This document shows, piece by piece, positions 1-64,000 of a stretch of 64,000 nt of DNA (positions are counted from its first letter, which is position 1; each line of letters begins with the position of its first letter). The notes beneath the pieces were generated by a model that ran no database searches, had not been told where the DNA came from, and was given only the letters and a program-made list of their open reading frames with translations. The position numbers and the translations under genes are program-made. The DNA is from Aurantimonas manganoxydans SI85-9A1 (lineage in GTDB: Bacteria > Pseudomonadota > Alphaproteobacteria > Rhizobiales > Rhizobiaceae), in contig NZ_CH672387.1 in NCBI RefSeq assembly GCF_000153465.1, positions 3,220,932 through 3,284,931 of the forward strand, given 5' to 3'.

Positions 1-1363
1 CGCCACGGATGGTCAGGACGCCCTCGGCCACATGCATGCCGTGGATGTCTTCCGGATAGGTCTCGTTGCGCACGAGGATCACCGGCCGTTCCTCGTTGGC
101 CAGTTCCTGGGCGCGCTCGGAGGTGAAGACGATCTCGCCCGTCGCCGCGCCCGGCGAGGCAGGCATGCCGCGGCCCAGTACGACGAGGTCGGAGGTCCGC
201 TCGAAGGTCGGATGCAGCAATTCGTCGAGCGAATTCGGATCGATGCGCAGGATCGCCTCGGCCTCGTCGATCAGCCCCTCGTCGACGAACTGCACGGCGA
301 TGCGGATCGCCTCCCCCGCCGTGCGCCGCGCCACCCGCGACTGCATCAGGAAGAGTTCGCCGTCGCCGACCATGAAGTCGACCTCGACGACATCGCCGAC
401 ATGCGCCTCGATGCGGCGCACATGCTCGGTCAGTTCGGCCATGTCAGCGGGAAAGCGCTCGGCGTCGCCTGCCGACAGGGTTCCCAGATCGAGCACCGGC
501 GGCTTCTCGCCGATCTCGCGCGCCCGCGGCGCCACCAGCCCGAATTCGCCCGACAAGCGGGATTCGCCGGTGGTTAGGTCGCGGGAGACGGCGCGCCCGG
601 TGCCGGAATTGTGGTCGTGCTCGTTGAAGATCATCGCATGGGCGGTGATCGCCAGGCCGGCATTTTCGGGAATGCCCTGGATCAGCCGGTGCGACGTCGC
701 CAGCGGGCTGCGCCAGGTCGCATAGGCGGCCTCGATGACGGCGGAGAGCTGTTCGAGCGGGGTCTGCGGCACGACGGCGCCGATCTCGGCGTCGAGATAG
801 GTCTGGTAGCGCGCGATCAGCGCGCGCCAGCCGGCCCGGTCGCCCGGTTCCTCGGTCCAGCCCGCCTCGGCGGCTTCCGCGTCGGCGATGTCCTCGAACT
901 CGGCCGGATCGACCGCCAGCACCAGATGGGCATAGCTTTCGATGAAGCGGCGATAGCTGCGATAGGCGAAGGCCGGGTCGTCCAGCTCGGCCGCGAGAAT
1001 ATCCACCGTGCGGTCGTTGAGGCCGACATCGAGCACCGATTCGGCCAGGCCCGGCATCTGGGCGCGGGCGCTGGTGCGCACGGCCAGGAGCAGCGGGCGC
1101 GTGTCGCCGTCGAAGCCCCGGCCGGTGACGCCCTCGAGCCATTCGATCGCCATGCGCAGATCGGCGCGCAGTTCCTGGGGCAGGCCGTCGCCGCCGCTCT
1201 GCACCTCGCGCCAGACCGAAGTGGCGAGGGTGAAGCCTGGCGGCACCGGCACGTCCAGCGACGCCAGCAGCGCCAGATTGGCACCCTTCAGCCCCAGGGC
1301 CTCGGACGCGTCGGCCGTGCGATCGGCCGCTCCGCGCCGGAATGTGAATATCCGTTTGGGCAT
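1..1363 (-). CDS. Divergent pyruvate phosphate dikinase (PPDK)-like enzyme, C-terminal part cut off by window edge
   Basis: PPDK interconverts pyruvate, ATP and phosphate with PEP, AMP and pyrophosphate. The visible 454 residues begin MPKRIFTF and contain PPDK landmarks in order: LKGANL then VPPGFTL (about 25-45), AVRTSARAQMPG (about 93-104), SYRRFIESY (about 137), FLMQSR (about 355), LLHPTF (about 395), GMPASPGAATG and PEDIHGMH. The frame leaves the window at GVLTIRG, just before the expected phospho-histidine motif TSHAA, so length to that point matches full-length PPDK. Several otherwise conserved stretches are altered: GGKG reads GLKG, TRNPSTGE reads SRDLTTGE, and the NAQGED segment is absent. 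This may be a paralogue with changed activity rather than housekeeping PpdK. The ATG start is supported by the usual PPDK N-terminus but has no strong ribosome binding site. Confidence 0.85.
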   Translation of the reverse strand, partial: MPKRIFTFRRGAADRTADASEALGLKGANLALLASLDVPVPPGFTLATSVWREVQSGGDGLPQELRADLRMAIEWLEGVTGRGFDGDTRPLLLAVRTSARAQMPGLAESVLDVGLNDRTVDILAAELDDPAFAYRSYRRFIESYAHLVLAVDPAEFEDIADAEAAEAGWTEEPGDRAGWRALIARYQTYLDAEIGAVVPQTPLEQLSAVIEAAYATWRSPLATSHRLIQGIPENAGLAITAHAMIFNEHDHNSGTGRAVSRDLTTGESRLSGEFGLVAPRAREIGEKPPVLDLGTLSAGDAERFPADMAELTEHVRRIEAHVGDVVEVDFMVGDGELFLMQSRVARRTAGEAIRIAVQFVDEGLIDEAEAILRIDPNSLDELLHPTFERTSDLVVLGRGMPASPGAATGEIVFTSERAQELANEERPVILVRNETYPEDIHGMHVAEGVLTIRG

Positions 1364-1584
1364 CGAACGCGGTCGACCGTCCCCCTCGAGCTCGACGGGT
1401 CCTTTGCGGACCGCGTCACGTTTCTGGTCGGCGCGGCGTCTGCGCCTGCGCCTGCGGGGAGACGACGTCCGCCCCGCCACCGCGCGCCGCAAGCGGGAGC
1501 GGCAATCCCGCCGGTTCGCACCCCTCCCGCGAACCTTCGTTCATGTCTAGAAGAAATCCAATGCCCCGCCAATTGCTGCGACGC

Positions 1585-1620
1585 AAAAAAGCCCGCCGCG
1601 GCGGGGATGCCGCGGCGGGC
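1585..1620 (-). terminator. Rho-independent terminator of dsbA
   Basis: Read on the minus strand, an 11-bp perfect stem (arms 1620-1610 and 1601-1591) with an 8-nt loop is followed at once by six T residues (1590-1585). It lies 40 bases past the dsbA stop codon. This is the clearest intrinsic terminator in the window. Confidence 0.9.
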
Positions 1621-1659
1621 CGGTCAGGCGAGGTCCAGCGAGGCTGGACGGCGCATGGC

Positions 1660-2433
1660 CTACATGCGGGCGCGGATGGCGGCCGCCATCTGCTCGGCGC
1701 TGAGCGCGCCGGAGAACTTGTCGCCATTGATGAAGAAGGTCGGGGTCGCGTTGACGCCGAATTCGTTCTGACCCTTCTGCTGGATCTCGACGATCTTCTC
1801 CTGCATCTCCTTGTCATTCAGGCAGCTGGTGAATTCGTCCTGGCTCATGCCGGCGAGCTTGGCAATCTTCAGGAGCGCGGCCGAGGCGTTGTCGGCGCGG
1901 GCCCAGTCATCCTGCTGGCTGAACAGCACATCGATCATCGCCGTGCGCTTGGCGTCGTCGCCGGTGCAGCGGGCCAGCATGAAGCCGGCGAGCGCGCGCG
2001 GATCGAAGGGGAATTCGCGGATGATCAGCTTGGCCTTGCCGGTGTCCAGGAAGTCCGTCTTGATCTGCGGATAGGAATTCTCGTGGAAGTCGGCGCAGTG
2101 GCTGCAGGTCATCGACGCGTATTCGACGATCGTCACCGGCGCATCGGCATCGCCGATCACCACGTCGGGCAGCGGGCCCTCGGCCATCAGGTCGGCGACG
2201 TCCACGGAACCGCTGGATTCGGGCGCCTCGACGGCCGGCGTCGCAGGCGTTGCCGGCGCGGTGTCGGCCTGGGCCATCAGCACGGCATCGGAATTGGGCA
2301 GAACGGCGCTGGCCGCGGTGCTCTCCGCCTCGTCGGTGCAGCCGGCGATCGCGAGCAGCCCGGCTCCGGCGAGGAAGGCGGCAATTCGGGGCGCCTTCGC
2401 CAGGCGGGTACGGGCGGTCAGCGGATGTTTCAT
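1660..2433 (-). CDS. DsbA-family thiol:disulfide oxidoreductase, predicted lipoprotein
   Basis: The 257-residue protein is a periplasmic thioredoxin-fold oxidase or isomerase of the DsbA/BdbD type. The N-terminus carries a lipoprotein signal (hydrophobic stretch about 17-30, lipobox IAGC with Cys32), so it is probably membrane-tethered rather than soluble. A Pro/Ala-rich linker (about 50-80) leads to the thioredoxin-like domain with active site CSHC (110-113) and the cis-proline loop ATPTF (Pro231). The alpha-helical insertion typical of DsbA lies between them. The gene follows the DciA-like gene on the same strand and ends at a strong intrinsic terminator. The exact substrate is not deducible. 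Its partner could be DsbB elsewhere in the genome. Confidence 0.9.
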   Translation of the reverse strand: MKHPLTARTRLAKAPRIAAFLAGAGLLAIAGCTDEAESTAASAVLPNSDAVLMAQADTAPATPATPAVEAPESSGSVDVADLMAEGPLPDVVIGDADAPVTIVEYASMTCSHCADFHENSYPQIKTDFLDTGKAKLIIREFPFDPRALAGFMLARCTGDDAKRTAMIDVLFSQQDDWARADNASAALLKIAKLAGMSQDEFTSCLNDKEMQEKIVEIQQKGQNEFGVNATPTFFINGDKFSGALSAEQMAAAIRARM

Positions 2434-2524
2434 CGATGGAGCCTCGCTTGCAGAAAGAAACGCGTTCTCACCGGGATGTACGGGAGAAATGCGGCATTTC
2501 CAATGCCTGCGGGTCTCGGGCCTC

Positions 2525-2548
2525 CGCCTCGCCGTGGTCGGCGAGGCG
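2525..2548 (-). other. Perfect 9-bp GC stem-loop between dciA-like gene and dsbA
   Basis: Arms 2525-2533 and 2540-2548 pair perfectly around a 6-nt loop, nine bases past the DciA-like stop codon. No T-run follows on either strand, so it is not a classic intrinsic terminator. It could be a weak terminator, a processing signal or a 3' mRNA stabiliser. Confidence 0.5.
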
Positions 2549-2556
2549 CGCGGGAT

Positions 2557-3075
2557 TCAGGCTTTCGAGCGGCGCAGGGTGGTCTCGGCGAAGTCGCGCA
2601 ACGCCTTCTGCAGCCGGGGATCCTCGATCCGGGCGACCATGTCGGCGACGCGCTGATGCTCGACGGGGGCAAGATCGCGCAGCTTCGGCTTGCGGTCCGG
2701 TCGCTGCTGGTTGACGGCTTTTTGAACGATCTTGATCCGCGCCACGGCGGCAAAGCCGAAGAAGGCGTTGACCCGCGCCAGCAATTCGCCGGTCTGGTGC
2801 TGCAGCCGCAGCGCCGCCGCCGCCTCGCAGGCGATGACCAGCGTCGCCGGTTCGAAGGGGTCGCCCTCGTCGCGCCGGGCCGGCCAGACCAGCTTTTCCG
2901 GCCGTGTCAGATCGCGCAGGCCCGGCCCGGTGATCTCGCCCCAGGCGGCGACCAGCCCGGTGGTCATGCCGGCCTTGCGGCGCAGGATCGGGTCCATCAG
3001 GCCGCCGACGAGATCGGCGACGGGTTGCGGGGTGCCGGTGCGGCGCCTGGCGCGCGGGTCATAAGGCGATGTCAC
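2557..3075 (-). CDS. DUF721 / DciA-like protein
   Basis: The 172-residue protein belongs to the DUF721 family, which includes DciA, the replicative helicase (DnaB) operator of many bacteria lacking DnaC. The DUF721 core runs from about residue 15 (LVGGLMDPILRRKAG) to about 110, with the usual short beta hairpin and KH-like segment (LVIACEAAAALRLQHQ). The C-terminal part is basic and variable (QRPDRKPKLRDL). I chose the GTG at 3075 because an AAGG ribosome binding site lies 7 bases upstream. A longer frame starting at TTG 3123 lacks one. In Hyphomicrobiales this gene commonly sits beside mutY and dsbA as here. Function as a helicase loader is inferred from family only. Confidence 0.8.
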   Translation of the reverse strand: MTSPYDPRARRRTGTPQPVADLVGGLMDPILRRKAGMTTGLVAAWGEITGPGLRDLTRPEKLVWPARRDEGDPFEPATLVIACEAAAALRLQHQTGELLARVNAFFGFAAVARIKIVQKAVNQQRPDRKPKLRDLAPVEHQRVADMVARIEDPRLQKALRDFAETTLRRSKA

Positions 3076-3326
3076 GGGACGACCTTTCCGGATCGATGTC
3101 TGCGGGGATCGAATATGCGGCAACAGGGCGTGTTGCCGGCAGGGGCCCAGCGCCGAACGGATAGCATGGAACGGCGTGGACGTCGCCAGAGTGACCAGCG
3201 CCCGGCTTGCGACAGACGGCCGGCTCGCATTCGCCGCGCCGGGCCGCTACATCGCGCAGAGCGTGGCCTCTAGGGGCCCGCCGCCGATCTTCCGGCCCGC
3301 CATCCAGACAGAGCGTCAATCTGCCC

Positions 3327-4433
3327 ATGCCCGCCGATCTCCGTCCGTTCGCGGATCATCTCCTTGCCTGGTACGACCGCCATGCGCGGGTGCTGCCCTG
3401 GCGCGTCTCGCCGCAGGACCGGGCGCGCGGCATCCGGCCGGCGCCCTACCGGGTCTGGCTGTCGGAGATCATGCTGCAGCAAACGACGGTGGCGGCGGTG
3501 AAGGCGTATTTCGCCAAGTTCACGGCGCGCTGGCCGCATGTCGCCGATCTCGCCGCCGCGCCGCAGCCGGCGGTTCTCGGCGAATGGGCCGGCCTTGGCT
3601 ATTACGCCCGCGCCCGCAATCTGCATGCCTGCGCGATCCGCGTCAGCGAGGAGTTCGGCGGCGCCTTTCCCCAGACGGCGGCTGCGCTGCGGACCCTCCC
3701 GGGCATCGGCGACTATACCTCCGCGGCAATCGCCGCGATCGCCTTCGACGAGCCGGCGGCCGTCGTGGACGGCAATGTCGAGCGAGTCGTCACCCGGCTG
3801 TTTTCCATCGAAACGCCCCTGCCCCAGGCCCGCAAGGACATCCGGCTGCGCACCGCGGAGCTGACGCCGCAGGAGCGGCCCGGCGATTTCGCCCAGGCGA
3901 TGATGGATCTCGGCGCGACCATCTGCACGCCGAAACGGCCGAGCTGCATGGTCTGCCCGGTACGGCCCATGTGCCGCGCCAGCGCCGAGGGCCGTGCGGA
4001 AGACTTTCCGGTGAAGAAGCCGAAGGCGGCGGTCCCCGAGCGCAAGGGCGCGGCCTTCGTTGCGACGCGGCCGGCGGACGGCGCGGTCTGGCTGCGCCGA
4101 CGCGACGCGCCTGGCATGCTGCAGGGCATGAGCGAACCACCGGGCACCGGCTGGCACGCCAAGGCCGACGGCGCGACCGGCGCGAATGCCGCGCCGTTTG
4201 CCGCCGACTGGCGCTTCTGCGGCACGGTGGCGCACAGCTTCACCCATTTCCGGCTCGAACTCGAGGTCTACCGGGCCGAACTCGCCGGCGATCCGCCGGC
4301 CGAGGGCTGGTGGTGCCCGCCGGAGGCGCGCGGCGCCGAAGCCTTGCCGACCCTCATGCAGAAGGTGCTGGTACGCGCCGAGGCCAGCCCGCCGGAACCC
4401 GCCGCCACACCGAAACGGAGACTGAACCGATGA
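3327..4433 (+). CDS. mutY: A/G-specific adenine DNA glycosylase MutY
   Basis: MutY removes adenine mispaired with 8-oxoguanine, preventing G:C to T:A changes. The 368-residue protein has the helix-hairpin-helix motif LPGIGDY (124-130), catalytic Glu47 (SEIMLQQ) and catalytic Asp148 (VVDGNVERV). The iron-sulfur cluster loop has spacing C-x6-C-x2-C-x5-C (Cys200, 207, 210, 216). The C-terminal NUDIX-like domain that recognises 8-oxoG includes VAHSFTHFRLEL (about 295). The ATG at 3327 gives the family-standard N-terminus; the open frame extends upstream to 3207 but that part has no family character. The stop overlaps the next gene by 4 bases (ATGA), so the two are probably translationally coupled. 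Confidence 0.95.
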   Translation: MPADLRPFADHLLAWYDRHARVLPWRVSPQDRARGIRPAPYRVWLSEIMLQQTTVAAVKAYFAKFTARWPHVADLAAAPQPAVLGEWAGLGYYARARNLHACAIRVSEEFGGAFPQTAAALRTLPGIGDYTSAAIAAIAFDEPAAVVDGNVERVVTRLFSIETPLPQARKDIRLRTAELTPQERPGDFAQAMMDLGATICTPKRPSCMVCPVRPMCRASAEGRAEDFPVKKPKAAVPERKGAAFVATRPADGAVWLRRRDAPGMLQGMSEPPGTGWHAKADGATGANAAPFAADWRFCGTVAHSFTHFRLELEVYRAELAGDPPAEGWWCPPEARGAEALPTLMQKVLVRAEASPPEPAATPKRRLNR

Positions 4434-5056
4434 TCCACCAGCATGTCGTCTTCGACATCGGCAAGGTGCTGATCCATTACGACCCGCACATCCCCTTCCG
4501 CGACATCATTCCATCCGACGAACGCCGGCAGTTCTTCCTCGACGAGGTCTGCTCGCACGACTGGAACCTGGAGCAGGATCGCGGCCGGCCGTGGGAGGAG
4601 GCGGAGGCCGAGGCGATCTCCCGCCATCCCGAGATGGCCGAGGAAATCCGCGCCTTCCGCCGCAACTGGCACCGGATGGTGCCGCATGCCTATGAGGGCA
4701 GCGTCGCCCTGCTCCATGCGTTGATCGACGCCGGCGTCGACGTGACGCTGCTGACCAACTTCGCCTCCGACACGTTTCGCGAGGCGCAGGCAAAGTTCCC
4801 GTTCCTGACGGCGACCCGCGGCGTGACCGTGTCGGGCGACATCCGGCTGATCAAGCCGGACCCGGCCATCTACGAGCACCATGCGCGCAGCTTCGACCTG
4901 GCGCCGGAGCGCACCCTGTTCATCGACGACAGCCTGCCCAACGTCGACGCCGCCCGGGCGGCCGGTTGGAGCGCCATCCACTTCATTGATCCGGACCAGC
5001 TTGCCCGGGATCTGGCAGCAGAAGGCCTGCCGGTCGAAGCGGCCGGCAGGCCCTGA
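4430..5056 (+). CDS. HAD-superfamily IA hydrolase (YihX-like)
   Basis: The 208-residue protein is a haloacid-dehalogenase-type phosphatase of unknown substrate. Motif I is VFDIGKVLI, where the usual second aspartate is Gly, as in the YihX/epoxide-hydrolase-like branch. Motif II is LLTNFASD, motif III includes LIKPDPAIY, and motif IV is FIDDSLPNV. The cap helices lie between about residues 20 and 90. It overlaps mutY by the ATGA junction, which suggests co-expression but not necessarily a shared function. It could be a sugar-phosphate or nucleotide phosphatase; nothing in the sequence decides between these. Confidence 0.85.
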   Translation: MIHQHVVFDIGKVLIHYDPHIPFRDIIPSDERRQFFLDEVCSHDWNLEQDRGRPWEEAEAEAISRHPEMAEEIRAFRRNWHRMVPHAYEGSVALLHALIDAGVDVTLLTNFASDTFREAQAKFPFLTATRGVTVSGDIRLIKPDPAIYEHHARSFDLAPERTLFIDDSLPNVDAARAAGWSAIHFIDPDQLARDLAAEGLPVEAAGRP

Positions 5057-5089
5057 AACGTCAGACGTGAAATAGAGGCCTGAAGGCGG

Positions 5090-6265
<1,176 letters not shown>

Positions 6266-6267
6266 TC

Positions 6268-6275
6268 ATGGTTAC
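6268..6275 (-). promoter_or_regulatory. Possible CtrA half-site upstream of ccrM
   Basis: On the minus strand the octamer GTAACCAT matches the CtrA half-site TTAACCAT at 7 of 8 positions, about 40 bases upstream of the ccrM start. CtrA controls ccrM in several alphaproteobacteria. No second half-site at the canonical 7-bp spacing is present, so this is tentative. Confidence 0.25.
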
Positions 6276-6428
6276 CGAACGACGTAAACAATCGGTGAAA
6301 TCCTGCCTTTGTCGTGGCCTCGTGCTCGTGCTACCGGACCCCTCGCACCATCTGCGCCCCGCGCAACCTTCGACGCAGTCGGCGTTCGCGCCGCCGCCCC
6401 TTCGCCAAAACTTTCTTCGGAGCCCCCC

Positions 6429-7115
6429 ATGTCCGAACCCCTGCTCGTGATCTTCGACTGCGACGGTGTCCTCGTCGATTCGGAGGTGATCGCCGCGCAG
6501 GTGCAGGCCGAGATCCTCGCCGAGCACGGCGTCGAGATCGATGCCGGCGAACTCGCCATCCGCTTTGCCGGGCTGACCTGGCCGGTGATCCTGAAGCGCC
6601 TGTCGGACGAACTGGGCCGCAGCTTTCCCGAGGATCTCGTCGCTCGCGTCAATGCCGAGGTGGACCGGCGGCTGGAATCCGACGTGGAGGAGATCGCCGG
6701 CGCCCGCATGGCGCTGGACCAGCTGACCCTGCCGCGCTGCATCTGCTCGAACTCGACGTCGCAGCGTCTCGAGCTGGAGCTCGAGCATGTCGGGCTGTGG
6801 GACTATTTCTTCCCGCATGTCTTCAGCGCGCCCGAGGTCGGCACGCAGAAGGTCAAGCCGGAGCCGGACGTGTTCGTCTATGCCTGCGAGCAGTTCGGCG
6901 TGGCGCCGCGGGCCGCCATCGTCATCGAGGATTCGGTCCATGGCGTGACCGCGGCCGTCGCCGCGGGCTGCCGCGTCGTCGGCTTCACCGGCGCCGGCCA
7001 CACCTTCCCCGGCCATGCCGACGCCCTGACCGAGGCGGGCGCCGAGACGGTGATCAGCCGGCTCGGGGAATTCCCCGCCGTGGTCGCCGCCTTTGCGAGC
7101 TGGCAGGACGCCTGA
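6429..7115 (+). CDS. HAD-superfamily IA phosphatase (beta-phosphoglucomutase / phosphoglycolate phosphatase-like)
   Basis: The 228-residue protein has all four HAD motifs: IFDCDGVLVDSE (about 8-19), ICSNSTS (about 106), Lys in KVKPEPDVF (about 143) and VIEDSVHGV (about 168). The helical cap (about 20-85) is of the C1 type seen in beta-phosphoglucomutase and GPH. It hydrolyses or transfers phosphate on a small sugar-phosphate type substrate that cannot be named from sequence. The ATG at 6429 is chosen because it places motif I at the normal distance from the N-terminus; the open frame upstream to 6309 has no family character. It converges on the following lipoprotein gene. Confidence 0.88.
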   Translation: MSEPLLVIFDCDGVLVDSEVIAAQVQAEILAEHGVEIDAGELAIRFAGLTWPVILKRLSDELGRSFPEDLVARVNAEVDRRLESDVEEIAGARMALDQLTLPRCICSNSTSQRLELELEHVGLWDYFFPHVFSAPEVGTQKVKPEPDVFVYACEQFGVAPRAAIVIEDSVHGVTAAVAAGCRVVGFTGAGHTFPGHADALTEAGAETVISRLGEFPAVVAAFASWQDA

Positions 7116-7127
7116 ACGGCAGGCGCG

Positions 7128-7784
7128 CTATTCCGGCGCGCCCTCGTCGAAGCCGGCGAAGATCACGATGCCGGCGGTCGGCGCCGGATCGATGAGCACC
7201 GACTCGTCGACATAGGTGAAGGTCTGGGCGCCGCCATTGCGGGTGATCGCGACGCTCTGCTGGCCGAGCTCGGAATAGACCACGTCGTTGCCGCGCAGCA
7301 CCGCGACGCGGATCGGCAGGCGCACGCTGCGGTCCTGGGCCACGGCCCCGGGGGTGATGCGGCCGAGCACGCCGATCTTCATCAAGAGCTTGCCGTCGAC
7401 GATGCGGCAGTCGCGGGTGGTGTCGGCGATGTTGGCGACGTAGTCGACCTCGGAGCCGATGGTCTTGCGCAGGATCGCAGTGCCTTCGCGAAGGGTCACT
7501 TTCGGGCAGTAGCGGGCCTCGCCGCCCTGGTCGAACTGGCTCGATGCGGTGACCGAGGACGGCGGAACGGCCAGCGCCCCGGCATCGCCCAGATCGGCCT
7601 CAGGCGTGGTGGAATTGCAGGCGGCCAGCAGTGCCAGCGCACCGCCGAGGGCGAGGCCACCGGCCAGCCGGCGCAGCGCCGGGAGACGGCGGCGGGCCAC
7701 GGTGCCGGGACCCTGCACGGAAATGCCCTCGTCGATGGCGTTGCGTTCACCATTGGTCGCTATGGGGGGCACTACCATATGCAT
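7128..7784 (-). CDS. Predicted lipoprotein of unknown function
   Basis: I do not recognise a characterised family. The 218-residue protein has a hydrophobic segment at about 41-54 ending in lipobox LAAC (Cys56), so it is likely exported and lipid-modified. The mature part has regular beta-strand-like alternation and two further cysteines (YCPKV and RDCRI). The start at ATG 7784 has a strong GGAAGG site 8 bases upstream, but it leaves an unusually long n-region. A GTG at 7700 would give a standard 28-residue lipoprotein signal, so the true start is uncertain. Proteins of this appearance occur widely in Hyphomicrobiales as hypothetical lipoproteins. Confidence 0.7.
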   Translation of the reverse strand: MHMVVPPIATNGERNAIDEGISVQGPGTVARRRLPALRRLAGGLALGGALALLAACNSTTPEADLGDAGALAVPPSSVTASSQFDQGGEARYCPKVTLREGTAILRKTIGSEVDYVANIADTTRDCRIVDGKLLMKIGVLGRITPGAVAQDRSVRLPIRVAVLRGNDVVYSELGQQSVAITRNGGAQTFTYVDESVLIDPAPTAGIVIFAGFDEGAPE

Positions 7785-7943
7785 CGCTCGGTCCTTCCGT
7801 TATCGTGGCGCGCCGTTCTATATCAGCCGCCCGTCGGTTAGGCGACCGACAGCGGAACATGGCGGAGCGCCGACCGGCACACGGTGCGCTCGGCCGAACA
7901 GATTGCCGGGAGCGATCCCGGTCCGAAGCGAAGTGGAGACGAA

Positions 7944-9353
7944 GTGAAATATGTGAGTTCGCGGGGAGAGGCTCCTGTCCTCGGTTTTGCCGACACACTT
8001 CTGGCAGGTCTCGCGAATGACGGCGGGCTGTATGTCCCGGAGACCTGGCCGCAGATTTCGGCGGACACGATCCGCGGCTTCGCCGGCCGGCCCTATGCCG
8101 AGGTCGCCTTCGATATCCTCCTGCCCTTCGTCGGCGAGGACATCGCCCCGAACGATCTGAAGCGCATGGTCGACGAGGCCTATGCAACCTTCCCGCATCC
8201 GGCCGTCGCCCCCCTCGTCCAGCTCGGCCCGTCGCATTTCGTGCTGGAGCTCTTCCACGGCCCGACCCTGGCCTTCAAGGACGTGGCGATGCAGCTCATC
8301 GCGCGGCTGATGGACCATGTCCTCGCCCAACGCGGCCGCCGCGCCACCATCGTCGGCGCCACTTCGGGCGACACGGGCGGCGCCGCCATCGCGGCCTTCG
8401 CCGCGAGCCAGCGCACCGACATGTTCATCCTGTTCCCGCATGGCCGCGTCTCGCCGGTGCAGCAGCGCCAGATGACGACCTCGGGCGCCGACAACGTCCA
8501 CGCCGTCGCCGTCGACGGCACCTTCGACGACTGCCAGGCGCTGGTGAAGGCGATGTTCAACCACGCCTCGTTCCGCGAGAAAGCGGCGCTGTCGGGCGTG
8601 AACTCGATCAACTGGGGCCGGATCATGGCCCAGATCGTCTATTACTTCACCGCCGCCGCCAGCCTCGGGGCGCCCGAGCGGGCCGTCTCCTTCACCGTGC
8701 CGACCGGCAATTTCGGCGACATCTTCGCCGGCTACGCCGCCAAGCGCATGGGCCTGCCGGTCGAGCGGCTGGTGATCGCCACCAACGAGAACGACATCCT
8801 CGTGCGCACGCTCGATCGCGGCCGCTACGAGACCACCGGCGTCCACGCCACCACCTCGCCCTCGATGGACATCCAGGTGTCGTCGAATTTCGAACGGCTG
8901 ATCTTCGAGGCGAGCGGGCGCGACGGCGACATGGTGCGCGGCCTCATGCAGCAGCTGGCCCAGTCTGGCAGCTTCACCCTGCCCGAGGCGGTTCTGGCCG
9001 CGATCCGGGCCGAGTTCGATGCCGGCGCGACGGACCAGGCCGCGACCGCCGACATCATCCGCCGCACCCTCACCGGGACCGCCTATCTCCTCGATCCGCA
9101 CACCGCCGTCGGCGTCGGCGTGGCGGAAAGCCGGCTCGGCCGCGAGGCGATGATCACGCTCGGCACCGCCCATCCGGCGAAGTTCCCGGACGCGATCGAG
9201 AAGGCCGTCCAGATCACCCCCGCGTTGCCGCCCAGCCACGGCGACCTGATGCAGAAGCGCGAGACCATGGATCGCCTGCCGAACGAGATCGGCGCCGTGG
9301 AATCCTACATCCTCGCGCGCACGCGCGCCGTCGACCAGGGAGCCGAAGCATGA
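7944..9353 (+). CDS. thrC: Threonine synthase
   Basis: ThrC converts O-phosphohomoserine to threonine using pyridoxal phosphate. The 469-residue protein is the long bacterial type: an N-terminal segment with GLANDGGLYVPE, PLP-lysine motif HGPTLAFKD (Lys112), phosphate-binding ATSGDTGGAA (about 137) and VPTGNFGD (about 252). The start is GTG 7944, with GGAG 5 bases upstream; the open frame extends upstream to 7884 without family similarity. The stop overlaps the M16 peptidase gene by 4 bases, and rimJ-like follows, an arrangement common in this order. Homoserine kinase (thrB), the preceding enzyme of the pathway, is encoded about 8 kb away. Confidence 0.95.
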   Translation: MKYVSSRGEAPVLGFADTLLAGLANDGGLYVPETWPQISADTIRGFAGRPYAEVAFDILLPFVGEDIAPNDLKRMVDEAYATFPHPAVAPLVQLGPSHFVLELFHGPTLAFKDVAMQLIARLMDHVLAQRGRRATIVGATSGDTGGAAIAAFAASQRTDMFILFPHGRVSPVQQRQMTTSGADNVHAVAVDGTFDDCQALVKAMFNHASFREKAALSGVNSINWGRIMAQIVYYFTAAASLGAPERAVSFTVPTGNFGDIFAGYAAKRMGLPVERLVIATNENDILVRTLDRGRYETTGVHATTSPSMDIQVSSNFERLIFEASGRDGDMVRGLMQQLAQSGSFTLPEAVLAAIRAEFDAGATDQAATADIIRRTLTGTAYLLDPHTAVGVGVAESRLGREAMITLGTAHPAKFPDAIEKAVQITPALPPSHGDLMQKRETMDRLPNEIGAVESYILARTRAVDQGAEA

Positions 9354-10666
9354 GCGTCGAGGTCACCAAGCTTTCGAACGGACTGACCATTGCGACCGAG
9401 ACGATGCCGCACCTGGAGAGTGCCTGTCTGGGCATCTGGGTGAAGGCCGGCGCCCGCGACGAGGCGCCCCAGGAGCATGGCATCGCCCATCTTCTGGAGC
9501 ATATGGCGTTCAAGGGGACGAGCCGGCGCAGCGCCCGGCAGATCGCCGAGGAGATCGAGGATGTCGGCGGCGAGATGAATGCCGCGACCAGCGTCGAGAC
9601 CACCTCCTACTACGCCCGCGTCCTGAAGAACGACGTGCCGCTGGCGCTCGACATCCTGACCGACATCCTGATCGATTCGCGCTTCGACGAGCAGGAGCTG
9701 GAACGCGAGCAGCAGGTCATCCTGCAGGAGATCGGCGCGGCCGAAGACACGCCCGACGACATCGTCTTCGACCATTTCCAGGAAGCGGCCTTTCACAAGC
9801 AGATCATCGGCCGGCCGATCCTGGGCACCCGCGAGACGGTGAAATCCTTTTCGCCCGACGATCTGCGCGGCTATCTCGCCCGGCACTATTCGCCGGACAA
9901 GATGATCGTCTCGGCGGCCGGCGCCGTGTCGCACCGCGCCATCGTCGACCAGATCGAGGCGGCCTTCGGTGGAACGGCCTCCGTGTCGCCGCTGCCGCTG
10001 GAATCCTCGCCGCGGCAGGCGGCGTCCTATACGGGCGGCGAGTTCCGCCAGGAGCGCGACCTGATGGACGCGCAGATGGTGCTCGGCTTCGAGGGCCGCG
10101 CCTATTACGCCCGCGACTTCTACGCCTCGCAGGTGCTGTCGCTGATCCTCGGCGGCGGCATGTCCTCGCGCCTGTTCCAGGAGATCCGCGAGCGCCGGGG
10201 CCTGTGCTACGCGATCTACGCCTTCCACTGGAGCTTCTCCGATTCCGGCATCTTCGGCATCCATGCCGCGACCGGCGAGGAGGAACTGGCGGAACTGGCG
10301 CCGGTGATCGCCGACGAGCTGACGCGGGCCGCGGCCGGCATCTCCGAGCCCGAGGTCAACCGCGCCCGGGCGCAGATGCGCGCCAGCCTGCTGATGTCGC
10401 AGGAAAGCCCGGCCGCCCGCGCGGCGCAGATCGCCCGGCAGATGCTGTTCAACGGCGCGACGATCACCAACGAGGAACTGATCGCGCGGCTCGAGGCGAT
10501 CACCGCGCCGCGGCTCGCCGATCTTGCCGAGCGTACGTTCGTGGGCACCGTGCCCACCCTCGCCGCCATCGGGCCGGTGTCCCGTCTGCCGAGCCGCGAC
10601 GTCCTTGCCGAACGGCTTGCCGGCGCGTCGTCCGGCGCCGAGGCGAGGGTCGCGACCAGCCACTGA
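9350..10666 (+). CDS. M16-family zinc peptidase (mitochondrial processing peptidase beta-like)
   Basis: The 438-residue protein is a single-copy M16B peptidase related to the mitochondrial processing peptidase. It carries the inverted zinc motif HLLEH (47-51) and the third ligand Glu127 in the segment VILQEIG, so it should be catalytically competent. The second, inactive M16 domain fills the C-terminal half and contains the glycine-rich loop LGGGMSSRLFQEIRE (about 270). No signal peptide is visible, so it is predicted cytoplasmic, where it would degrade or trim peptides. It begins inside the last codons of thrC (ATGA overlap) and is followed after 7 bases by the acetyltransferase gene, implying one transcript. 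Confidence 0.9.
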   Translation: MSVEVTKLSNGLTIATETMPHLESACLGIWVKAGARDEAPQEHGIAHLLEHMAFKGTSRRSARQIAEEIEDVGGEMNAATSVETTSYYARVLKNDVPLALDILTDILIDSRFDEQELEREQQVILQEIGAAEDTPDDIVFDHFQEAAFHKQIIGRPILGTRETVKSFSPDDLRGYLARHYSPDKMIVSAAGAVSHRAIVDQIEAAFGGTASVSPLPLESSPRQAASYTGGEFRQERDLMDAQMVLGFEGRAYYARDFYASQVLSLILGGGMSSRLFQEIRERRGLCYAIYAFHWSFSDSGIFGIHAATGEEELAELAPVIADELTRAAAGISEPEVNRARAQMRASLLMSQESPAARAAQIARQMLFNGATITNEELIARLEAITAPRLADLAERTFVGTVPTLAAIGPVSRLPSRDVLAERLAGASSGAEARVATSH

Positions 10667-10673
10667 TCCGCCA

Positions 10674-11297
10674 ATGAGGATCCTGGAGCATCTCGCCGGG
10701 CCGCCCGTCCCCGCGTTGCACGGCGAGGGCATCCTTCTGCGCATGCCCCGACGCGGCGACTATGCGGCGTGGCGGGACCTGCGCGGTGAAAGCCGCAATT
10801 TCCTGAAACCCTGGGAGCCGCTCTGGGCCGCGGACGAATTGTCCTGGGAGGCGTATCGCCAACGCCTTCGCCGCTATGCGCACGATGCGCGCGACGGCGT
10901 CAGCTACACCTTCTTCCTGTTCGACGCGTCCGGCCGCACGCTCTACGGCGGCACCACGCTCAGCCAGATCCGGCGCGGCGTCGCCCAGTCGGGCACGCTC
11001 GGCTACTGGATGGGCGAGCGCCATGCCGGCGCCGGCCTGATGGCGCGGGCGGTCGAGCAGATGAAGCTGTTCGCCTTCGACGTGCACCGCCTGCACCGGA
11101 TCGAGGCGGCCTGCCTGCCGCGCAACAAGCGCTCCATCGGGCTTCTGGAGAAATGCGGTTTCGTCCGGGAGGGTCATCTGCGAAGCTATCTGAAGATCGC
11201 CGGACGCTGGGAAGACCATTATCTTTATTCGCTTCTGGCCGAAGAATGGTCGTCTTCGCAGCCCAGGGCTCGCATGGGCGCGGCCGTGGTGCAATAA
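10674..11297 (+). CDS. GNAT acetyltransferase, RimJ/RimL-like
   Basis: The 207-residue protein is a GNAT-fold acetyltransferase of the RimJ/RimL type, which acetylate protein N-termini or small molecules using acetyl-CoA. The pattern ILLRMPRRGDYAAWRDLR at the N-terminus, the acetyl-CoA loop region GYWMGERHAGAGLM (about 110) and the terminal IEAACLPRNKRSIGLLEKCGF (about 140-162) with FVREG are all diagnostic. The ATG at 10674 is 7 bases after the M16 stop. It is the third gene of the thrC unit. The true acceptor is unknown; ribosomal protein S5 is only the namesake target. Confidence 0.88.
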   Translation: MRILEHLAGPPVPALHGEGILLRMPRRGDYAAWRDLRGESRNFLKPWEPLWAADELSWEAYRQRLRRYAHDARDGVSYTFFLFDASGRTLYGGTTLSQIRRGVAQSGTLGYWMGERHAGAGLMARAVEQMKLFAFDVHRLHRIEAACLPRNKRSIGLLEKCGFVREGHLRSYLKIAGRWEDHYLYSLLAEEWSSSQPRARMGAAVVQ

Positions 11298-11316
11298 ACG
11301 CGAGGCGCGGGCGGGG

Positions 11317-14280
11317 GTGAGTCGGAATGCAAGGTCGGGGCACAACGTGAAGGCGAAAGCCATCAGCAATCGGAAAAGCGGCGTCGGGCCGATCGGTCTG
11401 GCCGCACGGTGGTTCCTGTCGCTGGCCTTCGTCCTCGTTGCGCTCATCGTCTCGGCGCCGCCGTCCCTGGCGCTCGAAGCCGTCAGCATCTCGCGCGGCG
11501 ATACTGCCATCGACATGCTGCCCGCGGTCGACGTCTACCGCGGCAAGGGCCGCGCCTTCCAGGTCGCGACCGTCCCCGGTGCCGACGGCATCGTGCGCCG
11601 CATCGAGATCGAGGCGCAGTCGGCGCAGGCGTCCGGCGACTGGGCGGTCTTCGCGCTCGCCAACAACACCGACAAGCAGATCGACCGGCTCGTCGTCGCC
11701 CCGCATTTCCGGCTGGTGGGCTCCGGCGTCGTCTGGCCCGATCTCGGCTCCCAGCGCATCGCCTCGATCACGCCCAGCCAGGGCTTTGCGCTGGAGCGCC
11801 AGCCGAGCACCGACGCCGACGTCTTTCTGGTAACCCTCGATCCCGGCGCGATCGTCACCTTCGTCGCCGAACTGGCCTCGCCGAACCTGCCGGACCTGCG
11901 CCTGTGGGAGCCGAACGCCTACAAGGACACGGTCAACGCCTTCACGCTCTATCGCGGCATCGTCCTCGGCATCGCCGGCCTCCTGGCGGTGTTCCTGACC
12001 ATCCTGTTCGTCGTCAAGGGATCGGCGATGTTCCCCGCCACCGCGTCGCTGGCCTGGGCGGTGCTGGCCTATATCTGCATCGACTTCGACTTCTGGCAGA
12101 AACTGGTGCCGATCCTGCCCGGGCAGGAACGGGTCTGGCGGGCCGGCACCGAAGTGTCGCTGGCCTTCACGCTCGTCCTGTTCCTCTTCGCCTATCTCAA
12201 TCTCAATCGCTGGCACGGCGTGCTGTCGATCTTCACCATCATGTGGCTGGCCGCGCTCGGCACGGTCGGCGTCGTCGCCGCCTTCGACCCGGTGGTGGCC
12301 TCGGGCATCGCCCGCATCTCGCTGGCCGCGACGGCCGTCCTCGGCCTCGGCATCATCGGCACGCTCGCCGTGCAGCGCTCGGACCGGGCGATCATGCTGA
12401 TCCCCACCTGGTGCCTCGTCATCCTCTGGGTGTTCGCCGGCTGGTCCACCGTGACCGGCCGCATCGACAACGACATCATCCAGCCGGCGCTGGGCGGCGG
12501 CCTGGTGCTCATCGTTCTTCTGATCGGCTTCACGGTCATGCAGCACGCCTTTGCCGGCGGCGGCTTCGCGCAGGGGCTCCTGTCGGACCTGGAGCGCCGC
12601 TCGCTGGCGCTCGCCGGGACCGGCGACGCGATCTTCGACTGGGACGTCAGCCGCGACCGCATCTTCGCCGGCGCCGACGGCGACACCTTGGCCGGCATGC
12701 CGGTCGGCACCATGAACGGGCCGGCGCGCGACTGGCTGCCGGTCCTGCATCCGGACGATCGCGACCGCTTCAAGGTCACGCTCGACACCATCCTCGAACA
12801 TCGCCGCGGCCGCATCATCCAGGATTTCCGCCTGCGCGACGAGGACGGCCATTATCACTGGGTCTCCCTGCGCGCCCGCCCGGTGCTGGGCAGCGACGGC
12901 GAGGTGGTGCGCTGCGTCGGCACGCTCAAGGACGTCACCGATGCCAAGAAGGCCGAGGAACGGCTGCTGCACGACGCGCTGCACGACCAGCTGACCGGCC
13001 TGCCGAACCGCGAATTGTTCCGCGACCGGCTGGAGGCCATCGGCGTCCTGGCGATGACGCGGGCCGACGTGCAGCCGACGATCATCGTCATCGACCTCGA
13101 CCGCTTCAAACAGGTCAACGACGATTTCGGCATCGCCACCGGCGACACCATCCTCCTGACCATAGGACGCCGACTGAAGCGCCTCTTAAAACCGCAGGAT
13201 TCGCTGGCCCGGCTCGGCAGCGACCAGTTCGGCCTGATCCTCCTGTCGGAAACAGAAGTCACCGCGGTGGCCGATTTCGCCGAGGGTCTGCGCAACGCCA
13301 TCAAGGCGCCGATCGCCTTCGCCAATCGCGAGATCGTCCTGACCGGTTCGATCGGCCTGACCGGCTGGACCGAAGCCTCAACCTCGGACGAGGCGCTCAA
13401 GGAAGCCGAACTGGCCATGTATCAGGCCAAGCGCAATGGCGGCGACAGCATCGAGCCGTTCCGGCCGGCCTATCGCAGCGTCGGCTATGGCCGCCTGGAG
13501 CTCGAGTCGGATCTGCGCCGGGCCTTCGAGCGCAACGAGCTGTCCCTTGCCTTCCAGCCGATCGTCACGCTGGAAAGCGAAGACATCGCCGGCTTCGAGG
13601 CGCTGCTGCGCTGGGAACATCCGCGGCGCGGCGCGATCTCGCCGGCGGAATTCGTGCCCATCGCCGAGAGCACCGGCCTGATCGTCCAGCTCGGCCAGTT
13701 CGCGCTGGAGGAGGCCTGCCGCCGGCTCGGCGACTGGCAGCGCATGACCGGCGACGAGAACCTGTTCGTCTCGGTCAACATCTCCAGCCGCCAGCTCATC
13801 CGCCAGGACCTGATCGGCGACGTGAAGACCGTGCTCGAGCGCTACCGGATCTCGCCGAACAGCCTCAAGCTGGAGCTGACGGAATCGCTGGTGATGGACA
13901 ATCCGGAGCGTTCCGCCCAGCTCCTGACGCGCCTGAAGGCGCTCGGCGTCGGCCTGTCGCTGGATGACTTCGGCACCGGCTATTCGTCGCTCGCCTATCT
14001 GATGGGCTTTCCGTTCGACACGCTGAAGATCGACCAGTCCTTCCTGAAGAACAACAGCCAGCCACAGCGGCCGATCATCCTGCATTCGATCGTTACCATG
14101 GCCCACGATCTGGGGCTGAAGGTCGTCGCGGAGGGCATCGAGAGCGATGCGGACGTCATGCAGCTGCGCCAGCTCGGCTGCGAATACGCCCAGAGCTTCA
14201 AGTTCTCGCCGCCGCTCGGCTCCGATCAGGTGCGCAAGATCCTCGACGACCGGGCAGTCGGCCTGAAGCGCGCCAGCTAG
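11317..14280 (+). CDS. Membrane PAS-GGDEF-EAL protein, probable c-di-GMP phosphodiesterase
   Basis: The 987-residue protein has an N-terminal signal or anchor, an extracytoplasmic region (about 55-215) and about seven membrane segments (about 215-425), resembling 7TMR-DISM receptors. A PAS domain follows (about 440-550, ending in WVSLRARP and GTLKDVTDAKKAEE). The GGDEF domain (about 555-715) has LTGLPNRELF and VIDLDRFKQVND, but its signature reads LGSDQF, so cyclase activity is unlikely. The EAL domain (about 725-980) keeps EALLRW, NISSRQL, ELTES, DDFGTGYSSL, KIDQSF and AEGIES, so it is probably an active phosphodiesterase, perhaps with the GGDEF part as a GTP sensor. The start may be GTG 11317 or GTG 11347. 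Confidence 0.9.
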   Translation: MSRNARSGHNVKAKAISNRKSGVGPIGLAARWFLSLAFVLVALIVSAPPSLALEAVSISRGDTAIDMLPAVDVYRGKGRAFQVATVPGADGIVRRIEIEAQSAQASGDWAVFALANNTDKQIDRLVVAPHFRLVGSGVVWPDLGSQRIASITPSQGFALERQPSTDADVFLVTLDPGAIVTFVAELASPNLPDLRLWEPNAYKDTVNAFTLYRGIVLGIAGLLAVFLTILFVVKGSAMFPATASLAWAVLAYICIDFDFWQKLVPILPGQERVWRAGTEVSLAFTLVLFLFAYLNLNRWHGVLSIFTIMWLAALGTVGVVAAFDPVVASGIARISLAATAVLGLGIIGTLAVQRSDRAIMLIPTWCLVILWVFAGWSTVTGRIDNDIIQPALGGGLVLIVLLIGFTVMQHAFAGGGFAQGLLSDLERRSLALAGTGDAIFDWDVSRDRIFAGADGDTLAGMPVGTMNGPARDWLPVLHPDDRDRFKVTLDTILEHRRGRIIQDFRLRDEDGHYHWVSLRARPVLGSDGEVVRCVGTLKDVTDAKKAEERLLHDALHDQLTGLPNRELFRDRLEAIGVLAMTRADVQPTIIVIDLDRFKQVNDDFGIATGDTILLTIGRRLKRLLKPQDSLARLGSDQFGLILLSETEVTAVADFAEGLRNAIKAPIAFANREIVLTGSIGLTGWTEASTSDEALKEAELAMYQAKRNGGDSIEPFRPAYRSVGYGRLELESDLRRAFERNELSLAFQPIVTLESEDIAGFEALLRWEHPRRGAISPAEFVPIAESTGLIVQLGQFALEEACRRLGDWQRMTGDENLFVSVNISSRQLIRQDLIGDVKTVLERYRISPNSLKLELTESLVMDNPERSAQLLTRLKALGVGLSLDDFGTGYSSLAYLMGFPFDTLKIDQSFLKNNSQPQRPIILHSIVTMAHDLGLKVVAEGIESDADVMQLRQLGCEYAQSFKFSPPLGSDQVRKILDDRAVGLKRAS

Positions 14281-14292
14281 GGCGCACCCGGC

Positions 14293-14901
14293 TCAGGCGT
14301 GGCCGGCCTCGCTGGCCAGGAATGCCGGCTCGATGCCCAGCAGCCCCAGCGCGCGGCCGTATTTGCTGTCCAGCTCGACGTCGAAGACGATGTCGAGATC
14401 GGCCTTGCAGGTCAGCCAGCCATTGGCCGCGATCTCGCTCTCGAGCTGGCCCGGCGACCAGCCGGCATAGCCGAGCGCCATGATCGCCGTCGTCGGCCCG
14501 ACGCCCTTGGAGATCGCCTTGAGGATGTCGATCGTCGGGGTCAGCGAGATGTTGTCGTCGACGGCCACGGTGGATTCGGAATCGTAATCGTCCGAATGCA
14601 GGACGAAGCCTCGCCCCTTCTCGACCGGACCGCCCATGCAGACGCAGATTTCCTGTCCGGACTTGGGCAGTCGGATATCGCGCTCGCTGGCAACGATGCC
14701 GAGCTGGGTCAGGAGTTCGCCGAAGCCGACCGGCTGCGGCTTGTTGATGATGAAGCCCATCGCGCCGCTCGGCGAATGGGCGCAGACATAGATCACCGCG
14801 CGCGCGAAGCGCTCGTCGCCCATGCCCGGCATGGCGATGAGGAAATGCCCTTCCAGGGAAGAGTCCGTCGAATTTCTGCCGATTTCGGTTTCGAGATCCA
14901 T
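14293..14901 (-). CDS. YqgE/AlgH family protein (DUF179)
   Basis: The 202-residue protein is a member of the YqgE/AlgH family, whose biochemical role is unresolved. The family core is visible from GHFLIAMPGM (about 18) through ARAVIYVCAHS and GAMGFIINKP (about 48), the glycine-rich segment VCMGGPVEKGRGFVLHS (about 85-100) and YAGWSPGQLESEI (about 150). No signal peptide or membrane segment is present. It is convergent with the GGDEF-EAL gene, with only 12 bases between stops. The ATG at 14901 matches the usual N-terminus in relatives. It is not in an obvious operon with the divergent downstream genes. Confidence 0.9.
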   Translation of the reverse strand: MDLETEIGRNSTDSSLEGHFLIAMPGMGDERFARAVIYVCAHSPSGAMGFIINKPQPVGFGELLTQLGIVASERDIRLPKSGQEICVCMGGPVEKGRGFVLHSDDYDSESTVAVDDNISLTPTIDILKAISKGVGPTTAIMALGYAGWSPGQLESEIAANGWLTCKADLDIVFDVELDSKYGRALGLLGIEPAFLASEAGHA

Positions 14902-15094
14902 GGCATCCAGATGCTTGCGGGGCTTTCACGATAGATGGCATCGCGGCGATGTCAAAACCAGAGCGTCGCAGCACGGCCCGGTTTGCCGGTCGGTGTCGCG
15001 GCTTGTTGAATGGCCAGCGCCGTTTGCCCGCGCTAACCAGCAGGGCGGGCGGGCCATGCGCCGCAAATCGTTCCAAGGCAAAAGGACACCGCAG

Positions 15095-15913
15095 ATGAGA
15101 TGGATTGCGCGGATCGCGGGCGGCCTCGCCGCGATGGCCATGGGTGCGGCAGCGGCAAAGGCAGACCCGGCGTCGACCTATGCCAGCGAGCAGGTGACGC
15201 TCCGGCTCGTGGCCGGTGAAGCTGCGCCGGACGGCACCGTTCGCGGTGCGCTGCTCGTCGATCTCGCGCCGGGCTGGCACACCTACTGGCTCGACCCGGG
15301 CGCCTCGGGTATCCCGCCGCGCATCGACTTCACGGCCACGGATAATCTGGCGAATACCGATCTGAAATTTCCGGCGCCGCTGCGCTTCGGCGAGGGCATC
15401 GCCCGCGCCAATGGCTACGAGAACGCCGTCGCCATCGGCTACGCACTTACGCCGCGGCCCGGCACCGCCCTCGATACGGTGACCGCCAGCCTCGCCATCG
15501 GCGTGTGCCAGGACATCTGCATCCCGGTGCAGGCGGAGCTCGCAGCCGACACCGGCTCAGCCTCTACAGACACCGTCGAAGCGACCTTCGCCGCCCTGCC
15601 CGCCCGCGACGGCCCGCTCGGGCGGATCAGTTCGGCCATTCTGCCCGCTGGCGGCGACATGCTCACCGTCGCCGTGGAGACGACGCTCGACGCGCAAGGC
15701 GCCGATCTCTTCGTGCGCGGGCCGGACGGCTGGTATTTCGACGAGCCCGAAACGCCCGTGCGCAACGGCGACAGCCTCGAATTCCGCGTGCCCGTCGTCG
15801 GGCGCCCGCGCGGCGCGACGGACGGGCCCGCAACGGTCGACATGGTGGTCACCGGCGCGAGCGGCGACTTCGCCGCCGATGCCGTACCGGTCACCGCCGA
15901 TACGCCCGGTTGA
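15095..15913 (+). CDS. Secreted protein with DsbD N-terminal (alpha)-like domain
   Basis: The 272-residue protein has a cleavable signal peptide (about 1-22, cleavage after AKA) followed by a domain like the periplasmic alpha domain of DsbD/ScsB. Family landmarks are LAPGWHTYWLDPGASGIPP (about 60-78) and GVCQDICIP (about 137), which supplies a paired C-x3-C. There are no membrane segments and no C-terminal thioredoxin domain, so it is a stand-alone version that would receive electrons from a separate membrane protein. The ATG at 15095 is chosen for its AAGGA site 8 bases upstream; ATG 15056 is in frame but weak. A peroxiredoxin gene follows 79 bases downstream. Confidence 0.8.
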   Translation: MRWIARIAGGLAAMAMGAAAAKADPASTYASEQVTLRLVAGEAAPDGTVRGALLVDLAPGWHTYWLDPGASGIPPRIDFTATDNLANTDLKFPAPLRFGEGIARANGYENAVAIGYALTPRPGTALDTVTASLAIGVCQDICIPVQAELAADTGSASTDTVEATFAALPARDGPLGRISSAILPAGGDMLTVAVETTLDAQGADLFVRGPDGWYFDEPETPVRNGDSLEFRVPVVGRPRGATDGPATVDMVVTGASGDFAADAVPVTADTPG

Positions 15914-15992
15914 ACGGCTCGACAAAGCGCTCCGCCTCGCCTCATATGGCGCCGGGCCGTAACGCCACGCATTTCACGAAGGGAACGACCAG

Positions 15993-16478
15993 ATGACCAT
16001 CGGTATCGGCGACAAGCTTCCGAACGCGACACTGAAGACCAAGACCTCCGACGGTCCGGCAGACCTGTCCACCGACGAGATCTTCGCCGGCAAGAAGGTT
16101 GTGCTGTTCGCCGTGCCCGGCGCCTTCACGCCGACCTGCTCGATGAATCACCTGCCGGGCTTCCTGACCCACAATGACGAGATCCGCGCCAAGGGCGTCG
16201 ACACCATCGCCGTCGTCGCGGTCAACGACATCTTCGTCATGGGCGCCTGGGAGAAGGCCAACGAGGCGGCCGGCAAGATCCTGTTCCTGTCCGACGGCAA
16301 TGGCGAGTTCACCAAGGCGCTCGGCCTCGACATCGACCTCTCGGTCGCCGGCCTCGGCCTGCGCTCCAAGCGCTATTCGATGATCGTCGAGAACGGCGTC
16401 GTGAAGTCGCTGAACGTCGAGGAATCGCCGGGCCAGGCCGAGCGCTCGACCGCCGAGGCCGTTCTCGAGCAGCTCTGA
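15993..16478 (+). CDS. Peroxiredoxin, Prx5 type
   Basis: The 161-residue protein reduces peroxides using a reactive cysteine. It is of the Prx5/AhpE-like atypical class: the peroxidatic site is PGAFTPTCS (about 43-51), and the downstream SKRYSMIVENG and MGAW segments are typical. No second conserved resolving cysteine is seen, so it is probably a 1-Cys enzyme recycled by glutaredoxin or glutathione. There is no signal peptide, so it is cytoplasmic. It lies after the secreted DsbD-alpha-like gene on the same strand and converges with rnhA. An inverted repeat lies just past its stop (16491-16518). Confidence 0.92.
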   Translation: MTIGIGDKLPNATLKTKTSDGPADLSTDEIFAGKKVVLFAVPGAFTPTCSMNHLPGFLTHNDEIRAKGVDTIAVVAVNDIFVMGAWEKANEAAGKILFLSDGNGEFTKALGLDIDLSVAGLGLRSKRYSMIVENGVVKSLNVEESPGQAERSTAEAVLEQL

Positions 16479-16490
16479 TCCGAACAGACC

Positions 16491-16518
16491 CGTCCCCGCC
16501 GCCAGCGCTGCGGGGACG
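16491..16518. other. 9-bp stem-loop between convergent peroxiredoxin and rnhA genes
   Basis: Arms 16491-16499 and 16510-16518 pair perfectly around a 10-nt loop, 12 bases past the peroxiredoxin stop and 24 bases from the rnhA stop. It lacks a T-run on either side. Its position suggests a shared bidirectional terminator or 3' end stabiliser. Confidence 0.45.
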
Positions 16519-16541
16519 GACGCGGACTTACTGCGTCGCGC

Positions 16542-17003
16542 CTATGCGCTGCGCTTGCGGCGCTTGAACGGCTCCATGCCGTCGCGGGCCAGCTGGTCGG
16601 CGCGCTCGTTCATCTCGTCGCCGGCATGGCCTTTCACCCAGTGGAAGGTGACGTCGTGGCGCCCCTTCTCCTCCTCGAGCTTCTGCCAGAGTTCGGCATT
16701 CTTCACCGGCTTCTTGTCGGCGGTCTTCCAGCCATTGCGCTTCCAGCCGTGGATCCACTTGGTGATGCCGTCGCGCATATATTGCGAGTCGGAATAGATA
16801 TCGACCGGGCAGGACCGCTTCAGGGCCGTCAGCGCCTCGATCACCGCGAGCAGTTCCATCCGGTTGTTGGTGGTGTGCTCCTCGCCGCCCTTCAGTTCCT
16901 TCTCGTTGCCGTTGAAGCGCAGGATCGCGCCCCAGCCGCCCGGCCCCGGATTGCCCGAACAGGCACCGTCGGTGTGGATCTCGACCCGTCCCTCGGCGCT
17001 CAT
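16542..17003 (-). CDS. rnhA: Ribonuclease HI
   Basis: RNase HI cleaves the RNA strand of RNA-DNA hybrids, removing primers and R-loops. The 153-residue protein is the standard length and carries the four acidic metal ligands: Asp12 ([11 protein letters not shown]), Glu50 (NRMELLAV), Asp72 (YSDSQY) and Asp136 (ERADQLAR), plus the catalytic His126 loop (WVKGHAGD). The C-terminus is basic (KRRKRSA). Its start overlaps the thrB stop by 4 bases, so it is the last gene of the ispH-thrB-rnhA operon, an order typical of Hyphomicrobiales. Confidence 0.97.
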
Positions 17004-17980
17004 GCCGTCACCCGCTCGTCGTCATAGCCATAGTCCGAGACGCTCTTCACCGACCGGTGGAAGCGCAGCTTGCCGAGATATTCCATCGGGTCCTTCTTGG
17101 TCACGAAGGAATCGTCGGGCACCGTCAGCCAGTCGTAGAGCCGGGTCAGCAGGAAGCGCAGCGCCGCTCCCCGGCACAGCACCGGCAAGGCCACCAGCTC
17201 CGCCGCGCTCAGCGGCCGCACGCTGGCATAGCCGCCGATCAGCGCCCGGCCCTTGGTGATGTTGAAGCTGCCGTCCTGCTCGAAGCACCAGGCACAGACG
17301 GCGATCGCCAGATCGTAGGCGAGAAGGTCGTTGCAGGCGAAATAGAAGTCGATCAGGCCGGACAATTCGCCCGACAGGAAGAAGACGTTGTCGGGGAAGA
17401 GATCGGCGTGGATGACGCCCTTCGGCAGATCGGCCGGCCAGTTCGCCTCGACGAAATCGAGCTCCGCGCCGATTTCCGCGGCAAGCCCCGCCTCGATGCC
17501 GTCGACCCGGTCGCCGCAGCTTTCGAACAGCGGCCGCCAGTCGGCAACGGCGAGGCCGTTGCGGCGGTGGAGCGGGAAGTCGGCGGCCTTGCCGTGCATG
17601 CCAGCCAGCGCTGCGCCGACGGCGCGGCAATGCTGGGGCGCGGGACGGCGGGTCCACATGCCTTCGAGAAAGGTGAAAATCGCCGCCGGGCGGCCCGACA
17701 ATTCGCCGAGGGACTCGCCGCCGCGCGTGTGCACCGGCAGCGGGCAGGACAGGCCCCGCTCGGCCAGATGCTCCATCAGCCCGACGAAGAACGGCAGGTC
17801 CGATCGGTTCACCCGCTTCTCGTACAGCGTGAGGATGTAGGTGCCCGCCGTGGTTCGCAGCAGGAAGTTGGAATTCTCCACCCCCTCGGCGATGCCCTTG
17901 TAGCTCAGCAGTTCGCCGATGTCGTAGGCGCCGATGAACTCGGCGAGCTGCGGCTCGGAGACGTCCGTATAGACAGCCAT
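17000..17980 (-). CDS. thrB: Homoserine kinase type II
   Basis: ThrB phosphorylates homoserine on the way to threonine. The 326-residue protein is not the GHMP type but the aminoglycoside-phosphotransferase-like type II form found in alphaproteobacteria. Evidence is the catalytic loop [13 protein letters not shown] (about 193-205) and the metal site GLIDFYFA (about 212), plus the N-terminal nucleotide-binding strand NFLLRTT. It begins 2 bases after the ispH stop and overlaps rnhA by 4 bases, so the three are surely cotranscribed. thrC is located separately at 7.9-9.4 kb. Confidence 0.95.
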
Positions 17981-17982
17981 GC

Positions 17983-18987
17983 TCAGCCCTGCCCGTTGAC
18001 GAAGGCCATGTCGACGGGCGTCAGCGGCGTCTGGCGCAGGCTGCGCATGACGGGGAAGTTCTCGTTCTCCTCCGCCGTGCGCACGAGCTCGATGGTCACG
18101 TCGTAGCGGTCGCGGAAGGAATCGACGATGGCGTCGACGAGGATTTCCGGGGCCGAGGCGCCAGCCGACATCGCCACCACCCCGCCGGGCTTCACGCAGT
18201 CCCAGGGCAGGTCCTGCGGTCCCTCCACCAGCGCGCCCTGCATCGCGCCGGAGCGCTCGGCGACCTCGACGAGGCGGAGCGAGTTCGACGAGTTCGGCGC
18301 GCCGACGATGAGAAACAGGTCGGCGCCCGGCGCGGCCGCCTTCACGGCGTCCTGGCGGTTGGTCGTGGCGTAGCAGATCGATTCCGACGAGGGCGCCTGC
18401 ATCTGCGGGAACCGCGCCTGCAACACCGCGATGATCCCCGCGGTGTCGCCGACCGAGAGCGTGGTCTGGGTCACGAAGCCCAGCGCCTCCGGATCAGCCG
18501 GCACATATTCGGCCGCGTCGGCCTCGGTCTCGATCAGCGTGACGCTGCCCTCTGGCAACTGCCCCATCGTGCCGATGACCTCCGGATGACCGCGATGCCC
18601 GATCAGCAGCACATGGCGGCCGAGCCGCGTGTGGCGCATGGCCTGCTTGTGGACCTTGGAGACCAGCGGACAGGTCGCGTCCAGGTAGAGCAGATCGCGG
18701 GCTTCGGCGGCGGCCGGCACCGACTTCGGCACGCCATGGGCCGAGAACACCACCGGCTGGCCGTCATCGGGGACCGAATCCAGTTCCTCGACGAAGATGG
18801 CGCCCTTGCTGCGCAGCCCTTCCACGACATAGCGGTTGTGGACGATCTCGTGCCGCACATAGACCGGCGCGCCGTATTTCTTCAGCGCCAGCACGACGAT
18901 CTGGATGGCCCGGTCGACGCCGGCGCAGAAGCCGCGCGGCTCGCACATGCGGATCGTCAGCTTCGGTTTGGTGGCTGTTGCGGACAA
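17983..18987 (-). CDS. ispH: 4-hydroxy-3-methylbut-2-enyl diphosphate reductase
   Basis: IspH is the last enzyme of the non-mevalonate isoprenoid pathway, making IPP and DMAPP with a [4Fe-4S] cluster. The three cluster cysteines are present in PRGFCAGV (Cys21), LDATCPLV and SICYATTN, along with HEIVHN (about 45) and SAHGV (about 78). The preferred start is TTG 18987: it has GGAG 6 bases upstream and gives 334 residues, the family length. An upstream frame to ATG 19047 and TTG 19056 would add about 20 residues with no family similarity and runs through a perfect TTGACA box. The first gene of the pathway, dxs, is also in this window. Confidence 0.93.
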
Positions 18988-19027
18988 GAAGAGCTCCGGG
19001 CTGTTCGGCAGGGCGAATGTCGCGCCG

Positions 19028-19056
19028 AATGAAGGGATGCGACGCATGGGTGTCAA
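19028..19056 (-). promoter_or_regulatory. Candidate promoter of ispH-thrB-rnhA
   Basis: On the minus strand a perfect TTGACA (19056-19051) is followed after 17 bases by TTCATT (19033-19028), a weak -10. The spacing fits a sigma-70 promoter and would give a leader of about 35 bases before the TTG start of ispH. Only the -35 is strong. Confidence 0.35.
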
Positions 19057-19144
19057 GCCTCGCGGCGCTTGTGGCGCAGCATTGCGGCACGCAGACGATG
19101 GGCCTTAAGGGACGGCACCAGCATGTCGCCGGCGGCCGCCTGGC

Positions 19145-19945
19145 TCAGCGCGCTTCGCGCCTGGCAGCACGAAGATCGCCGACGATCAGCATCCCCGTCA
19201 TGACGATCAGCACCAGCGCCAGCCCGTACCAGGTGATGGCGTATTGCAGGTGATTGTTCGGGATGTCGATGACGGTGGTGCCGCCGATGGGCCCACCATC
19301 CGGCGTCTCGGCCCGCCCGGCATCGACGAAGAACGGCAGCACCGTGACCCCGGCATCCAGCGTCAGCCCCTCGGCCATGGCATCGATGTCGCGCCAGAAG
19401 AAGGTGTCGTTGCCCGGCTCGTTGTCCGGCACGAAATAGCCCGGCGTCTCGCGCGGCGGGTCGCGCGCGAGCCCCGTGACCGACACCACGCCCTCGCTTT
19501 GCCCCTCGGCACGGCTCGCCGGATCGCGCATCTCGTAGGGCACATAACCGCGATTGACGAAGACGACCGCGTTGGCATCGGTCATAAGCGGCGTGAAGAC
19601 GTTCCAGCCGGGTTTGCCCTCGAAGGTCGTCAGCATGAAGCGCTCGCCCTCATGCAGGAACCGGCCGGTGACGGTCACCGGCGTGTAATCCACATCGCCG
19701 GTGTCGGCGAAGCGGGCACGCAGCGTCGCCAGATCGATCGGCTCGGCATGGACGCGGGCGTCGATACGCTCCAGCATCGCCTGCTTCCATTGCATCCGCT
19801 CGACCTGCCACGAGCCCAGCCCGAGGAGGATCGCGATCCCGACGAGGCAGGCGAGAAGCGCGAACCAGAACTTGCCGCGCGACATGCGGCGGGGAACGTA
19901 TCCGACGCCGCCTGCGCCGATGGACGATGCGGAATCAGACATCAT
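19145..19945 (-). CDS. SURF1-family cytochrome c oxidase assembly protein
   Basis: SURF1 helps insert or retain heme a in cytochrome oxidase subunit I. The 266-residue protein has the expected topology: a membrane segment near the N-terminus (about 26-46, FALLACLVGIAILLGLGSW), a large periplasmic domain and a second membrane segment near the C-terminus (about 236-255, YGLALVLIVMTGMLIVGD). Family landmarks are GSWQVERMQWK, the FVNRGYVP motif (about 130) and NNHLQYAITWY (about 225). It overlaps the DUF983 gene by 11 bases and is the last gene of the cox cluster before ispH. Confidence 0.95.
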   Translation of the reverse strand: MMSDSASSIGAGGVGYVPRRMSRGKFWFALLACLVGIAILLGLGSWQVERMQWKQAMLERIDARVHAEPIDLATLRARFADTGDVDYTPVTVTGRFLHEGERFMLTTFEGKPGWNVFTPLMTDANAVVFVNRGYVPYEMRDPASRAEGQSEGVVSVTGLARDPPRETPGYFVPDNEPGNDTFFWRDIDAMAEGLTLDAGVTVLPFFVDAGRAETPDGGPIGGTTVIDIPNNHLQYAITWYGLALVLIVMTGMLIVGDLRAARREAR

Positions 19946-20324
19946 CGCGAAGCCGGCCTTCCGAGGCGTTGTGGCGATACTGCATGGCGATCATCAGGCC
20001 TTTCAGCGCACGCAGGAGCGGCAGGGCCAGCCCGAGGATCAGCGGCAACCACAGGAGAAAATGCAACCAGAGCGGCGGATCGTAGGCGACCTCCACCCAC
20101 AGGGCCATGCCGACCACGATGAAGCCGACGATCAGGATCACGAAGACCGCCGGGCCGTCGCCCGGATCGATGAAGCCGTAGTCGAGGTCGCAGTTCGAGC
20201 AGCGCGGCGCCACCGTCAGGAAGCCGGCGAACAGCTTGCCGTCGCCGCAGCGCGGGCAGCGACCGAGGACACCGGCCTTCACCGGGTCGGCTGCTGTCTC
20301 GGGGCGTCCGCCTGTGTCGCTCAA
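19935..20324 (-). CDS. DUF983 family membrane protein
   Basis: The 129-residue protein belongs to DUF983, an uncharacterised family regularly encoded in alphaproteobacterial cox operons. It has two CxxC pairs (CPRCG at about 23 and CSNCD at about 43) suitable for zinc or iron-sulfur binding, followed by two membrane segments (about 60-80 and 85-105). The start is TTG 20324, supported by GGAG 7 bases upstream; no ATG gives a sensible N-terminus. It overlaps SURF1 by 11 bases. A role in oxidase assembly is inferred from context only. Confidence 0.88.
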   Translation of the reverse strand: MSDTGGRPETAADPVKAGVLGRCPRCGDGKLFAGFLTVAPRCSNCDLDYGFIDPGDGPAVFVILIVGFIVVGMALWVEVAYDPPLWLHFLLWLPLILGLALPLLRALKGLMIAMQYRHNASEGRLRDDV

Positions 20325-20387
20325 ATGCTCACTCCGTCATGGCTGGCCGGGACTTGCCGCGCGCGCCGCAAGCGCGCGCATGGTCCT

Positions 20388-20420
20388 GAAACGAAGAAGG
20401 CGGCACATCGCTGCGCCGCC
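20388..20420 (-). terminator. Possible terminator after ctaE
   Basis: Read on the minus strand, a 6-bp GGCGGC/GCCGCC stem (20420-20415 with 20404-20399, 10-nt loop) is followed by TTCTTCGTTT, a mediocre T-rich tract. It lies 26 bases past the ctaE stop and could reduce read-through into DUF983-SURF1. Confidence 0.4.
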
Positions 20421-20445
20421 CCCGGAAACTCTGTCGTCGCGCCGA

Positions 20446-21321
20446 TTACTCGACGTGGATCGCGGCGCCCCAGCTGCCCCACACATAGATGCAGAAGAAG
20501 AGGAACAGCCAGACGACGTCGACGAAGTGCCAGTACCAGGCGGCCGCCTCGAAGCCGAAATGCTTCTGCGGGCTGAACTGGTGCTTCACGGCGCGCAGCA
20601 GGCAGACCGCCAGGAAGATCGTGCCGACCAGCACGTGGAAGCCGTGGAACCCGGTCGCCATGAAGAAGGTCGAGCCGTAGATCGAGCCGCCGAAGGCGAA
20701 AGGCGCGTGGGCATATTCGTAATACTGGACGTAGGAGAAGATCACGCCGAGCACCACGGTGAGGGCAAGCCCCCAGATGAGGCCCTTGCGGTCGTTGTGC
20801 AGCAGCGCGTGGTGCGCCCAGGTCACGGTCGTGCCCGACAGCAGCAGCGTGATCGTGTTGAACAGCGGCAGGTGCAGCGGATCGAGGACCTCGATGCCCT
20901 GCGGCGGCCACTGACCACCCAGCACTTCCGTGCGGGCCGCCTGGATCGCCTCGTTCGGGAACAGGCTGGCGTCGAAGAACGCCCAGAACCAAGCCACGAA
21001 GAACATCACCTCGGAGGCGATGAACATGATCATGCCGTAGCGCAGATGCAGCGAGACGGCGCGGGTATGCGCGCCCTCCTGGCCTTCCTTGATGGTGTCC
21101 GACCACCAGCCGAACATCACATAGAGGACGATCGCGAGACCGAGGAAGAAGATCCACGGGCCGGCGAAATCGATGCCGAACATGACGAACTGACCGCCGG
21201 ACGCATAGCGCATGAAGCCGACGAGACCGATCATCATGATGAAGGCCCCGGCCGAGGCTATGAACGGCCACGGGCTCGGATCGATGATGTGATAGTCATG
21301 CTTGGCGTGCGTGTCGGCCAT
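20446..21321 (-). CDS. ctaE: Cytochrome c oxidase subunit III
   Basis: Subunit III of the aa3-type oxidase stabilises proton uptake in the inner membrane complex. The 291-residue protein has the normal seven membrane segments and the family motifs SPWPF, the HLRYGMIMFIASEVMFF region (about 90-107) with the conserved Glu of helix III, THHALLHNDRK-like loop (about 175-185) and HFVDVVWLFLF near the C-terminus (about 268). It lies downstream of ctaG in the same direction, with a 113-base gap containing no recognisable gene. A possible terminator follows its stop. Confidence 0.97.
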   Translation of the reverse strand: MADTHAKHDYHIIDPSPWPFIASAGAFIMMIGLVGFMRYASGGQFVMFGIDFAGPWIFFLGLAIVLYVMFGWWSDTIKEGQEGAHTRAVSLHLRYGMIMFIASEVMFFVAWFWAFFDASLFPNEAIQAARTEVLGGQWPPQGIEVLDPLHLPLFNTITLLLSGTTVTWAHHALLHNDRKGLIWGLALTVVLGVIFSYVQYYEYAHAPFAFGGSIYGSTFFMATGFHGFHVLVGTIFLAVCLLRAVKHQFSPQKHFGFEAAAWYWHFVDVVWLFLFFCIYVWGSWGAAIHVE

Positions 21322-21434
21322 CGCGGGTCCCCGGTCTCGTTCTGAATGCCCTGCGGTCTGCTTAGCGAAACTCGCTCGGCAACTCCAGCATCTGATTGGT
21401 CTTTTCGACAGTCACCGCGATCGCCCGCGGCTCT

Positions 21435-22058
21435 CTAGAGTTGATCGGTCGTCGGTGTTCTCGTCGTCTCGCTCTTGCTGGCGGCCACCGGGGCCTCCGC
21501 TTCGTCGAGCGGGAAGAAGGTATAGGACAGGGTGATCCCCGGCGCGTCCTTGAGTTCCTCGGCCTCCAGCATGTCCGGATCGACATAGAAGACGATCGGC
21601 ATGTCGGTCTCTTCGCCCGGCTGCAGGATCTGGTTGTCGAAGCAGAAGCAGGCGATCTTGTTAAAGTAGACGCCGGCCGCCACCGGGGTGACGTTGAAGG
21701 TCGCCTGGGCCCGAACCGGCTTGTCCGACAGGTTCTTGACGTGGAAGCTGGTCTCGCGGGTTTCGCCCAGCTTGACGGTCACCTCGCGGTCGTTCGGACC
21801 GAACTTCCACGGCAGGCCCGGCGCGACATTGCCGTCGAACCGAACCAGCACCGTCTGGTCGATCACCTGGCTCGGCGCGGTCTCGGCGCGCTGGGTGGTG
21901 CCGCCATAGCCGGTGACCTGGCAGAACAGGTAGTAGAGCGGCACCGAGGCATAGGCGGCGCCGACCATGCCTACCGCGAAGGCGGCGCAGGCAACGGCGA
22001 TGACGAGGCCGCGGCGCCGTGCCGGCTGCGCGGATGCGTTGTGCTGGGTGTCGGTCAT
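21435..22058 (-). CDS. ctaG: Cytochrome c oxidase copper-insertion protein CtaG/Cox11
   Basis: CtaG delivers copper to the CuB site of subunit I. The 207-residue protein has one N-terminal membrane anchor (about 18-45), followed by the periplasmic immunoglobulin-like domain. The copper-binding motif CFCFDNQ (about 137-143) is intact, as are YYLFCQVTGYGGT (about 48-60) and FFPLDE near the C-terminus. Its start codon overlaps the stop of the 44-residue coxF gene by 4 bases. The C-terminal tail (about 185-207) is polar and Thr/Ser-rich. Confidence 0.96.
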   Translation of the reverse strand: MTDTQHNASAQPARRRGLVIAVACAAFAVGMVGAAYASVPLYYLFCQVTGYGGTTQRAETAPSQVIDQTVLVRFDGNVAPGLPWKFGPNDREVTVKLGETRETSFHVKNLSDKPVRAQATFNVTPVAAGVYFNKIACFCFDNQILQPGEETDMPIVFYVDPDMLEAEELKDAPGITLSYTFFPLDEAEAPVAASKSETTRTPTTDQL

Positions 22059-22189
22059 GTCGACAGCTTCGCGAGAGTGACGAAATAGAAGATCACCACC
22101 AGCGAGATCAAAACGATGCCGATGGCGATGGAGCGATTGCGCCGGGCGCGCTGCTGCGCCTCGGTCAGGCGGATGCGATCATCGTCCAT
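22055..22189 (-). CDS. CoxF-like small membrane protein (44 aa)
   Basis: This gene is too short for routine ORF cut-offs but fits exactly between ctaB (1-base gap) and ctaG (ATGA overlap). It encodes 44 residues starting MDDDRIRLTEAQQRARRNRS, then one membrane helix of about 19 residues (AIGIVLISLVVIFYFVTLA), then KLST. A charged cytoplasmic N-terminus and single helix are exactly what is seen in CoxF-type proteins that lie between ctaB and ctaG in other alphaproteobacteria. A role in oxidase assembly is inferred from position. The tight overlaps at both ends are strong evidence that it is translated. Confidence 0.88.
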   Translation of the reverse strand: MDDDRIRLTEAQQRARRNRSIAIGIVLISLVVIFYFVTLAKLST

Positions 22190-22190
22190 C

Positions 22191-23132
22191 TCAGTACCAC
22201 CCCGCCGGCAGCAGCGACCGTGCGACGGCTTCGCCGAGCAGGATCACGAAGAGCGCGAACAGATAGACGATCGAGAAGGCGAACAGCTTCTTGGCCGGCA
22301 GCATCTTCTCGTCGCCGTCCGGCATCCGGAACGTCGCATAGGCGTGGCGCAGGAAGTTCGCGCCGAGCAGCACCGAGGCGACACCGTAGACCGGACCGGC
22401 GAAGCCGAGCAGCCAGGGGGCGATGCCGACCGGCACGAGGACCAGCGAATAGAGGAAGATCTGGAGGCGCGTTGCCCGCTCGCCGGCGACGTTCGGCAGC
22501 ATCGGCACGCCGACGCTGCCGTAATCCTTCAGCTTGAACATGGCCAGCGCCCAGAAATGCGGCGGCGTCCAGAGGAAGATGATCAGGAACAGGACGATGC
22601 TCTCGATCGCCACGCCACCGGTTACGGCGGCCCAGCCGACCATCGGCGGAAACGCCCCGGCCGCACCGCCGATGACGATGTTCTGCGGCGTCGAGCGCTT
22701 CAGACCCATCGTGTAGATCACGGCGTAGAAGAAGATGGTGAAGGCCAGGAGCCCGGCGGCGAACCAGTTGGACGCCAGTCCCAGCATGGAGACGGCCAGC
22801 AGCGACAGGATCAGGCCGAAGGCCAGCGCTGCCTCGCGATCGATGCGGCCCGCCGGGATCGGCCGGTTGGCGGTGCGCGTCATCACCGCGTCGATATCGG
22901 AATCGTACCACATGTTCAGCGCGCCCGAGGCGCCCGCCCCGATGGCGATCGACAGGATCGAGATCACCGCCAGCGTCGGGTGGATGGCGCCGGGCGCCAG
23001 CGCCATGCCGGTGATCGCGGTCAGCACCACGAGCGACATCACCCGCGGCTTCAACAGGGCGATGTAGTCACGCGGCTCCGCCATGCTGATCGCCGGCATC
23101 GCGTTGGTGTGATTTGCGTCGAGAAGCGTCAA
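22191..23132 (-). CDS. ctaB: Protoheme IX farnesyltransferase (heme O synthase)
   Basis: CtaB attaches a farnesyl group to heme b, the first step to heme a for the oxidase. The 313-residue protein is an UbiA-superfamily prenyltransferase with about nine membrane segments. It starts with the conserved [14 protein letters not shown], has the first Asp-rich motif [12 protein letters not shown] (about 76-88) with RTANRP, and the second YTMGLKR (about 145). The TTG at 23132 is preferred because GAGG lies 6 bases upstream; ATG 23098 is in frame but has no ribosome binding site. It follows ctaD, from which it is separated by a strong stem-loop. Confidence 0.93.
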
Positions 23133-23294
23133 GTCGAACCTCGAACCCGTTCGGCGCGATCCTGGCCCCGTCTGGAGCCGGTCGTCATGCGAACCGTTGC
23201 GTCGTTCTGCCATCGGCCTTGTTCCACATCCGTCGGGATGCCGCGCCGTGGCTTGCAGTCGCGGCTCCCGGACTGCGGAACCGTCAGACGATCA

Positions 23295-23324
23295 GGCATC
23301 CCGGATACAGGAATCCGGGATGCC
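23295..23324 (-). other. Perfect 12-bp stem-loop between ctaD and ctaB
   Basis: Arms 23295-23306 and 23313-23324 are perfectly complementary with a 6-nt loop, 33 bases downstream of the ctaD stop. There is no T-tract on either strand. In the transcript it would form a very stable hairpin that could protect the ctaC-ctaD part of the message or attenuate transcription into ctaB-coxF-ctaG. Confidence 0.7.
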
Positions 23325-23357
23325 GATTGATGTGCGGGAGACTGCCTGCGATGGGTC

Positions 23358-24986
<1,629 letters not shown>

Positions 24987-25898
24987 TTAGCGGCCGGCCA
25001 CGGCGACGGAGTCGCCGGACTGGATCCGCGCCGTCAGCTGTGCATTGGCGTCCTCGAGGCTGCCCGACGCGGTGGAGTACCACGCGGCGAACTGCTCCTT
25101 GGACACGACGCGCACGGCGATCGGCATGTTGTAATGGGACTGGCCGCAGAGCTCGGAGCACTGGCCGTAGAAGATGCCCTCGCGCTGCGCCTCGAACCAG
25201 TATTCGTTGAGGCGGCCCGGCACGGCATCGACCTTCACGCCCATGGACGGCAGGGCGAAGGAATGGATCACGTCGGCCGAGGTCGAGATCAGGCGGATGA
25301 CGGTATCGACCGGCACCACCATCTCGTTGTCGACGGCAAGAAGGTGCGGATAGACGTTGCGATCAGCCTTGCCGGTGGTGTCGCGGTCGTCATCGAGCAG
25401 CGGGTAGGATTCGAAGGAAACCGTCTCGGCCTCCGCTTCGGCCGACACTTCGGACGGCTGGTACTCGTAACCCCAGTACCACTGGTAGCCGGTCGCCTTG
25501 ACGGTCAGCTCCGGCTCGCTCGGCGGATTGTACTGCGCCGTCAGAAGCTGGAAGGACGGCACTGCCAGGAACAGCAGGATAATCACCGGCGCGAGCGTCC
25601 AGACGACCTCGATCATGGTGTTGTGGCTGGTGCGCGAGGCAACCGGGTTTCGCGAGGCGCGATAGCGGAACACCACCCAGGCCAGCAGCGCGGCGACCAG
25701 GATGGTGATCGGGATGATGAAGGCGAGCGTGTAGTTGCTGAACCAGTGGATCTGCGCCTCGATGGGAGACAGCGCTTCCTGCAGTCCCATCTGCCAGGGG
25801 TGGGGCTGACCCGGGATCAGGTCACTCTCCTGTGCGACAGCCGTTCCGGCAGTCCCCATGGATGCCATCGCGGCAAAGATCGATCGTTTCACTCGCAT
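24987..25898 (-). CDS. ctaC: Cytochrome c oxidase subunit II
   Basis: Subunit II accepts electrons from cytochrome c through its CuA centre. The 303-residue precursor has a signal peptide (cleavage after AVA, residue 22), two membrane helices (about 50-75 and 92-115) and a periplasmic cupredoxin domain. The aromatic electron-entry motif GYQWYWGYEY (about 143) and the CuA ligands are complete: His in VIHSFALPS (about 222) and CSELCGQSHYNM (about 257-268). No cytochrome c domain is fused. The open frame continues upstream to 26231 but the signal peptide fixes the start near 25898 (ATG) or 25892 (GTG). It is the first gene of the operon. Confidence 0.97.
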   Translation of the reverse strand: MRVKRSIFAAMASMGTAGTAVAQESDLIPGQPHPWQMGLQEALSPIEAQIHWFSNYTLAFIIPITILVAALLAWVVFRYRASRNPVASRTSHNTMIEVVWTLAPVIILLFLAVPSFQLLTAQYNPPSEPELTVKATGYQWYWGYEYQPSEVSAEAEAETVSFESYPLLDDDRDTTGKADRNVYPHLLAVDNEMVVPVDTVIRLISTSADVIHSFALPSMGVKVDAVPGRLNEYWFEAQREGIFYGQCSELCGQSHYNMPIAVRVVSKEQFAAWYSTASGSLEDANAQLTARIQSGDSVAVAGR

Positions 25899-26260
25899 TG
25901 TCTCCCTGCGCGCTCGTGCGTCAGTGGTGGGAACCGGCGTTTCGGGGACGAATAGCGCCTGCCGCCATCCGGCGCCAGCACCGGCATCCCGCGAAATCGG
26001 AAGAATCTTCGGCTCGCCGCTTAAAACCACGAAACCCGACGCGCCGCAACATCTTAGAACCATCGCAAGCTTGCGGCATTTTTGCGCTGGACCCGGCATT
26101 CCGGCGCCTTCATGGCATCGTCGCGCGGACGATTCGCATTGCCGCGACCGGGCCGGTTTGTCGCCGCGCCGGCCCGTTCTCCTCGACGGACGCTGTCCGG
26201 TAACCATTTGTTTGCTATAACGCCGGCACATTCCAATCCAGTCTCGAACCGGATGACCCG
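25899..26260. other. Intergenic region between divergent ctaC and ialB, probable promoters
   Basis: This 362-base stretch separates the oxidase operon from ialB and must hold both promoters. On the plus strand TATAAC (26216-26221) lies about 40 bases before ialB and could be its -10; the matching -35 (CTGTCC, 26193-26198) is weak. A 12-bp perfect palindrome occurs at 26064-26075, but palindromes of this size are expected by chance. No gene, tRNA or repeat is recognised. Confidence 0.5.
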
Positions 26261-26773
26261 ATGATCAGAACCCTTCAGACGGCGGCTGCGGCCCTCGCCC
26301 TTTGCGCCGCCAGCCTTCACCCGGCCTTCGCCCAGTCCGGCGCGACCGGCACCGTGAAGTCCCAGCACGGCGCCTGGGCCATCGTCTGCGACCAGCCGGC
26401 GGGCGCCTCGGGCGACCAGTGCGCGCTCCTGCAGAACGTCGTCGCAGAGGACAGGCCGGAGATCGGCCTGTCGATCGTCGCCCTGAAGACGGCCGACCAG
26501 CAGGCCCGGATCCTGCGCGTCCTGGCGCCACTCGGCATTCTGCTGCCGAACGGTCTCGGCCTCTATGTCGACGGCAAGGATATCGGCCGCGCGCAGTTCG
26601 TGCGCTGCTTCGACGACGGTTGCTATGCCGAGGTGATCCTCGCCGACGAACTGCTGAAGACGCTGTCGGGCGGCGCCACCGCCACCTTCATCGTCTTCCA
26701 GACCCCCGAACAGGGCATCGGCATCCCGGTCGATCTCAACGGTTTCGCCGACGGCTTCGCCGCCCTCCCCTGA
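26261..26773 (+). CDS. Invasion-associated locus B (IalB) family protein
   Basis: The 170-residue protein has a signal peptide (cleavage after AFA, residue 24) and an IalB domain. Family features are the start of the mature domain at QHGAWAIVCD (about 36), paired cysteines (CDQ with DQCALLQ, then CFDDGC at about 117-122) and the IPVDLNGFADGFAAL ending. IalB was first linked to erythrocyte invasion by Bartonella, but the family is widespread in non-pathogenic Hyphomicrobiales, so no virulence role is implied here. It is divergent from ctaC and precedes tldD, a common arrangement in the order. Confidence 0.9.
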   Translation: MIRTLQTAAAALALCAASLHPAFAQSGATGTVKSQHGAWAIVCDQPAGASGDQCALLQNVVAEDRPEIGLSIVALKTADQQARILRVLAPLGILLPNGLGLYVDGKDIGRAQFVRCFDDGCYAEVILADELLKTLSGGATATFIVFQTPEQGIGIPVDLNGFADGFAALP

Positions 26774-26896
26774 CGCCTCAGAAGACACGTTTGTGCGCCC
26801 GGCGCGGACCGCCGGCCACCGCGTCGCGCGGCGCCCCTGTTGGCAGGCGGCGCCGCGACGCTTATCTGCGGGGCCTGTTGCCAGAGGAGTCCTGCC

Positions 26897-28312
26897 ATGT
26901 CCGTGTCGCTGATCGAGCGCTTCGACATCTCGCGCGCCGAGATCGACGCGATTCTCGGGGAAACCCTGTCCGGTGCCGATGATGGCGAACTGTTCCTCGA
27001 ATACCGCGAATCGGAATCGCTGGTCTTCGACAATGGTCGCCTGAAGGCCGGCAATTTCTCCACCGACCAGGGCTTCGGCCTGAGGGCGGTGGCCGGCGAG
27101 GCCGTCGGCTACGCCCATGCCGGCGACTTTTCCGATGCCGCGCTGAAGCGCGCCGCACAGGCGGTGTCCGCCGTGAAGACCGGTCGCAATGGCACCTATG
27201 CCGAAGCGCCGGCCGGCACCAACCACAAGGTCTATGGCGACGAGAACCCGATCCCCTCGCCGGGCTTCGAGGCGAAGGTCAGGCTGCTCCAAGATATTGA
27301 CGCCTATCTGCGCGGCCAGGGCGACGACGTGCGCCAGGTCTCCGTCACGCTCGGCTCGCAATGGCAGAATGTCGAGATCCTGCGCGCCGACGGCCGGCTG
27401 GTGAAGGATGTGCGCCCGCTCGTGCGCATCAACGTCTCCGTCGTCTGCGGCGAAGGCGACCGGCAGGAATCGGGCTCCTTCGGCGCCGGCGGGCGGACCG
27501 GCTTTTCGGAATTCTTCGTCACCGAGAACTGGCAGGCCATCGCCGACAAGGCGATCGCCCAGGCCCGCGTCAATCTGCGGGCGGTCGCCGCGCCCGCCGG
27601 CACCTTCGACATCGTGCTGGCCTCGGGCTGGCCCGGCGTCATGCTGCACGAGGCGGTCGGCCATGGGCTGGAAGGCGACTTCAATCGCAAGAAGACCTCG
27701 GCCTTCTCCGGCCTGATGGGCGAGCAGGTCGCCGCGAAGGGCATCACCGTGGTCGACGACGGGACGGTGGCCGAGCGCCGCGGCTCGCTGACCATCGACG
27801 ACGAGGGCACGCCCTCCAACCGCACGGTGCTGATCGAGGACGGCAAACTGGTCGGCTACATGCAGGACCGCCAGAACGGCCGGCTGATGGGCATGGCCTC
27901 CACCGGCAACGGCCGGCGCCAGTCCTATGCCCACGTGCCGATGCCGCGCATGACCAACACGATGATGCTGGATGGTCCGCACACGCCGGAGGAGATCCTT
28001 GCCTCGGTGAAGGACGGCATCTATGCCGTCTCCTTCGGCGGCGGGCAGGTCGACATCACCTCGGGCAAGTTCGTCTTCGGCTGCACCGAGGCCTACCGCA
28101 TCCGCGACGGCAAGGTGGCCGAGCCTGTGAAGGGCGCCATGCTGATCGGCAACGGCCCGGAGGCGATGCACCGGGTCTCGATGGTCGGCAACGACGTGGC
28201 GCTGGATACCGGCATCGGCATGTGCGGCAAGAACGGCCAGGGCGTGCCGGTCGGCGTCGGCCAGCCGCATCTGCGCATGGACCGCATGACGGTGGGCGGC
28301 ACCGAGACCTGA
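26897..28312 (+). CDS. tldD: Metalloprotease TldD
   Basis: TldD, usually with TldE/PmbA, forms a zinc protease that trims unfolded peptides and processes some modified peptides and antitoxins. The 471-residue protein has the metal-binding motif HEAVGHGLEGD (251-261) and the conserved GYMQDRQN, RRQSYAHVPMPRMTNT (about 335-350) and C-terminal segments VKGAMLIGNG and GMCGKNGQ. The ATG at 26897 is preceded by GAGGAG; the longer frame from 26840 has no support. Its usual partner TldE is not encoded in this window. A sirtuin gene follows 56 bases later on the same strand. Confidence 0.95.
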   Translation: MSVSLIERFDISRAEIDAILGETLSGADDGELFLEYRESESLVFDNGRLKAGNFSTDQGFGLRAVAGEAVGYAHAGDFSDAALKRAAQAVSAVKTGRNGTYAEAPAGTNHKVYGDENPIPSPGFEAKVRLLQDIDAYLRGQGDDVRQVSVTLGSQWQNVEILRADGRLVKDVRPLVRINVSVVCGEGDRQESGSFGAGGRTGFSEFFVTENWQAIADKAIAQARVNLRAVAAPAGTFDIVLASGWPGVMLHEAVGHGLEGDFNRKKTSAFSGLMGEQVAAKGITVVDDGTVAERRGSLTIDDEGTPSNRTVLIEDGKLVGYMQDRQNGRLMGMASTGNGRRQSYAHVPMPRMTNTMMLDGPHTPEEILASVKDGIYAVSFGGGQVDITSGKFVFGCTEAYRIRDGKVAEPVKGAMLIGNGPEAMHRVSMVGNDVALDTGIGMCGKNGQGVPVGVGQPHLRMDRMTVGGTET

Positions 28313-28368
28313 GCCGCCGCCGTCGTCTCGCAGCCCTTCCGATCGCGCCCCGATAGCGGACGAGTGCC

Positions 28369-29073
28369 ATGCAGTTCCAGTCGATCCTCATCCTGACAGG
28401 TGCCGGCATCTCGGCCGAATCCGGCGTCGACACGTTTCGCGACGTCGGCGGGATCTGGTCGAAGGTCCGGCTGGAGGACGTGGCGACGCCGGAGGGCTTC
28501 GCCCGCGACCCGGCCATGGTCCATGATTTCTACAACCAGCGGCGGGCCGGGCTCGCCGGCGTAAAGCCCAACCCGGCCCATCACGCTCTGGCGCGGCTGG
28601 AGCGAGAGTTTTCCGGCAGCGTCACGGTGGTCACCCAGAACATCGACGATCTGCACGAGCGGGCCGGCTCGCGCGGCGTGATCCACATGCATGGCGAACT
28701 GGCGAAAGCGCTCTGCGCCCGCTGCGGCACACGCGGCCCGTCGCCCGATCAGCTGTCGACGGAGCTGGCCTGCCGCCAGTGCGGCAGCCTGGCGGGCATG
28801 CGGCCGGACGTCGTCTGGTTCGGCGAAATGCCGTACCACATGGACATGATCTACGACCGCCTGGCCGCGGCCGACCTGTTCGTGTCGATCGGCACCAGCG
28901 GCGCGGTCTATCCCGCCGCCGGCTTCGTCGAGGACGCGCGGGCCAATGGCAGCCGCACGCTGGAGCTCAATCTCGAGCCCTCGGCCGGCACCATGCTGTT
29001 TTCCGAAGCGCGGCACGGACCGGCCAGCCGCCTCGTCCCCGACTTCGTCGACGAGCTGCTGGCGCGACGCTGA
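28369..29073 (+). CDS. NAD-dependent protein deacylase (sirtuin, CobB-like)
   Basis: Sirtuins remove acyl groups from lysines using NAD. The 234-residue protein has the NAD site TGAGISAESGV (about 9-19), TQNIDDLHERAG (about 85-96), catalytic His in HMHGEL (about 103), and a zinc site made of CARC and CRQC (about 114-142). It also has WFGEMP. The segment FYNQRR provides the Tyr-x2-Arg pair that in class III sirtuins such as SIRT5 and CobB recognises negatively charged acyl groups, so desuccinylase-type activity is plausible. It is followed by the oppositely oriented pdxH. Confidence 0.92.
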   Translation: MQFQSILILTGAGISAESGVDTFRDVGGIWSKVRLEDVATPEGFARDPAMVHDFYNQRRAGLAGVKPNPAHHALARLEREFSGSVTVVTQNIDDLHERAGSRGVIHMHGELAKALCARCGTRGPSPDQLSTELACRQCGSLAGMRPDVVWFGEMPYHMDMIYDRLAAADLFVSIGTSGAVYPAAGFVEDARANGSRTLELNLEPSAGTMLFSEARHGPASRLVPDFVDELLARR

Positions 29074-29091
29074 GCCGCAAGCCGTCCGCCC

Positions 29092-29715
29092 TTACGGGTA
29101 GAGCCGTTCCACGTCCCAGCCGTCGCCCGGCTCGCCGCGCCGCGTGAAGACGGCGCGGTCGTGCAGGCGGAACTGGCCGTCGTGCCAGAATTCGATCTGG
29201 GTCGGCATCAGGCGGAAGCCCGACCAGTGCGGCGGCCGCGGAACCGGGCCGTCGCCATATTCGGCGCCAAGCGCGGCGACCTTCTCCTCCAGCACGGCCC
29301 GGCTTGCCAGCGGGCGCGACTGGTCGGAAGCCCAGGCACCGATGCGGCTTCCCTGCGGGCGCGAGGCGAAATAGGCGTCGGCCTCGGCGTCCGAGACGAT
29401 CTCGACCGGACCGCGCACACGCACCTGCCGGCGCAGCGACTTCCAGTGGAAGCACATCGCCGCCTTGCGGCTGGCCAGAAGCTGGGCCCCTTTGGCGCTC
29501 TCGAAATTCGTGTAGAAGACGAAACCGCGCGCGTCGAACTCCTTCAACAGGACCATGCGCACGTCCGGCAGGCCGGATGGGTCGACCGTCGCCAGCGCCA
29601 CCGCGCCGGGATCGTTGGGCTCGCTCGCCTCGGCGTCTTCCAGCCAGGCCGAAAACAGCGCGATCGGATCGTCGCCGACGGGTCTTTCACCAAGAGTTAA
29701 GGCTTCGCTAGCCAT
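29092..29715 (-). CDS. pdxH: Pyridoxamine 5'-phosphate oxidase
   Basis: PdxH makes pyridoxal phosphate from the pyridoxine or pyridoxamine phosphate with FMN and oxygen. The 207-residue protein has the family segments [18 protein letters not shown] (about 56-73), the FMN-binding [19 protein letters not shown] (about 85-103), the [13 protein letters not shown] block (about 120) and the C-terminal [13 protein letters not shown] 29715 has AGGA 11 bases upstream; in-frame ATGs at 29724 and 29736 are alternatives, giving a few extra residues. PLP is the cofactor of ThrC encoded in this window. The gene is divergent from a small lipoprotein gene. Confidence 0.94.
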
Positions 29716-29788
29716 TATCGTCATGATCCTTTGCATATGACATCGTCGCAACGATTCGCGGCGCGGCGCCGTAACAGATAAGAGATCG

Positions 29789-30226
29789 ATGGCATCGTTC
29801 CAAATTCTCCTGGCCGGCCTGCTTGCGCTCGCGCTCGGCGGATGCGTGGTCGCCGGCCCGAATGCAGCCGACATGATCGACGACACGCTGATCACCGGCT
29901 CGATCACGCCGCCCCCTGCCCCCGCGGCCACGGCCGACAATTCGGCGATCCCCGACCTCGAGCGCCTGTCCGACCGGCGCACGGTCCGCAACGCGGTGTC
30001 GACCGCCGACATCGAGGCGGCGGCCAAGAGCTATCCCTGGGCCAATCCGCAGACCGGCACCAATGGCGTGATCAGCGCCCTGCAGGAGGTGCGCAACGGC
30101 TCGCGCATCTGCCGGACCTTCCAGACCTCGCGCCAGCGCTTCGACGGCGTCGCGCTCTACAATGGCGAGGCCTGCACCACCGGTGCCGGCGAATGGGCCC
30201 TGGTGCGCTTCGACGAGAACGGCTGA
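29789..30226 (+). CDS. Small lipoprotein, surface-antigen (17 kDa/RT0821-like) family
   Basis: The 145-residue protein has a clean lipoprotein signal with lipobox LGGC (Cys19) and a proline-rich linker (about 44-52). Its C-terminal part (about 75-145), including [10 protein letters not shown] and [12 protein letters not shown], resembles the RT0821/Lpp0805 surface-protein domain of proteobacteria. It is probably an outer-membrane lipoprotein of structural or unknown role. It is divergent from pdxH and lies 128 bases before the dnaJ-like gene. Family assignment is by pattern and moderately certain. Confidence 0.75.
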
Positions 30227-30354
30227 GGCGACACCGCCGCCGATCCGGGCCCTCGACCCTTAAATTTCACGATGGCATCCACCATATAGGCGCAGGGCGC
30301 GGTCCCGCCGCGTCACATTCGCCCAGCCATCATTCGTGAAGGACCCATTGCGTC

Positions 30355-31323
30355 ATGCGCGACCCTTACGCCGTCCTCGGCGTTGCCAAGACAGCGAGCG
30401 AAAAGGAGATCAAATCCGCCTTTCGCAAGCTCGCCAAGCAATATCATCCGGATGCCAATGCCAGCGATCCGAAGGCTGCGGCGCGTTTCAACGAGGCCAA
30501 TCAGGCCTATGAGATTCTCGGTGACAAGGACAAGCGCGCGCAGTTCGACCGAGGCGAGATCGACGCCGAGGGCAAGGCGAAGTTCCAGGGCTTCGGCGGC
30601 GGTGGCGGCAGCCCGTTCGGTGCCGGCGGCTTCGGCGGCGGGCGCGGCCAGCGGCCGGGCGGCTTCGACTTCCGCTCGACGGGCGGCCCCGAGGATCTGG
30701 GCGGCGACGGCCTGTTCTCGGACTTCTTCGAGCAGGCCTTTGCCGGCGCGGCCGGCGGCCGTCGTTCGGCCGGACCCGGCTTTGCCGGCGCCCGCAACGC
30801 CAGCACCAGGGGCGAGGACATCAACGCCAATCTGAAGGTGAAGCTGGCCGACGTCGTTTCCGGCGCCAAGGTCGAGGCGATCTTCCCGACCGGCAAGCGG
30901 CTGGCGATCCGGCTGCCGGAAGGCGTCGAGGACGGCCAGACGATCCGCCTCAAGGGTCAGGGCCAGCCGGCCCCGGTGCCCGGCGGCAAGCCGGGCGACG
31001 CGTTGGTCACCGTGCAGTTCGCACCCCATCCGCGCTTTCGCATCGATGGCCGTGACCTGATCCACGATCTGCCCGTTCCGCTGAAGACCGCGGTGCTCGG
31101 CGGCAAGGTCGAGGTCGAGACCCTCGACGGCCGCATCGCGCTGACCATTCCGGCCTGGACGAATTCCGGCAAGACCTTCCGCCTGCGCGGCAAGGGCCTG
31201 ACGACGAAGGCCGGCGGACGCGGCGATCTGATGGCGTCGGTGCGCATCATGCTGCCCGAGGGTGACGCCGATCTCGCCGCGCTATTCCGGAAACAGGCCG
31301 AGCGCGAAGACGCCATCGGCTGA
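30355..31323 (+). CDS. DnaJ C-terminal-domain chaperone (CbpA-like Hsp40)
   Basis: The 322-residue protein is a type II J-domain co-chaperone for DnaK. The J domain (2-65) contains the essential HPD in KQYHPDA (about 33-39). A Gly/Phe-rich linker follows (about 75-155, unusually long), then the two beta-sandwich substrate-binding domains (about 158-320), with [17 protein letters not shown] and [14 protein letters not shown] as landmarks. There is no zinc-finger region, which separates it from DnaJ itself. It sits directly upstream of fabI in the same direction. Confidence 0.93.
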
Positions 31324-31457
31324 TCGGCCACGGTCGCCCGGCAAACGACGCCCCCGCCGGACGGGGCGGCGCAAGCGTGCTTGAAGGCCCGGCGGGGCTA
31401 TGCCATACCCGCCGCCGCCAAAGCATTGTTTGCACGCTGTCTTGAGGGAGTCGCGCC

Positions 31458-32282
31458 ATGGCCGAATCGAAGGGTCTGATGACCGGCAAGCGTGGCCTCG
31501 TGATGGGCGTCGCGAACAACCGCTCGATTGCCTGGGGCATCGCCAAGGCGGCCCGCGAGGCCGGCGCGGAACTCGCCTTCACCTATCAGGGCGACGCGCT
31601 GCGCAAGCGGGTCGAACCGCTGGCCAAGGAGCTCGACGCCCTGGTCGTCGGCCATTGCGACGTCAGCGACGCCGCCTCCATCGATGCCTGCTTCAAGACC
31701 ATCGAGGACGAATGGGGCAAGCTCGACTTCCTCGTCCACGCCATCGGCTTTTCCGACAAGGACGAGCTGACCGGTCGCTATGTCGACACGAGCGAGGCGA
31801 ATTTCTCCAAGACCATGCTGATCTCGGTCTATTCCTTCACGGCGGTCGCCCAGCGCGCCGAGAAGCTGATGACCGATGGCGGCTCGATGCTGACCATGTC
31901 GTATTACGGCGCCGAGAAGGTGATGCCGAACTACAATGTCATGGGCGTCGCCAAGGCGGCGCTCGAGGCCAGCGTGCAGTATCTGGCGGTCGATCTCGGC
32001 CCGAAGAACATCCGCGTCAATGCCATCTCCGCCGGCCCGATCAAGACGCTGGCCGCCTCCGGCATCGGCGATTTCCGCTACATCCTCAAATGGAACGAGT
32101 ACAATGCGCCGCTGCGCCGTACCGTGACCATCGACGAGGTGGGCGATGTCGGCCTCTATTTCCTGTCGGATCTGTCGCGCTCGGTGACCGGCGAAATCCA
32201 CCATGCCGATTCGGGCTACCACGTGGTCGGCATGAAGGCCGTCGACGCGCCCGACATCTCGGTGGTCAAGGACCTGCCGTAA
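31458..32282 (+). CDS. fabI: Enoyl-[acyl-carrier-protein] reductase FabI
   Basis: FabI performs the last reduction of each fatty-acid elongation cycle with NADH. The 274-residue protein has the FabI-specific nucleotide motif GVANNRSIAWGIA (about 16-28), the active-site pair Tyr-x6-Lys in YNVMGVAKA (about 159), and NAISAGPIKTLAASGI (about 190-205), the loop that covers the substrate. These distinguish it from ordinary short-chain dehydrogenases. It is followed by a phosphoglycerate-mutase-like gene and aroC. The beta-oxidation genes at 46.7-52.5 kb do the opposite chemistry and are separately organised. Confidence 0.96.
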   Translation: MAESKGLMTGKRGLVMGVANNRSIAWGIAKAAREAGAELAFTYQGDALRKRVEPLAKELDALVVGHCDVSDAASIDACFKTIEDEWGKLDFLVHAIGFSDKDELTGRYVDTSEANFSKTMLISVYSFTAVAQRAEKLMTDGGSMLTMSYYGAEKVMPNYNVMGVAKAALEASVQYLAVDLGPKNIRVNAISAGPIKTLAASGIGDFRYILKWNEYNAPLRRTVTIDEVGDVGLYFLSDLSRSVTGEIHHADSGYHVVGMKAVDAPDISVVKDLP

Positions 32283-32304
32283 GTCGGTCCCTCTCTCCGA
32301 CGCC

Positions 32305-32913
32305 ATGGCGGATGCTGCGATGATTTCGACCGAACTCTATCTCTGCCGCCACGGCCAGACCGACTGGAACGCCGAGGGGCGGCTGCAGGGTCAGGAAGAC
32401 ATTCCGCTCAACGCCCTCGGCCGCGAGCAGGCCCGGCGCAATGGCCTGTGCCTGCGCAACATCCTCGGCGCCGGCGCCTCCGGCTTCAGCTTCCTGTCGA
32501 GCCCGCTCGGCCGCGCCGTCGAGACGATGCGGATCATCCGCACCGAACTGGACCTTCCCCCGGACGATTTCGAGACCGATCCGCGCCTGGTTGAGCTGCA
32601 TTTCGGCGACTGGCAGGGCTCCACCCTCGACGAGGTCCGCAAGAGCGATCCGGAGGGGCCGAAGCGGCGCAAGGCCGACAAGTGGAATTTCGTGCCCCCG
32701 GGCGAGAAGGCCGAATCCTATGCGCTGCTGGCCGAACGGGTGCGCCCCGTCTTCGAAAACCTGTCGCGGCCGACCATCGTGACCGCCCATGGCGGCGTGT
32801 CGCGCTGCATCCTGCGCATGTATGGCGGCTTCGACGACCGGGCGGCCGCCCGCGGCGACATCGCCCAGGACCGCATCCTGCACTGGCTCGACGGCGGGCT
32901 GACCTGGGTCTGA
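32305..32913 (+). CDS. Histidine phosphatase family protein (phosphoglycerate mutase-like)
   Basis: The 202-residue protein belongs to the histidine phosphatase superfamily. The catalytic motif is LCRHGQTDWN (about 11-20), with supporting Arg in SSPLGRAVETM (about 65), Glu in VELHFGDWQG (about 96) and the second His in VTAHGGVSR (about 157). The small size and pattern fit cofactor-dependent phosphatases such as GpmB or CobC-like enzymes; the substrate cannot be told. It begins 22 bases after fabI and is convergent with the DUF1344 gene. An in-frame ATG at 32320 is an equally possible start. Confidence 0.88.
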   Translation: MADAAMISTELYLCRHGQTDWNAEGRLQGQEDIPLNALGREQARRNGLCLRNILGAGASGFSFLSSPLGRAVETMRIIRTELDLPPDDFETDPRLVELHFGDWQGSTLDEVRKSDPEGPKRRKADKWNFVPPGEKAESYALLAERVRPVFENLSRPTIVTAHGGVSRCILRMYGGFDDRAAARGDIAQDRILHWLDGGLTWV

Positions 32914-32920
32914 GCGCTGC

Positions 32921-33169
32921 TCAGCCGGCGTCGACGATGCGCAGGGTCTCGGTCTCGCCGAAGATCAGCACGACGTCCATGCCGGGCTCGACGACGTCGT
33001 AGTCGAAATTCTCCGGCAGGCGGTAGGTGACGCCGTCGCTGAGCCGCAACTGGGCGTGCTCGCGGTCGATCGCCTCGATGGTGCCGTCGACTTCTTCCGC
33101 CATGGCCGGGATCGTCATCGCCACGGTGAGAAAGGACGTCGCGAAGAATGCGAGAATCTGCCTGGTCAC
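32921..33169 (-). CDS. DUF1344 small exported protein
   Basis: The 82-residue protein has a signal peptide (about 1-24, cleavage after AMA) and a DUF1344 domain (about 27-80) with the pattern VDGTIEAIDREHAQLRLSDG and VVEPGMDVVL. DUF1344 is an alphaproteobacterial, mainly Hyphomicrobiales, family of small periplasmic proteins with no assigned function. It is read opposite to its neighbours, with a gap of about 220 bases to aroC that would contain both promoters. Confidence 0.85.
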   Translation of the reverse strand: MTRQILAFFATSFLTVAMTIPAMAEEVDGTIEAIDREHAQLRLSDGVTYRLPENFDYDVVEPGMDVVLIFGETETLRIVDAG

Positions 33170-33314
33170 TGTATGGTCCTTCCACCTTTCGCCGCGACCG
33201 CCATCATGGCGCGCGGCGTTCTCGCTGCCCCTCTCCGGGGCGTCTGTCAGCTGCGATGTTTGGCCCCGATTGTGTCAATTCTCGTGCGCGGAAATTACAA
33301 TTCGTTTCGATCCG

Positions 33315-33343
33315 TTGCATTTGACGGATTTGGTTAAGCTAAC
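33315..33343 (+). promoter_or_regulatory. Candidate aroC promoter
   Basis: TTGCAT (33315-33320) and GCTAAC (33338-33343) are separated by 17 bases in an AT-rich island 47 bases upstream of aroC. The hexamers match sigma-70 consensus at about 4 and 3 positions. It is the best promoter-like pair in this gap. Confidence 0.3.
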
Positions 33344-33389
33344 GTAAGCGAGGCGTCCTCCAGGCCTCTTCTCCTTTCGGCGGAATTCC

Positions 33390-34484
33390 ATGTCCCACAA
33401 CAGCTTCGGTCATCTCTTTCGCGTCACCACCTGGGGCGAGAGCCACGGGATTGCGATCGGCTGCGTGGTCGACGGGACGCCGCCGGGAACCCGGTTCTCG
33501 GAAGCCGGCATCCAGGCCTATCTCGACAAGCGCCGCCCCGGCCAGTCGCGCTACACCACACAGCGCCAGGAGCCCGACCAGGTGCGGGTGCTGTCCGGCG
33601 TCATGCCGGGCGAGGCCGAAGGCGAACTCGTCGCCACCGGCACGCCGATCGCGCTGGAGATCCAGAACACCGACCAGCGCTCGAAGGACTATTCCGACAT
33701 CGCCCGGCGCTACCGGCCCGGCCATGCCGACATCACCTACGACATGAAATACGGCGTGCGGGACTATCGCGGCGGCGGCCGGTCCTCGGCCCGCGAGACC
33801 GCCACCCGCGTGGCTGCCGGCGCCGTCGCCCGGCAGATCGTGCCGGGCCTGACGGTCCGCGCGGCCCTCGTCCAGATCGGCACCATCGCCATCGACCGCA
33901 GCCGCTGGGACTGGGACGAGGTCGATCGCAACCCGTTCTTCTGCCCGGACGCCGAGACCGCCGAACGCTGGGCCGAGCATCTGGACGCCGTGCGCAAGAG
34001 CGGCTCGTCGGTCGGCGCCATCGTCGAGGTGGTCGCCGAGGGCGTGCCCGGCGGCCTCGGCGCGCCGATCTACGCCAAGCTCGACGGCGACATCGCCGCC
34101 AACCTGATGTCGATCAACGCCGTGAAGGGCGTCGAGATAGGCGACGGCTTCGCCGCTGCCACCCTGTCGGGCGAGGAGAATGCCGACGAGATCCGCATTG
34201 GCCCCGACGGCGCGCCGCAATTCCTGACCAACCATGCCGGCGGCATCCTGGGCGGCATCTCCACCGGCCAGCCGGTCGTGGCGCGCTTCGCCGTCAAACC
34301 GACCTCGTCGATCCTCACCCCGACCCGCTCGGTCGATGCGGACGGCAACGAGGTCGACGTGATGACCAAGGGCCGCCACGATCCCTGCGTCGGCATTCGC
34401 GCCGTGCCGATCGGCGAGGCGATGGTCGCCTGCGCGGTGGCCGACCATTATCTGCGCCATCGCGGCCAGACCGGACGGGGCTGA
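33390..34484 (+). CDS. aroC: Chorismate synthase
   Basis: AroC makes chorismate from EPSP with reduced FMN, the last common step to aromatic amino acids. The 364-residue protein has all three family signatures: [14 protein letters not shown] (about 16-29), the Arg-rich [20 protein letters not shown] (about 128-147) and the C-terminal [17 protein letters not shown] (about 329-345). It also has the N-terminal [15 protein letters not shown]. Length is normal for the family. It begins 27 bases after the candidate promoter's transcription start region and is followed 77 bases later by a histone-deacetylase-like gene in the same direction. Confidence 0.97.
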
Positions 34485-34561
34485 CACCTCCACGCTCCCG
34501 GCACCGGCCGGATCGTCAAACAAATCGTTGAACAGGTCCGCGAGGACGCTAAGGTCGCCCC

Positions 34562-35488
34562 ATGCGGACACGTCTCTATCATCACCCCATCTTCGCCGAG
34601 CATCTGACCGGTCCCGGCCATCCCGAGCGCCCCGAACGCATGCAGGCGGTCACGGCCGCGCTCGAGGACGAGGCGTTCCAGCATCTCGACCGGGCCGAGG
34701 CGCCGGAAGGGTCGCTGGAGGCGATCTATCGCTGCCATCCGGAGGATTACGTCCGCAAGGTCGCGACGACGATCCCCGAGGAAGGGCTGGTGCGCGTCGA
34801 CAACGACACCATCGTCAGCCCGAAGAGCTTCACCGCCGCGCTGCACGGCGTCGGCGCGGCGACGGCGGCCGTCGACGACGTGATGACGGACGAATGCGAC
34901 AATGTCTTCGTCGCGGCACGGCCGCCCGGCCACCATGCCGAGCGCCAGACGGCGATGGGCTTCTGCCTGTTCAACAACGCCGCCATCGCCGCGCGCCACG
35001 CCCGGACGGTGCACGGCCTCGACCGCGTCGCCATCGTCGACTGGGACGTCCACCACGGCAACGGCACCCAGGACATCTTCTGGGAGGACCCGTCGGTCAT
35101 GTACTGCTCGACCCACCAGATGCCGCTCTATCCGGGCACCGGTGCCAAGGGCGAGACTGGCCAGGGCAACATCGTCAACGCGCCGCTGTCGGCCGGCGAC
35201 GGCAGCGACGTCTTCAAGGACGCGTTCCGCTCGCGGGTGCTACCGGCGCTGCGGGACTTCCATCCCGACCTCGTCATCATCTCGGCCGGCTTCGACGCCC
35301 ACCACCGCGATCCGCTGGCCAATCTGCAGCTGACCGAGGCGGATTTCGACTGGGCCACCGCCGAACTGATGGCACTGGCCGACCGGGCCTGCGACGGCCG
35401 GCTTGTGAGCCTTCTCGAAGGCGGTTACGACCTGCACGGCCTTGCGGTCTCCACCACCGCCCATGTCAAGCGGATGATGACCGGCTGA
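34562..35488 (+). CDS. Histone deacetylase-family protein (class II / acetylpolyamine amidohydrolase-like)
   Basis: The 308-residue protein has the arginase-deacetylase fold and complete zinc site: His-His dyad in RPPGHHAE (about 121-128), metal ligands in [11 protein letters not shown] (about 160-170) and the second Asp in [11 protein letters not shown] (about 241-251). The GGYDLHG motif near the C-terminus carries the conserved Tyr-like position. Bacteria have no histones, so its target is probably a small acetylated amine or a protein lysine. Together with the sirtuin at 28.4 kb it is the second potential deacylase of the window. The xseB gene follows after 65 bases. Confidence 0.92.
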
Positions 35489-35553
35489 TCACGACCTCTC
35501 TTCGACGAGAGGCCCGGCACCGGACATTCGGAAACACCAGACAGACGGACACC

Positions 35554-35826
35554 ATGCCCGAACGCGACGACGCCCCGCTCCCGACCGACGATTCCGACAT
35601 CGCTGAGATGAGCTTCGAGAATGCCCTTGCGGCACTGGAGCGCATCGTCTCGGATCTCGAACGCGGCGATGTGCCGCTGGACCGCTCGATCCGCATCTAC
35701 GAGCGCGGCGAGAAGCTGAAGAACCATTGCGACCGGCTGCTCTCCGTGGCCGAGGACAAGGTCGAGAAGATCAAGCTCAACCGCGCCGGCAAGCCGGTCG
35801 GCACCGAGCCGCTCGACCCCGATTGA
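35554..35826 (+). CDS. xseB: Exodeoxyribonuclease VII small subunit
   Basis: XseB is the small subunit of exonuclease VII, which degrades single-stranded DNA. The 90-residue protein has the conserved helical core [20 protein letters not shown] (about 20-39) and [25 protein letters not shown] (about 50-74). The acidic N-terminal tail and C-terminal NRAGKPV are typical of rhizobial versions. The large subunit XseA is not in this window. It is placed between the deacetylase-like gene and dxs, the usual order in Hyphomicrobiales. Confidence 0.95.
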
Positions 35827-35899
35827 GACCCTTCACCGAAGGGCAAGGCAACCGGACGTTCCCTCCGGCCGTTGTCCGCTCGTGTTTGCGGCCAGCGGG

Positions 35900-35929
35900 T
35901 TGAACCTCGCGTTTTGGAACCGATGTAAA
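35900..35929 (+). promoter_or_regulatory. Candidate dxs promoter
   Basis: TTGAAC (35900-35905) and TGTAAA (35924-35929) are separated by 18 bases, 52 bases before the dxs GTG. The arrangement fits a sigma-70 promoter allowing dxs to be expressed separately from xseB. Confidence 0.35.
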
Positions 35930-35981
35930 GTGTTTCGCGCCGCTGGCGCGTGCATCTGACAGGCAGTGAAAGGTCCCGCCA

Positions 35982-37898
35982 GTGTCTTCGAAGTCGGTAA
36001 CGCCACTGCTCGACCAGATTTCCTCCCCCGCCGATCTGCGGACCCTGAAGGAAGGCCAGCTCCGACAAGTGGCCGACGAACTGCGCACCGACCTGATCGA
36101 CGCGGTTTCCAAGACCGGCGGGCATCTGGGCGCCGGGCTCGGCGTCGTCGAACTGACCGTGGCGATCCATCACGTCTTCAACACGCCCGACGACCGACTG
36201 ATCTGGGACGTCGGCCATCAGGCCTATCCCCACAAGCTTCTCACCGGGCGCCGCGACGGCATGCGCACCGTGCGCCAGGAAGGCGGCCTGTCGGGCTTCG
36301 CCAAGCGCACCGAGAGCGAATACGACCCGTTCGGCGCCGGCCATTCCTCGACCTCGATCTCCGCCGGCCTCGGCATGGCCGTGGCGCGCGACCTGTCGGG
36401 CGGCAAGAACAACGTCATCGCGGTGATCGGCGACGGCGCGATGAGCGCCGGCATGGCCTATGAGGCGATGAACAATGCCGGCGCGCTCGACGCACGGCTG
36501 ATCGTCATCCTCAACGACAACGACATGTCGATCGCCCCGCCGACCGGCGCGATGAGCGCCTATCTGGCGCGGCTCGTCTCCGGCAAGACCTATCGCAGCC
36601 TGCGCGACCAGGCGAAGTCGATCAGCCAGCACCTGCCCGGCTTCTTCCGCGAGGGCGCCCGGCGGACCGAGGAATATACCCGCGGCTTCTTCACCGGCGG
36701 CACGATGTTCGAGGAGCTCGGCTTCTACTATGTCGGTCCGATCGACGGTCACGACCTCGACCATCTCTTGCCCGTCCTGAAGAACGTCCGCGACGCCAAG
36801 ACCGGGCCGATCCTCGTCCATGTCGTCACCAAGAAGGGCAAGGGCTACGGCCCGGCCGAGAACTCCGCCGACAAATATCACGGCGTGTCGAAGTTCGATG
36901 TCATCACCGGCGCCCAGGCCAAGTCCAAGGGCAATGCGCCGAGCTATACCGGCGTCTTTGCCGACAGCCTGATCCAGGAGGCGCAGGACGACGACAGGAT
37001 CGTCGCCGTCAACGCCGCCATGCCGAACGGCACCGGGCTCGACAAGTTCGCCGAGATCTTCCCCAAGCGCACCTTCGACGTCGGCATCGCCGAGCAGCAT
37101 GCCGTCACCTTCTGCGCCGGACTCGCCAGCGACGGCTACAAGCCCTTCGCCGCGATCTACTCGACCTTCCTGCAGCGCGCCTACGACCAGATCGTCCACG
37201 ACGTGGCGATCCAGAAGCTGCCGGTGCGCTTTGCCATCGACCGGGCCGGCTATGTCGGCGCCGATGGGCCGACCCATGCCGGCTCCTTCGACACCGGCTT
37301 CCTGTGCCCGCTGCCGGGCATGGTGGTGATGGCTGCCGCCGACGAGGCCGAGCTGCGCCACATGGTGCGCACCGCCGCCGTCTACGACGAAGGCCCGATC
37401 TCCTTCCGCTATCCGCGCGGCAACGGCACCGGCGTTGACATGCCGGAACGCGGCCAGGCGCTGGAAATCGGCAAGGGCCGCATCGTCAGGGAGGGCACCA
37501 AGGTCGCCATCCTGTCCTTCGGCACGCGCCTCGCCGACAGCGTCGCCGCAGCCGAAGAGCTGGAAACCTTCGGCCTGTCGACAACCGTGGCCGACGCGCG
37601 TTTCGCCAAGCCCCTCGACACCGAACTGATTGGTCGCCTCGCGCGCAATCACGAGGTGCTGATCACCGTCGAGGAAGGTGCCAGCGGCGGCTTCGCGTCG
37701 CAGGTGCTGGAGCATCTGGCGGCCCGCGGCCTGCTCGACCACGGCCTGAAGATCCGGCCGCTGATCATGCCCGACCGTTTCCTCGACCACGCCGCGCCGG
37801 AGACGATGATCCGCCAGGCGGCACTCGACCGGCAGGGCATCGTCGACACCGTCTTCCGTGCCCTTGGCACCGAAGCCAGCCGCGTCCTGCAGGCGTAG
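35982..37898 (+). CDS. dxs: 1-deoxy-D-xylulose-5-phosphate synthase
   Basis: Dxs condenses pyruvate and glyceraldehyde-3-phosphate with thiamine diphosphate, the entry step of the non-mevalonate pathway. The 638-residue protein has [15 protein letters not shown] (about 69-83), [14 protein letters not shown] (about 117-130), the thiamine-binding [18 protein letters not shown] (about 150-167) and the pyrimidine-domain [14 protein letters not shown] (about 368-381). The start is GTG 35982, with AAAGG 8 bases upstream. ispH, the last enzyme of the same pathway, is also in the window. A toxin-antitoxin pair lies just downstream on the other strand. Confidence 0.97.
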
Positions 37899-37933
37899 GC
37901 GCGGACGGCTCCCTCTCCGCGCCCTGCCTACGA

Positions 37934-38197
37934 TCAGCGACTGCTTTTCAGGGCCCGCGCGTAGCTTTCCAGCACTGCGTTCATCCGGGTCTGGTATCCC
38001 TTGCCCTCGGCCTTAAACGCCTCGAGCACCGATTTCTTGACCCGCAGGGTGACCGGCTGGGTCAAGTCCGGCTCGACGAGCACGGCCTTCTCCCAGAACG
38101 CGTCGTCGAGCTCGGGGACGTCGCTCGTATCGATGGCGTCATCGTCCAGTTCGGCCAGATCAGTGGGTGACAGCTCTGTTTCGTAGCGCTTCTTCAT
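37934..38197 (-). CDS. brnA: BrnA-family antitoxin
   Basis: The 87-residue protein has an acidic N-terminal half that should wrap the toxin (LAELDDDAIDTSDVPELDD) and a C-terminal ribbon-helix-helix DNA-binding region (about 48-82) with VTLRVKKSVLEAFKAEGKGY and TRMNAVLESY. This is the BrnA arrangement, where the antitoxin represses its own promoter. Its start lies inside the brnT coding sequence, overlapping by 38 bases, which is the usual toxin-first order of brnTA. It is convergent with dxs. Confidence 0.88.
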   Translation of the reverse strand: MKKRYETELSPTDLAELDDDAIDTSDVPELDDAFWEKAVLVEPDLTQPVTLRVKKSVLEAFKAEGKGYQTRMNAVLESYARALKSSR

Positions 38198-38450
38198 AGC
38201 GGTCCCGTTCTCTGCGCTTGGCAGGGCGCGCGGAAATGATGCGGGTTAGCCCGGCGCGATCGGTGTGAACAACGACGATGATGAGAACGCCGTCGATCCG
38301 TCCGATACTGACCTGACGAACCTCGCCATAGTCACGCCGGTCGTCGATCACCGACAGGACCGGCCCCTGAAATATCCGGCTTGCCGTGCTGAAGCTCAGT
38401 CCGTGCTTACCGATATTCGCTTGGTTCTTGGCTTCATCCCACTCGAACAT
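38160..38450 (-). CDS. brnT: BrnT-family toxin (DUF497 ribonuclease)
   Basis: BrnT is a RelE-fold ribonuclease toxin that stops translation under stress. The 96-residue protein begins with the family hallmark FEWDEAKNQANIGKHGLSF (about 2-20), followed by VIDDRRDYGEVRQVSIG, IIVVVHTD and the C-terminal RIISARPAKRRERDRYEE. These correspond to the conserved Arg/His catalytic region of BrnT. ATG 38450 has GAGGGGG just upstream. The pair is probably autoregulated through the dyad at 38473-38484. Confidence 0.9.
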   Translation of the reverse strand: MFEWDEAKNQANIGKHGLSFSTASRIFQGPVLSVIDDRRDYGEVRQVSIGRIDGVLIIVVVHTDRAGLTRIISARPAKRRERDRYEEALRNRAVTH

Positions 38451-38472
38451 CGCCCCCTCAAGTTAGGACATT

Positions 38473-38484
38473 TTGTACATACAA
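38473..38484. promoter_or_regulatory. Dyad upstream of brnT, possible BrnA operator
   Basis: The sequence TTGTACATACAA is a 5-bp inverted repeat with a 2-bp centre, located 23-34 bases upstream of the brnT start in an AT-rich patch. BrnA is known to repress brnTA through an inverted repeat in the promoter. Binding here is inferred from position and symmetry only. Confidence 0.4.
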
Positions 38485-38595
38485 TCCAGTGTAGCTATGG
38501 ATCACTCGCCCACAAAGTCTGCGCGATCACGCGGATGCGCGCCAGCGCCATCGAACATGCTTGCCATTTGCCGCCGCTGGCCGCATGACCTGCCG

Positions 38596-39360
38596 ATGGC
38601 CTCCACCGAAGAACAACATCTGTCGCGCGTCCGGCTCGACGTCCTCGTCAGCGACCGCGGTCTCGCCGCCAGCCGCGCCCGCGCGCGCGACGCAATCATG
38701 CGCGGTCACGTCAAGGTCGACGGGCAGACCGTCACAAAGCCGAGCCTCAACGTGCCGCCCGAAAGCGAGATCACGCTGGACGACCCGGCCGCCGACTATG
38801 TCTCGCGCGCCGGGCTGAAGCTGGAAGCCGCGCTCGATCAGTTCGCCATCCCCGTCGAAGGCCGCATGGCCGTCGATCTCGGCGCCTCGACCGGCGGCTT
38901 CACCGAGGCGCTGCTGCGCCGCGGCGTCGCCCATGTGGTCTCCATCGATGTCGGCCACGGCCAGATGCATCCGCGCATCGCCGCCGATCCGCGTGTCACC
39001 GCGATCGAGGGCCTGAACGCCCGCGACCTGACCCGCGAGGATATCGGCGGCCGCGCCTTCGATCTGCTCGTCGCCGATGTCAGCTTCATCACCCTGCGGC
39101 TGGCCCTGCCGCCGGCCCTGGAACTGGCCGAGCCCGGCACGACCGGCGTCTTTCTGGTGAAGCCGCAATTCGAGGCCGGTCGCGAGGCGATCGCCAAGAA
39201 CGGCCTCTTGCGCGATCCCGACAGCGCGCCGCTGGTGGCCGAAGCCGTGCGCGACTGGCTCGCTGCCCAGCCCGACTGGCAGGTGAAGGGGCTCGCGCCC
39301 TCGCCGATCCCCGGCGGCGACGGCAATCACGAATTCCTGCTGATCGCCGAAAAATCATGA
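38596..39360 (+). CDS. tlyA: TlyA family rRNA 2'-O-methyltransferase / hemolysin-like
   Basis: TlyA-type enzymes methylate 16S and 23S rRNA ribose and were once described as hemolysins. The 254-residue protein has an N-terminal S4 RNA-binding domain (about 12-70) with RLDVLVSDRGLAASRARARDAI spanning it, then a Rossmann FtsJ-like domain with SAM motif VDLGASTGGFTEALL (about 94-108), VSIDVGHGQMH and LLVADVSFIT (about 160). The start at ATG 38596 is conservative; the open frame extends upstream to 38473 without family similarity. The stop overlaps the next methyltransferase by 4 bases. Confidence 0.93.
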   Translation: MASTEEQHLSRVRLDVLVSDRGLAASRARARDAIMRGHVKVDGQTVTKPSLNVPPESEITLDDPAADYVSRAGLKLEAALDQFAIPVEGRMAVDLGASTGGFTEALLRRGVAHVVSIDVGHGQMHPRIAADPRVTAIEGLNARDLTREDIGGRAFDLLVADVSFITLRLALPPALELAEPGTTGVFLVKPQFEAGREAIAKNGLLRDPDSAPLVAEAVRDWLAAQPDWQVKGLAPSPIPGGDGNHEFLLIAEKS

Positions 39361-40583
39361 GCCTGGAACTGACCATCGACCGGCTCGGGGCGCAGGGCGA
39401 CGGGGTCGCCGACACGGCCACGGGGCCGGCCTTCGTGCCGTTCACCCTGCCGGGCGAGCGGGTGGAAGCGACCGAAGCCGGGCGCCGCTTCCGGCTCGAC
39501 ACTATCCTCACCCCTTCGCCGCAGCGCCAGACGCCGCCCTGCCCGCATTTCGGCACCTGCGGCGGCTGCGACCTGCAGCACGCCGACGATGCGCTCTACA
39601 CCGCCTTCAAGCGCGACGTGGTGGTCGACGCCCTGGCGCGTGCCGGCCTCGAAACCGAGATTGCGGCGCTGGTGGCCTGCCCGCCGGCCTCGCGTCGCCG
39701 GGTGGCGCTGTCGGCGGTCGGCGCCGGCAAATCCGTGCATCTCGGCTTCAATGCGGCCCATTCGGACCAGATCGTGCCGATCGAGGTCTGCCCGATCGCC
39801 CTGCCCGCCATCCAGCGGGCCCTGCCCGCCCTGCAGCGGCTCGCCGCCCTGCTGGCCGATCGCAGGACACCGCTGAAACTCACCGTGACCGTCACCGATA
39901 CCGGCCTCGACGTGGCCGCGACCGCGGCGCCCAAGCTGGCCGAAGGCAAGCGGCGTCAGGCCATCGCCCTGGCCGTCAGCGAAAGCTTCGCACGGCTCAC
40001 CGTCGACGGGGAGATCCTCGTCATGACGCGGCCGCCCTCGATCAGCTTCGACGGCATCACCGTCGAACTGCCGCCCGGCGCCTTCGTCCAGGCCGTTGCG
40101 GCGGCCGAAACCGCGATGGCGTCGCGGGTGACGAAACATCTGGCCGGCGCCAAGCACGTGGCCGATCTCTTCTCGGGCTCCGGCACCTTCGCGCTGAGGC
40201 TTGCGGTCCAGTCGCGGGTCCATGCCGTCGAATCGGAGGCCGCGCCGCTCGCCGCGATGACCGCCGCCTGGCGCACTCGTCCCGGCCTGAAGCCGCTGAC
40301 GACCGAACGCCGCGACCTCTATCGCCGGCCGATCCCGGCGAAGGAACTGAAGGCCTATGACGGCCTGGTCTTCGATCCGCCGCGCGCCGGCGCCGAGGCG
40401 GTGTCGCAGGAGATCGCGGCCTCGAAGATCAGCCGCGTCGCCGCCGTGTCCTGCAACCCGGTCACGATGGCCCGCGACCTGCGCATTCTCGTCGACGGCG
40501 GCTTCCGCCTCGTCGAGGTGACGCCGGTGGACCAGTTCCTGTGGTCGCGGCATGTCGAGGCGGTCGCGCTCTTGGAGCGCTGA
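39357..40583 (+). CDS. Class I RNA 5-methyluridine methyltransferase (RlmD/TrmA family)
   Basis: The 408-residue protein methylates uridine C5 in rRNA or tRNA using SAM. A short TRAM-like N-terminus is followed by iron-sulfur cysteines in CPHFGTCGGCD (about 62-72) and VCPIA (about 144), the SAM motif ADLFSGSGTFAL (about 269), and the catalytic cysteine in VSCNPVTMARDL (about 364). The C-terminal DQFLWSRHVEAVALL matches the family end. Clusters of this type favour RlmD-like rRNA specificity but TrmA-like function cannot be excluded. It overlaps tlyA by ATGA, so two RNA methyltransferases are translationally coupled. Confidence 0.92.
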   Translation: MSLELTIDRLGAQGDGVADTATGPAFVPFTLPGERVEATEAGRRFRLDTILTPSPQRQTPPCPHFGTCGGCDLQHADDALYTAFKRDVVVDALARAGLETEIAALVACPPASRRRVALSAVGAGKSVHLGFNAAHSDQIVPIEVCPIALPAIQRALPALQRLAALLADRRTPLKLTVTVTDTGLDVAATAAPKLAEGKRRQAIALAVSESFARLTVDGEILVMTRPPSISFDGITVELPPGAFVQAVAAAETAMASRVTKHLAGAKHVADLFSGSGTFALRLAVQSRVHAVESEAAPLAAMTAAWRTRPGLKPLTTERRDLYRRPIPAKELKAYDGLVFDPPRAGAEAVSQEIAASKISRVAAVSCNPVTMARDLRILVDGGFRLVEVTPVDQFLWSRHVEAVALLER

Positions 40584-40646
40584 CCGGCCCCGCGCGCCCG
40601 CCGCGATCCCTTTGATTCTCCGCGACCGAGCGACTAAGCCCCTGCC

Positions 40647-41291
40647 ATGACCGGATATCTCACCCAGTATGGCTACGCCTTCCTGTTCGTGGTCGTGCTG
40701 TTCGAATCCACCGGCATTCCGCTGCCGGGCGAGAGCATTCTGGTCGCCTCCGGCATGCTGGCCGGCGAAGGCACGCTGAACATCTGGGCGGTGCTGTTCG
40801 CCGCCTTTGCCGGATCGATCGTCGGCGACAATCTCGGTTATGTCGTCGGCCGCCGCTACGGACGGCGGATCGTCGTGCGCTGGGGCTCGCGCTTCGGCCT
40901 CGGCGAGAAGCGCTTCGCCATGGTCGAGGAACGGTTCAAGAATTATGGCTTCGCCGTCGTGCTGGTCGCCCGCTTCGTCATCATCCTGCGCCAGCTCAAC
41001 GGCTTCGTCGCCGGCACGATGCGGATGAGCTGGCCGATCTTCCTGTTCTACAACTGCATCAGCGCCGCCCTGTGGAGCGCCGCCTACGGTGCCGGCGCCT
41101 ATCTGTTCGGCTCGGCCTTCCGGCACTTCTTCGAGGCCTATTCGACCTGGCCGATCTTCGTCATCGCGGCCCTCGTCTGCGTCATCGGCATGGTGGGAAC
41201 CTACAAGTTCCTGTTCGCCGAAGAGGACGAGGCGACGCCGGCCGAAGACGCCAGCACCGCCGACGATTCCCCGCTCCGCGGCAAGTCCTGA
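40647..41291 (+). CDS. DedA family membrane protein
   Basis: DedA/SNARE-associated proteins are inner-membrane proteins, some of which flip undecaprenyl phosphate or phospholipids. The 214-residue protein shows the family motif ESTGIPLPGESILVASG (about 21-37), the DNLGYVVGRRYGRR segment (about 60-73) and the membrane re-entrant RFVIILRQLNGFVAGTM (about 106-122). Three to four further hydrophobic segments follow, with an acidic C-terminal tail (about 190-214). Which lipid it moves is unknown. Confidence 0.9.
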   Translation: MTGYLTQYGYAFLFVVVLFESTGIPLPGESILVASGMLAGEGTLNIWAVLFAAFAGSIVGDNLGYVVGRRYGRRIVVRWGSRFGLGEKRFAMVEERFKNYGFAVVLVARFVIILRQLNGFVAGTMRMSWPIFLFYNCISAALWSAAYGAGAYLFGSAFRHFFEAYSTWPIFVIAALVCVIGMVGTYKFLFAEEDEATPAEDASTADDSPLRGKS

Positions 41292-41333
41292 CGGGCCCCG
41301 CGGCCACGCTCCGCCTAGCGGGGCGCTGACCCG

Positions 41334-42074
41334 TTAGCGCGACATGAAGGCCATGAAGGCAGCGCGGGCTTCGTCCGAGGTCAGCCGCTCGGAGAAGTGC
41401 TCGATCTCCCGCTCGATCCGCGCCACGATGTCCTTGCGGTCACCGCGCAGAAGTTCGCGCGCGATGGCCACGGCCCTGGGCGGCTTCTGGGCCAGCCGCT
41501 CGGCGGTCTCGCGGGCCACCGCCTCGACGTCGTCTTCCACGACCTTGTAGACGATCCCCGCCTCACGGGCGGCTTCCGCATCGAAGGTGTCGCCCAGCGC
41601 CAGCAGGGCGAAGGCTCGCTGGTCGCCCATGATGCGCGGGCCGATCAGACTGGACCCGGCCTCCGGCGTCAAGCCGAGATCGATGAAGGGCGTGCGGAAG
41701 ACCGAGCGCGACGAGGCGAAGGCCATGTCGCAATGCATCAGCAGCGTCGTGCCGATGCCGATCGCCAGACCGTCGACGGCGGCGATCATCGGCTTGGGCG
41801 CGGTCGCAACCGTTGTCAGGAACTCGTGAATCTCGGTGCGCTGCAACCCGCCCTGCGCCAGCGTCAGGAAATCCTTGATGTCGTTGCCGGCCGAAAAGGC
41901 ACCGGGCACGCCGCAGATCAGGATCACCCGCACCGCCTCGTCGCCGGCCGCGCCCTGAAGCGCGGCGGTGATCGTGCGGTACATGTCCAGCGTGATGGCG
42001 TTCTTCTTGTCCGGCCGGTTCAGGCGGATGGTCAGGACGCCGTTTTCGGTCGTCGTCTGGATCAGATCGGTCAT
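41334..42074 (-). CDS. Enoyl-CoA hydratase/isomerase family protein
   Basis: The 246-residue protein is a crotonase-fold enzyme. The oxyanion-hole segment AFSAGNDIKDF (about 63-73) and the region IDLGLTPEAGSSLIG (about 125-139) are clear. The second catalytic glutamate is present (PEAG), but the position of the first, normally in a GGGxEL segment, reads IGIGTTLLMH. That pattern is typical of isomerase-like members with one glutamate rather than true hydratases. It starts 10 bases after the acyl-CoA dehydrogenase gene, so the two form an operon. Substrate is undetermined. Confidence 0.88.
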   Translation of the reverse strand: MTDLIQTTTENGVLTIRLNRPDKKNAITLDMYRTITAALQGAAGDEAVRVILICGVPGAFSAGNDIKDFLTLAQGGLQRTEIHEFLTTVATAPKPMIAAVDGLAIGIGTTLLMHCDMAFASSRSVFRTPFIDLGLTPEAGSSLIGPRIMGDQRAFALLALGDTFDAEAAREAGIVYKVVEDDVEAVARETAERLAQKPPRAVAIARELLRGDRKDIVARIEREIEHFSERLTSDEARAAFMAFMSR

Positions 42075-42084
42075 GGTCGCGGTC

Positions 42085-43881
42085 CTACTGCAGGATCGAA
42101 TGGGCAGCCGCGAGGCTGGCGGCGCCGCCGACGACCTGCCGCTTCAGGGCACCGGTCTCCGACAGGAGGTTCTCCGCCATGAAGCGGGCCAGATGGGCGC
42201 GCTCGGTGCGGGTCGTGTCGGCCAGCGCCGCCTTGGCGAGATAGACCGCGCCGGCGGTCAGGCCGAACAGCCGCAGATAGGGCGTCGCACCGGCAAGGGC
42301 GGTGTCCATGTCCTTGGCGGCCGTGGCGTTCGACAGGAACTCCGTCGTCTCGCGCAGATCGGCCATCGCCGCGGCGAGCGCGTCGCCTGTGGCGCCAAAG
42401 GCCGCCTCGTTCTGGCCGCGCACCGCCTCGATCGTCTCGTCCAGCTCGGCGAAATAGCGGCGCACCGCCTCGCCGCCGGACTGGCCGATCTTGCGGGCGA
42501 CGAGATCGATCGCCTGGATGCCGTTGGTCCCCTCGTAGATCGGCGCGATGCGGGCGTCGCGCAGCAGCCGGGCGGCGCCGGTCTCCTCGACGAAGCCCAT
42601 GCCGCCATGCACCTGGATGCCGAGCGAGGCGACCTCGACGCCGACATCGGTGGAGAACGCCTTGGCGATCGGCGTCAGGAGGTTGGCACGCTCCTTCCAC
42701 GCCGCGGACGCCTCGGCGTCGCCGCGATGCGCCTTCGCCATGTCGGTCGCATGGCCGCAGGCATAGGTGATCGCCCGCACCGCGCCGGTCAGCGACTTCA
42801 TCGTCAGCAGCATGCGGGCGACATCGGGATGGTCGAGGATGGGGCTCATCTGGCCGCCCGCTTCCGGGTTCTTCGCCAGCCGGGTCGCGCGGCCCTGGCG
42901 GCGCTCGCGGGCGTAGTCGAGCGCCTTCTGGAAGGCGGCTTCGGCGACGCCGATGCCCTGCACGCCGACCAGCAGCCGGGCATTGTTCATCATCGTGAAC
43001 ATGCAGGCGAGACCGCGGTTCTCCTCGCCGATCAGATAGCCGACCGCGCCGGCCTCCTCGCCGTCGACGCTGCCGTCGCCGTAGATCATCGTGCAGGTGG
43101 GCGAACCGTGAATACCGAGCTTGTGCTCGACCGAATGGCAGAAGGCGTCGTTGCGGCGTCCGAGCGAGCCGTCTTGGTTGACCAGGAACTTCGGCACCAG
43201 GAACAGCGAGATGCCCTTCACACCGGCCGGTGCATCCGGCAGGCGCGCCAGCACCAGATGGACGATGTTGTCGGTGAAGTCGTGCTCGCCATAGGTGATG
43301 TAGATCTTCTGGCCGAAGATCCGGTAGCTGCCGTCATCGGCGCGTTCGGCCTTGGTCTTCAGCGCCGACAGGTCCGAGCCGGCCTGCGGCTCGGTCAGGT
43401 TCATCGTGCCCATCCAGGCGCCGGTGACCAGCTTTTCCAGATAGGTCGCCTTCAGTTCGTCCGAGCCGTGCGCCTCCAGCGCTTCGACCGCGCCGACGGT
43501 CAGCGTCGGTCCGATGGCAAAGCCCATCGAGGCGGAGTTCCACATCTCGAAGACGGCGGCCGACAGCGAGGTCGGCAGGCCCTGGCCGCCATATTCCTCC
43601 GGCCCGGTCAGAGCGTTCCAGCCGCCGGCAGACCAGTTCTCGTAGAGCGCCTTCCAGCCGGTCGGCGTCGTCACCACGCCGTCCTTCACCGAGGTCCCCT
43701 CGCGGTCGCCGACATCGGCCAGCGGCGCGATCTCCTCGCCGGCGAAGCGTCCGGCCTCTTCCAGCACGGCGTCCAGCAGGTCGGGGGTCAGCTCGCCCAG
43801 GAGGCCCTGTTCCATCGCCGCTTCCAGTCCCGCGACCTTTTTCAGCGCGAAGGCGATGTCATCGACCGGTGCCTTGTACAT
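42085..43881 (-). CDS. Acyl-CoA dehydrogenase (DmdC/AidB-like, with C-terminal extension)
   Basis: The 598-residue protein oxidises an acyl-CoA with FAD. It is longer than classic 380-residue enzymes because of an N-terminal helical segment and a C-terminal domain (about 465-598), as in 3-methylmercaptopropionyl-CoA dehydrogenase (DmdC) and AidB-like proteins. The FAD/substrate region has NLTEPQAGSDLSALKT (about 160-175). The catalytic base is in IYEGTNGIQAIDL (about 428-440). ATG 43881 is preceded by GAGGAG; the frame upstream to 43941 runs into the promoter. The substrate could be a medium or long acyl-CoA or a sulfur-containing one; sequence alone does not decide. Confidence 0.92.
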   Translation of the reverse strand: MYKAPVDDIAFALKKVAGLEAAMEQGLLGELTPDLLDAVLEEAGRFAGEEIAPLADVGDREGTSVKDGVVTTPTGWKALYENWSAGGWNALTGPEEYGGQGLPTSLSAAVFEMWNSASMGFAIGPTLTVGAVEALEAHGSDELKATYLEKLVTGAWMGTMNLTEPQAGSDLSALKTKAERADDGSYRIFGQKIYITYGEHDFTDNIVHLVLARLPDAPAGVKGISLFLVPKFLVNQDGSLGRRNDAFCHSVEHKLGIHGSPTCTMIYGDGSVDGEEAGAVGYLIGEENRGLACMFTMMNNARLLVGVQGIGVAEAAFQKALDYARERRQGRATRLAKNPEAGGQMSPILDHPDVARMLLTMKSLTGAVRAITYACGHATDMAKAHRGDAEASAAWKERANLLTPIAKAFSTDVGVEVASLGIQVHGGMGFVEETGAARLLRDARIAPIYEGTNGIQAIDLVARKIGQSGGEAVRRYFAELDETIEAVRGQNEAAFGATGDALAAAMADLRETTEFLSNATAAKDMDTALAGATPYLRLFGLTAGAVYLAKAALADTTRTERAHLARFMAENLLSETGALKRQVVGGAASLAAAHSILQ

Positions 43882-43938
43882 GGTAGATCTCCTCATGCTC
43901 GAACCGAGCGGATTGCGACGGAGGCAGGGCTCTCGACG

Positions 43939-43967
43939 CAATTACCTTTTACGTAATCGTCAATCAA
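43939..43967 (-). promoter_or_regulatory. Promoter with embedded 17-bp dyad upstream of acyl-CoA dehydrogenase
   Basis: On the minus strand TTGATT (43967-43962) and TAATTG (43944-43939) are spaced by exactly 17 bases. Within it, ATTAC-N7-GTAAT (43941-43957) forms an inverted repeat covering the spacer and part of the -10. This is the expected place for a TetR- or MerR-type repressor of fatty-acid or branched-chain catabolism. No regulator gene is adjacent. Confidence 0.45.
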
Positions 43968-44028
43968 CAGGAGCGGAACCGAAAGCCGCCCGAACCATTC
44001 TACTGGCATCACTCGAAGGGAGATTTGC

Positions 44029-44871
44029 ATGCGGTTCGTGCGGTATGGTGACCGGGGCTCTGAACTTCCCGGTCTGCTCGACGACGACGACCGTATCCGC
44101 GACCTCTCCGAGCATCTCTCCTCCCAGACCAGCGAGTATCTCGATCCCGACCGCCTCGCCGCGGCCGGCCGGCTCGATCCCGCGTCGCTTCCACTGGTGG
44201 CCGAAGGCGTGCGCCTGTGCAAGCCCGTGCGGCGCATCGGCAAGATCGTAGGCGTCGGGCCGAACTATCACGACGCGGCGGCCCAGGCCGGCTTCAAGGT
44301 CAATCCCGAACCGACGCTGTTCCTGAAGGCCGCCACGGCGGCCTGCGGGCCGAACGACCGGATCGAACTGCCGAAGCTGGCGACCCGGGTCGACTGGGGC
44401 GTCGAGCTGGCCGTGGTGATCGGTCGCACGGCCAAATATGTCAGCGTCGAGGAGGCGATGCGCCATGTCGCCGGCTTCACCCTCGCCAACGACGTCACCG
44501 AACGCAGCTTCCAGCTCCAGCGCGGCGGCCAGTGGTCGAAGGGCAAGTCGCACGACACCTTCGCGCCGCTCGGGCCCTGGCTGGTGACGCCGGATGCGAT
44601 CGGCGACCATGACGCGATCGATCTCTGGCTCGACGTGAACGGCGAACGCCAGCAGAGCGCCAGCACCGCCGGCATGATCTTCAAGGTGCCGTATCTGATC
44701 TCCTACATCTCCCGCTTCATGCGACTGGAGCCGGGCGACATCATCCTGACGGGCACGCCGGGCGGCGTCGGCCTGTCCTACGATCCGCCGCGCTTCCTGA
44801 AGGCGGGCGACCGCGTCACCGTCGGCGGCACCGGCCTCGGCAGCCAGTCCTCGCTCTGCGTGGCGGTCTGA
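44029..44871 (+). CDS. Fumarylacetoacetate hydrolase (FAH) family protein
   Basis: The 280-residue protein has the FAH-fold active site of C-C bond hydrolases, decarboxylases and hydratases acting on 2-oxo acids. An N-terminal extension (1-70) precedes the core, where KIVGVGPNYHDAAAQAG (about 74-90), the metal-binding region VDWGVELAVVIGRT (about 122-135), NDVTERSFQLQRGGQW (about 154-169) and ILTGTPGGVGLS (about 240-251) are visible. A GAAGGGAG site lies 6 bases before the ATG. It is divergent from the acyl-CoA dehydrogenase and convergent with the acetyl-CoA hydrolase/transferase gene. Reaction and pathway are not fixed by sequence. Confidence 0.88.
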   Translation: MRFVRYGDRGSELPGLLDDDDRIRDLSEHLSSQTSEYLDPDRLAAAGRLDPASLPLVAEGVRLCKPVRRIGKIVGVGPNYHDAAAQAGFKVNPEPTLFLKAATAACGPNDRIELPKLATRVDWGVELAVVIGRTAKYVSVEEAMRHVAGFTLANDVTERSFQLQRGGQWSKGKSHDTFAPLGPWLVTPDAIGDHDAIDLWLDVNGERQQSASTAGMIFKVPYLISYISRFMRLEPGDIILTGTPGGVGLSYDPPRFLKAGDRVTVGGTGLGSQSSLCVAV

Positions 44872-44888
44872 CGCGCAAGGTGGTTCCG

Positions 44889-46760
44889 TCACGACCAGGG
44901 CCGGCCCAGCGGGTCTTCGCGCGTCGCACGCAGCGCGCCGGCCAGAACCGCCGATAGCCCCCTCGCCTTCCACCCCGACGGGTCGTCCAGCCCCATCCGT
45001 GCCAGCGCTGCCTCTTCGCGCGGATCGGGCGTCATGCGCCAGCCGGCCAGTGCCAGACGCGCGAGGGCCAGGCGATCGGCCTTGGCCGATTTCAACAGCT
45101 TCAGTGCCGGCACGAGCCGCCGCTCCTCGGCGGTCAGCGCGGTGCCGAACGGATAGGCCGGCAGCCTGTCGGCATAGGGCCGCAGGGCCTCGACCACGGC
45201 TGCACGCGTGTTGCGACGCGGCGGTGCGTAGCCGGCCTCCAGCTTCGTCGCGGCGATCGCCGCCTTGGCCAGCCCGGCCTGGAACCGCCCGTCGGCCAGC
45301 CCGATCATTGCCGCAACGGTGTCGCGGTCGGTGCGGCCGCGCAGGTCGGCAACGCCATATTCGGTGACGACGATGTCCTTCAGATGCCGGGGAATGGTGG
45401 TGTGGCCATAGGCCCAGAGGATATTCGAGGGCCCGCTTGCACCGCGGGTGGACGGCAGGCCGATGACCGAGCGCGCATCGGGCAGTTCAAAGGCCTGGGC
45501 GACGAAATTGTACTGGCCGCCGACGCCGGAGACGACCCGGCCGTCGTCGAGCTGGTCGGAGCAGATGTCGCCCAGCGGCGTCGCCAGCATCGCGGCGTTG
45601 AAGAAGCGCGCGTTGCGGCGATCGGCGGCGTGGATCGCGCGGTCTTCGGCCGGCAGCGCGTTGACGAAGGAGATCTCACGCATCGACAGGAGCGCGCGGC
45701 GCTCCGGCGCCATCTCTCGCAGCCGGGCATAGAAACTCTGCGGGCCGACGAAGAAGCCGCCATGCAGGATCTTGCCGTCGCTGGCCGGGCGCCGGAGGAT
45801 GCCGGCCTCGAACAACTCCAGGAGCCCGTCGACGAACATTTCCGACAGGCCGTAGAGCCCTTCGCGGAACGGCTCGGTCTGGGGCTCGAGGCTCTCCGGC
45901 CAGTTGCTGAGGGCTGCCAGCATCGCCCGGAATGTTGCCGGATCGCGATGGCGCAGGATGAGCGCATGGGTGAGCGCGTCGCCGATCCCGCCAATGCCGA
46001 TCTGGATCGTGCCGCCATCCTTCACCAGCGCCGCGCTGTAGAGGCCGATGGCATATTCGGCCGGGCCGATCGGCTGCTTGGGCACCGAGAACAGGCGCGC
46101 CGCTTCGACGTCCTCGCCTTCCAGCAGGCAGTCGAACCGCTCGGTCGGCAGGGCCGCCGGACCGTCCATGAAGGGCAGGTTCGCATTGGCCTCGCCGACG
46201 AAGAGGATCGGCTGGCCCCGCTCGCGCGCGGCGTCGAGCGCCGGCAAGAGATCGAGCGTCATGTCGGTGTTGGAGGACAGCGACCATTGGCTGCGATCGG
46301 CCGACGGCGCGACCATCTGGCCGATGACATTGACGCCGCTCGCCAGGATGTAACCGGCGGCATGGGTGTAGTTCGCCGTGACGTAGTTCTCCTGGGCGTG
46401 GCGGTTGCCAAGCAGCGCGCCGGCCTGAAGGAAAAACTCGACCACCCGCACATTGGGCGGCAGCGCATCGTTGCGGCGGTCCGCGACATAGTCGAGCCGG
46501 GTCACGCCGTCGTAGAGGCGTTTCGCCATCGGCCCGGCAAAGCGGCCCTCCAGCCCCTCGCCGCCCGAGGGCGGGTCGAGGGACAGGGCCGTCTGGATGG
46601 TCAGGTCGACCTGCGGGTCGCGCAGCGCCCGGCGGTAGAGCGCATTGGCGACATGGTTCGCCTTGCCGAGGCCGAGCGGCAGCGCCAGCACGATCGTCTT
46701 GCCGACCGCCGCGATCACGGCGTCGGCCAGCGCAGCGGCCTCGGTGAAGCGTTGCGTCAT
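44889..46760 (-). CDS. Acetyl-CoA hydrolase/transferase family protein
   Basis: The 623-residue protein belongs to the acetyl-CoA hydrolase/4-hydroxybutyrate CoA-transferase family, which moves or releases CoA through a glutamyl-CoA intermediate. The N-terminal half has LPLGLGKANHVANAL (about 27-41); the catalytic glutamate is in VVTEYGVADLRGRT (about 466-479), preceded by VSGVGGQYNFV (about 408). It is about 100 residues longer than typical members, owing to a central insertion and a C-terminal tail. Its ATG overlaps the fadJ stop by one base (TGATG), so it is the last gene of the fad operon. It may recycle CoA from acyl-CoA products or make acetate. Confidence 0.88.
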   Translation of the reverse strand: MTQRFTEAAALADAVIAAVGKTIVLALPLGLGKANHVANALYRRALRDPQVDLTIQTALSLDPPSGGEGLEGRFAGPMAKRLYDGVTRLDYVADRRNDALPPNVRVVEFFLQAGALLGNRHAQENYVTANYTHAAGYILASGVNVIGQMVAPSADRSQWSLSSNTDMTLDLLPALDAARERGQPILFVGEANANLPFMDGPAALPTERFDCLLEGEDVEAARLFSVPKQPIGPAEYAIGLYSAALVKDGGTIQIGIGGIGDALTHALILRHRDPATFRAMLAALSNWPESLEPQTEPFREGLYGLSEMFVDGLLELFEAGILRRPASDGKILHGGFFVGPQSFYARLREMAPERRALLSMREISFVNALPAEDRAIHAADRRNARFFNAAMLATPLGDICSDQLDDGRVVSGVGGQYNFVAQAFELPDARSVIGLPSTRGASGPSNILWAYGHTTIPRHLKDIVVTEYGVADLRGRTDRDTVAAMIGLADGRFQAGLAKAAIAATKLEAGYAPPRRNTRAAVVEALRPYADRLPAYPFGTALTAEERRLVPALKLLKSAKADRLALARLALAGWRMTPDPREEAALARMGLDDPSGWKARGLSAVLAGALRATREDPLGRPWS

Positions 46761-48859
46761 CAGCTCTTCAGGCGCTGCCAGCCCTCGTCCGGCGCAAAAC
46801 GCGGCCCATGCTTGTCGGCCAGTTCGTTCATCCGGGCGACGATCTCGTCGACGCCGCGCTGCTTCGCGTAATGGATCGGGCCGCCGCGGAAGGGCGCAAA
46901 GCCGGTGCCGAAGATCATCGCGCCGTCGGCGACGTGCTCGCTCTCCACCACGCCCTCGCGCAGGCACGCGACGACCGCGTTCAGCATCGGCAGGATCAGC
47001 CGGTCGAGCATGTCCGGATCGTCCTTCGAACCGTCCGGCAGCCCGTCGAGGCGCTGCTTCTGCGGCTCGCCGTCCTCGTCATAGGCATAGAGCCCCGCGC
47101 CGGTCTTGCGGCCGAGCTTGCCTTCGTCGACCATGGTCTGCAGCCAGCCGGGCGAATCCGGAAACGCCGTGTCGAGGCGTTCGCGCAGGGAGGCGGAGAC
47201 GTCGAGGGCGATGTCGAGCCCGACCTGGTCGGTCAGCTCGACCGGGCCCATGGGCATGCCGAATCGTTCGGCGCAGGCGTCGATGCGCTCCTTCGGAATG
47301 CCCTCGTCGACCATGATCAGCGCCTCGGCCATGTACGGCGTCAGCGAGCGGTTGACGAGGAAGCCCGGCGCCGAGGTGACCGGGGCCGGCAGGCGCGACA
47401 GCTCCGCCGCGAAGGCGGTCGCCCGGCGCGCCGTCTCGGAGCTGATCGCATCGTGGCTGACGATCTCGATCAGCTGCATGCGCGAGACCGGATTGAAGAA
47501 ATGCAGTCCGACGAGGCGCGAGGGATCGGCGAGACCCGCGGCAAGATCGGCCAGCGGCAGTGCCGAGGTGTTGGTCGCCAAGAGCGCCCCCTCCTTCAGC
47601 TGCGGTTCGATCTCCGCATAGATCTTGCGCTTCAGCTCGATCTTCTCGGGCGCCGCCTCGATGACGATGTCGGCGCGGCCGATGCCGTAGCCCATCGGGT
47701 CCGGCACCAGCCGATCGAGCGCATCGCGCACTTTCAGCGGGTCCTTCAGGGTCGCCTTCAGCATCTTCTGCGCCGCCCTGATCGCCTTGCCGATCGGTGC
47801 CGTCGCCACGTCGCCCAGCGTCACGGAAAAGCCCTCGCGCGCCGCCCAGGCGGCGATGTCGCCGCCCATGGCGCCGGCGCCCACCACGTGAACGTGCCGG
47901 ATCCCGGATGCCCCCTCCTTCAAGCCGCGCATGGTCTCGCGCAGGAAGAACACCCGCACGAGGTTCTGGGCGGTGTCGGTCTCGATCAGCTCGGCGAAGC
48001 TGTCGATCTCGCCCTCCTGCATGGCCTTGGCGTCGCCGCCATGGGCCTCCCACAGATCGATCAGCCGGTAGGGCGCCGGATAGTGCTCCTGCGGCGCCTT
48101 GGCGGCGGCGCTCTTGCGCATCTGCTTGGCGGCCAGCGAGCGCGCCGGCTTCACCGAGAAGGCGTGCCCCTTCAGGCTGCGGCTCGCGGTCGGCAGATCG
48201 TTGTAGAGCGCGGCCTGCACGGCCGAGGCGACGTGGCGCTCCTCGACCACCGCGTCGACGAGGCCGATCGACTTCGCCTTCTTCGCCGGCATCGACTTGC
48301 CGGTCAGCATCATGGTCATCGCCTCGACCGGATCGGCGATGGCGGTCGAGCGGTAGGTTCCGCCGAGCCCCGGATGCAGGCCGAGCATGACTTCGGGAAA
48401 GCCGAGGCTGGCATCGGCGACGGCAATCCGCCGGTCGCAGGCCAGCGCCAGTTCCAGCCCGGCGCCGAGGCAGTGGCCGTGAATGACCGCGATGGTCTTG
48501 GCCTTCACCTTCGCCAGCCGGTCGAGGACGAGATGGGCTTCCTTGAGCATGCCGCGGATCTCGCCGGTCGAGGCGCCGGCGAATTGCTGGATGTCGGCGC
48601 CGGCGGCAAAACCCGACGGCTTGGCCGAGCGGATGACGACGGCCGAGGGGCGCTGGTCGATGATCTGGTCGACGTGGTGCGACAGTTCCTCGATCACGCT
48701 GCGGTCGATGGTGTTGACCGACTTGCCCGGGCGGTCGAGCACCAGCCAGTAGACGTAGTCGTCGTCCGTGGCGGCGCGCCAGTTGCCGGTCTGCTCCGCG
48801 TCACGCACCGGCCCGAGTTCGAGGGCGCGTTCGGATAGTGCCTTCAGCATTCTGCCCAT
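46760..48859 (-). CDS. fadJ: Fatty-acid oxidation multifunctional enzyme: enoyl-CoA hydratase / 3-hydroxyacyl-CoA dehydrogenase
   Basis: The 699-residue protein carries out two successive beta-oxidation steps. The N-terminal hydratase domain (about 30-215) has AAGADIQQF and both catalytic glutamates, in GAGLELALACD (about 131) and GFPEVMLGLHPG (about 153). The dehydrogenase domain (about 315-605) has the NAD site VVGAGAMGGDIA (about 322-333), NTSALPLADLA and HFFNPVSRMQLIEIV (about 436-450), followed by the C-terminal repeats. It lies 68 bases downstream of the thiolase gene and overlaps the acetyl-CoA hydrolase gene. FadB and FadJ cannot be told apart confidently from this; the symbol follows operon context. 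Confidence 0.93.
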   Translation of the reverse strand: MGRMLKALSERALELGPVRDAEQTGNWRAATDDDYVYWLVLDRPGKSVNTIDRSVIEELSHHVDQIIDQRPSAVVIRSAKPSGFAAGADIQQFAGASTGEIRGMLKEAHLVLDRLAKVKAKTIAVIHGHCLGAGLELALACDRRIAVADASLGFPEVMLGLHPGLGGTYRSTAIADPVEAMTMMLTGKSMPAKKAKSIGLVDAVVEERHVASAVQAALYNDLPTASRSLKGHAFSVKPARSLAAKQMRKSAAAKAPQEHYPAPYRLIDLWEAHGGDAKAMQEGEIDSFAELIETDTAQNLVRVFFLRETMRGLKEGASGIRHVHVVGAGAMGGDIAAWAAREGFSVTLGDVATAPIGKAIRAAQKMLKATLKDPLKVRDALDRLVPDPMGYGIGRADIVIEAAPEKIELKRKIYAEIEPQLKEGALLATNTSALPLADLAAGLADPSRLVGLHFFNPVSRMQLIEIVSHDAISSETARRATAFAAELSRLPAPVTSAPGFLVNRSLTPYMAEALIMVDEGIPKERIDACAERFGMPMGPVELTDQVGLDIALDVSASLRERLDTAFPDSPGWLQTMVDEGKLGRKTGAGLYAYDEDGEPQKQRLDGLPDGSKDDPDMLDRLILPMLNAVVACLREGVVESEHVADGAMIFGTGFAPFRGGPIHYAKQRGVDEIVARMNELADKHGPRFAPDEGWQRLKS

Positions 48860-48927
48860 GGGTGTGCTCTCGTCTTTCGTCGAATGTCAGGCGCCCGGAC
48901 CGGTTCGCGGTCCGGCGGCGGGGCGGG

Positions 48928-50211
48928 TCAGGCCGCTTCCAAAAGCATGGCGCCGCCGAGGCCACCGCCGATGCACTCGGTGGCGATGCCGCGCCTGCGA
49001 CCGAGCCGGCGCATGGCATTGGCCAGATGCAGGGTGATGCGGTTGCCGCTGGTGCCCACCGGGTGGCCGAGCGAGATGGCGCCGCCATCGACATTGATGT
49101 TGGCGTGGTCGATGCGACCGCCGCGCCCGTCGAGGCCGAGAACGCCGTCGGCGACCTTCGGATCGTCGAAGGCGGCGATGCAGGCCAGGACCTGCGCCGC
49201 GAAGGCCTCGTTCAGCTCCCACAGATCGACGTCGGCCACGCCCATTCCCCGCCGCTTGAGGATCGGCGCGGTCGAGACCACCGGGCCGAGCCCCATGATC
49301 GACGGGTCCAGTGCGCCCCATTCGGAATCGACGATCCGCGCCAGCGGCGTCAGGCCTTGGCGCTCGACGGCTTCCTCGGACGCAAGGATCGTCCAGGACG
49401 CGCCATCGGTGATCTGCGAGGCGTTGCCGGCCGTCACCTTGCCATAGGGGCGCTCGAAGACCGGCTTCAGCTTCGCGAGGCTCTTGGCGGTAGAGCCCGG
49501 CCGCACGCCGTCGTCATGGTCGAAGACCTCGCCGTCGCGCGAGAAGGCCGGCAGCATCTCGTCCTTCAGCCAGCCTTCCTTGGTGGCGTGGGCCAGCCGG
49601 TTGTGGCTCTCGGCGGCATAGCTGTCGGCGTCGCGCCGCGAGATGTCGAAGAGATGCGCCAGGATCTCGGCGGTCTGGCCCATGTTGAGATCGGAGATCG
49701 GATCGGTCAGGCCCCGCTCCAGCCCGATCACCGGCTTCAGGAATTCGGGCTTCAGGCCGGTGAAGGCCTTCAGCCGGTCGGTGGTCGAGCGGGCCCCGTT
49801 CAGCCTGGCGAACCAGTCCACCGCGCCGCGGCGGAGCACCAGCGGCGAATGGCTCAGCGCCTCGGCGCCGCCGGCCAGCACCATGTCGGCCTTCCCGAGC
49901 TCGATGGTCCGGAACGCCGTGTCGATCGACTGCATGCCCGAGCCGCAATTGATCTGCACGGTGAAGGCCGGAATCTCCTCCGACAGGCCGAGCCGCAGGG
50001 CGGCCACCCGCGCCGGGTTCATCTCGTCGGCCACGACATTGACGCAGCCGAGGATGACGAGGTCGATGGCGTCCGGCCCGAAGGGCTGGCGCAGCATCAG
50101 GGGCCGCCCGCACTGGACCGCGAGATCGACGGGAGAGAACGGTCCCGGCTTGCCCCGCGCCTTGATGAAGGGCGTGCGCGCGCCGTCGACGAGATAGACG
50201 GGTCTGGTCAT
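48928..50211 (-). CDS. Acetyl-CoA C-acyltransferase (thiolase, FadI-like)
   Basis: The 427-residue thiolase cleaves 3-ketoacyl-CoA to acetyl-CoA and a shortened acyl-CoA. All catalytic residues are seen: nucleophilic Cys in INCGSGMQSID (about 88-98), NEAFAAQVL (about 333), His in SLGHPVGTSGNR (about 383-394) and Cys in ECIGGGLGGAM (about 411-421). The N-terminal VDGARTPFIKARG is typical of long-chain FadI-type enzymes. It overlaps the fadE stop by one base (TAATG), showing translational coupling. It acts directly after FadJ in the pathway. Confidence 0.94.
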   Translation of the reverse strand: MTRPVYLVDGARTPFIKARGKPGPFSPVDLAVQCGRPLMLRQPFGPDAIDLVILGCVNVVADEMNPARVAALRLGLSEEIPAFTVQINCGSGMQSIDTAFRTIELGKADMVLAGGAEALSHSPLVLRRGAVDWFARLNGARSTTDRLKAFTGLKPEFLKPVIGLERGLTDPISDLNMGQTAEILAHLFDISRRDADSYAAESHNRLAHATKEGWLKDEMLPAFSRDGEVFDHDDGVRPGSTAKSLAKLKPVFERPYGKVTAGNASQITDGASWTILASEEAVERQGLTPLARIVDSEWGALDPSIMGLGPVVSTAPILKRRGMGVADVDLWELNEAFAAQVLACIAAFDDPKVADGVLGLDGRGGRIDHANINVDGGAISLGHPVGTSGNRITLHLANAMRRLGRRRGIATECIGGGLGGAMLLEAA

Positions 50212-52481
50212 TATTCGGCTGCCTCGCGGTGGGTTTCGTCGCCTCCGGTGCGGTTTCGGTCGTGCTGGGAGGCGATCGGGGACACGTCGGCCATCGGGAA
50301 TGCGTCGACGGCCACGACCTGGTCGACCGCCGCCTTGGCCTCGGCCAGACGGTCGAATTCGGCATCGGTGATGATTCCGGCGTCCCGCGCCTCGGCCGGA
50401 TCGCGCATCTTCGCCTCGCGCATCTTCTTCTCGATGGGCGCCGCCTCGGTGACGAGTTCGAAGGCGAGTTCCAGATCCTTGACCGGATGCTCGGCATGGC
50501 CTTCGCCGAGATAGAGATCCGGGGTCAGGCGATCACGCTGCGAGGACGGCCGCATCAGGATCGCGGCGACCTCGCCGGTCAGTTCGTCCGACGGCTCCTG
50601 GAAGGGCACGCCCAGCGGGAAGGCCAGAACCCGGGTCACGGCCGCGGCCCAGCGGGCGGGCAGATTGTCGAGCACGCCCTCGAAGGCGAGCGACATCCGG
50701 TTGTATCCCTTCTGCATGATGAACTCGACGATCGGACGGTCCACCTCCGGGCGGCCCTCGACCTCGAAGCGCTTCAGGACCGCGCCCAGCAGATAGAGCT
50801 CGGACAGGATGTCGCCGAGCCGGGCCGACAGCATCTCCTTGCGCTTCAAGGCGCCGCCGAGCGTCAGCAGCGACAGGTCGGCGACCAGCGCGAAGGCCGA
50901 GGCGAAGCGCGAGAGCTGGCGCCAATGGCCGATGAAGGCGGCATTCTTCGGTGCCGGGGCGGCCATACCGCCGGTCCAGCCACGCACGAAGCAGCGGAAC
51001 GCATTGGTCAGCGAATGGCCGACATGCTTCCAGAAATGCGTGTCGAACTCCTTCAGCCCGCGATCCTCGTCCTCGTCGGACAGGGCCAGCAATTCCTTCA
51101 GCATGTAGGGATGGGCACGGATAGCGCCCTGCCCGAAGATCATCAGATTGCGGGTCAGGATGTTGGCGCCCTCGACGGTGATGCCGATGGGGACCGACTT
51201 GTACTGGGCGCCGAGATAGTTCTTCGGCCCGTCGATGATGCCCTTGCCGCCATGGATATCCATGGCCCGCTCGACGGATTCGCGCATGCGATAGGTGGCG
51301 TGGGCCTTCATGATCGCCGACACGACCGAGGGCTTGTGGCCCTCGTCGAGCGCCGCAACGGTCAGACGCCGCGCGGCGTCGATCAGATAGGCGTTGGCGG
51401 CGATTTCGGCGAGCGGCTGCTGGATGCCCTCGAACATGCCGATCGGCACGTTGAACTGGGTGCGCACGCGGGCATAGGCGCCGGTGGTGCGGGCGCAGAA
51501 AGCAGCCGCCGCGGCCGATTGCGACGGCAGCGAGATGCCGCGCCCGGCGGCCAGCGCCGTCATCAGCATGGTCCAGCCCTGGCCGATCTGCTCAGCGCCA
51601 CCGAGGATCCAGTCCAGCGGAATGAACACGTCCTCGCCGTAAAGCGGGCCGTTCTGGAAATAGGTGGAAGCGGGAATATGCCGGTCGCCGGTGCGGACCC
51701 CGGGCGTGTCGGTCGGGATCAGTGCCACCGTGATGCCCAGATCCTCGCCGCGTCCGAGATGGTTCTCGGGGTCGAACATCTTGAAGGCGAGGCCCATCAC
51801 CGTCGCGACGGGACCGAGCGTGATGTAGCGCTTGTGGAAGTTGAGGCGTATGCCGAGTTTGCGCTCGCCCTCGTGCTCGCCATATTCGACGACGCCGCGA
51901 TCGGTCATCGCCGCCGCATCCGAGCCGGCTTCCGGCGAGGTCAGGCCGAAGCAGGGAATCTCGCGGCCGTCGGCCAGTCGCGGCAGCCAGTGATCGCGCT
52001 GCTCCTGCGTGCCGAAATGCAGCATCAGCTCGCCGGGTCCGAGCGAGTTGGGCACCATCACCGTGACGCCGGCGACGACGCTGGCCGAGGAAACCTTGCG
52101 CACGACTTCCGAATGGGCGGTGTTGGAAAAGCCGAGGCCGCCATATTCCTTCGGGATGATCATGCCGAAGAACTTCTTGCGGCGCATGAAGTCCCAGACT
52201 TCGGGCGGCAGGTCGCGGTCCTCCCAGACCAGCTTCCATTCGTCGATCATGGCGCAGAGTTCGTTGACCGGGCCGTCGATGAAGGCCTGCTCGTCAGGGG
52301 ACAGCCGCGCCGGCGGCATGGCGACCAGCTTGTCCCAGTCGGGATTGCCGGTGAAGAGCTCCCCGTCCCACCAGACCGTGCCGGCGTCGATGGCCTCGCG
52401 TTCGGTGGCCGAAATCGGCGGCATCACCGTCTTCGCCCATTTGAAGATCGGCCGCGTCAGCTTTTCCTGACGAAAGGACAT
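50211..52481 (-). CDS. fadE: Acyl-CoA dehydrogenase FadE (long form with DUF1974-like C-terminus)
   Basis: FadE starts beta-oxidation by forming the 2-enoyl-CoA with FAD. The 756-residue protein is the long proteobacterial form: an N-terminal part (about 1-75), the dehydrogenase core with FFGMIIPKEYGGLGF (about 109-123), CFGLTSPEAGSDAAAMT (about 176-192) and catalytic VEGANILTRN (about 435), and a C-terminal domain (about 480-756) typical of FadE. It is the first gene of a four-gene operon with fadA-like, fadJ and the acetyl-CoA hydrolase/transferase. Its promoter must lie in the 182-base gap before purD. Confidence 0.95.
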   Translation of the reverse strand: MSFRQEKLTRPIFKWAKTVMPPISATEREAIDAGTVWWDGELFTGNPDWDKLVAMPPARLSPDEQAFIDGPVNELCAMIDEWKLVWEDRDLPPEVWDFMRRKKFFGMIIPKEYGGLGFSNTAHSEVVRKVSSASVVAGVTVMVPNSLGPGELMLHFGTQEQRDHWLPRLADGREIPCFGLTSPEAGSDAAAMTDRGVVEYGEHEGERKLGIRLNFHKRYITLGPVATVMGLAFKMFDPENHLGRGEDLGITVALIPTDTPGVRTGDRHIPASTYFQNGPLYGEDVFIPLDWILGGAEQIGQGWTMLMTALAAGRGISLPSQSAAAAAFCARTTGAYARVRTQFNVPIGMFEGIQQPLAEIAANAYLIDAARRLTVAALDEGHKPSVVSAIMKAHATYRMRESVERAMDIHGGKGIIDGPKNYLGAQYKSVPIGITVEGANILTRNLMIFGQGAIRAHPYMLKELLALSDEDEDRGLKEFDTHFWKHVGHSLTNAFRCFVRGWTGGMAAPAPKNAAFIGHWRQLSRFASAFALVADLSLLTLGGALKRKEMLSARLGDILSELYLLGAVLKRFEVEGRPEVDRPIVEFIMQKGYNRMSLAFEGVLDNLPARWAAAVTRVLAFPLGVPFQEPSDELTGEVAAILMRPSSQRDRLTPDLYLGEGHAEHPVKDLELAFELVTEAAPIEKKMREAKMRDPAEARDAGIITDAEFDRLAEAKAAVDQVVAVDAFPMADVSPIASQHDRNRTGGDETHREAAE

Positions 52482-52663
52482 GGGGTGCGCTCCCGGTTCG
52501 AAACTCCTGTGCGCCTAATGTATGGTCGCGCCGATGGTTTCCCAGCCATGCATGTGCATTGCCGCATGCGCGGACGCGGCGACGCGTCACCGCGCCCTTC
52601 GACAGGCGCGGCGACAGCGGATGGGATGTGCGTTCGGAATTCTGCCGAGACCGTGGCCTGCGG

Positions 52664-53938
52664 TCAGGACTCGGTCATGATGGCGCGGTGGCCAATGTCG
52701 GAGCGCCAGAAACCCTCGGTCCAGTCCACCGCCTCGACACCCTCATAGGCGCGGCGGGCCGCTTCCTTCACCGTGGCGCCGGTGGCGGTGACGTTGAGGA
52801 CGCGCCCGCCCGTCGCCACCAATCCGCCGTCGGCCAGGGACGTGCCGGCCTGGAAGACCCGCATCGAGGCGTCGGGCGCCGGCAGGCTGCGGATCGCGGT
52901 ACCCTTGGCATAGGTCCCGGGATAGCCGTCGGCGGCCATGACCACCGTCAGCGCCCGCGCGTCGGACCATTCGGGGCGGACGCCGGAGACGTCCCCCTCG
53001 GCGGCGGCCAGCAGGATCGGCAGGACGTCGCTCTCCAGGCGCATCATCAGCACCTGGCATTCGGGATCGCCGAAGCGGACATTGTATTCGATCAGCTTCG
53101 GGCCGGTCTCGGTCAGCATCAGGCCGACATAGAGAACGCCCCGGAACGGCGTCCCGGCCGCCGTCATGCCGGCCAGGGTCGGCTCGACGATCTCGCGCAT
53201 GACGCGCTTGGTCACCGCGTCGGTCATCGGCAGGGCCGGCGAATAGGCGCCCATGCCGCCGGTGTTCGGGCCGCGGTCGCGGTCGAAGGCGCGCTTGTGG
53301 TCCTGGGCCGTACCGAAGAACAGCGCCCGCTCGCCGTCGCAGATGCAGAAGAGGCTCGCCTCCTCGCCCTCGAGGAATTCCTCGACCACCACTTCGGCGC
53401 CCGGGCCACCGAAATCGCCCTCGAAGCAGGCGTCGACGGCGGCGATCGCCTCTTCCTTGGTCTCGGCGACGGTCACGCCCTTGCCGGCCGCCAGGCCATC
53501 GGCCTTCACCACGATCGGCACGCCGCCGGCATTGATGTAGTCGCGGGCCGCGGCGGCATCGGAAAAGCGCCGGTAGCGGGCGGTCGGGATGTCGTGCAGC
53601 GTGCACAGATCCTTGGTGAAGCCCTTCGAGCCCTCGAGCCGCGCGGCGGCCTTCGACGGACCGAACACCTTGATGCCGGCCTCGCTCAGCGCATCGGCCA
53701 GACCGTCGACCAGCGGCTGTTCGGGTCCGACCACGACGAGGCCGATCGCATGGTCGCGGCAAAAGCCGGTGACGGCTGCCGCATCGGCGACGTCCAGGGC
53801 GACGATCTCGGCATGTTCGGCGACGCCCGGATTGCCGGGCGCGGCGAACAGTTTTCCCAGCTCCGGCGACTGGGCGATCTTCCAGGCGAGCGCATGCTCG
53901 CGGCCACCCGATCCGATGAGAAGAACATTGATCGTCAT
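52664..53938 (-). CDS. purD: Phosphoribosylamine-glycine ligase
   Basis: PurD joins glycine to phosphoribosylamine in purine biosynthesis using ATP. The 424-residue ATP-grasp protein begins [16 protein letters not shown] (about 4-19) with the nucleotide-binding glycine loop. It continues through [12 protein letters not shown] (about 71), the ATP-grasp segments [15 protein letters not shown] (about 142-156) and [12 protein letters not shown] (about 187-198), and the hairpin [14 protein letters not shown] (about 222). The order of domains A, ATP and B is complete. It is divergent from ubiA, with a 258-base gap that contains no obvious gene. Confidence 0.97.
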
Positions 53939-54196
53939 GCAGTCCTGCCAGCGTCTTTGTCGCGCGGGCGGAGATCGGCAAGTCCCCGCACCGGACGCGA
54001 TGAATTTCCACGAGATTTCACGACGGACGGACGGTCCTTGATCTTGGCAGACCTGTCCGTTCCGGCCGCGCTCGACAGCCGACGGTGCGGATTACGTTTC
54101 AGTTTGCCCCGCGGTCAAGTTCCCGACGCGAGAAAGTCACATGGGAGATCGTCGAAAAAACTTGACTGCGGCATTTTTGCGGACATGGTCGGGAAC

Positions 54197-55204
54197 ATGT
54201 CGAATCTCAAAGGCACCCTCGTCGACAAGGCTGATCGCGTTGCCGACGCGCCGTCGAACAACTGGGTCTATCGCACGCTGCCGCGCGGCGCCTGGCCGTA
54301 CGCGCAGCTCGCCCGCTGGGACCGCCCCATCGGCTGGCAGCTGCTGCTGTGGCCATGCTGGTGGTCGGCCGCACTGGCGCCGCAGGCGGTGGCCGCCGGC
54401 GCGGTGCATACGGGGCTGCCGAGCCTGTGGCACCTGGCGCTGTTCCTGATCGGCGCCATCGCCATGCGCGGTGCCGGCTGCACCTATAACGACCTCGTCG
54501 ACCAGAAGATCGACGACATGGTCGCGCGCACCCGCTCGCGCCCGCTGCCCTCCGGCCGGGTCACGCGGCGCCAGGCGAAGATGTTCCTCGCCCTGCAGGC
54601 CGCCGTCGGCTTCCTGGTGCTGATCCAGTTCAACAATTTCGCCATCCTGCTCGGCATCGCGTCGCTGGGCACGGTCGCCATCTACCCGTTCCTGAAGCGC
54701 TTCACCGACTGGCCGCAGCTTGGCCTCGGCCTCGCCTTCTCCTGGGGTGCGCTGATGGGCTGGGCCGGCTATTGGGGCACGCTGTCGCTGGCGCCGGTGC
54801 TGCTCTATACCGGCAGTATCCTGTGGGTGATCGGCTACGACACGATCTACGCCCATCAGGACAAGGAGGACGACGCGCTGGTCGGCGTGCGCTCCACCGC
54901 AAGGCTGTTCGGCGAGCGCACCAAGGGCGCGCTGACGATCCTGTATCTGGGCACGCTGGCGCTGTTTCTCGCCGCCTTCGTCTCCACCGGGCAGGCCAGT
55001 GGCGGCGGGGTCAGCTGGCCGGCCTATGCGGGCCTGGCGATCGGCGCCTTCCAGATGATCTGGCAGATCCGCACCCTCGATATCGACGATCCGGATCAGT
55101 GCCTCGGCCTGTTCAAGTCGAACACGATCTTCGGCTGGATCGTCTTCTTCGGCCTGATCGTGTCGGCGCTCTGGTCGCTGTCCTTCCCGATCCCGGCAAC
55201 CTGA
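54197..55204 (+). CDS. ubiA: 4-hydroxybenzoate polyprenyltransferase
   Basis: UbiA attaches the polyprenyl tail to 4-hydroxybenzoate in ubiquinone synthesis, in the inner membrane. The 335-residue protein has about nine membrane segments and the two Asp-rich motifs, NDLVDQKIDDMVARTRSRPL (about 103-122) and DTIYAHQDKEDD (about 221-232). WDRPIGWQLLLWPCWW near the N-terminus is characteristic. ATG 54197 is preceded by a CGGGAA stretch; ATG 54185 is in frame. Ubiquinone feeds electrons to the chain that ends in the cox oxidase encoded at 20-26 kb. A strong hairpin follows the stop. Confidence 0.95.
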   Translation: MSNLKGTLVDKADRVADAPSNNWVYRTLPRGAWPYAQLARWDRPIGWQLLLWPCWWSAALAPQAVAAGAVHTGLPSLWHLALFLIGAIAMRGAGCTYNDLVDQKIDDMVARTRSRPLPSGRVTRRQAKMFLALQAAVGFLVLIQFNNFAILLGIASLGTVAIYPFLKRFTDWPQLGLGLAFSWGALMGWAGYWGTLSLAPVLLYTGSILWVIGYDTIYAHQDKEDDALVGVRSTARLFGERTKGALTILYLGTLALFLAAFVSTGQASGGGVSWPAYAGLAIGAFQMIWQIRTLDIDDPDQCLGLFKSNTIFGWIVFFGLIVSALWSLSFPIPAT

Positions 55205-55206
55205 AA

Positions 55207-55235
55207 CGCCGCGCATCCCCGAAGGATGCGCGGCG
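55207..55235. other. Perfect 12-bp stem-loop between convergent ubiA and DUF6101 genes
   Basis: Arms 55207-55218 and 55224-55235 pair perfectly around a 5-nt loop, 2 bases past the ubiA stop and 29 bases past the DUF6101 stop. It lacks a T-run on either strand. It is probably a bidirectional terminator or 3' stabiliser, like several others in the window. Confidence 0.6.
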
Positions 55236-55264
55236 CTCGACCTGTTGCCGTCGTCTGCCGACGA

Positions 55265-55834
55265 TCAGTGGCGGGCGATGATCTCCTCGCCGCTGACGAT
55301 CATGCGGATGCCGAGGCCCGGCTTGCGACGGGCGAGGAAGCGCGGCCGGCGCTGGCGGTTCGGCGAGCGCCGACGCGGTGCCGGTGCGGCCGCCTTGATC
55401 TTCCCCAGCGTCTCTTCGAGACTCTGGATGGTGCCGTCGGCCTCGACCATCAGCATCGGCAGGCCGAACAGATCGGCCCAGCCGCGCCAGTCGGCGGCCA
55501 CGTCGTAAAGGTCGCTGGCCACCAGAAGCGGCACGGTGCATTTGGGATCGTGGTGATGCAGCTCGAGGGTAACGGTCACCTCGCCGTCGCCGTTCTCCAT
55601 GGCGCGGGCCGCGACGCCCTTGAAGGCGCGGGCCGGCAGCGCGATGGACACCGGAATGCCGGACTGATCGAGCTTGCGATGGACGACAGCGCCCCGGCGA
55701 TCGACCTTGTAGGTGACCATTTCCCCGTCCTCGACCATCTCGATCGTCTGGCGACGGTCTGAGGCAGCGGGATCGAGGCGGACCGGAACGGTGGCCCAAT
55801 TGGGCCGGGCTGCTGTGTTCGGAGCGATGCTCAT
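55265..55834 (-). CDS. DUF6101 family protein
   Basis: The 189-residue protein matches the DUF6101 family of uncharacterised Hyphomicrobiales proteins by its overall pattern. The N-terminal half has VPVRLDPAASDRRQTIEM and an acidic VEDGEMVTYKVDRRGAVVHRK-like beta region; the centre is rich in beta strands (TVTLELHHHDPKC). The C-terminus (about 150-175) is strongly basic, RRRSPNRQRRPRFLARRKPG, suggesting nucleic acid or membrane contact. No signal peptide or membrane segment is present. Function is unknown. Confidence 0.75.
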   Translation of the reverse strand: MSIAPNTAARPNWATVPVRLDPAASDRRQTIEMVEDGEMVTYKVDRRGAVVHRKLDQSGIPVSIALPARAFKGVAARAMENGDGEVTVTLELHHHDPKCTVPLLVASDLYDVAADWRGWADLFGLPMLMVEADGTIQSLEETLGKIKAAAPAPRRRSPNRQRRPRFLARRKPGLGIRMIVSGEEIIARH

Positions 55835-56004
55835 GGATTGACGCCTTCTGCCTCTGTCGAGAGCCGATGTTTCGGTCTCTCCCTGTCAGCCGATGTCTCC
55901 CGGCTTTGATATGACGACAGTAGGATGCGCATCTTGAAGTCGCGCTAAGAAAGGCGGTTAAGTGTTCCTCACTCCGACGAGGGTTACCAAGACGAAAACT
56001 TGAA

Positions 56005-57438
56005 TCAAACCTGAACGAGCTTACCGGGGTTCAAGATGTTGTTAGGATCGAACGCCGTCTTGAGCCGCCGCATCAGCTCGATCTCGGCGCCCGCCTTGGT
56101 GCGGGCCAGCTCGTCGCGCTTCAGCTGGCCGATCCCGTGCTCGGCCGAAAACGTGCCGTCCATCTCGGCGACGATGCCATGGACGAGGTCGTTCATCTCG
56201 TGCCAGCGGGCGAGGAAGGCATCGGCGTCGGCGCCCACCGGCTGCGAGATGTTGTAGTGGATGTTGCCGTCGCCGAGATGGCCGAAGGCGACGATCCGCG
56301 CGCCGGGAATGGCGTCCAGGACGGCCGCGTCGGCGGCGGCGATGAAGTCCGGCACCCTGGCCACCGGCACCGCCACGTCGTGTTTGATCGAACCGCCTTC
56401 CGGCTTCTGCGCCCAGCTCATCTCCTCGCGCATCATCCAGAAATTCTCGGCCTGGGCCAGCGACTGGGCGATGGCGGCGTCGGCGACGATCTCCGCCTCG
56501 AAGGCCGCGGTCAGGACGTCCTCGAGCGTCGCGGCCGCCTCTTCCTGCGACCGGCCCGAGGAGACCTCCATCAGCACATACCAGGGATGCTGCGATTCCA
56601 GCGGATCGCGGGCGCCCTGGGTGTGGCGCAGCGTGAAGTCGAGGCCGATCCGCGGGATCAGCTCGAAGGCGGTGAGCTGCTGGCCGGCCTGCCGCTCGGC
56701 AAGCTTCAGAAGGTCCAGCGCCGCTGCCGGCGAGGCGAGGCCGACATAGGCCACCTCGCGTCCGGCCGGCTTGGGAAACAGCTTCAGCACCGCCGCGGTG
56801 ATGATGCCGAGCGTGCCCTCGCCGCCGATGAACAGATGGCGCAGATCGTAGCCGCGATTGTCCTTCTTCAGGCGGCGCAGGCCGTGAATCACCTCGCCCG
56901 ATGCCAGCACCGCCTCGACGCCGAGGCAGAGTTCGCGGGCATTGCCATAGGCCAGCACCCCGGTGCCGCCGGCATTGGACGACAGATTGCCGCCGATCTG
57001 ACAGGAGCCTTCCGAGCCGAGCGACAGGGGGAACAGGAGCCCGGCATCGTCGGCCGCCTCCTGGGCGCGCTTGAGGACGACGCCCGCCTCCACCGTCAGG
57101 GTTCGCCCGACCGGGTCGACGTCGCGGATCCGGTCGAGCCGGGAGAGATTGACCAGCACCTCGCGCTTGAAGCGCGGCGACTGGGCGCCGACGAGGCCGG
57201 TATTGCCGCCCTGGGGCACGATCGCCGTGCCGGTCTCGTTGGCAAGGCGCAGGATGGCTGACACCTCCTCGACGCTGCCGGGGCGCAGGACGAGGGCCGT
57301 CTGTCCGGTATACAGGTCGCGCGGTTCGTGCAGATAGGGCGCCATCATGTCCGGCGCGCGCAGCGCGTTGGCGTCGCCGACAATTGCGGCGAACCGGGCA
57401 AGAAGGGCTTCGGGAAGGGCGGCATCGATCTCGTTCAT
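56005..57438 (-). CDS. FAD-binding oxidase, D-2-hydroxyglutarate dehydrogenase/D-lactate dehydrogenase-like
   Basis: The 477-residue protein is a VAO-family FAD and zinc enzyme that oxidises D-2-hydroxyacids. FAD-binding segments are VPQGGNTGLVGAQ (about 72-84) and SLGSEGSCQIGGNLSSNAGG (about 132-151). The C-terminal half has the metal-binding FGHLGDGNIHYN (about 385-396) and AEHGIGQLKRDE (about 430-441), as in D-2-hydroxyglutarate dehydrogenase. The substrate is likely D-2-hydroxyglutarate or D-lactate. ATG 57438 is chosen because upstream frame sequence to 57648 lacks family similarity. It is 85 bases downstream of the Sua5-like gene. Confidence 0.9.
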   Translation of the reverse strand: MNEIDAALPEALLARFAAIVGDANALRAPDMMAPYLHEPRDLYTGQTALVLRPGSVEEVSAILRLANETGTAIVPQGGNTGLVGAQSPRFKREVLVNLSRLDRIRDVDPVGRTLTVEAGVVLKRAQEAADDAGLLFPLSLGSEGSCQIGGNLSSNAGGTGVLAYGNARELCLGVEAVLASGEVIHGLRRLKKDNRGYDLRHLFIGGEGTLGIITAAVLKLFPKPAGREVAYVGLASPAAALDLLKLAERQAGQQLTAFELIPRIGLDFTLRHTQGARDPLESQHPWYVLMEVSSGRSQEEAAATLEDVLTAAFEAEIVADAAIAQSLAQAENFWMMREEMSWAQKPEGGSIKHDVAVPVARVPDFIAAADAAVLDAIPGARIVAFGHLGDGNIHYNISQPVGADADAFLARWHEMNDLVHGIVAEMDGTFSAEHGIGQLKRDELARTKAGAEIELMRRLKTAFDPNNILNPGKLVQV

Positions 57439-57523
57439 GCCATGTGAATAGCCCGCACGGCGTGATCCGTCGAGACGGAGTCGCCGTAGCGCGAGGGGTG
57501 ACCGGGATCGAAGCGTAGTGCCG

Positions 57524-58492
57524 TCAGCCGCGCGGCGCGGCGGCCCGGCGCAGGCGGTCGTTGATCGCCTCGCCGAGACCCGATTGCGGGATCGGCGCCA
57601 CGGCAATGGCGGTGATCTCCGGCGCATCGAAACCCGCCAGCGCCGCAAAGAGCCCGGCCGCCGCCTCGCGCAGATCGCCGGAGGGGCTGAGATTGACGAT
57701 CGCCGCCGCCCGGTCCTGCCCGGCGACCGGCGCGGGTCCGAAGGCGATGAGATATTCGCCCGGCGCCACGTCGGTCGCGTCGAGCCGCACCCGGCCGGAC
57801 GGCGCGTAATGCGACGTCAGCTGGCCCGGCGCGTTGATCGCCGCATCGCCGGCCGGATCGACCACCGGCAGGCCGGTCGCCCGCGCCAGTTCCGCCCGGC
57901 CGACGCCCCCGGCCCGCAGCAGGACCAGCCGATCGGCCTCGGGCAGGACGATGGTCGATTCGACCCCGACCTCGCAGGGCCCGCCGTCGAGGATCAGCGG
58001 CAGACGTCCGCCGAGGCCGCGCAGCACCTGGCCCGCATTGGTCGGGCTGACCCGGCCGGACGGATTGGCGCTGGGTGCGGCGAGCGGCCGTCCGAGTGCG
58101 GCGGCCAGCCGTCCGGCAATGCCCTGCGGCGCCCGGATGGCAACGGTGGCAAGGCCGGCCGTTGCCAGCGGATGCACGGGCGAGCCCTCTTTCAGCGGCA
58201 GGACCATGGTCAGCGGCCCCGGCCAGAAGGCTTCTGCGAGCATCGCGGCGACCGGGCCGATCTCGGCCAGCGTCGCGGCCATGGCGAGGTCCGGCACATG
58301 GCAGATCAGCGGGTTGAAGCGCGGCCGGCCCTTGGCCTCGAAGATCCGCGCGACGGCGGCGCCGTCGGTCGCGTCGGCGGCAAGGCCGTAGACGGTCTCG
58401 GTCGGAATGCCCACGAGTTCGCCCGCCGCCAGCAGCGCGACGGCACGGCGCGCCGCATCGGGCGCATCGGCGGAGAGGAGTTCGGTCTTCAC
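57524..58492 (-). CDS. L-threonylcarbamoyladenylate synthase (Sua5 type)
   Basis: TsaC/Sua5 enzymes use threonine, bicarbonate and ATP to make the precursor of t6A37 in tRNA. The 322-residue protein has the YrdC domain (about 7-195) with VGIPTETVYGLAADA (about 26-40), the KGRPRFNPL motif (about 53-61) and PSANPSGRVSPT (about 138-149). A C-terminal Sua5 domain follows (about 205-322), beginning after PGQLTSHYAPSG. GTG 58492 is the preferred start because it fits the usual N-terminus; an upstream GTG at 58555 would add about 21 unconserved residues. It is in line with the FAD oxidase gene. Confidence 0.9.
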   Translation of the reverse strand: MKTELLSADAPDAARRAVALLAAGELVGIPTETVYGLAADATDGAAVARIFEAKGRPRFNPLICHVPDLAMAATLAEIGPVAAMLAEAFWPGPLTMVLPLKEGSPVHPLATAGLATVAIRAPQGIAGRLAAALGRPLAAPSANPSGRVSPTNAGQVLRGLGGRLPLILDGGPCEVGVESTIVLPEADRLVLLRAGGVGRAELARATGLPVVDPAGDAAINAPGQLTSHYAPSGRVRLDATDVAPGEYLIAFGPAPVAGQDRAAAIVNLSPSGDLREAAAGLFAALAGFDAPEITAIAVAPIPQSGLGEAINDRLRRAAAPRG

Positions 58493-58686
58493 GGTCAGGA
58501 CCGATTGCAGAAGCGGAGCGGAAAGGAAAGAGCCGCAGGCGCGATCAGGCGGCACCGATGCAGTGCGAATGGCCGGGTGTTACGCGGTGCCACTCCGTCA
58601 CTCGCGCTGGCAGGCCGCGCGTCGGACAGCGATTCCGGCACTGGCCGGTCGTCGCTTCTGTCCGGGGCGGCTGCCCGAAGCCGGTC

Positions 58687-60213
58687 TCAGCGTGTGGCGG
58701 CGAATGCGCTCAGGATGCGGCGCTCGGGGCGCTCCAGGCCGGCATAACGCTGGGTTTGCGGCACGACGCGGCTGCCGCGCTCGGAGGCGTCGGGGCCAAG
58801 CTGCGAGAGAACCCGCGCCGGCATCGGCAGGGCGTTGGCCCGCTGGGCGGCCGCCGCCGATTCGACAATGGCGAGGAAGCGCGAGCGCTGCTTCGGATCG
58901 AGCCCGGCGCGGCGATCGGCGTTCGGCATCTCGTCGAGCTGCGGCGCGGACACCCCTTCCGGGCGCGTGGCCGCTTCGGCGCGGCCGATGAACAGGCGGT
59001 CGATCTCGTTCGCTGCATAGGCGATCGCGCCCTTCAGCGTCTCGACATGGTCGCCCAGTTGCTCGACCGCCGCCGTATCGAGAACGGCACCGGCCAGCGC
59101 AGCGCCCGGCTCGGCGACCACGCGCTTGGGACCGTCCTGCTCCTTGCGGGCGACCTCGGTCAGGATCTTCAGCGGATCGAGCGTGGCATGGACCTCGCTT
59201 GGCCCGTAGGCGGCCGCCAGGGTCCCTGCCACCGGCGCGGACGGGGCACCCTTGGCCTTCGCGACTTCGGTGCGCGGCTTGGCGGCCTTGGCGATCTCGG
59301 CCTTGGTGCCTTCGTCGAGCGAGGCCACCAGCATCGCCGGATCGGTCTCCTGCGGCGCCTTCGGCTTGTCGATCAGTTCGGCGAAGGGCCAGGCCGCCTT
59401 CAGGCCGGCGACGTCGAGCGACGAGACATTGACGTCGATGTCGGTCTTGGCGCCCTTCACCCGGTAGGGGCAGCTGCGGCTGTTGCAATTGTGCATGGAG
59501 GAGAACTGCCACAGGGCGTAGCTCGGCCAGGTCTCTTCCGGGAACTTGCCGGTGATGTCCTCGCGGTAGCGGGCGTACCAGAGCGGCAGGCGTGACAGCA
59601 GCGGATATTCCGCCTTGTTCTGGGAGATGTAACGCGCCGTCGAACCGTTGGTGTAGAGGACGGGATAGCGGCCGGTGCGGATCTTGATCTGGTCGGCGAA
59701 GATCTCGGCGTCCGACAGGCTCATCCACTCGTCGTTGTTGTCCTCGATGTCGAGGGCGATCAGATCATCCTCGGCCGGCTCGGCGAAGTCGACGAAATGG
59801 TCCGCCTGCTCGCGCGGATTGCCCGGACGGCCGAGATGGTAGGCGCCCCACAGGAGCCCCTTCATCTTCGCCATCTCGCGGCGGGTCATGTAGAGTTCCT
59901 TGGTAACGGAGTACTTCCACCACCGGTTCTTGCAGAGCTTGTAATCGTCGCCGCTGGCCTTGCCGCAGCTCCATTCGGGCGGCAGACCGTCGGAGGCCTT
60001 GTTGATGAAGCCGGCGATCCGGTCATCGGAGGCGAGTTCCGTCCAGTTGATGGGATTGAACTCGTAGGCGTCGATGACGAGAGCGTTGTCCTTGGATTTC
60101 CAAGGCGCATTCCATTCTGCCTGTGCAGCGGTCGCGCTGACCAGCATGACGCCGGCAGCAAGAGTACAGGCGAATTTCAGGGCAGCCGCAAAGGCGGCGC
60201 TCGTCTTCGTCAT
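58687..60213 (-). CDS. GH25-family lysozyme-like protein with long C-terminal tail
   Basis: The 508-residue protein has a signal peptide (cleavage after AQA, residue 32) and a GH25 (Chalaropsis-type lysozyme) catalytic domain from about 40 to 265. GH25 hallmarks are VIDAYEFN (about 45), GFINKASDG (about 66), LLWGAYHLG (about 120), the catalytic LIALDIEDNND (about 152-162) and YALWQFSSMH (about 233). The remaining 240 residues are Ala/Pro/Lys-rich with no recognised domain and may anchor it in the envelope. It would cleave peptidoglycan during growth or division. A CtrA-like dyad lies about 230 bases upstream. Confidence 0.88.
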   Translation of the reverse strand: MTKTSAAFAAALKFACTLAAGVMLVSATAAQAEWNAPWKSKDNALVIDAYEFNPINWTELASDDRIAGFINKASDGLPPEWSCGKASGDDYKLCKNRWWKYSVTKELYMTRREMAKMKGLLWGAYHLGRPGNPREQADHFVDFAEPAEDDLIALDIEDNNDEWMSLSDAEIFADQIKIRTGRYPVLYTNGSTARYISQNKAEYPLLSRLPLWYARYREDITGKFPEETWPSYALWQFSSMHNCNSRSCPYRVKGAKTDIDVNVSSLDVAGLKAAWPFAELIDKPKAPQETDPAMLVASLDEGTKAEIAKAAKPRTEVAKAKGAPSAPVAGTLAAAYGPSEVHATLDPLKILTEVARKEQDGPKRVVAEPGAALAGAVLDTAAVEQLGDHVETLKGAIAYAANEIDRLFIGRAEAATRPEGVSAPQLDEMPNADRRAGLDPKQRSRFLAIVESAAAAQRANALPMPARVLSQLGPDASERGSRVVPQTQRYAGLERPERRILSAFAATR

Positions 60214-60531
60214 TCGGTGGTTTCCCCTCGAAGTCTCTTGCAGTCGGATGGGCCGGGAGGCGATCCCCTGAGCATTCGCTCCAATCCGCCAATCGGCTCT
60301 GTCAGACCCTTCTCATCGAATTCTGGCAGGTTCCGGGCATTCCGATCACGAAATGTTACAACCTGCGGCGCGCTGTCCGAATTGCTGCGGGAATGCAAGC
60401 AATTTGCCACAAGTCTTCATGTTATCGAAGCTTATGTTTACCCGAGGGTTAACGGCGCGGCTGCGCCGGGCCTGGCGGGCCTGAAAACTGCTGCTCTCTC
60501 GCCCAATGCCGACCTGCGCAAGGCGCAACGC
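60214..60531. other. Non-coding leader of the GH25 gene
   Basis: This stretch between the GH25 start and the glyS terminator holds the GH25 promoter region. It is more AT-rich than its surroundings at about 60340-60455 and includes an imperfect 18-bp dyad at 60436-60453. No gene or structured RNA is recognised. Confidence 0.6.
60436..60453. promoter_or_regulatory. Imperfect 18-bp dyad with CtrA-like half-site upstream of GH25 gene
   Basis: GTTTACCC and GGGTTAAC face each other around GA (7 of 8 positions symmetric). On the minus strand the right arm reads GTTAACCC, containing TTAACC as in CtrA half-sites, although the partner TTAA is one base off canonical spacing. CtrA regulates cell-wall genes in related bacteria. 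Binding is hypothetical. Confidence 0.3.
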
Positions 60532-60565
60532 AAAAACGGCGCCCGCGTGAAGATGCGGACGCCGT
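60532..60565 (-). terminator. Rho-independent terminator of glyS
   Basis: On the minus strand an 11-bp stem with one mismatch (60565-60555 with 60546-60536), an 8-nt loop and a following run of Ts (60536-60532) lies 47 bases past the glyS stop. It is a normal intrinsic terminator. Confidence 0.85.
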
Positions 60566-60612
60566 CTGGTGTCGTGTCAGGCCTTGAGAGCCGCCTCCGG
60601 CGGCGAAGTCGG

Positions 60613-62787
60613 TCAGCCGGAGATGCGCGAAAAATCCGCGACGCGACGCGTTGCCGCACGGATGCGGTCGAGCAGCGCCAGACGGTTGGCCCGCACCGCC
60701 TCGTCCTCGGCATTGACCAGCACTGTCTCGAAGAAGGCGTCGACGGGAATGCGCAATTCGGCCAGCGCCGTCATGGCATGGGCGTAGTTCTCGACCGCCA
60801 GGGCCGCGTCGAGTTCGATCTCGGCCCTGTCGATGGCGCCGGCCAGCACCTTTTCCTCGTGCTCGCTGAGGAGATCGAGCGACACGGCGTCGGCGACGCG
60901 GGTGCCCTTCTTCTCCTCGGCGGCAAGGATGTTGGCGGCGCGGCGGGTGCCGGCGAGAAGGTTCTGCCCGTCCTCGGTGTCGAGGAAGGCGCCGAGCGCG
61001 GTCACGCGGCGGGTGACGTCGAGGAGGTCGTCGCCGCGATCGCCGCCCGATCCGCCGGACAGCACCGCGTCGACCAGATCGTGGCGGGCGCCGGATTCGC
61101 GCAGCTGCACCTTCAGCCGGTCATGGAAGAAGGCGAGGAGATCGCTCGCCGGCATGAAGCCGCCGAGCGCCATGACCAGTTCGTTGTCCAGCACCAGCCG
61201 GATCACGCCCAGCGCGGCACGGCGCAGCGCATAGGGGTCCTTCGAGCCTGTCGGCTTCTCGTCGATCGCCCAGAAGCCGACCAGCATGTCCAGCTTGTCG
61301 GCCAGCGCCACGCAAATCGCCACTGGATCGGTCGGCACGGAATCCGTCGGGCCGAGCGGCTTGTAATGCTCTTCGAGCGCCGCCTGCACCGACGGGTGCT
61401 CGCCCTGCAGCGCCGCGTAATAGCGGCCCATCAGCCCCTGCAGCTCGGGAAACTCGCCCACCGCCTCGGTGGTCAGATCCGCCTTGGCGAGCACGGCCGC
61501 GCGCGTCACCAGGGGCTTCAACTCGTCCGCCGACACTGAAGCGCCGCCGAGCGTCGCGCCGTCCGGATAGACGGTGGCGGCGATCTCCCGCGCCAGCGCC
61601 GCGATGCGGCCGACGCGTTCGCCCTGGGTGCCGAGCCTGGCGTGGAAGGTGACGCCCAGCGCGTCGAGCTTGGCCATGCGCTGATCGAGCGGCTTGGCCA
61701 GATCGAGCCTGAACTTTTCGGCCGCGGGGGCCAGCGCGTCGCGGCCGGGAAGATCGGCCTGGTCGGTCTGCCAGAAATACAGCGCGTCGGAGAGGCGCGC
61801 GCGGACGACCTTGCCGTTGCCGCGGGCGATCTCGGCGCCGCCGTCGCTGGCGGCGATGTTGGAGACCAGCACGAACTGGTTCGACAGCGTGCCGTCGCCG
61901 CCCTGCCGGCGGGTGACGAAGCACTTCTGGTTGACCTTGATGGTCAGCTGGATGACCTCGGGCGGGATCTGCAGGAAGGTTTCCTCGAACTCGCCCATCA
62001 GCGTCACCGGCCACTCGACCAGGCCGGAGACCTCTTCGAGCAGCGCCTCGTCGGGCACCACTTCCAGCCCGCGGGCAAAGGCCAAATTCTCGGCGTCGTG
62101 GCGGATCATGTCCTTGCGCCGCTCGGCATCCAGAACCACGAAGGCCTTCTCCAGCCCGGCGACATAGTCGTCGAAGCGGCGGACGCGGAACTCCTCGGCC
62201 GCATGGAAGCGATGGCCGCGCGTGACATTGCCGGCCCGGATGCCGTCGACCTCGAAATCGACGACGACGGGCTCCTCGGTCTCGGGGCCGAAGGTGCACA
62301 GGATCGACTGCAACGGACGCACCCAGCGCAGGCTGCCGGGCTCGCGCGAGGCCGGGCCCCAGCGCATGGATTTCGGCCAGGGGAAGCCGCGGACGATGCC
62401 GGGCATGACCTCGGCGATGATCTCTTCCGCCGGCCGGCCGGGCTTGCGGATGGTGGCGACGTAGAAATCGCCCTTCTTGGGATCGGACTGGATCGTCGCC
62501 TCGTCAATCGAGGCGAGGCCGGCGCCGCGCAGGAAGCCCTGGATGGCCTTTTCCGGCGCGTCGGTGCGCGGGCCCTTGCGCTCATCGACGACGTCCCTGG
62601 AGCGGGCGTCGACGCCGCGCACGTCCAGCGTCAGTCGCCGCGGCGTCCAGTATTCGCGGCAGCCCTCATAGGTCAGCCCCGCCTCGACCAGCGCGTCGGT
62701 GACGAGTTTCCTGAGATCGCCCGCCGCCTTGCGCTGCATGCGCGCGGGGATTTCCTCGGAGCGAAGTTCGAGCAGAAGGTCGGGCAT
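60613..62787 (-). CDS. glyS: Glycyl-tRNA synthetase beta subunit
   Basis: GlyS is the large subunit of the bacterial alpha2beta2 glycyl-tRNA synthetase and binds tRNA. The 724-residue protein begins [16 protein letters not shown] (about 3-18), continues with [15 protein letters not shown] (about 46) and the [14 protein letters not shown] segment (about 138-151), and ends with the anticodon-binding-like domain in which [13 protein letters not shown] (about 690-702) is typical. Length is normal. The alpha subunit glyQ is not in this window. A strong terminator follows its stop. Confidence 0.96.
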
Positions 62788-62805
62788 GGGCTCGGCTTAT
62801 CCTCG

Positions 62806-62843
62806 CCCTCCCCTCGATGGGGAGGGTCGGCGCGTGTGCGCCG
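62806..62843. repeat. Two tandem hairpins in the glyS-DUF559 gap
   Basis: The first hairpin has 8-bp arms (62806-62813 and 62819-62826) with a 5-nt loop; the second has 6-bp arms (62828-62833 and 62838-62843) with a 4-nt loop. Similar CCCTCCCC-containing palindromic units recur between genes in many Hyphomicrobiales. Whether this one is part of a dispersed repeat needs the whole genome. Confidence 0.45.
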
Positions 62844-63000
62844 GGGTGGGGTGGCAGGAACGACCGGTCCCCATCTGCCGCCTGCGCGGCCCCCGCAAGA
62901 GGAGGCTGGGGGCAAGATCATCGATCGTCCCACGTTCGGCGTCGCTCTTCGACCACGGCTCGGATCGTGTCAAGGATGGCAATGCGCGCGCTCACCCCTG

Positions 63001-63444
63001 TCAGGAGCTGCCGGGCTTCGGCCGCGGACGCGGCTTGCCGACACGCGCCGGTCTGGGCGGCTCCTCGCCGGGAGGCAGCAGCCGCCGCGCCGCCACCTCA
63101 GCGCGTATGCCGTCGAGCACCGCCGCGGCATCGGCCCGCACGGCGCTGTTGGCAAAGCGCAGCACCAGATAGCCGCGGTCCGCCAGCCAATCGTCGCGCA
63201 CGGCGTCCTTCTCCGCCTGTTCGGGACGGTCATGCTGGGCGCCGTCCACCTCGATGACCAGGCGCAGGCGATGGGAGACGAAGTCGGCCAGATACGGCCC
63301 GATCACCACCTGCCGATGAAAGTGCGCTCCCTCCACCGGGATCAGGCGAATGCCGCGCCAGAGGCTCTCCTCCAGCGCGGTGGTCTGCGAAGCGATGGCG
63401 CGGCGTGCGCGATGCGCCTTCGCCTCAAGCCGCGTCATCGCCAT
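63001..63444 (-). CDS. DUF559 endonuclease-like protein
   Basis: The 147-residue protein has the DUF559 domain, a restriction-endonuclease-like (PD-D/ExK, Vsr-related) fold. Landmarks are LRRxxT-like MTRLEAKAHRARR at the N-terminus, the core strand YLADFVSHRLRLVIEVDGAQHD (about 51-72) with the D-ExD-type acidic pair, and LADRGYLVLRFAN (about 87-99). The C-terminal 25 residues are Pro/Arg-rich. Members are common single-copy genes in alphaproteobacteria with unknown targets; no methyltransferase or restriction partner is adjacent. It lies 34 bases downstream of the zinc-peptidase gene. Confidence 0.85.
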   Translation of the reverse strand: MAMTRLEAKAHRARRAIASQTTALEESLWRGIRLIPVEGAHFHRQVVIGPYLADFVSHRLRLVIEVDGAQHDRPEQAEKDAVRDDWLADRGYLVLRFANSAVRADAAAVLDGIRAEVAARRLLPPGEEPPRPARVGKPRPRPKPGSS

Positions 63445-63478
63445 GGCGGCGAGCCGTCAGTTGCGAACGCGGCCGTCC

Positions 63479-64000
63479 TCAGATCGCGCCGTCCATCGTG
63501 TCGCAGGCGCCGAAATCGCCGCTCTCGAAGCCGCGACGGAACCAGGTCTGGCGCTGTTCGGACGTGCCGTGGGTGAAGCTGTCCGGCACCACCGTGCCCT
63601 GGCCGCGCTTCTGCAGCGTGTCGTCGCCGATCTGTTCGGCGGCGTTCAGCGCCTCTTCGATGTCGCCATCCTCGATGTATCCGGCCTGGCGGGTATCGTG
63701 CCCCCAGACGCCGGCATAGCAGTCGGCCTGCAACTCCACCCGCACCGACATGGCATTGGCCTCGGCCTCGCTCATGTTCTGGCGAGCCTGGTTGAAGCGC
63801 GGCAGCACGCCGGTGATGTTCTGGATGTGGTGGCCGACCTCGTGGGCGATCACATAGGCCTGGGCGAAGTCGCCCGGCGCGTTCAGCTGGTTGCGCAGCT
63901 GGTCGAAGAAGCTCAGGTCGATATAGAGCTTGCGGTCCGACGGGCAGTAGAACGGGCCGCTGGCCGAGCCGGCAATGCCGCAGGCCGATTGGACCCGGTT
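63479..64000 (-). CDS. YpfJ-type neutral zinc metallopeptidase, N-terminal part cut off by window edge
   Basis: The visible 173 residues are the C-terminal part of a predicted zinc metallopeptidase of the YpfJ family. The segment NRVQSACG and [18 protein letters not shown] precede the zinc motif [12 protein letters not shown] (about 50-61 of the visible part), and [12 protein letters not shown] supplies the third ligand and family signature. The C-terminus [20 protein letters not shown] is also diagnostic. The gene begins beyond the right edge of the window; full members are about 300 residues with an N-terminal membrane anchor. Its protein substrate is unknown. Confidence 0.92.

Follow-up and report, generated by a model that had tools for sequence, protein, structure and literature searches.

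The only pyruvate, phosphate dikinase copy of Aurantimonas and its close relatives: a kept PEP half, an eroded ATP half and a suggested change of job

VadK is, according to the accessible part of its description, a histidine kinase derived from pyruvate, phosphate dikinase (PPDK) that autophosphorylates with ATP, and the same text mentions two mycobacteria with a full-length PPDK lacking critical kinase motifs (PMC13400623). HpeH, the histidine and substrate half of a related dikinase, is described in the accessible part of its source as exchanging phosphate between substrates without an ATP-grasp partner (PMC12167813). For PPDK in general, a review states in its accessible part that a homologue of the PPDK regulatory kinase (PDRP) is found in every PPDK-bearing bacterium (PMC8100219).

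Here, we describe the only PPDK copy of Aurantimonas and its close relatives, in which the PEP half is kept and the ATP half is eroded; comparison of the sequences suggests that this protein now has a different job. In the literature searched on degenerate or moonlighting PPDK, PDRP and Aurantimonas, where subscription journals were mostly outside the scope, such proteins appeared in no title or abstract opening among the matches listed.

Gene, architecture and chromosomal position

The whole stretch of DNA analysed, 64,000 nucleotides long, is called the window here, and judging by its named relatives it belongs to the order Rhizobiales. The PPDK-like gene starts with an ATG at position 1363 on the minus strand, and its frame exits the left edge of the window. 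The features discussed are as follows (window positions, unless a contig is named):

1..1363, minus: 5' part of the PPDK-like gene, codons 1-454 (open reading frame)
1283..1294, minus: GLKG, residues 24-27 (canonical GGKG)
491..550, minus: GEFGLVAPRAREIGEKPPVL, residues 272-291, in place of the GEFLxNAQGEDVVAGIRTP hairpin; E279 and D280 lost
377..385, minus: E327-V-D329 (canonical D321-x-E323)
335..346, minus: MQSR, residues 340-343; Q335 and R337 retained
1..187, minus: first part of the swivelling phosphohistidine domain, which begins near residue 393
1660..2433, minus: DsbA-type thioredoxin gene, upstream, conserved-neighbourhood anchor
2557..3123, minus: DciA (DUF721) gene, conserved-neighbourhood anchor
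3321..4433, plus: MutY-type DNA glycosylase gene (HhH-GPD and NUDIX_4), conserved-neighbourhood anchor
G000:C1:3219634-3222294: entire PPDK-like gene, 887 codons (887 aa)
G000:C1:3219634-3220931: remainder of the PPDK-like gene, left of the window

The window ends at residue 454 and thus includes neither the T-S-H motif (residues 457-459) nor the PEP/pyruvate domain, so that the phosphohistidine H459 was out of sight for an earlier, sequence-only reading of this DNA. That reading had described a protein resembling PPDK along its visible length, which agrees with the PPDK architecture of the complete 887-aa product. A profile search gave the domain order of PPDK (PPDK_N, mobile histidine domain, PEP domain), with the PPDK_N match at 60.9 bits in three stretches versus 198.8 for a canonical relative. 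The protein passes the NCBI PPDK equivalog TIGR01828 (1029 bits; cut-off 843) and fails the profiles of PTS enzyme I (TIGR01417, 129 bits versus 341.7) and PEP synthase (TIGR01418, 148 bits versus 740), and its best-scoring solved relatives are PPDKs, that of C. symbiosum first. Nor does it have the VadK layout of ATP-binding and histidine domains with no PEP half, since its PEP domain is present with the tested residues intact.

The AlphaFold model of a close relative, the A. aggregata protein (mean pLDDT 84.3, pTM 0.64), has the full PPDK fold, and aligned with PPDK 2r82 over the full length (Z 56.5, 857 aligned, rmsd 6.1) and with enzyme I 2hwg over the histidine and PEP domains (Z 30.0, 403 aligned, rmsd 4.1). 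Its pLDDT falls below 50 in the C-terminal tail and at residues 279-287 and 297-300, which cover and follow the NAQGED position. The second protein of the window's genome with a PEP-utilizer domain, encoded elsewhere by a 778-codon frame, is taken as PtsP from its size and domains.

MutY, DciA (DUF721) and DsbA genes lie upstream in all 13 loci of the Aurantimonas clade whose neighbours were read (G122, G124 and G137 are outside this count), and likewise in Rhizobium altiplani; DUF1499 and MBL genes follow downstream in 8 of the 13, their order being inverted in G023. The PPDK-like gene is a vertically inherited ppdK orthologue, and not a paralogue, because no second PPDK_N protein was found in the genome and the gene sits at the ppdK position of its relatives.

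Rhizobium altiplani has an SMC gene between DsbA and ppdK that is absent from the clade loci; the place it occupies in canonical rhizobia corresponds to about 1364-1659 of the window, between the DsbA and PPDK-like genes. No SMC protein above the TIGR02168 cut-off was found in the 15 clade genomes, and one was present in 5/5 controls. The relative G048, which lacks PDRP, also has no SMC gene between DsbA and ppdK, and its PPDK (L257) has canonical ATP-site residues. L257 possibly represents the state preceding decay of the ATP half; in the protein tree it does not group with the window's clade.

Unequal erosion of the two halves

Site residues are numbered after C. symbiosum PPDK, whose PEP/pyruvate site we take to consist of R561, R617, E745, N768, D769 and C831, and Arg95 and Glu324 of the Flaveria enzyme presumably correspond to R92 and E323. 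For the nucleotide/Pi site, we assume the nine residues K22, R92, R135, E279, D280, D321, E323, Q335 and R337 (Ye et al. 2001). Four of the nine are changed in the window's protein, and two to five across the 15 sampled clade genomes.

The sequence-only reading had pointed to GLKG in place of GGKG, a missing NAQGED segment and E-x-D before MQSR, and all three were confirmed. L25 stands for canonical G21, which is lost, and K26 for K22, which is kept; the hairpin stretch reads GEFGLVAPRAREIGEKPPV, NAQGED and the hairpin that follows it being replaced; and D321-x-E323 has become E-x-D, with Q335 and R337 unchanged relative to C. symbiosum PPDK. The histidine motif is intact (T457, S458, H459), R561, R617, E745, N768, D769 and C831 are canonical, and H834 is Q.

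These changes belong to a clade of 16 complete proteins, from the window's own genome, 14 sampled relatives and one Jiella, whose named members are Aurantimonas (including A. aggregata and Aurantimonas sp. VKM B-3413) and Jiella sp. LLJ827; a partial Rhizobiaceae bin carries a 17th, incomplete protein of the same type. Among the matches listed, 15 of the 151 genomes of the family sample (own included) carry a clade protein, at 70-100% identity, and the next complete PPDK stands at 57%. The complete members form one clade in the tree of the histidine and PEP part (support 1.0), and eight of the clade genomes group together in a neighbouring-gene tree (support 98).

None of the 17 members has G21 or an intact E279-D280 pair, all have E in place of D321, and the NAQGED hairpin is replaced in the 16 complete ones; position 323 is D, E or T, changed in 10/16 and still E in 6/16. 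All 16 complete members retain K22, R92, R135 and Q335, and 15 of them R337. The TSH motif (T453, S454, H455) is kept in 17/17, and H455, R561, R617, E745, N768, D769 and C831 in 16/16. Chance or sequencing error behind the residue changes is ruled out by their clade-wide conservation.

That PPDK normally keeps the altered residues, as the sequence-only reading had held, is borne out by G21, E279, D280, D321 and E323, which are kept in 47/47 other PPDKs and in the C. symbiosum reference. Two of the changes are less telling than it assumed, since changed G21 and D321E also occur where the remaining ATP site is kept or PDRP is present: D321E by itself in the PDRP-positive genome G267, S21 in G109 with the rest of the ATP site kept, and N21 with E321 in four f12 proteins that keep the other ATP-site residues. 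Moreover, mutating E279 or D280 in C. symbiosum PPDK reportedly impairs the enzyme only in part. In rifampin phosphotransferase, according to the accessible part of the report, K22A abolishes activity and E297A, at a Mg2+ ligand, does not (PMC4844700), so that acidic changes alone need not be fatal. For Flaveria PPDK, the accessible part of the source assigns Arg95 and Glu324 a direct role in ATP binding (PMC5507339).

With 48 canonical PPDKs as the yardstick of invariance, only 34 of 97 ATP-grasp sites are retained by every one of the 16 complete members, and 22 differ from the canonical residue throughout; joint retention is 33 of 39 sites for the histidine domain and 93 of 100 for the PEP domain. 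The ATP-grasp, histidine and PEP parts have mean identities of 0.64, 0.75 and 0.82 inside the clade, compared with 0.80, 0.81 and 0.82 among 15 canonical family members. On these counts, conservation of the PEP/pyruvate domain is shown to match that in true PPDK, the phosphohistidine carrier comes close to it, and the ATP-grasp half is shown to have lost residues that never vary in true PPDK. Purifying selection acts on both halves (dN/dS below 0.3): five clade pairs gave 0.07-0.28 for the N-terminal and 0.03-0.20 for the C-terminal half, ratios that are rough because dS is partly high (0.34-1.39).

PDRP and ATP-site changes across the order

PDRP (PF03618) was absent in 15/15 clade genomes and present in 5/5 canonical controls; in the family sample, 116 of 151 genomes have it. 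We read 190 proteins, 150 rows from 147 genomes of the family and 40 rows from an order sample of 150 genomes, the latter being partial or low-scoring proteins, full-length proteins of PDRP-less genomes and the lowest-scoring complete proteins of PDRP-positive ones. Both halves were present in 177, and the other 13 rows, in which one half was missing (contig-end fragments and ATP-half-only proteins), were left out of the cross-table. No PPDK sequence came from 4/151 family genomes (G005, G006, G044 and G111). Outside the count are five PDRP-less genomes of the order sample: G152 and G292, whose PPDK is divided between contigs, and G212, G231 and G251, for which no full-length row was among those listed.

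A protein was considered degenerate if two or more of the nine ATP-site residues were changed. Of the complete proteins, 34 of 46 in PDRP-less genomes reached this threshold, versus none of 131 in genomes with PDRP; these figures count species and not independent events. In the family sample alone the numbers were 20/29 versus 0/112; among the order rows, 36 of 40 with both halves, 14 changed and 3 unchanged proteins were PDRP-less and 0/19 PDRP-positive ones were changed. Some PDRP-less genomes are incomplete bins, and the absence of PDRP is therefore less sure there. Loss of PDRP does not force decay, because 12 of the 46 proteins stay below the threshold. The seven PEP-site residues are unchanged in 173 of the 177 complete proteins. 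The window's protein falls among PPDK orthologues and is the only PPDK found in its genome, which the sequence-only reading would have counted against its own proposal had such substitutions been common or the positions variable in active enzymes; in intact enzymes, however, variation at these positions is not the rule (0/131).

Apart from the window's clade, the other 19 of the 34 changed proteins come from the genera g13 (2) and g15 (2), from G095, and from the families f6 (4), f43 (3), f51 (3) and f9, f23, f48 and f44 (1 each). In genus g13, K22, Q335 and R337 are also lost and the PEP half is kept. The f6 proteins, encoded by frames of roughly 770-840 codons, show an N domain of reduced size; L258, the only one scanned, has no PPDK_N match, and the PPDK profile matches it only from position 321. 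With K22, R92, R135 and Q335 remaining, the window's clade is by its residues among the milder cases of ATP-half loss, which leaves room for an altered but living nucleotide site. The shares of near-invariant sites kept in the ATP-grasp, histidine and PEP parts, with 129 canonical sequences as the yardstick, are:

window's clade: 0.53, 0.88, 0.97
f6: 0.21, 0.80, 0.86
f43: 0.36, 0.85, 0.91
g13: 0.37, 0.95, 0.95
f51: 0.65, 0.88, 0.97
G095: 0.41, 0.92, 0.94
G158: 0.33, 0.71, 0.82
G197: 0.70, 0.82, 0.89
G252: 0.61, 0.88, 0.96
g15: 0.73, 0.98, 0.98
G297: 0.80, 0.94, 0.98
control, 12 PDRP-less PPDKs below the two-change threshold: 0.93, 0.97, 0.94
control, seven divergent PDRP-positive PPDKs: 0.97, 0.98, 0.98

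On a tree of 87 rows, the state changes at least five times on the best tree, and there are three independent pairs on well-supported branches and five on all branches. Random pairings had PDRP in the same direction in 2.4 of 3 and in the opposite direction in none; the sign test of the PDRP link is not significant because the independent pairs are too few. A single clade of all 27 degenerate rows, a set that includes long branches and mild cases, was rejected (p-AU 0.0011). When the long and mild rows were omitted, a single clade of the five main lineages was not rejected (p 0.36), and neither was the grouping of D with f51 (p 0.45) or of D with g13, which form one side of a protein-tree branch (support 67; p 0.39 for the neighbouring gene). 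That ATP-half loss arose more than once is claimed only weakly, because a single origin was not rejected for the five main lineages. A recurring kind of 'PEP-half-only' PPDK in Rhizobiales, in which the ATP half decays after loss of the ADP-dependent PDRP and the PEP-to-phosphohistidine half stays largely intact, is possible rather than probable.

Several other proteins in the samples also depart from PPDK. C831 is T or S in L118 (G099), L125 (G109) and L126 (G002), PPDKs of PDRP-less genomes, and unchanged in all other complete proteins among the 177 read. Eight proteins of about 545-575 codons consist of ATP-grasp and histidine parts only (L272-L275 of f12 and L234-L237 of G132, G034, G072 and G082); they resemble VadK, and seven of them are in PDRP-positive genomes. 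L271 (G172) is the reverse case: its ATP-site residues are intact and its PEP site is eroded, and its genome gave two PDRP hits.

Possible role and relation to known systems

A changed role of the PPDK-like protein is well supported by the comparison of residues. The sequence-only reading had proposed a paralogue with a changed nucleotide requirement or role; the role change stands as far as sequence can tell, and the paralogue does not, given the single PPDK_N protein and the ppdK position. Our preferred reading, which we consider reasonably likely, is an orthologue that is no longer a full dikinase and would serve as a phosphohistidine switch or donor set by PEP and pyruvate. Judging from the conserved residues, partial reaction 3 (PEP + His = pyruvate + His-P) would still run, and partial reactions 1 and 2 (ATP + Pi to His-P) would be crippled or gone. 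PEP would charge the histidine and pyruvate discharge it, so that the phosphorylation state would track the PEP/pyruvate ratio, and with a crippled ATP/Pi half the histidine phosphate would have no exit by the old path. The phosphorylation state may be read out by phosphoryl transfer to a putative acceptor, in the manner of PTS enzyme I, or conformationally, via the remodelled N-terminal domain. HpeH, the histidine domain of Bacillus subtilis PykA and VadK each offer a precedent for some part of this scheme. This domain is probably an output or docking part in the window's clade, since its predicted fold is kept and it is under purifying selection. Gluconeogenic PEP would be supplied by PEP carboxykinase, which is present in 20/20 genomes tested, so that PEP is obtainable without PPDK.

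A working dikinase with a remodelled nucleotide site, near the idea of the sequence-only reading, seems rather unlikely to us. Such an enzyme would bind a nucleotide or another polyphosphate via K22, R92, R135, Q335 and R337; its acidic pair is swapped, and its nucleotide or metal may differ from that of PPDK. It would fit the retention of the basic and Gln residues in 15 or 16 of 16 clade members, the fixed E321, the E or D at 323 in 15/16 and the purifying selection on the N domain, as well as the occurrence of D321E in the PDRP-positive genome G267. It would also fit nine ATP-grasp sites at which 16/16 members share one non-canonical residue (S90A, N108D, D131R, Q240H, G245N, N246E, V255R, D321E and T325M), some of which presumably adjoin pocket-lining positions. 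However, the sequence that stands in for the NAQGED hairpin is variable and in part of low confidence, no PDRP was found in the genome, and some extreme relatives (genus g13) also lose K22, Q335 and R337 yet keep the PEP half. Furthermore, 14 presumed pocket sites are not clearly better conserved in the clade than other canonical-invariant N-domain sites (8/14 fixed versus 55/126; mean 0.81 versus 0.82).

The faster evolution of the N-terminal half, the loss of the regulator and of key residues, and a PEP carboxykinase that could make PPDK dispensable could also be signs of a functionless enzyme in early decay, bound to become a pseudogene. This is quite improbable considering that all 16 complete reading frames are open, that dN/dS is low in five pairs (C-terminal half 0.03-0.20, N-terminal half 0.07-0.28) and that the tested PEP-site residues are invariant across the clade. 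A paralogue next to a canonical ppdK deserves hardly any credit: the 4.33-Mb genome (completeness 100%) gave a single PPDK_N hit and no second, canonical ppdK, 14 of the 15 clade genomes have no other PPDK_N protein at E 0.001, and gene order indicates orthology. The exception is G027, with a second PPDK_N protein of 390 bits in an 836-codon frame. For the window's own genome this explanation is refuted, as far as the assembly is complete.

If the reading as a PEP-driven phosphohistidine protein is true, an enzyme of central metabolism does something selectable for which PEP and its histidine suffice, and PPDK would have a hidden second, ATP-independent function under its own selection, which is directly testable. 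The equivalog TIGR01828 names several half-eroded proteins 'pyruvate, phosphate dikinase' (cut-off 843; P0001 1029, L119 954, L122 868, with L263 and L258 below), and metabolic models may therefore assign a reaction that is probably not run. The PDRP link would offer a cheap genomic marker of which PPDKs to doubt.

With PPDK (EC 2.7.9.1), the window's protein shares the three domains, the swivelling TSH-histidine domain, the PEP/pyruvate residues and the chromosomal position of ppdK, whereas its ATP/Pi site is eroded (NAQGED, G21, D321 and often E323) and no PDRP was found in its genome. Enzyme I has an HPr-binding part and no ATP-grasp domain. The fold of the histidine and PEP domains is shared with enzyme I and PtsP (2hwg, Z 30.0), and PEP-driven histidine phosphorylation is probably common to enzyme I and the window's protein, but the PTS_I profile score is far under the cut-off (129 versus 341.7). 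VadK (Rv1127c), as far as the accessible part of its description goes, likewise descends from PPDK with one half lost and the histidine carrier retained, but in reverse, having ATP-binding and histidine domains only and no pyruvate/PEP domain (PMC13400623). In the PEPut domain of PykA from Bacillus subtilis, the accessible text describes a PPDK-type TSH-histidine domain as a regulatory switch, which is fused to pyruvate kinase, unlike the window's protein (PMC9009071). HpeHI and rifampin phosphotransferase, according to the accessible parts of their sources, share the modular swivel-histidine phosphotransfer and differ in having another substrate domain and an active ATP-grasp part (PMC12167813, PMC4844700).
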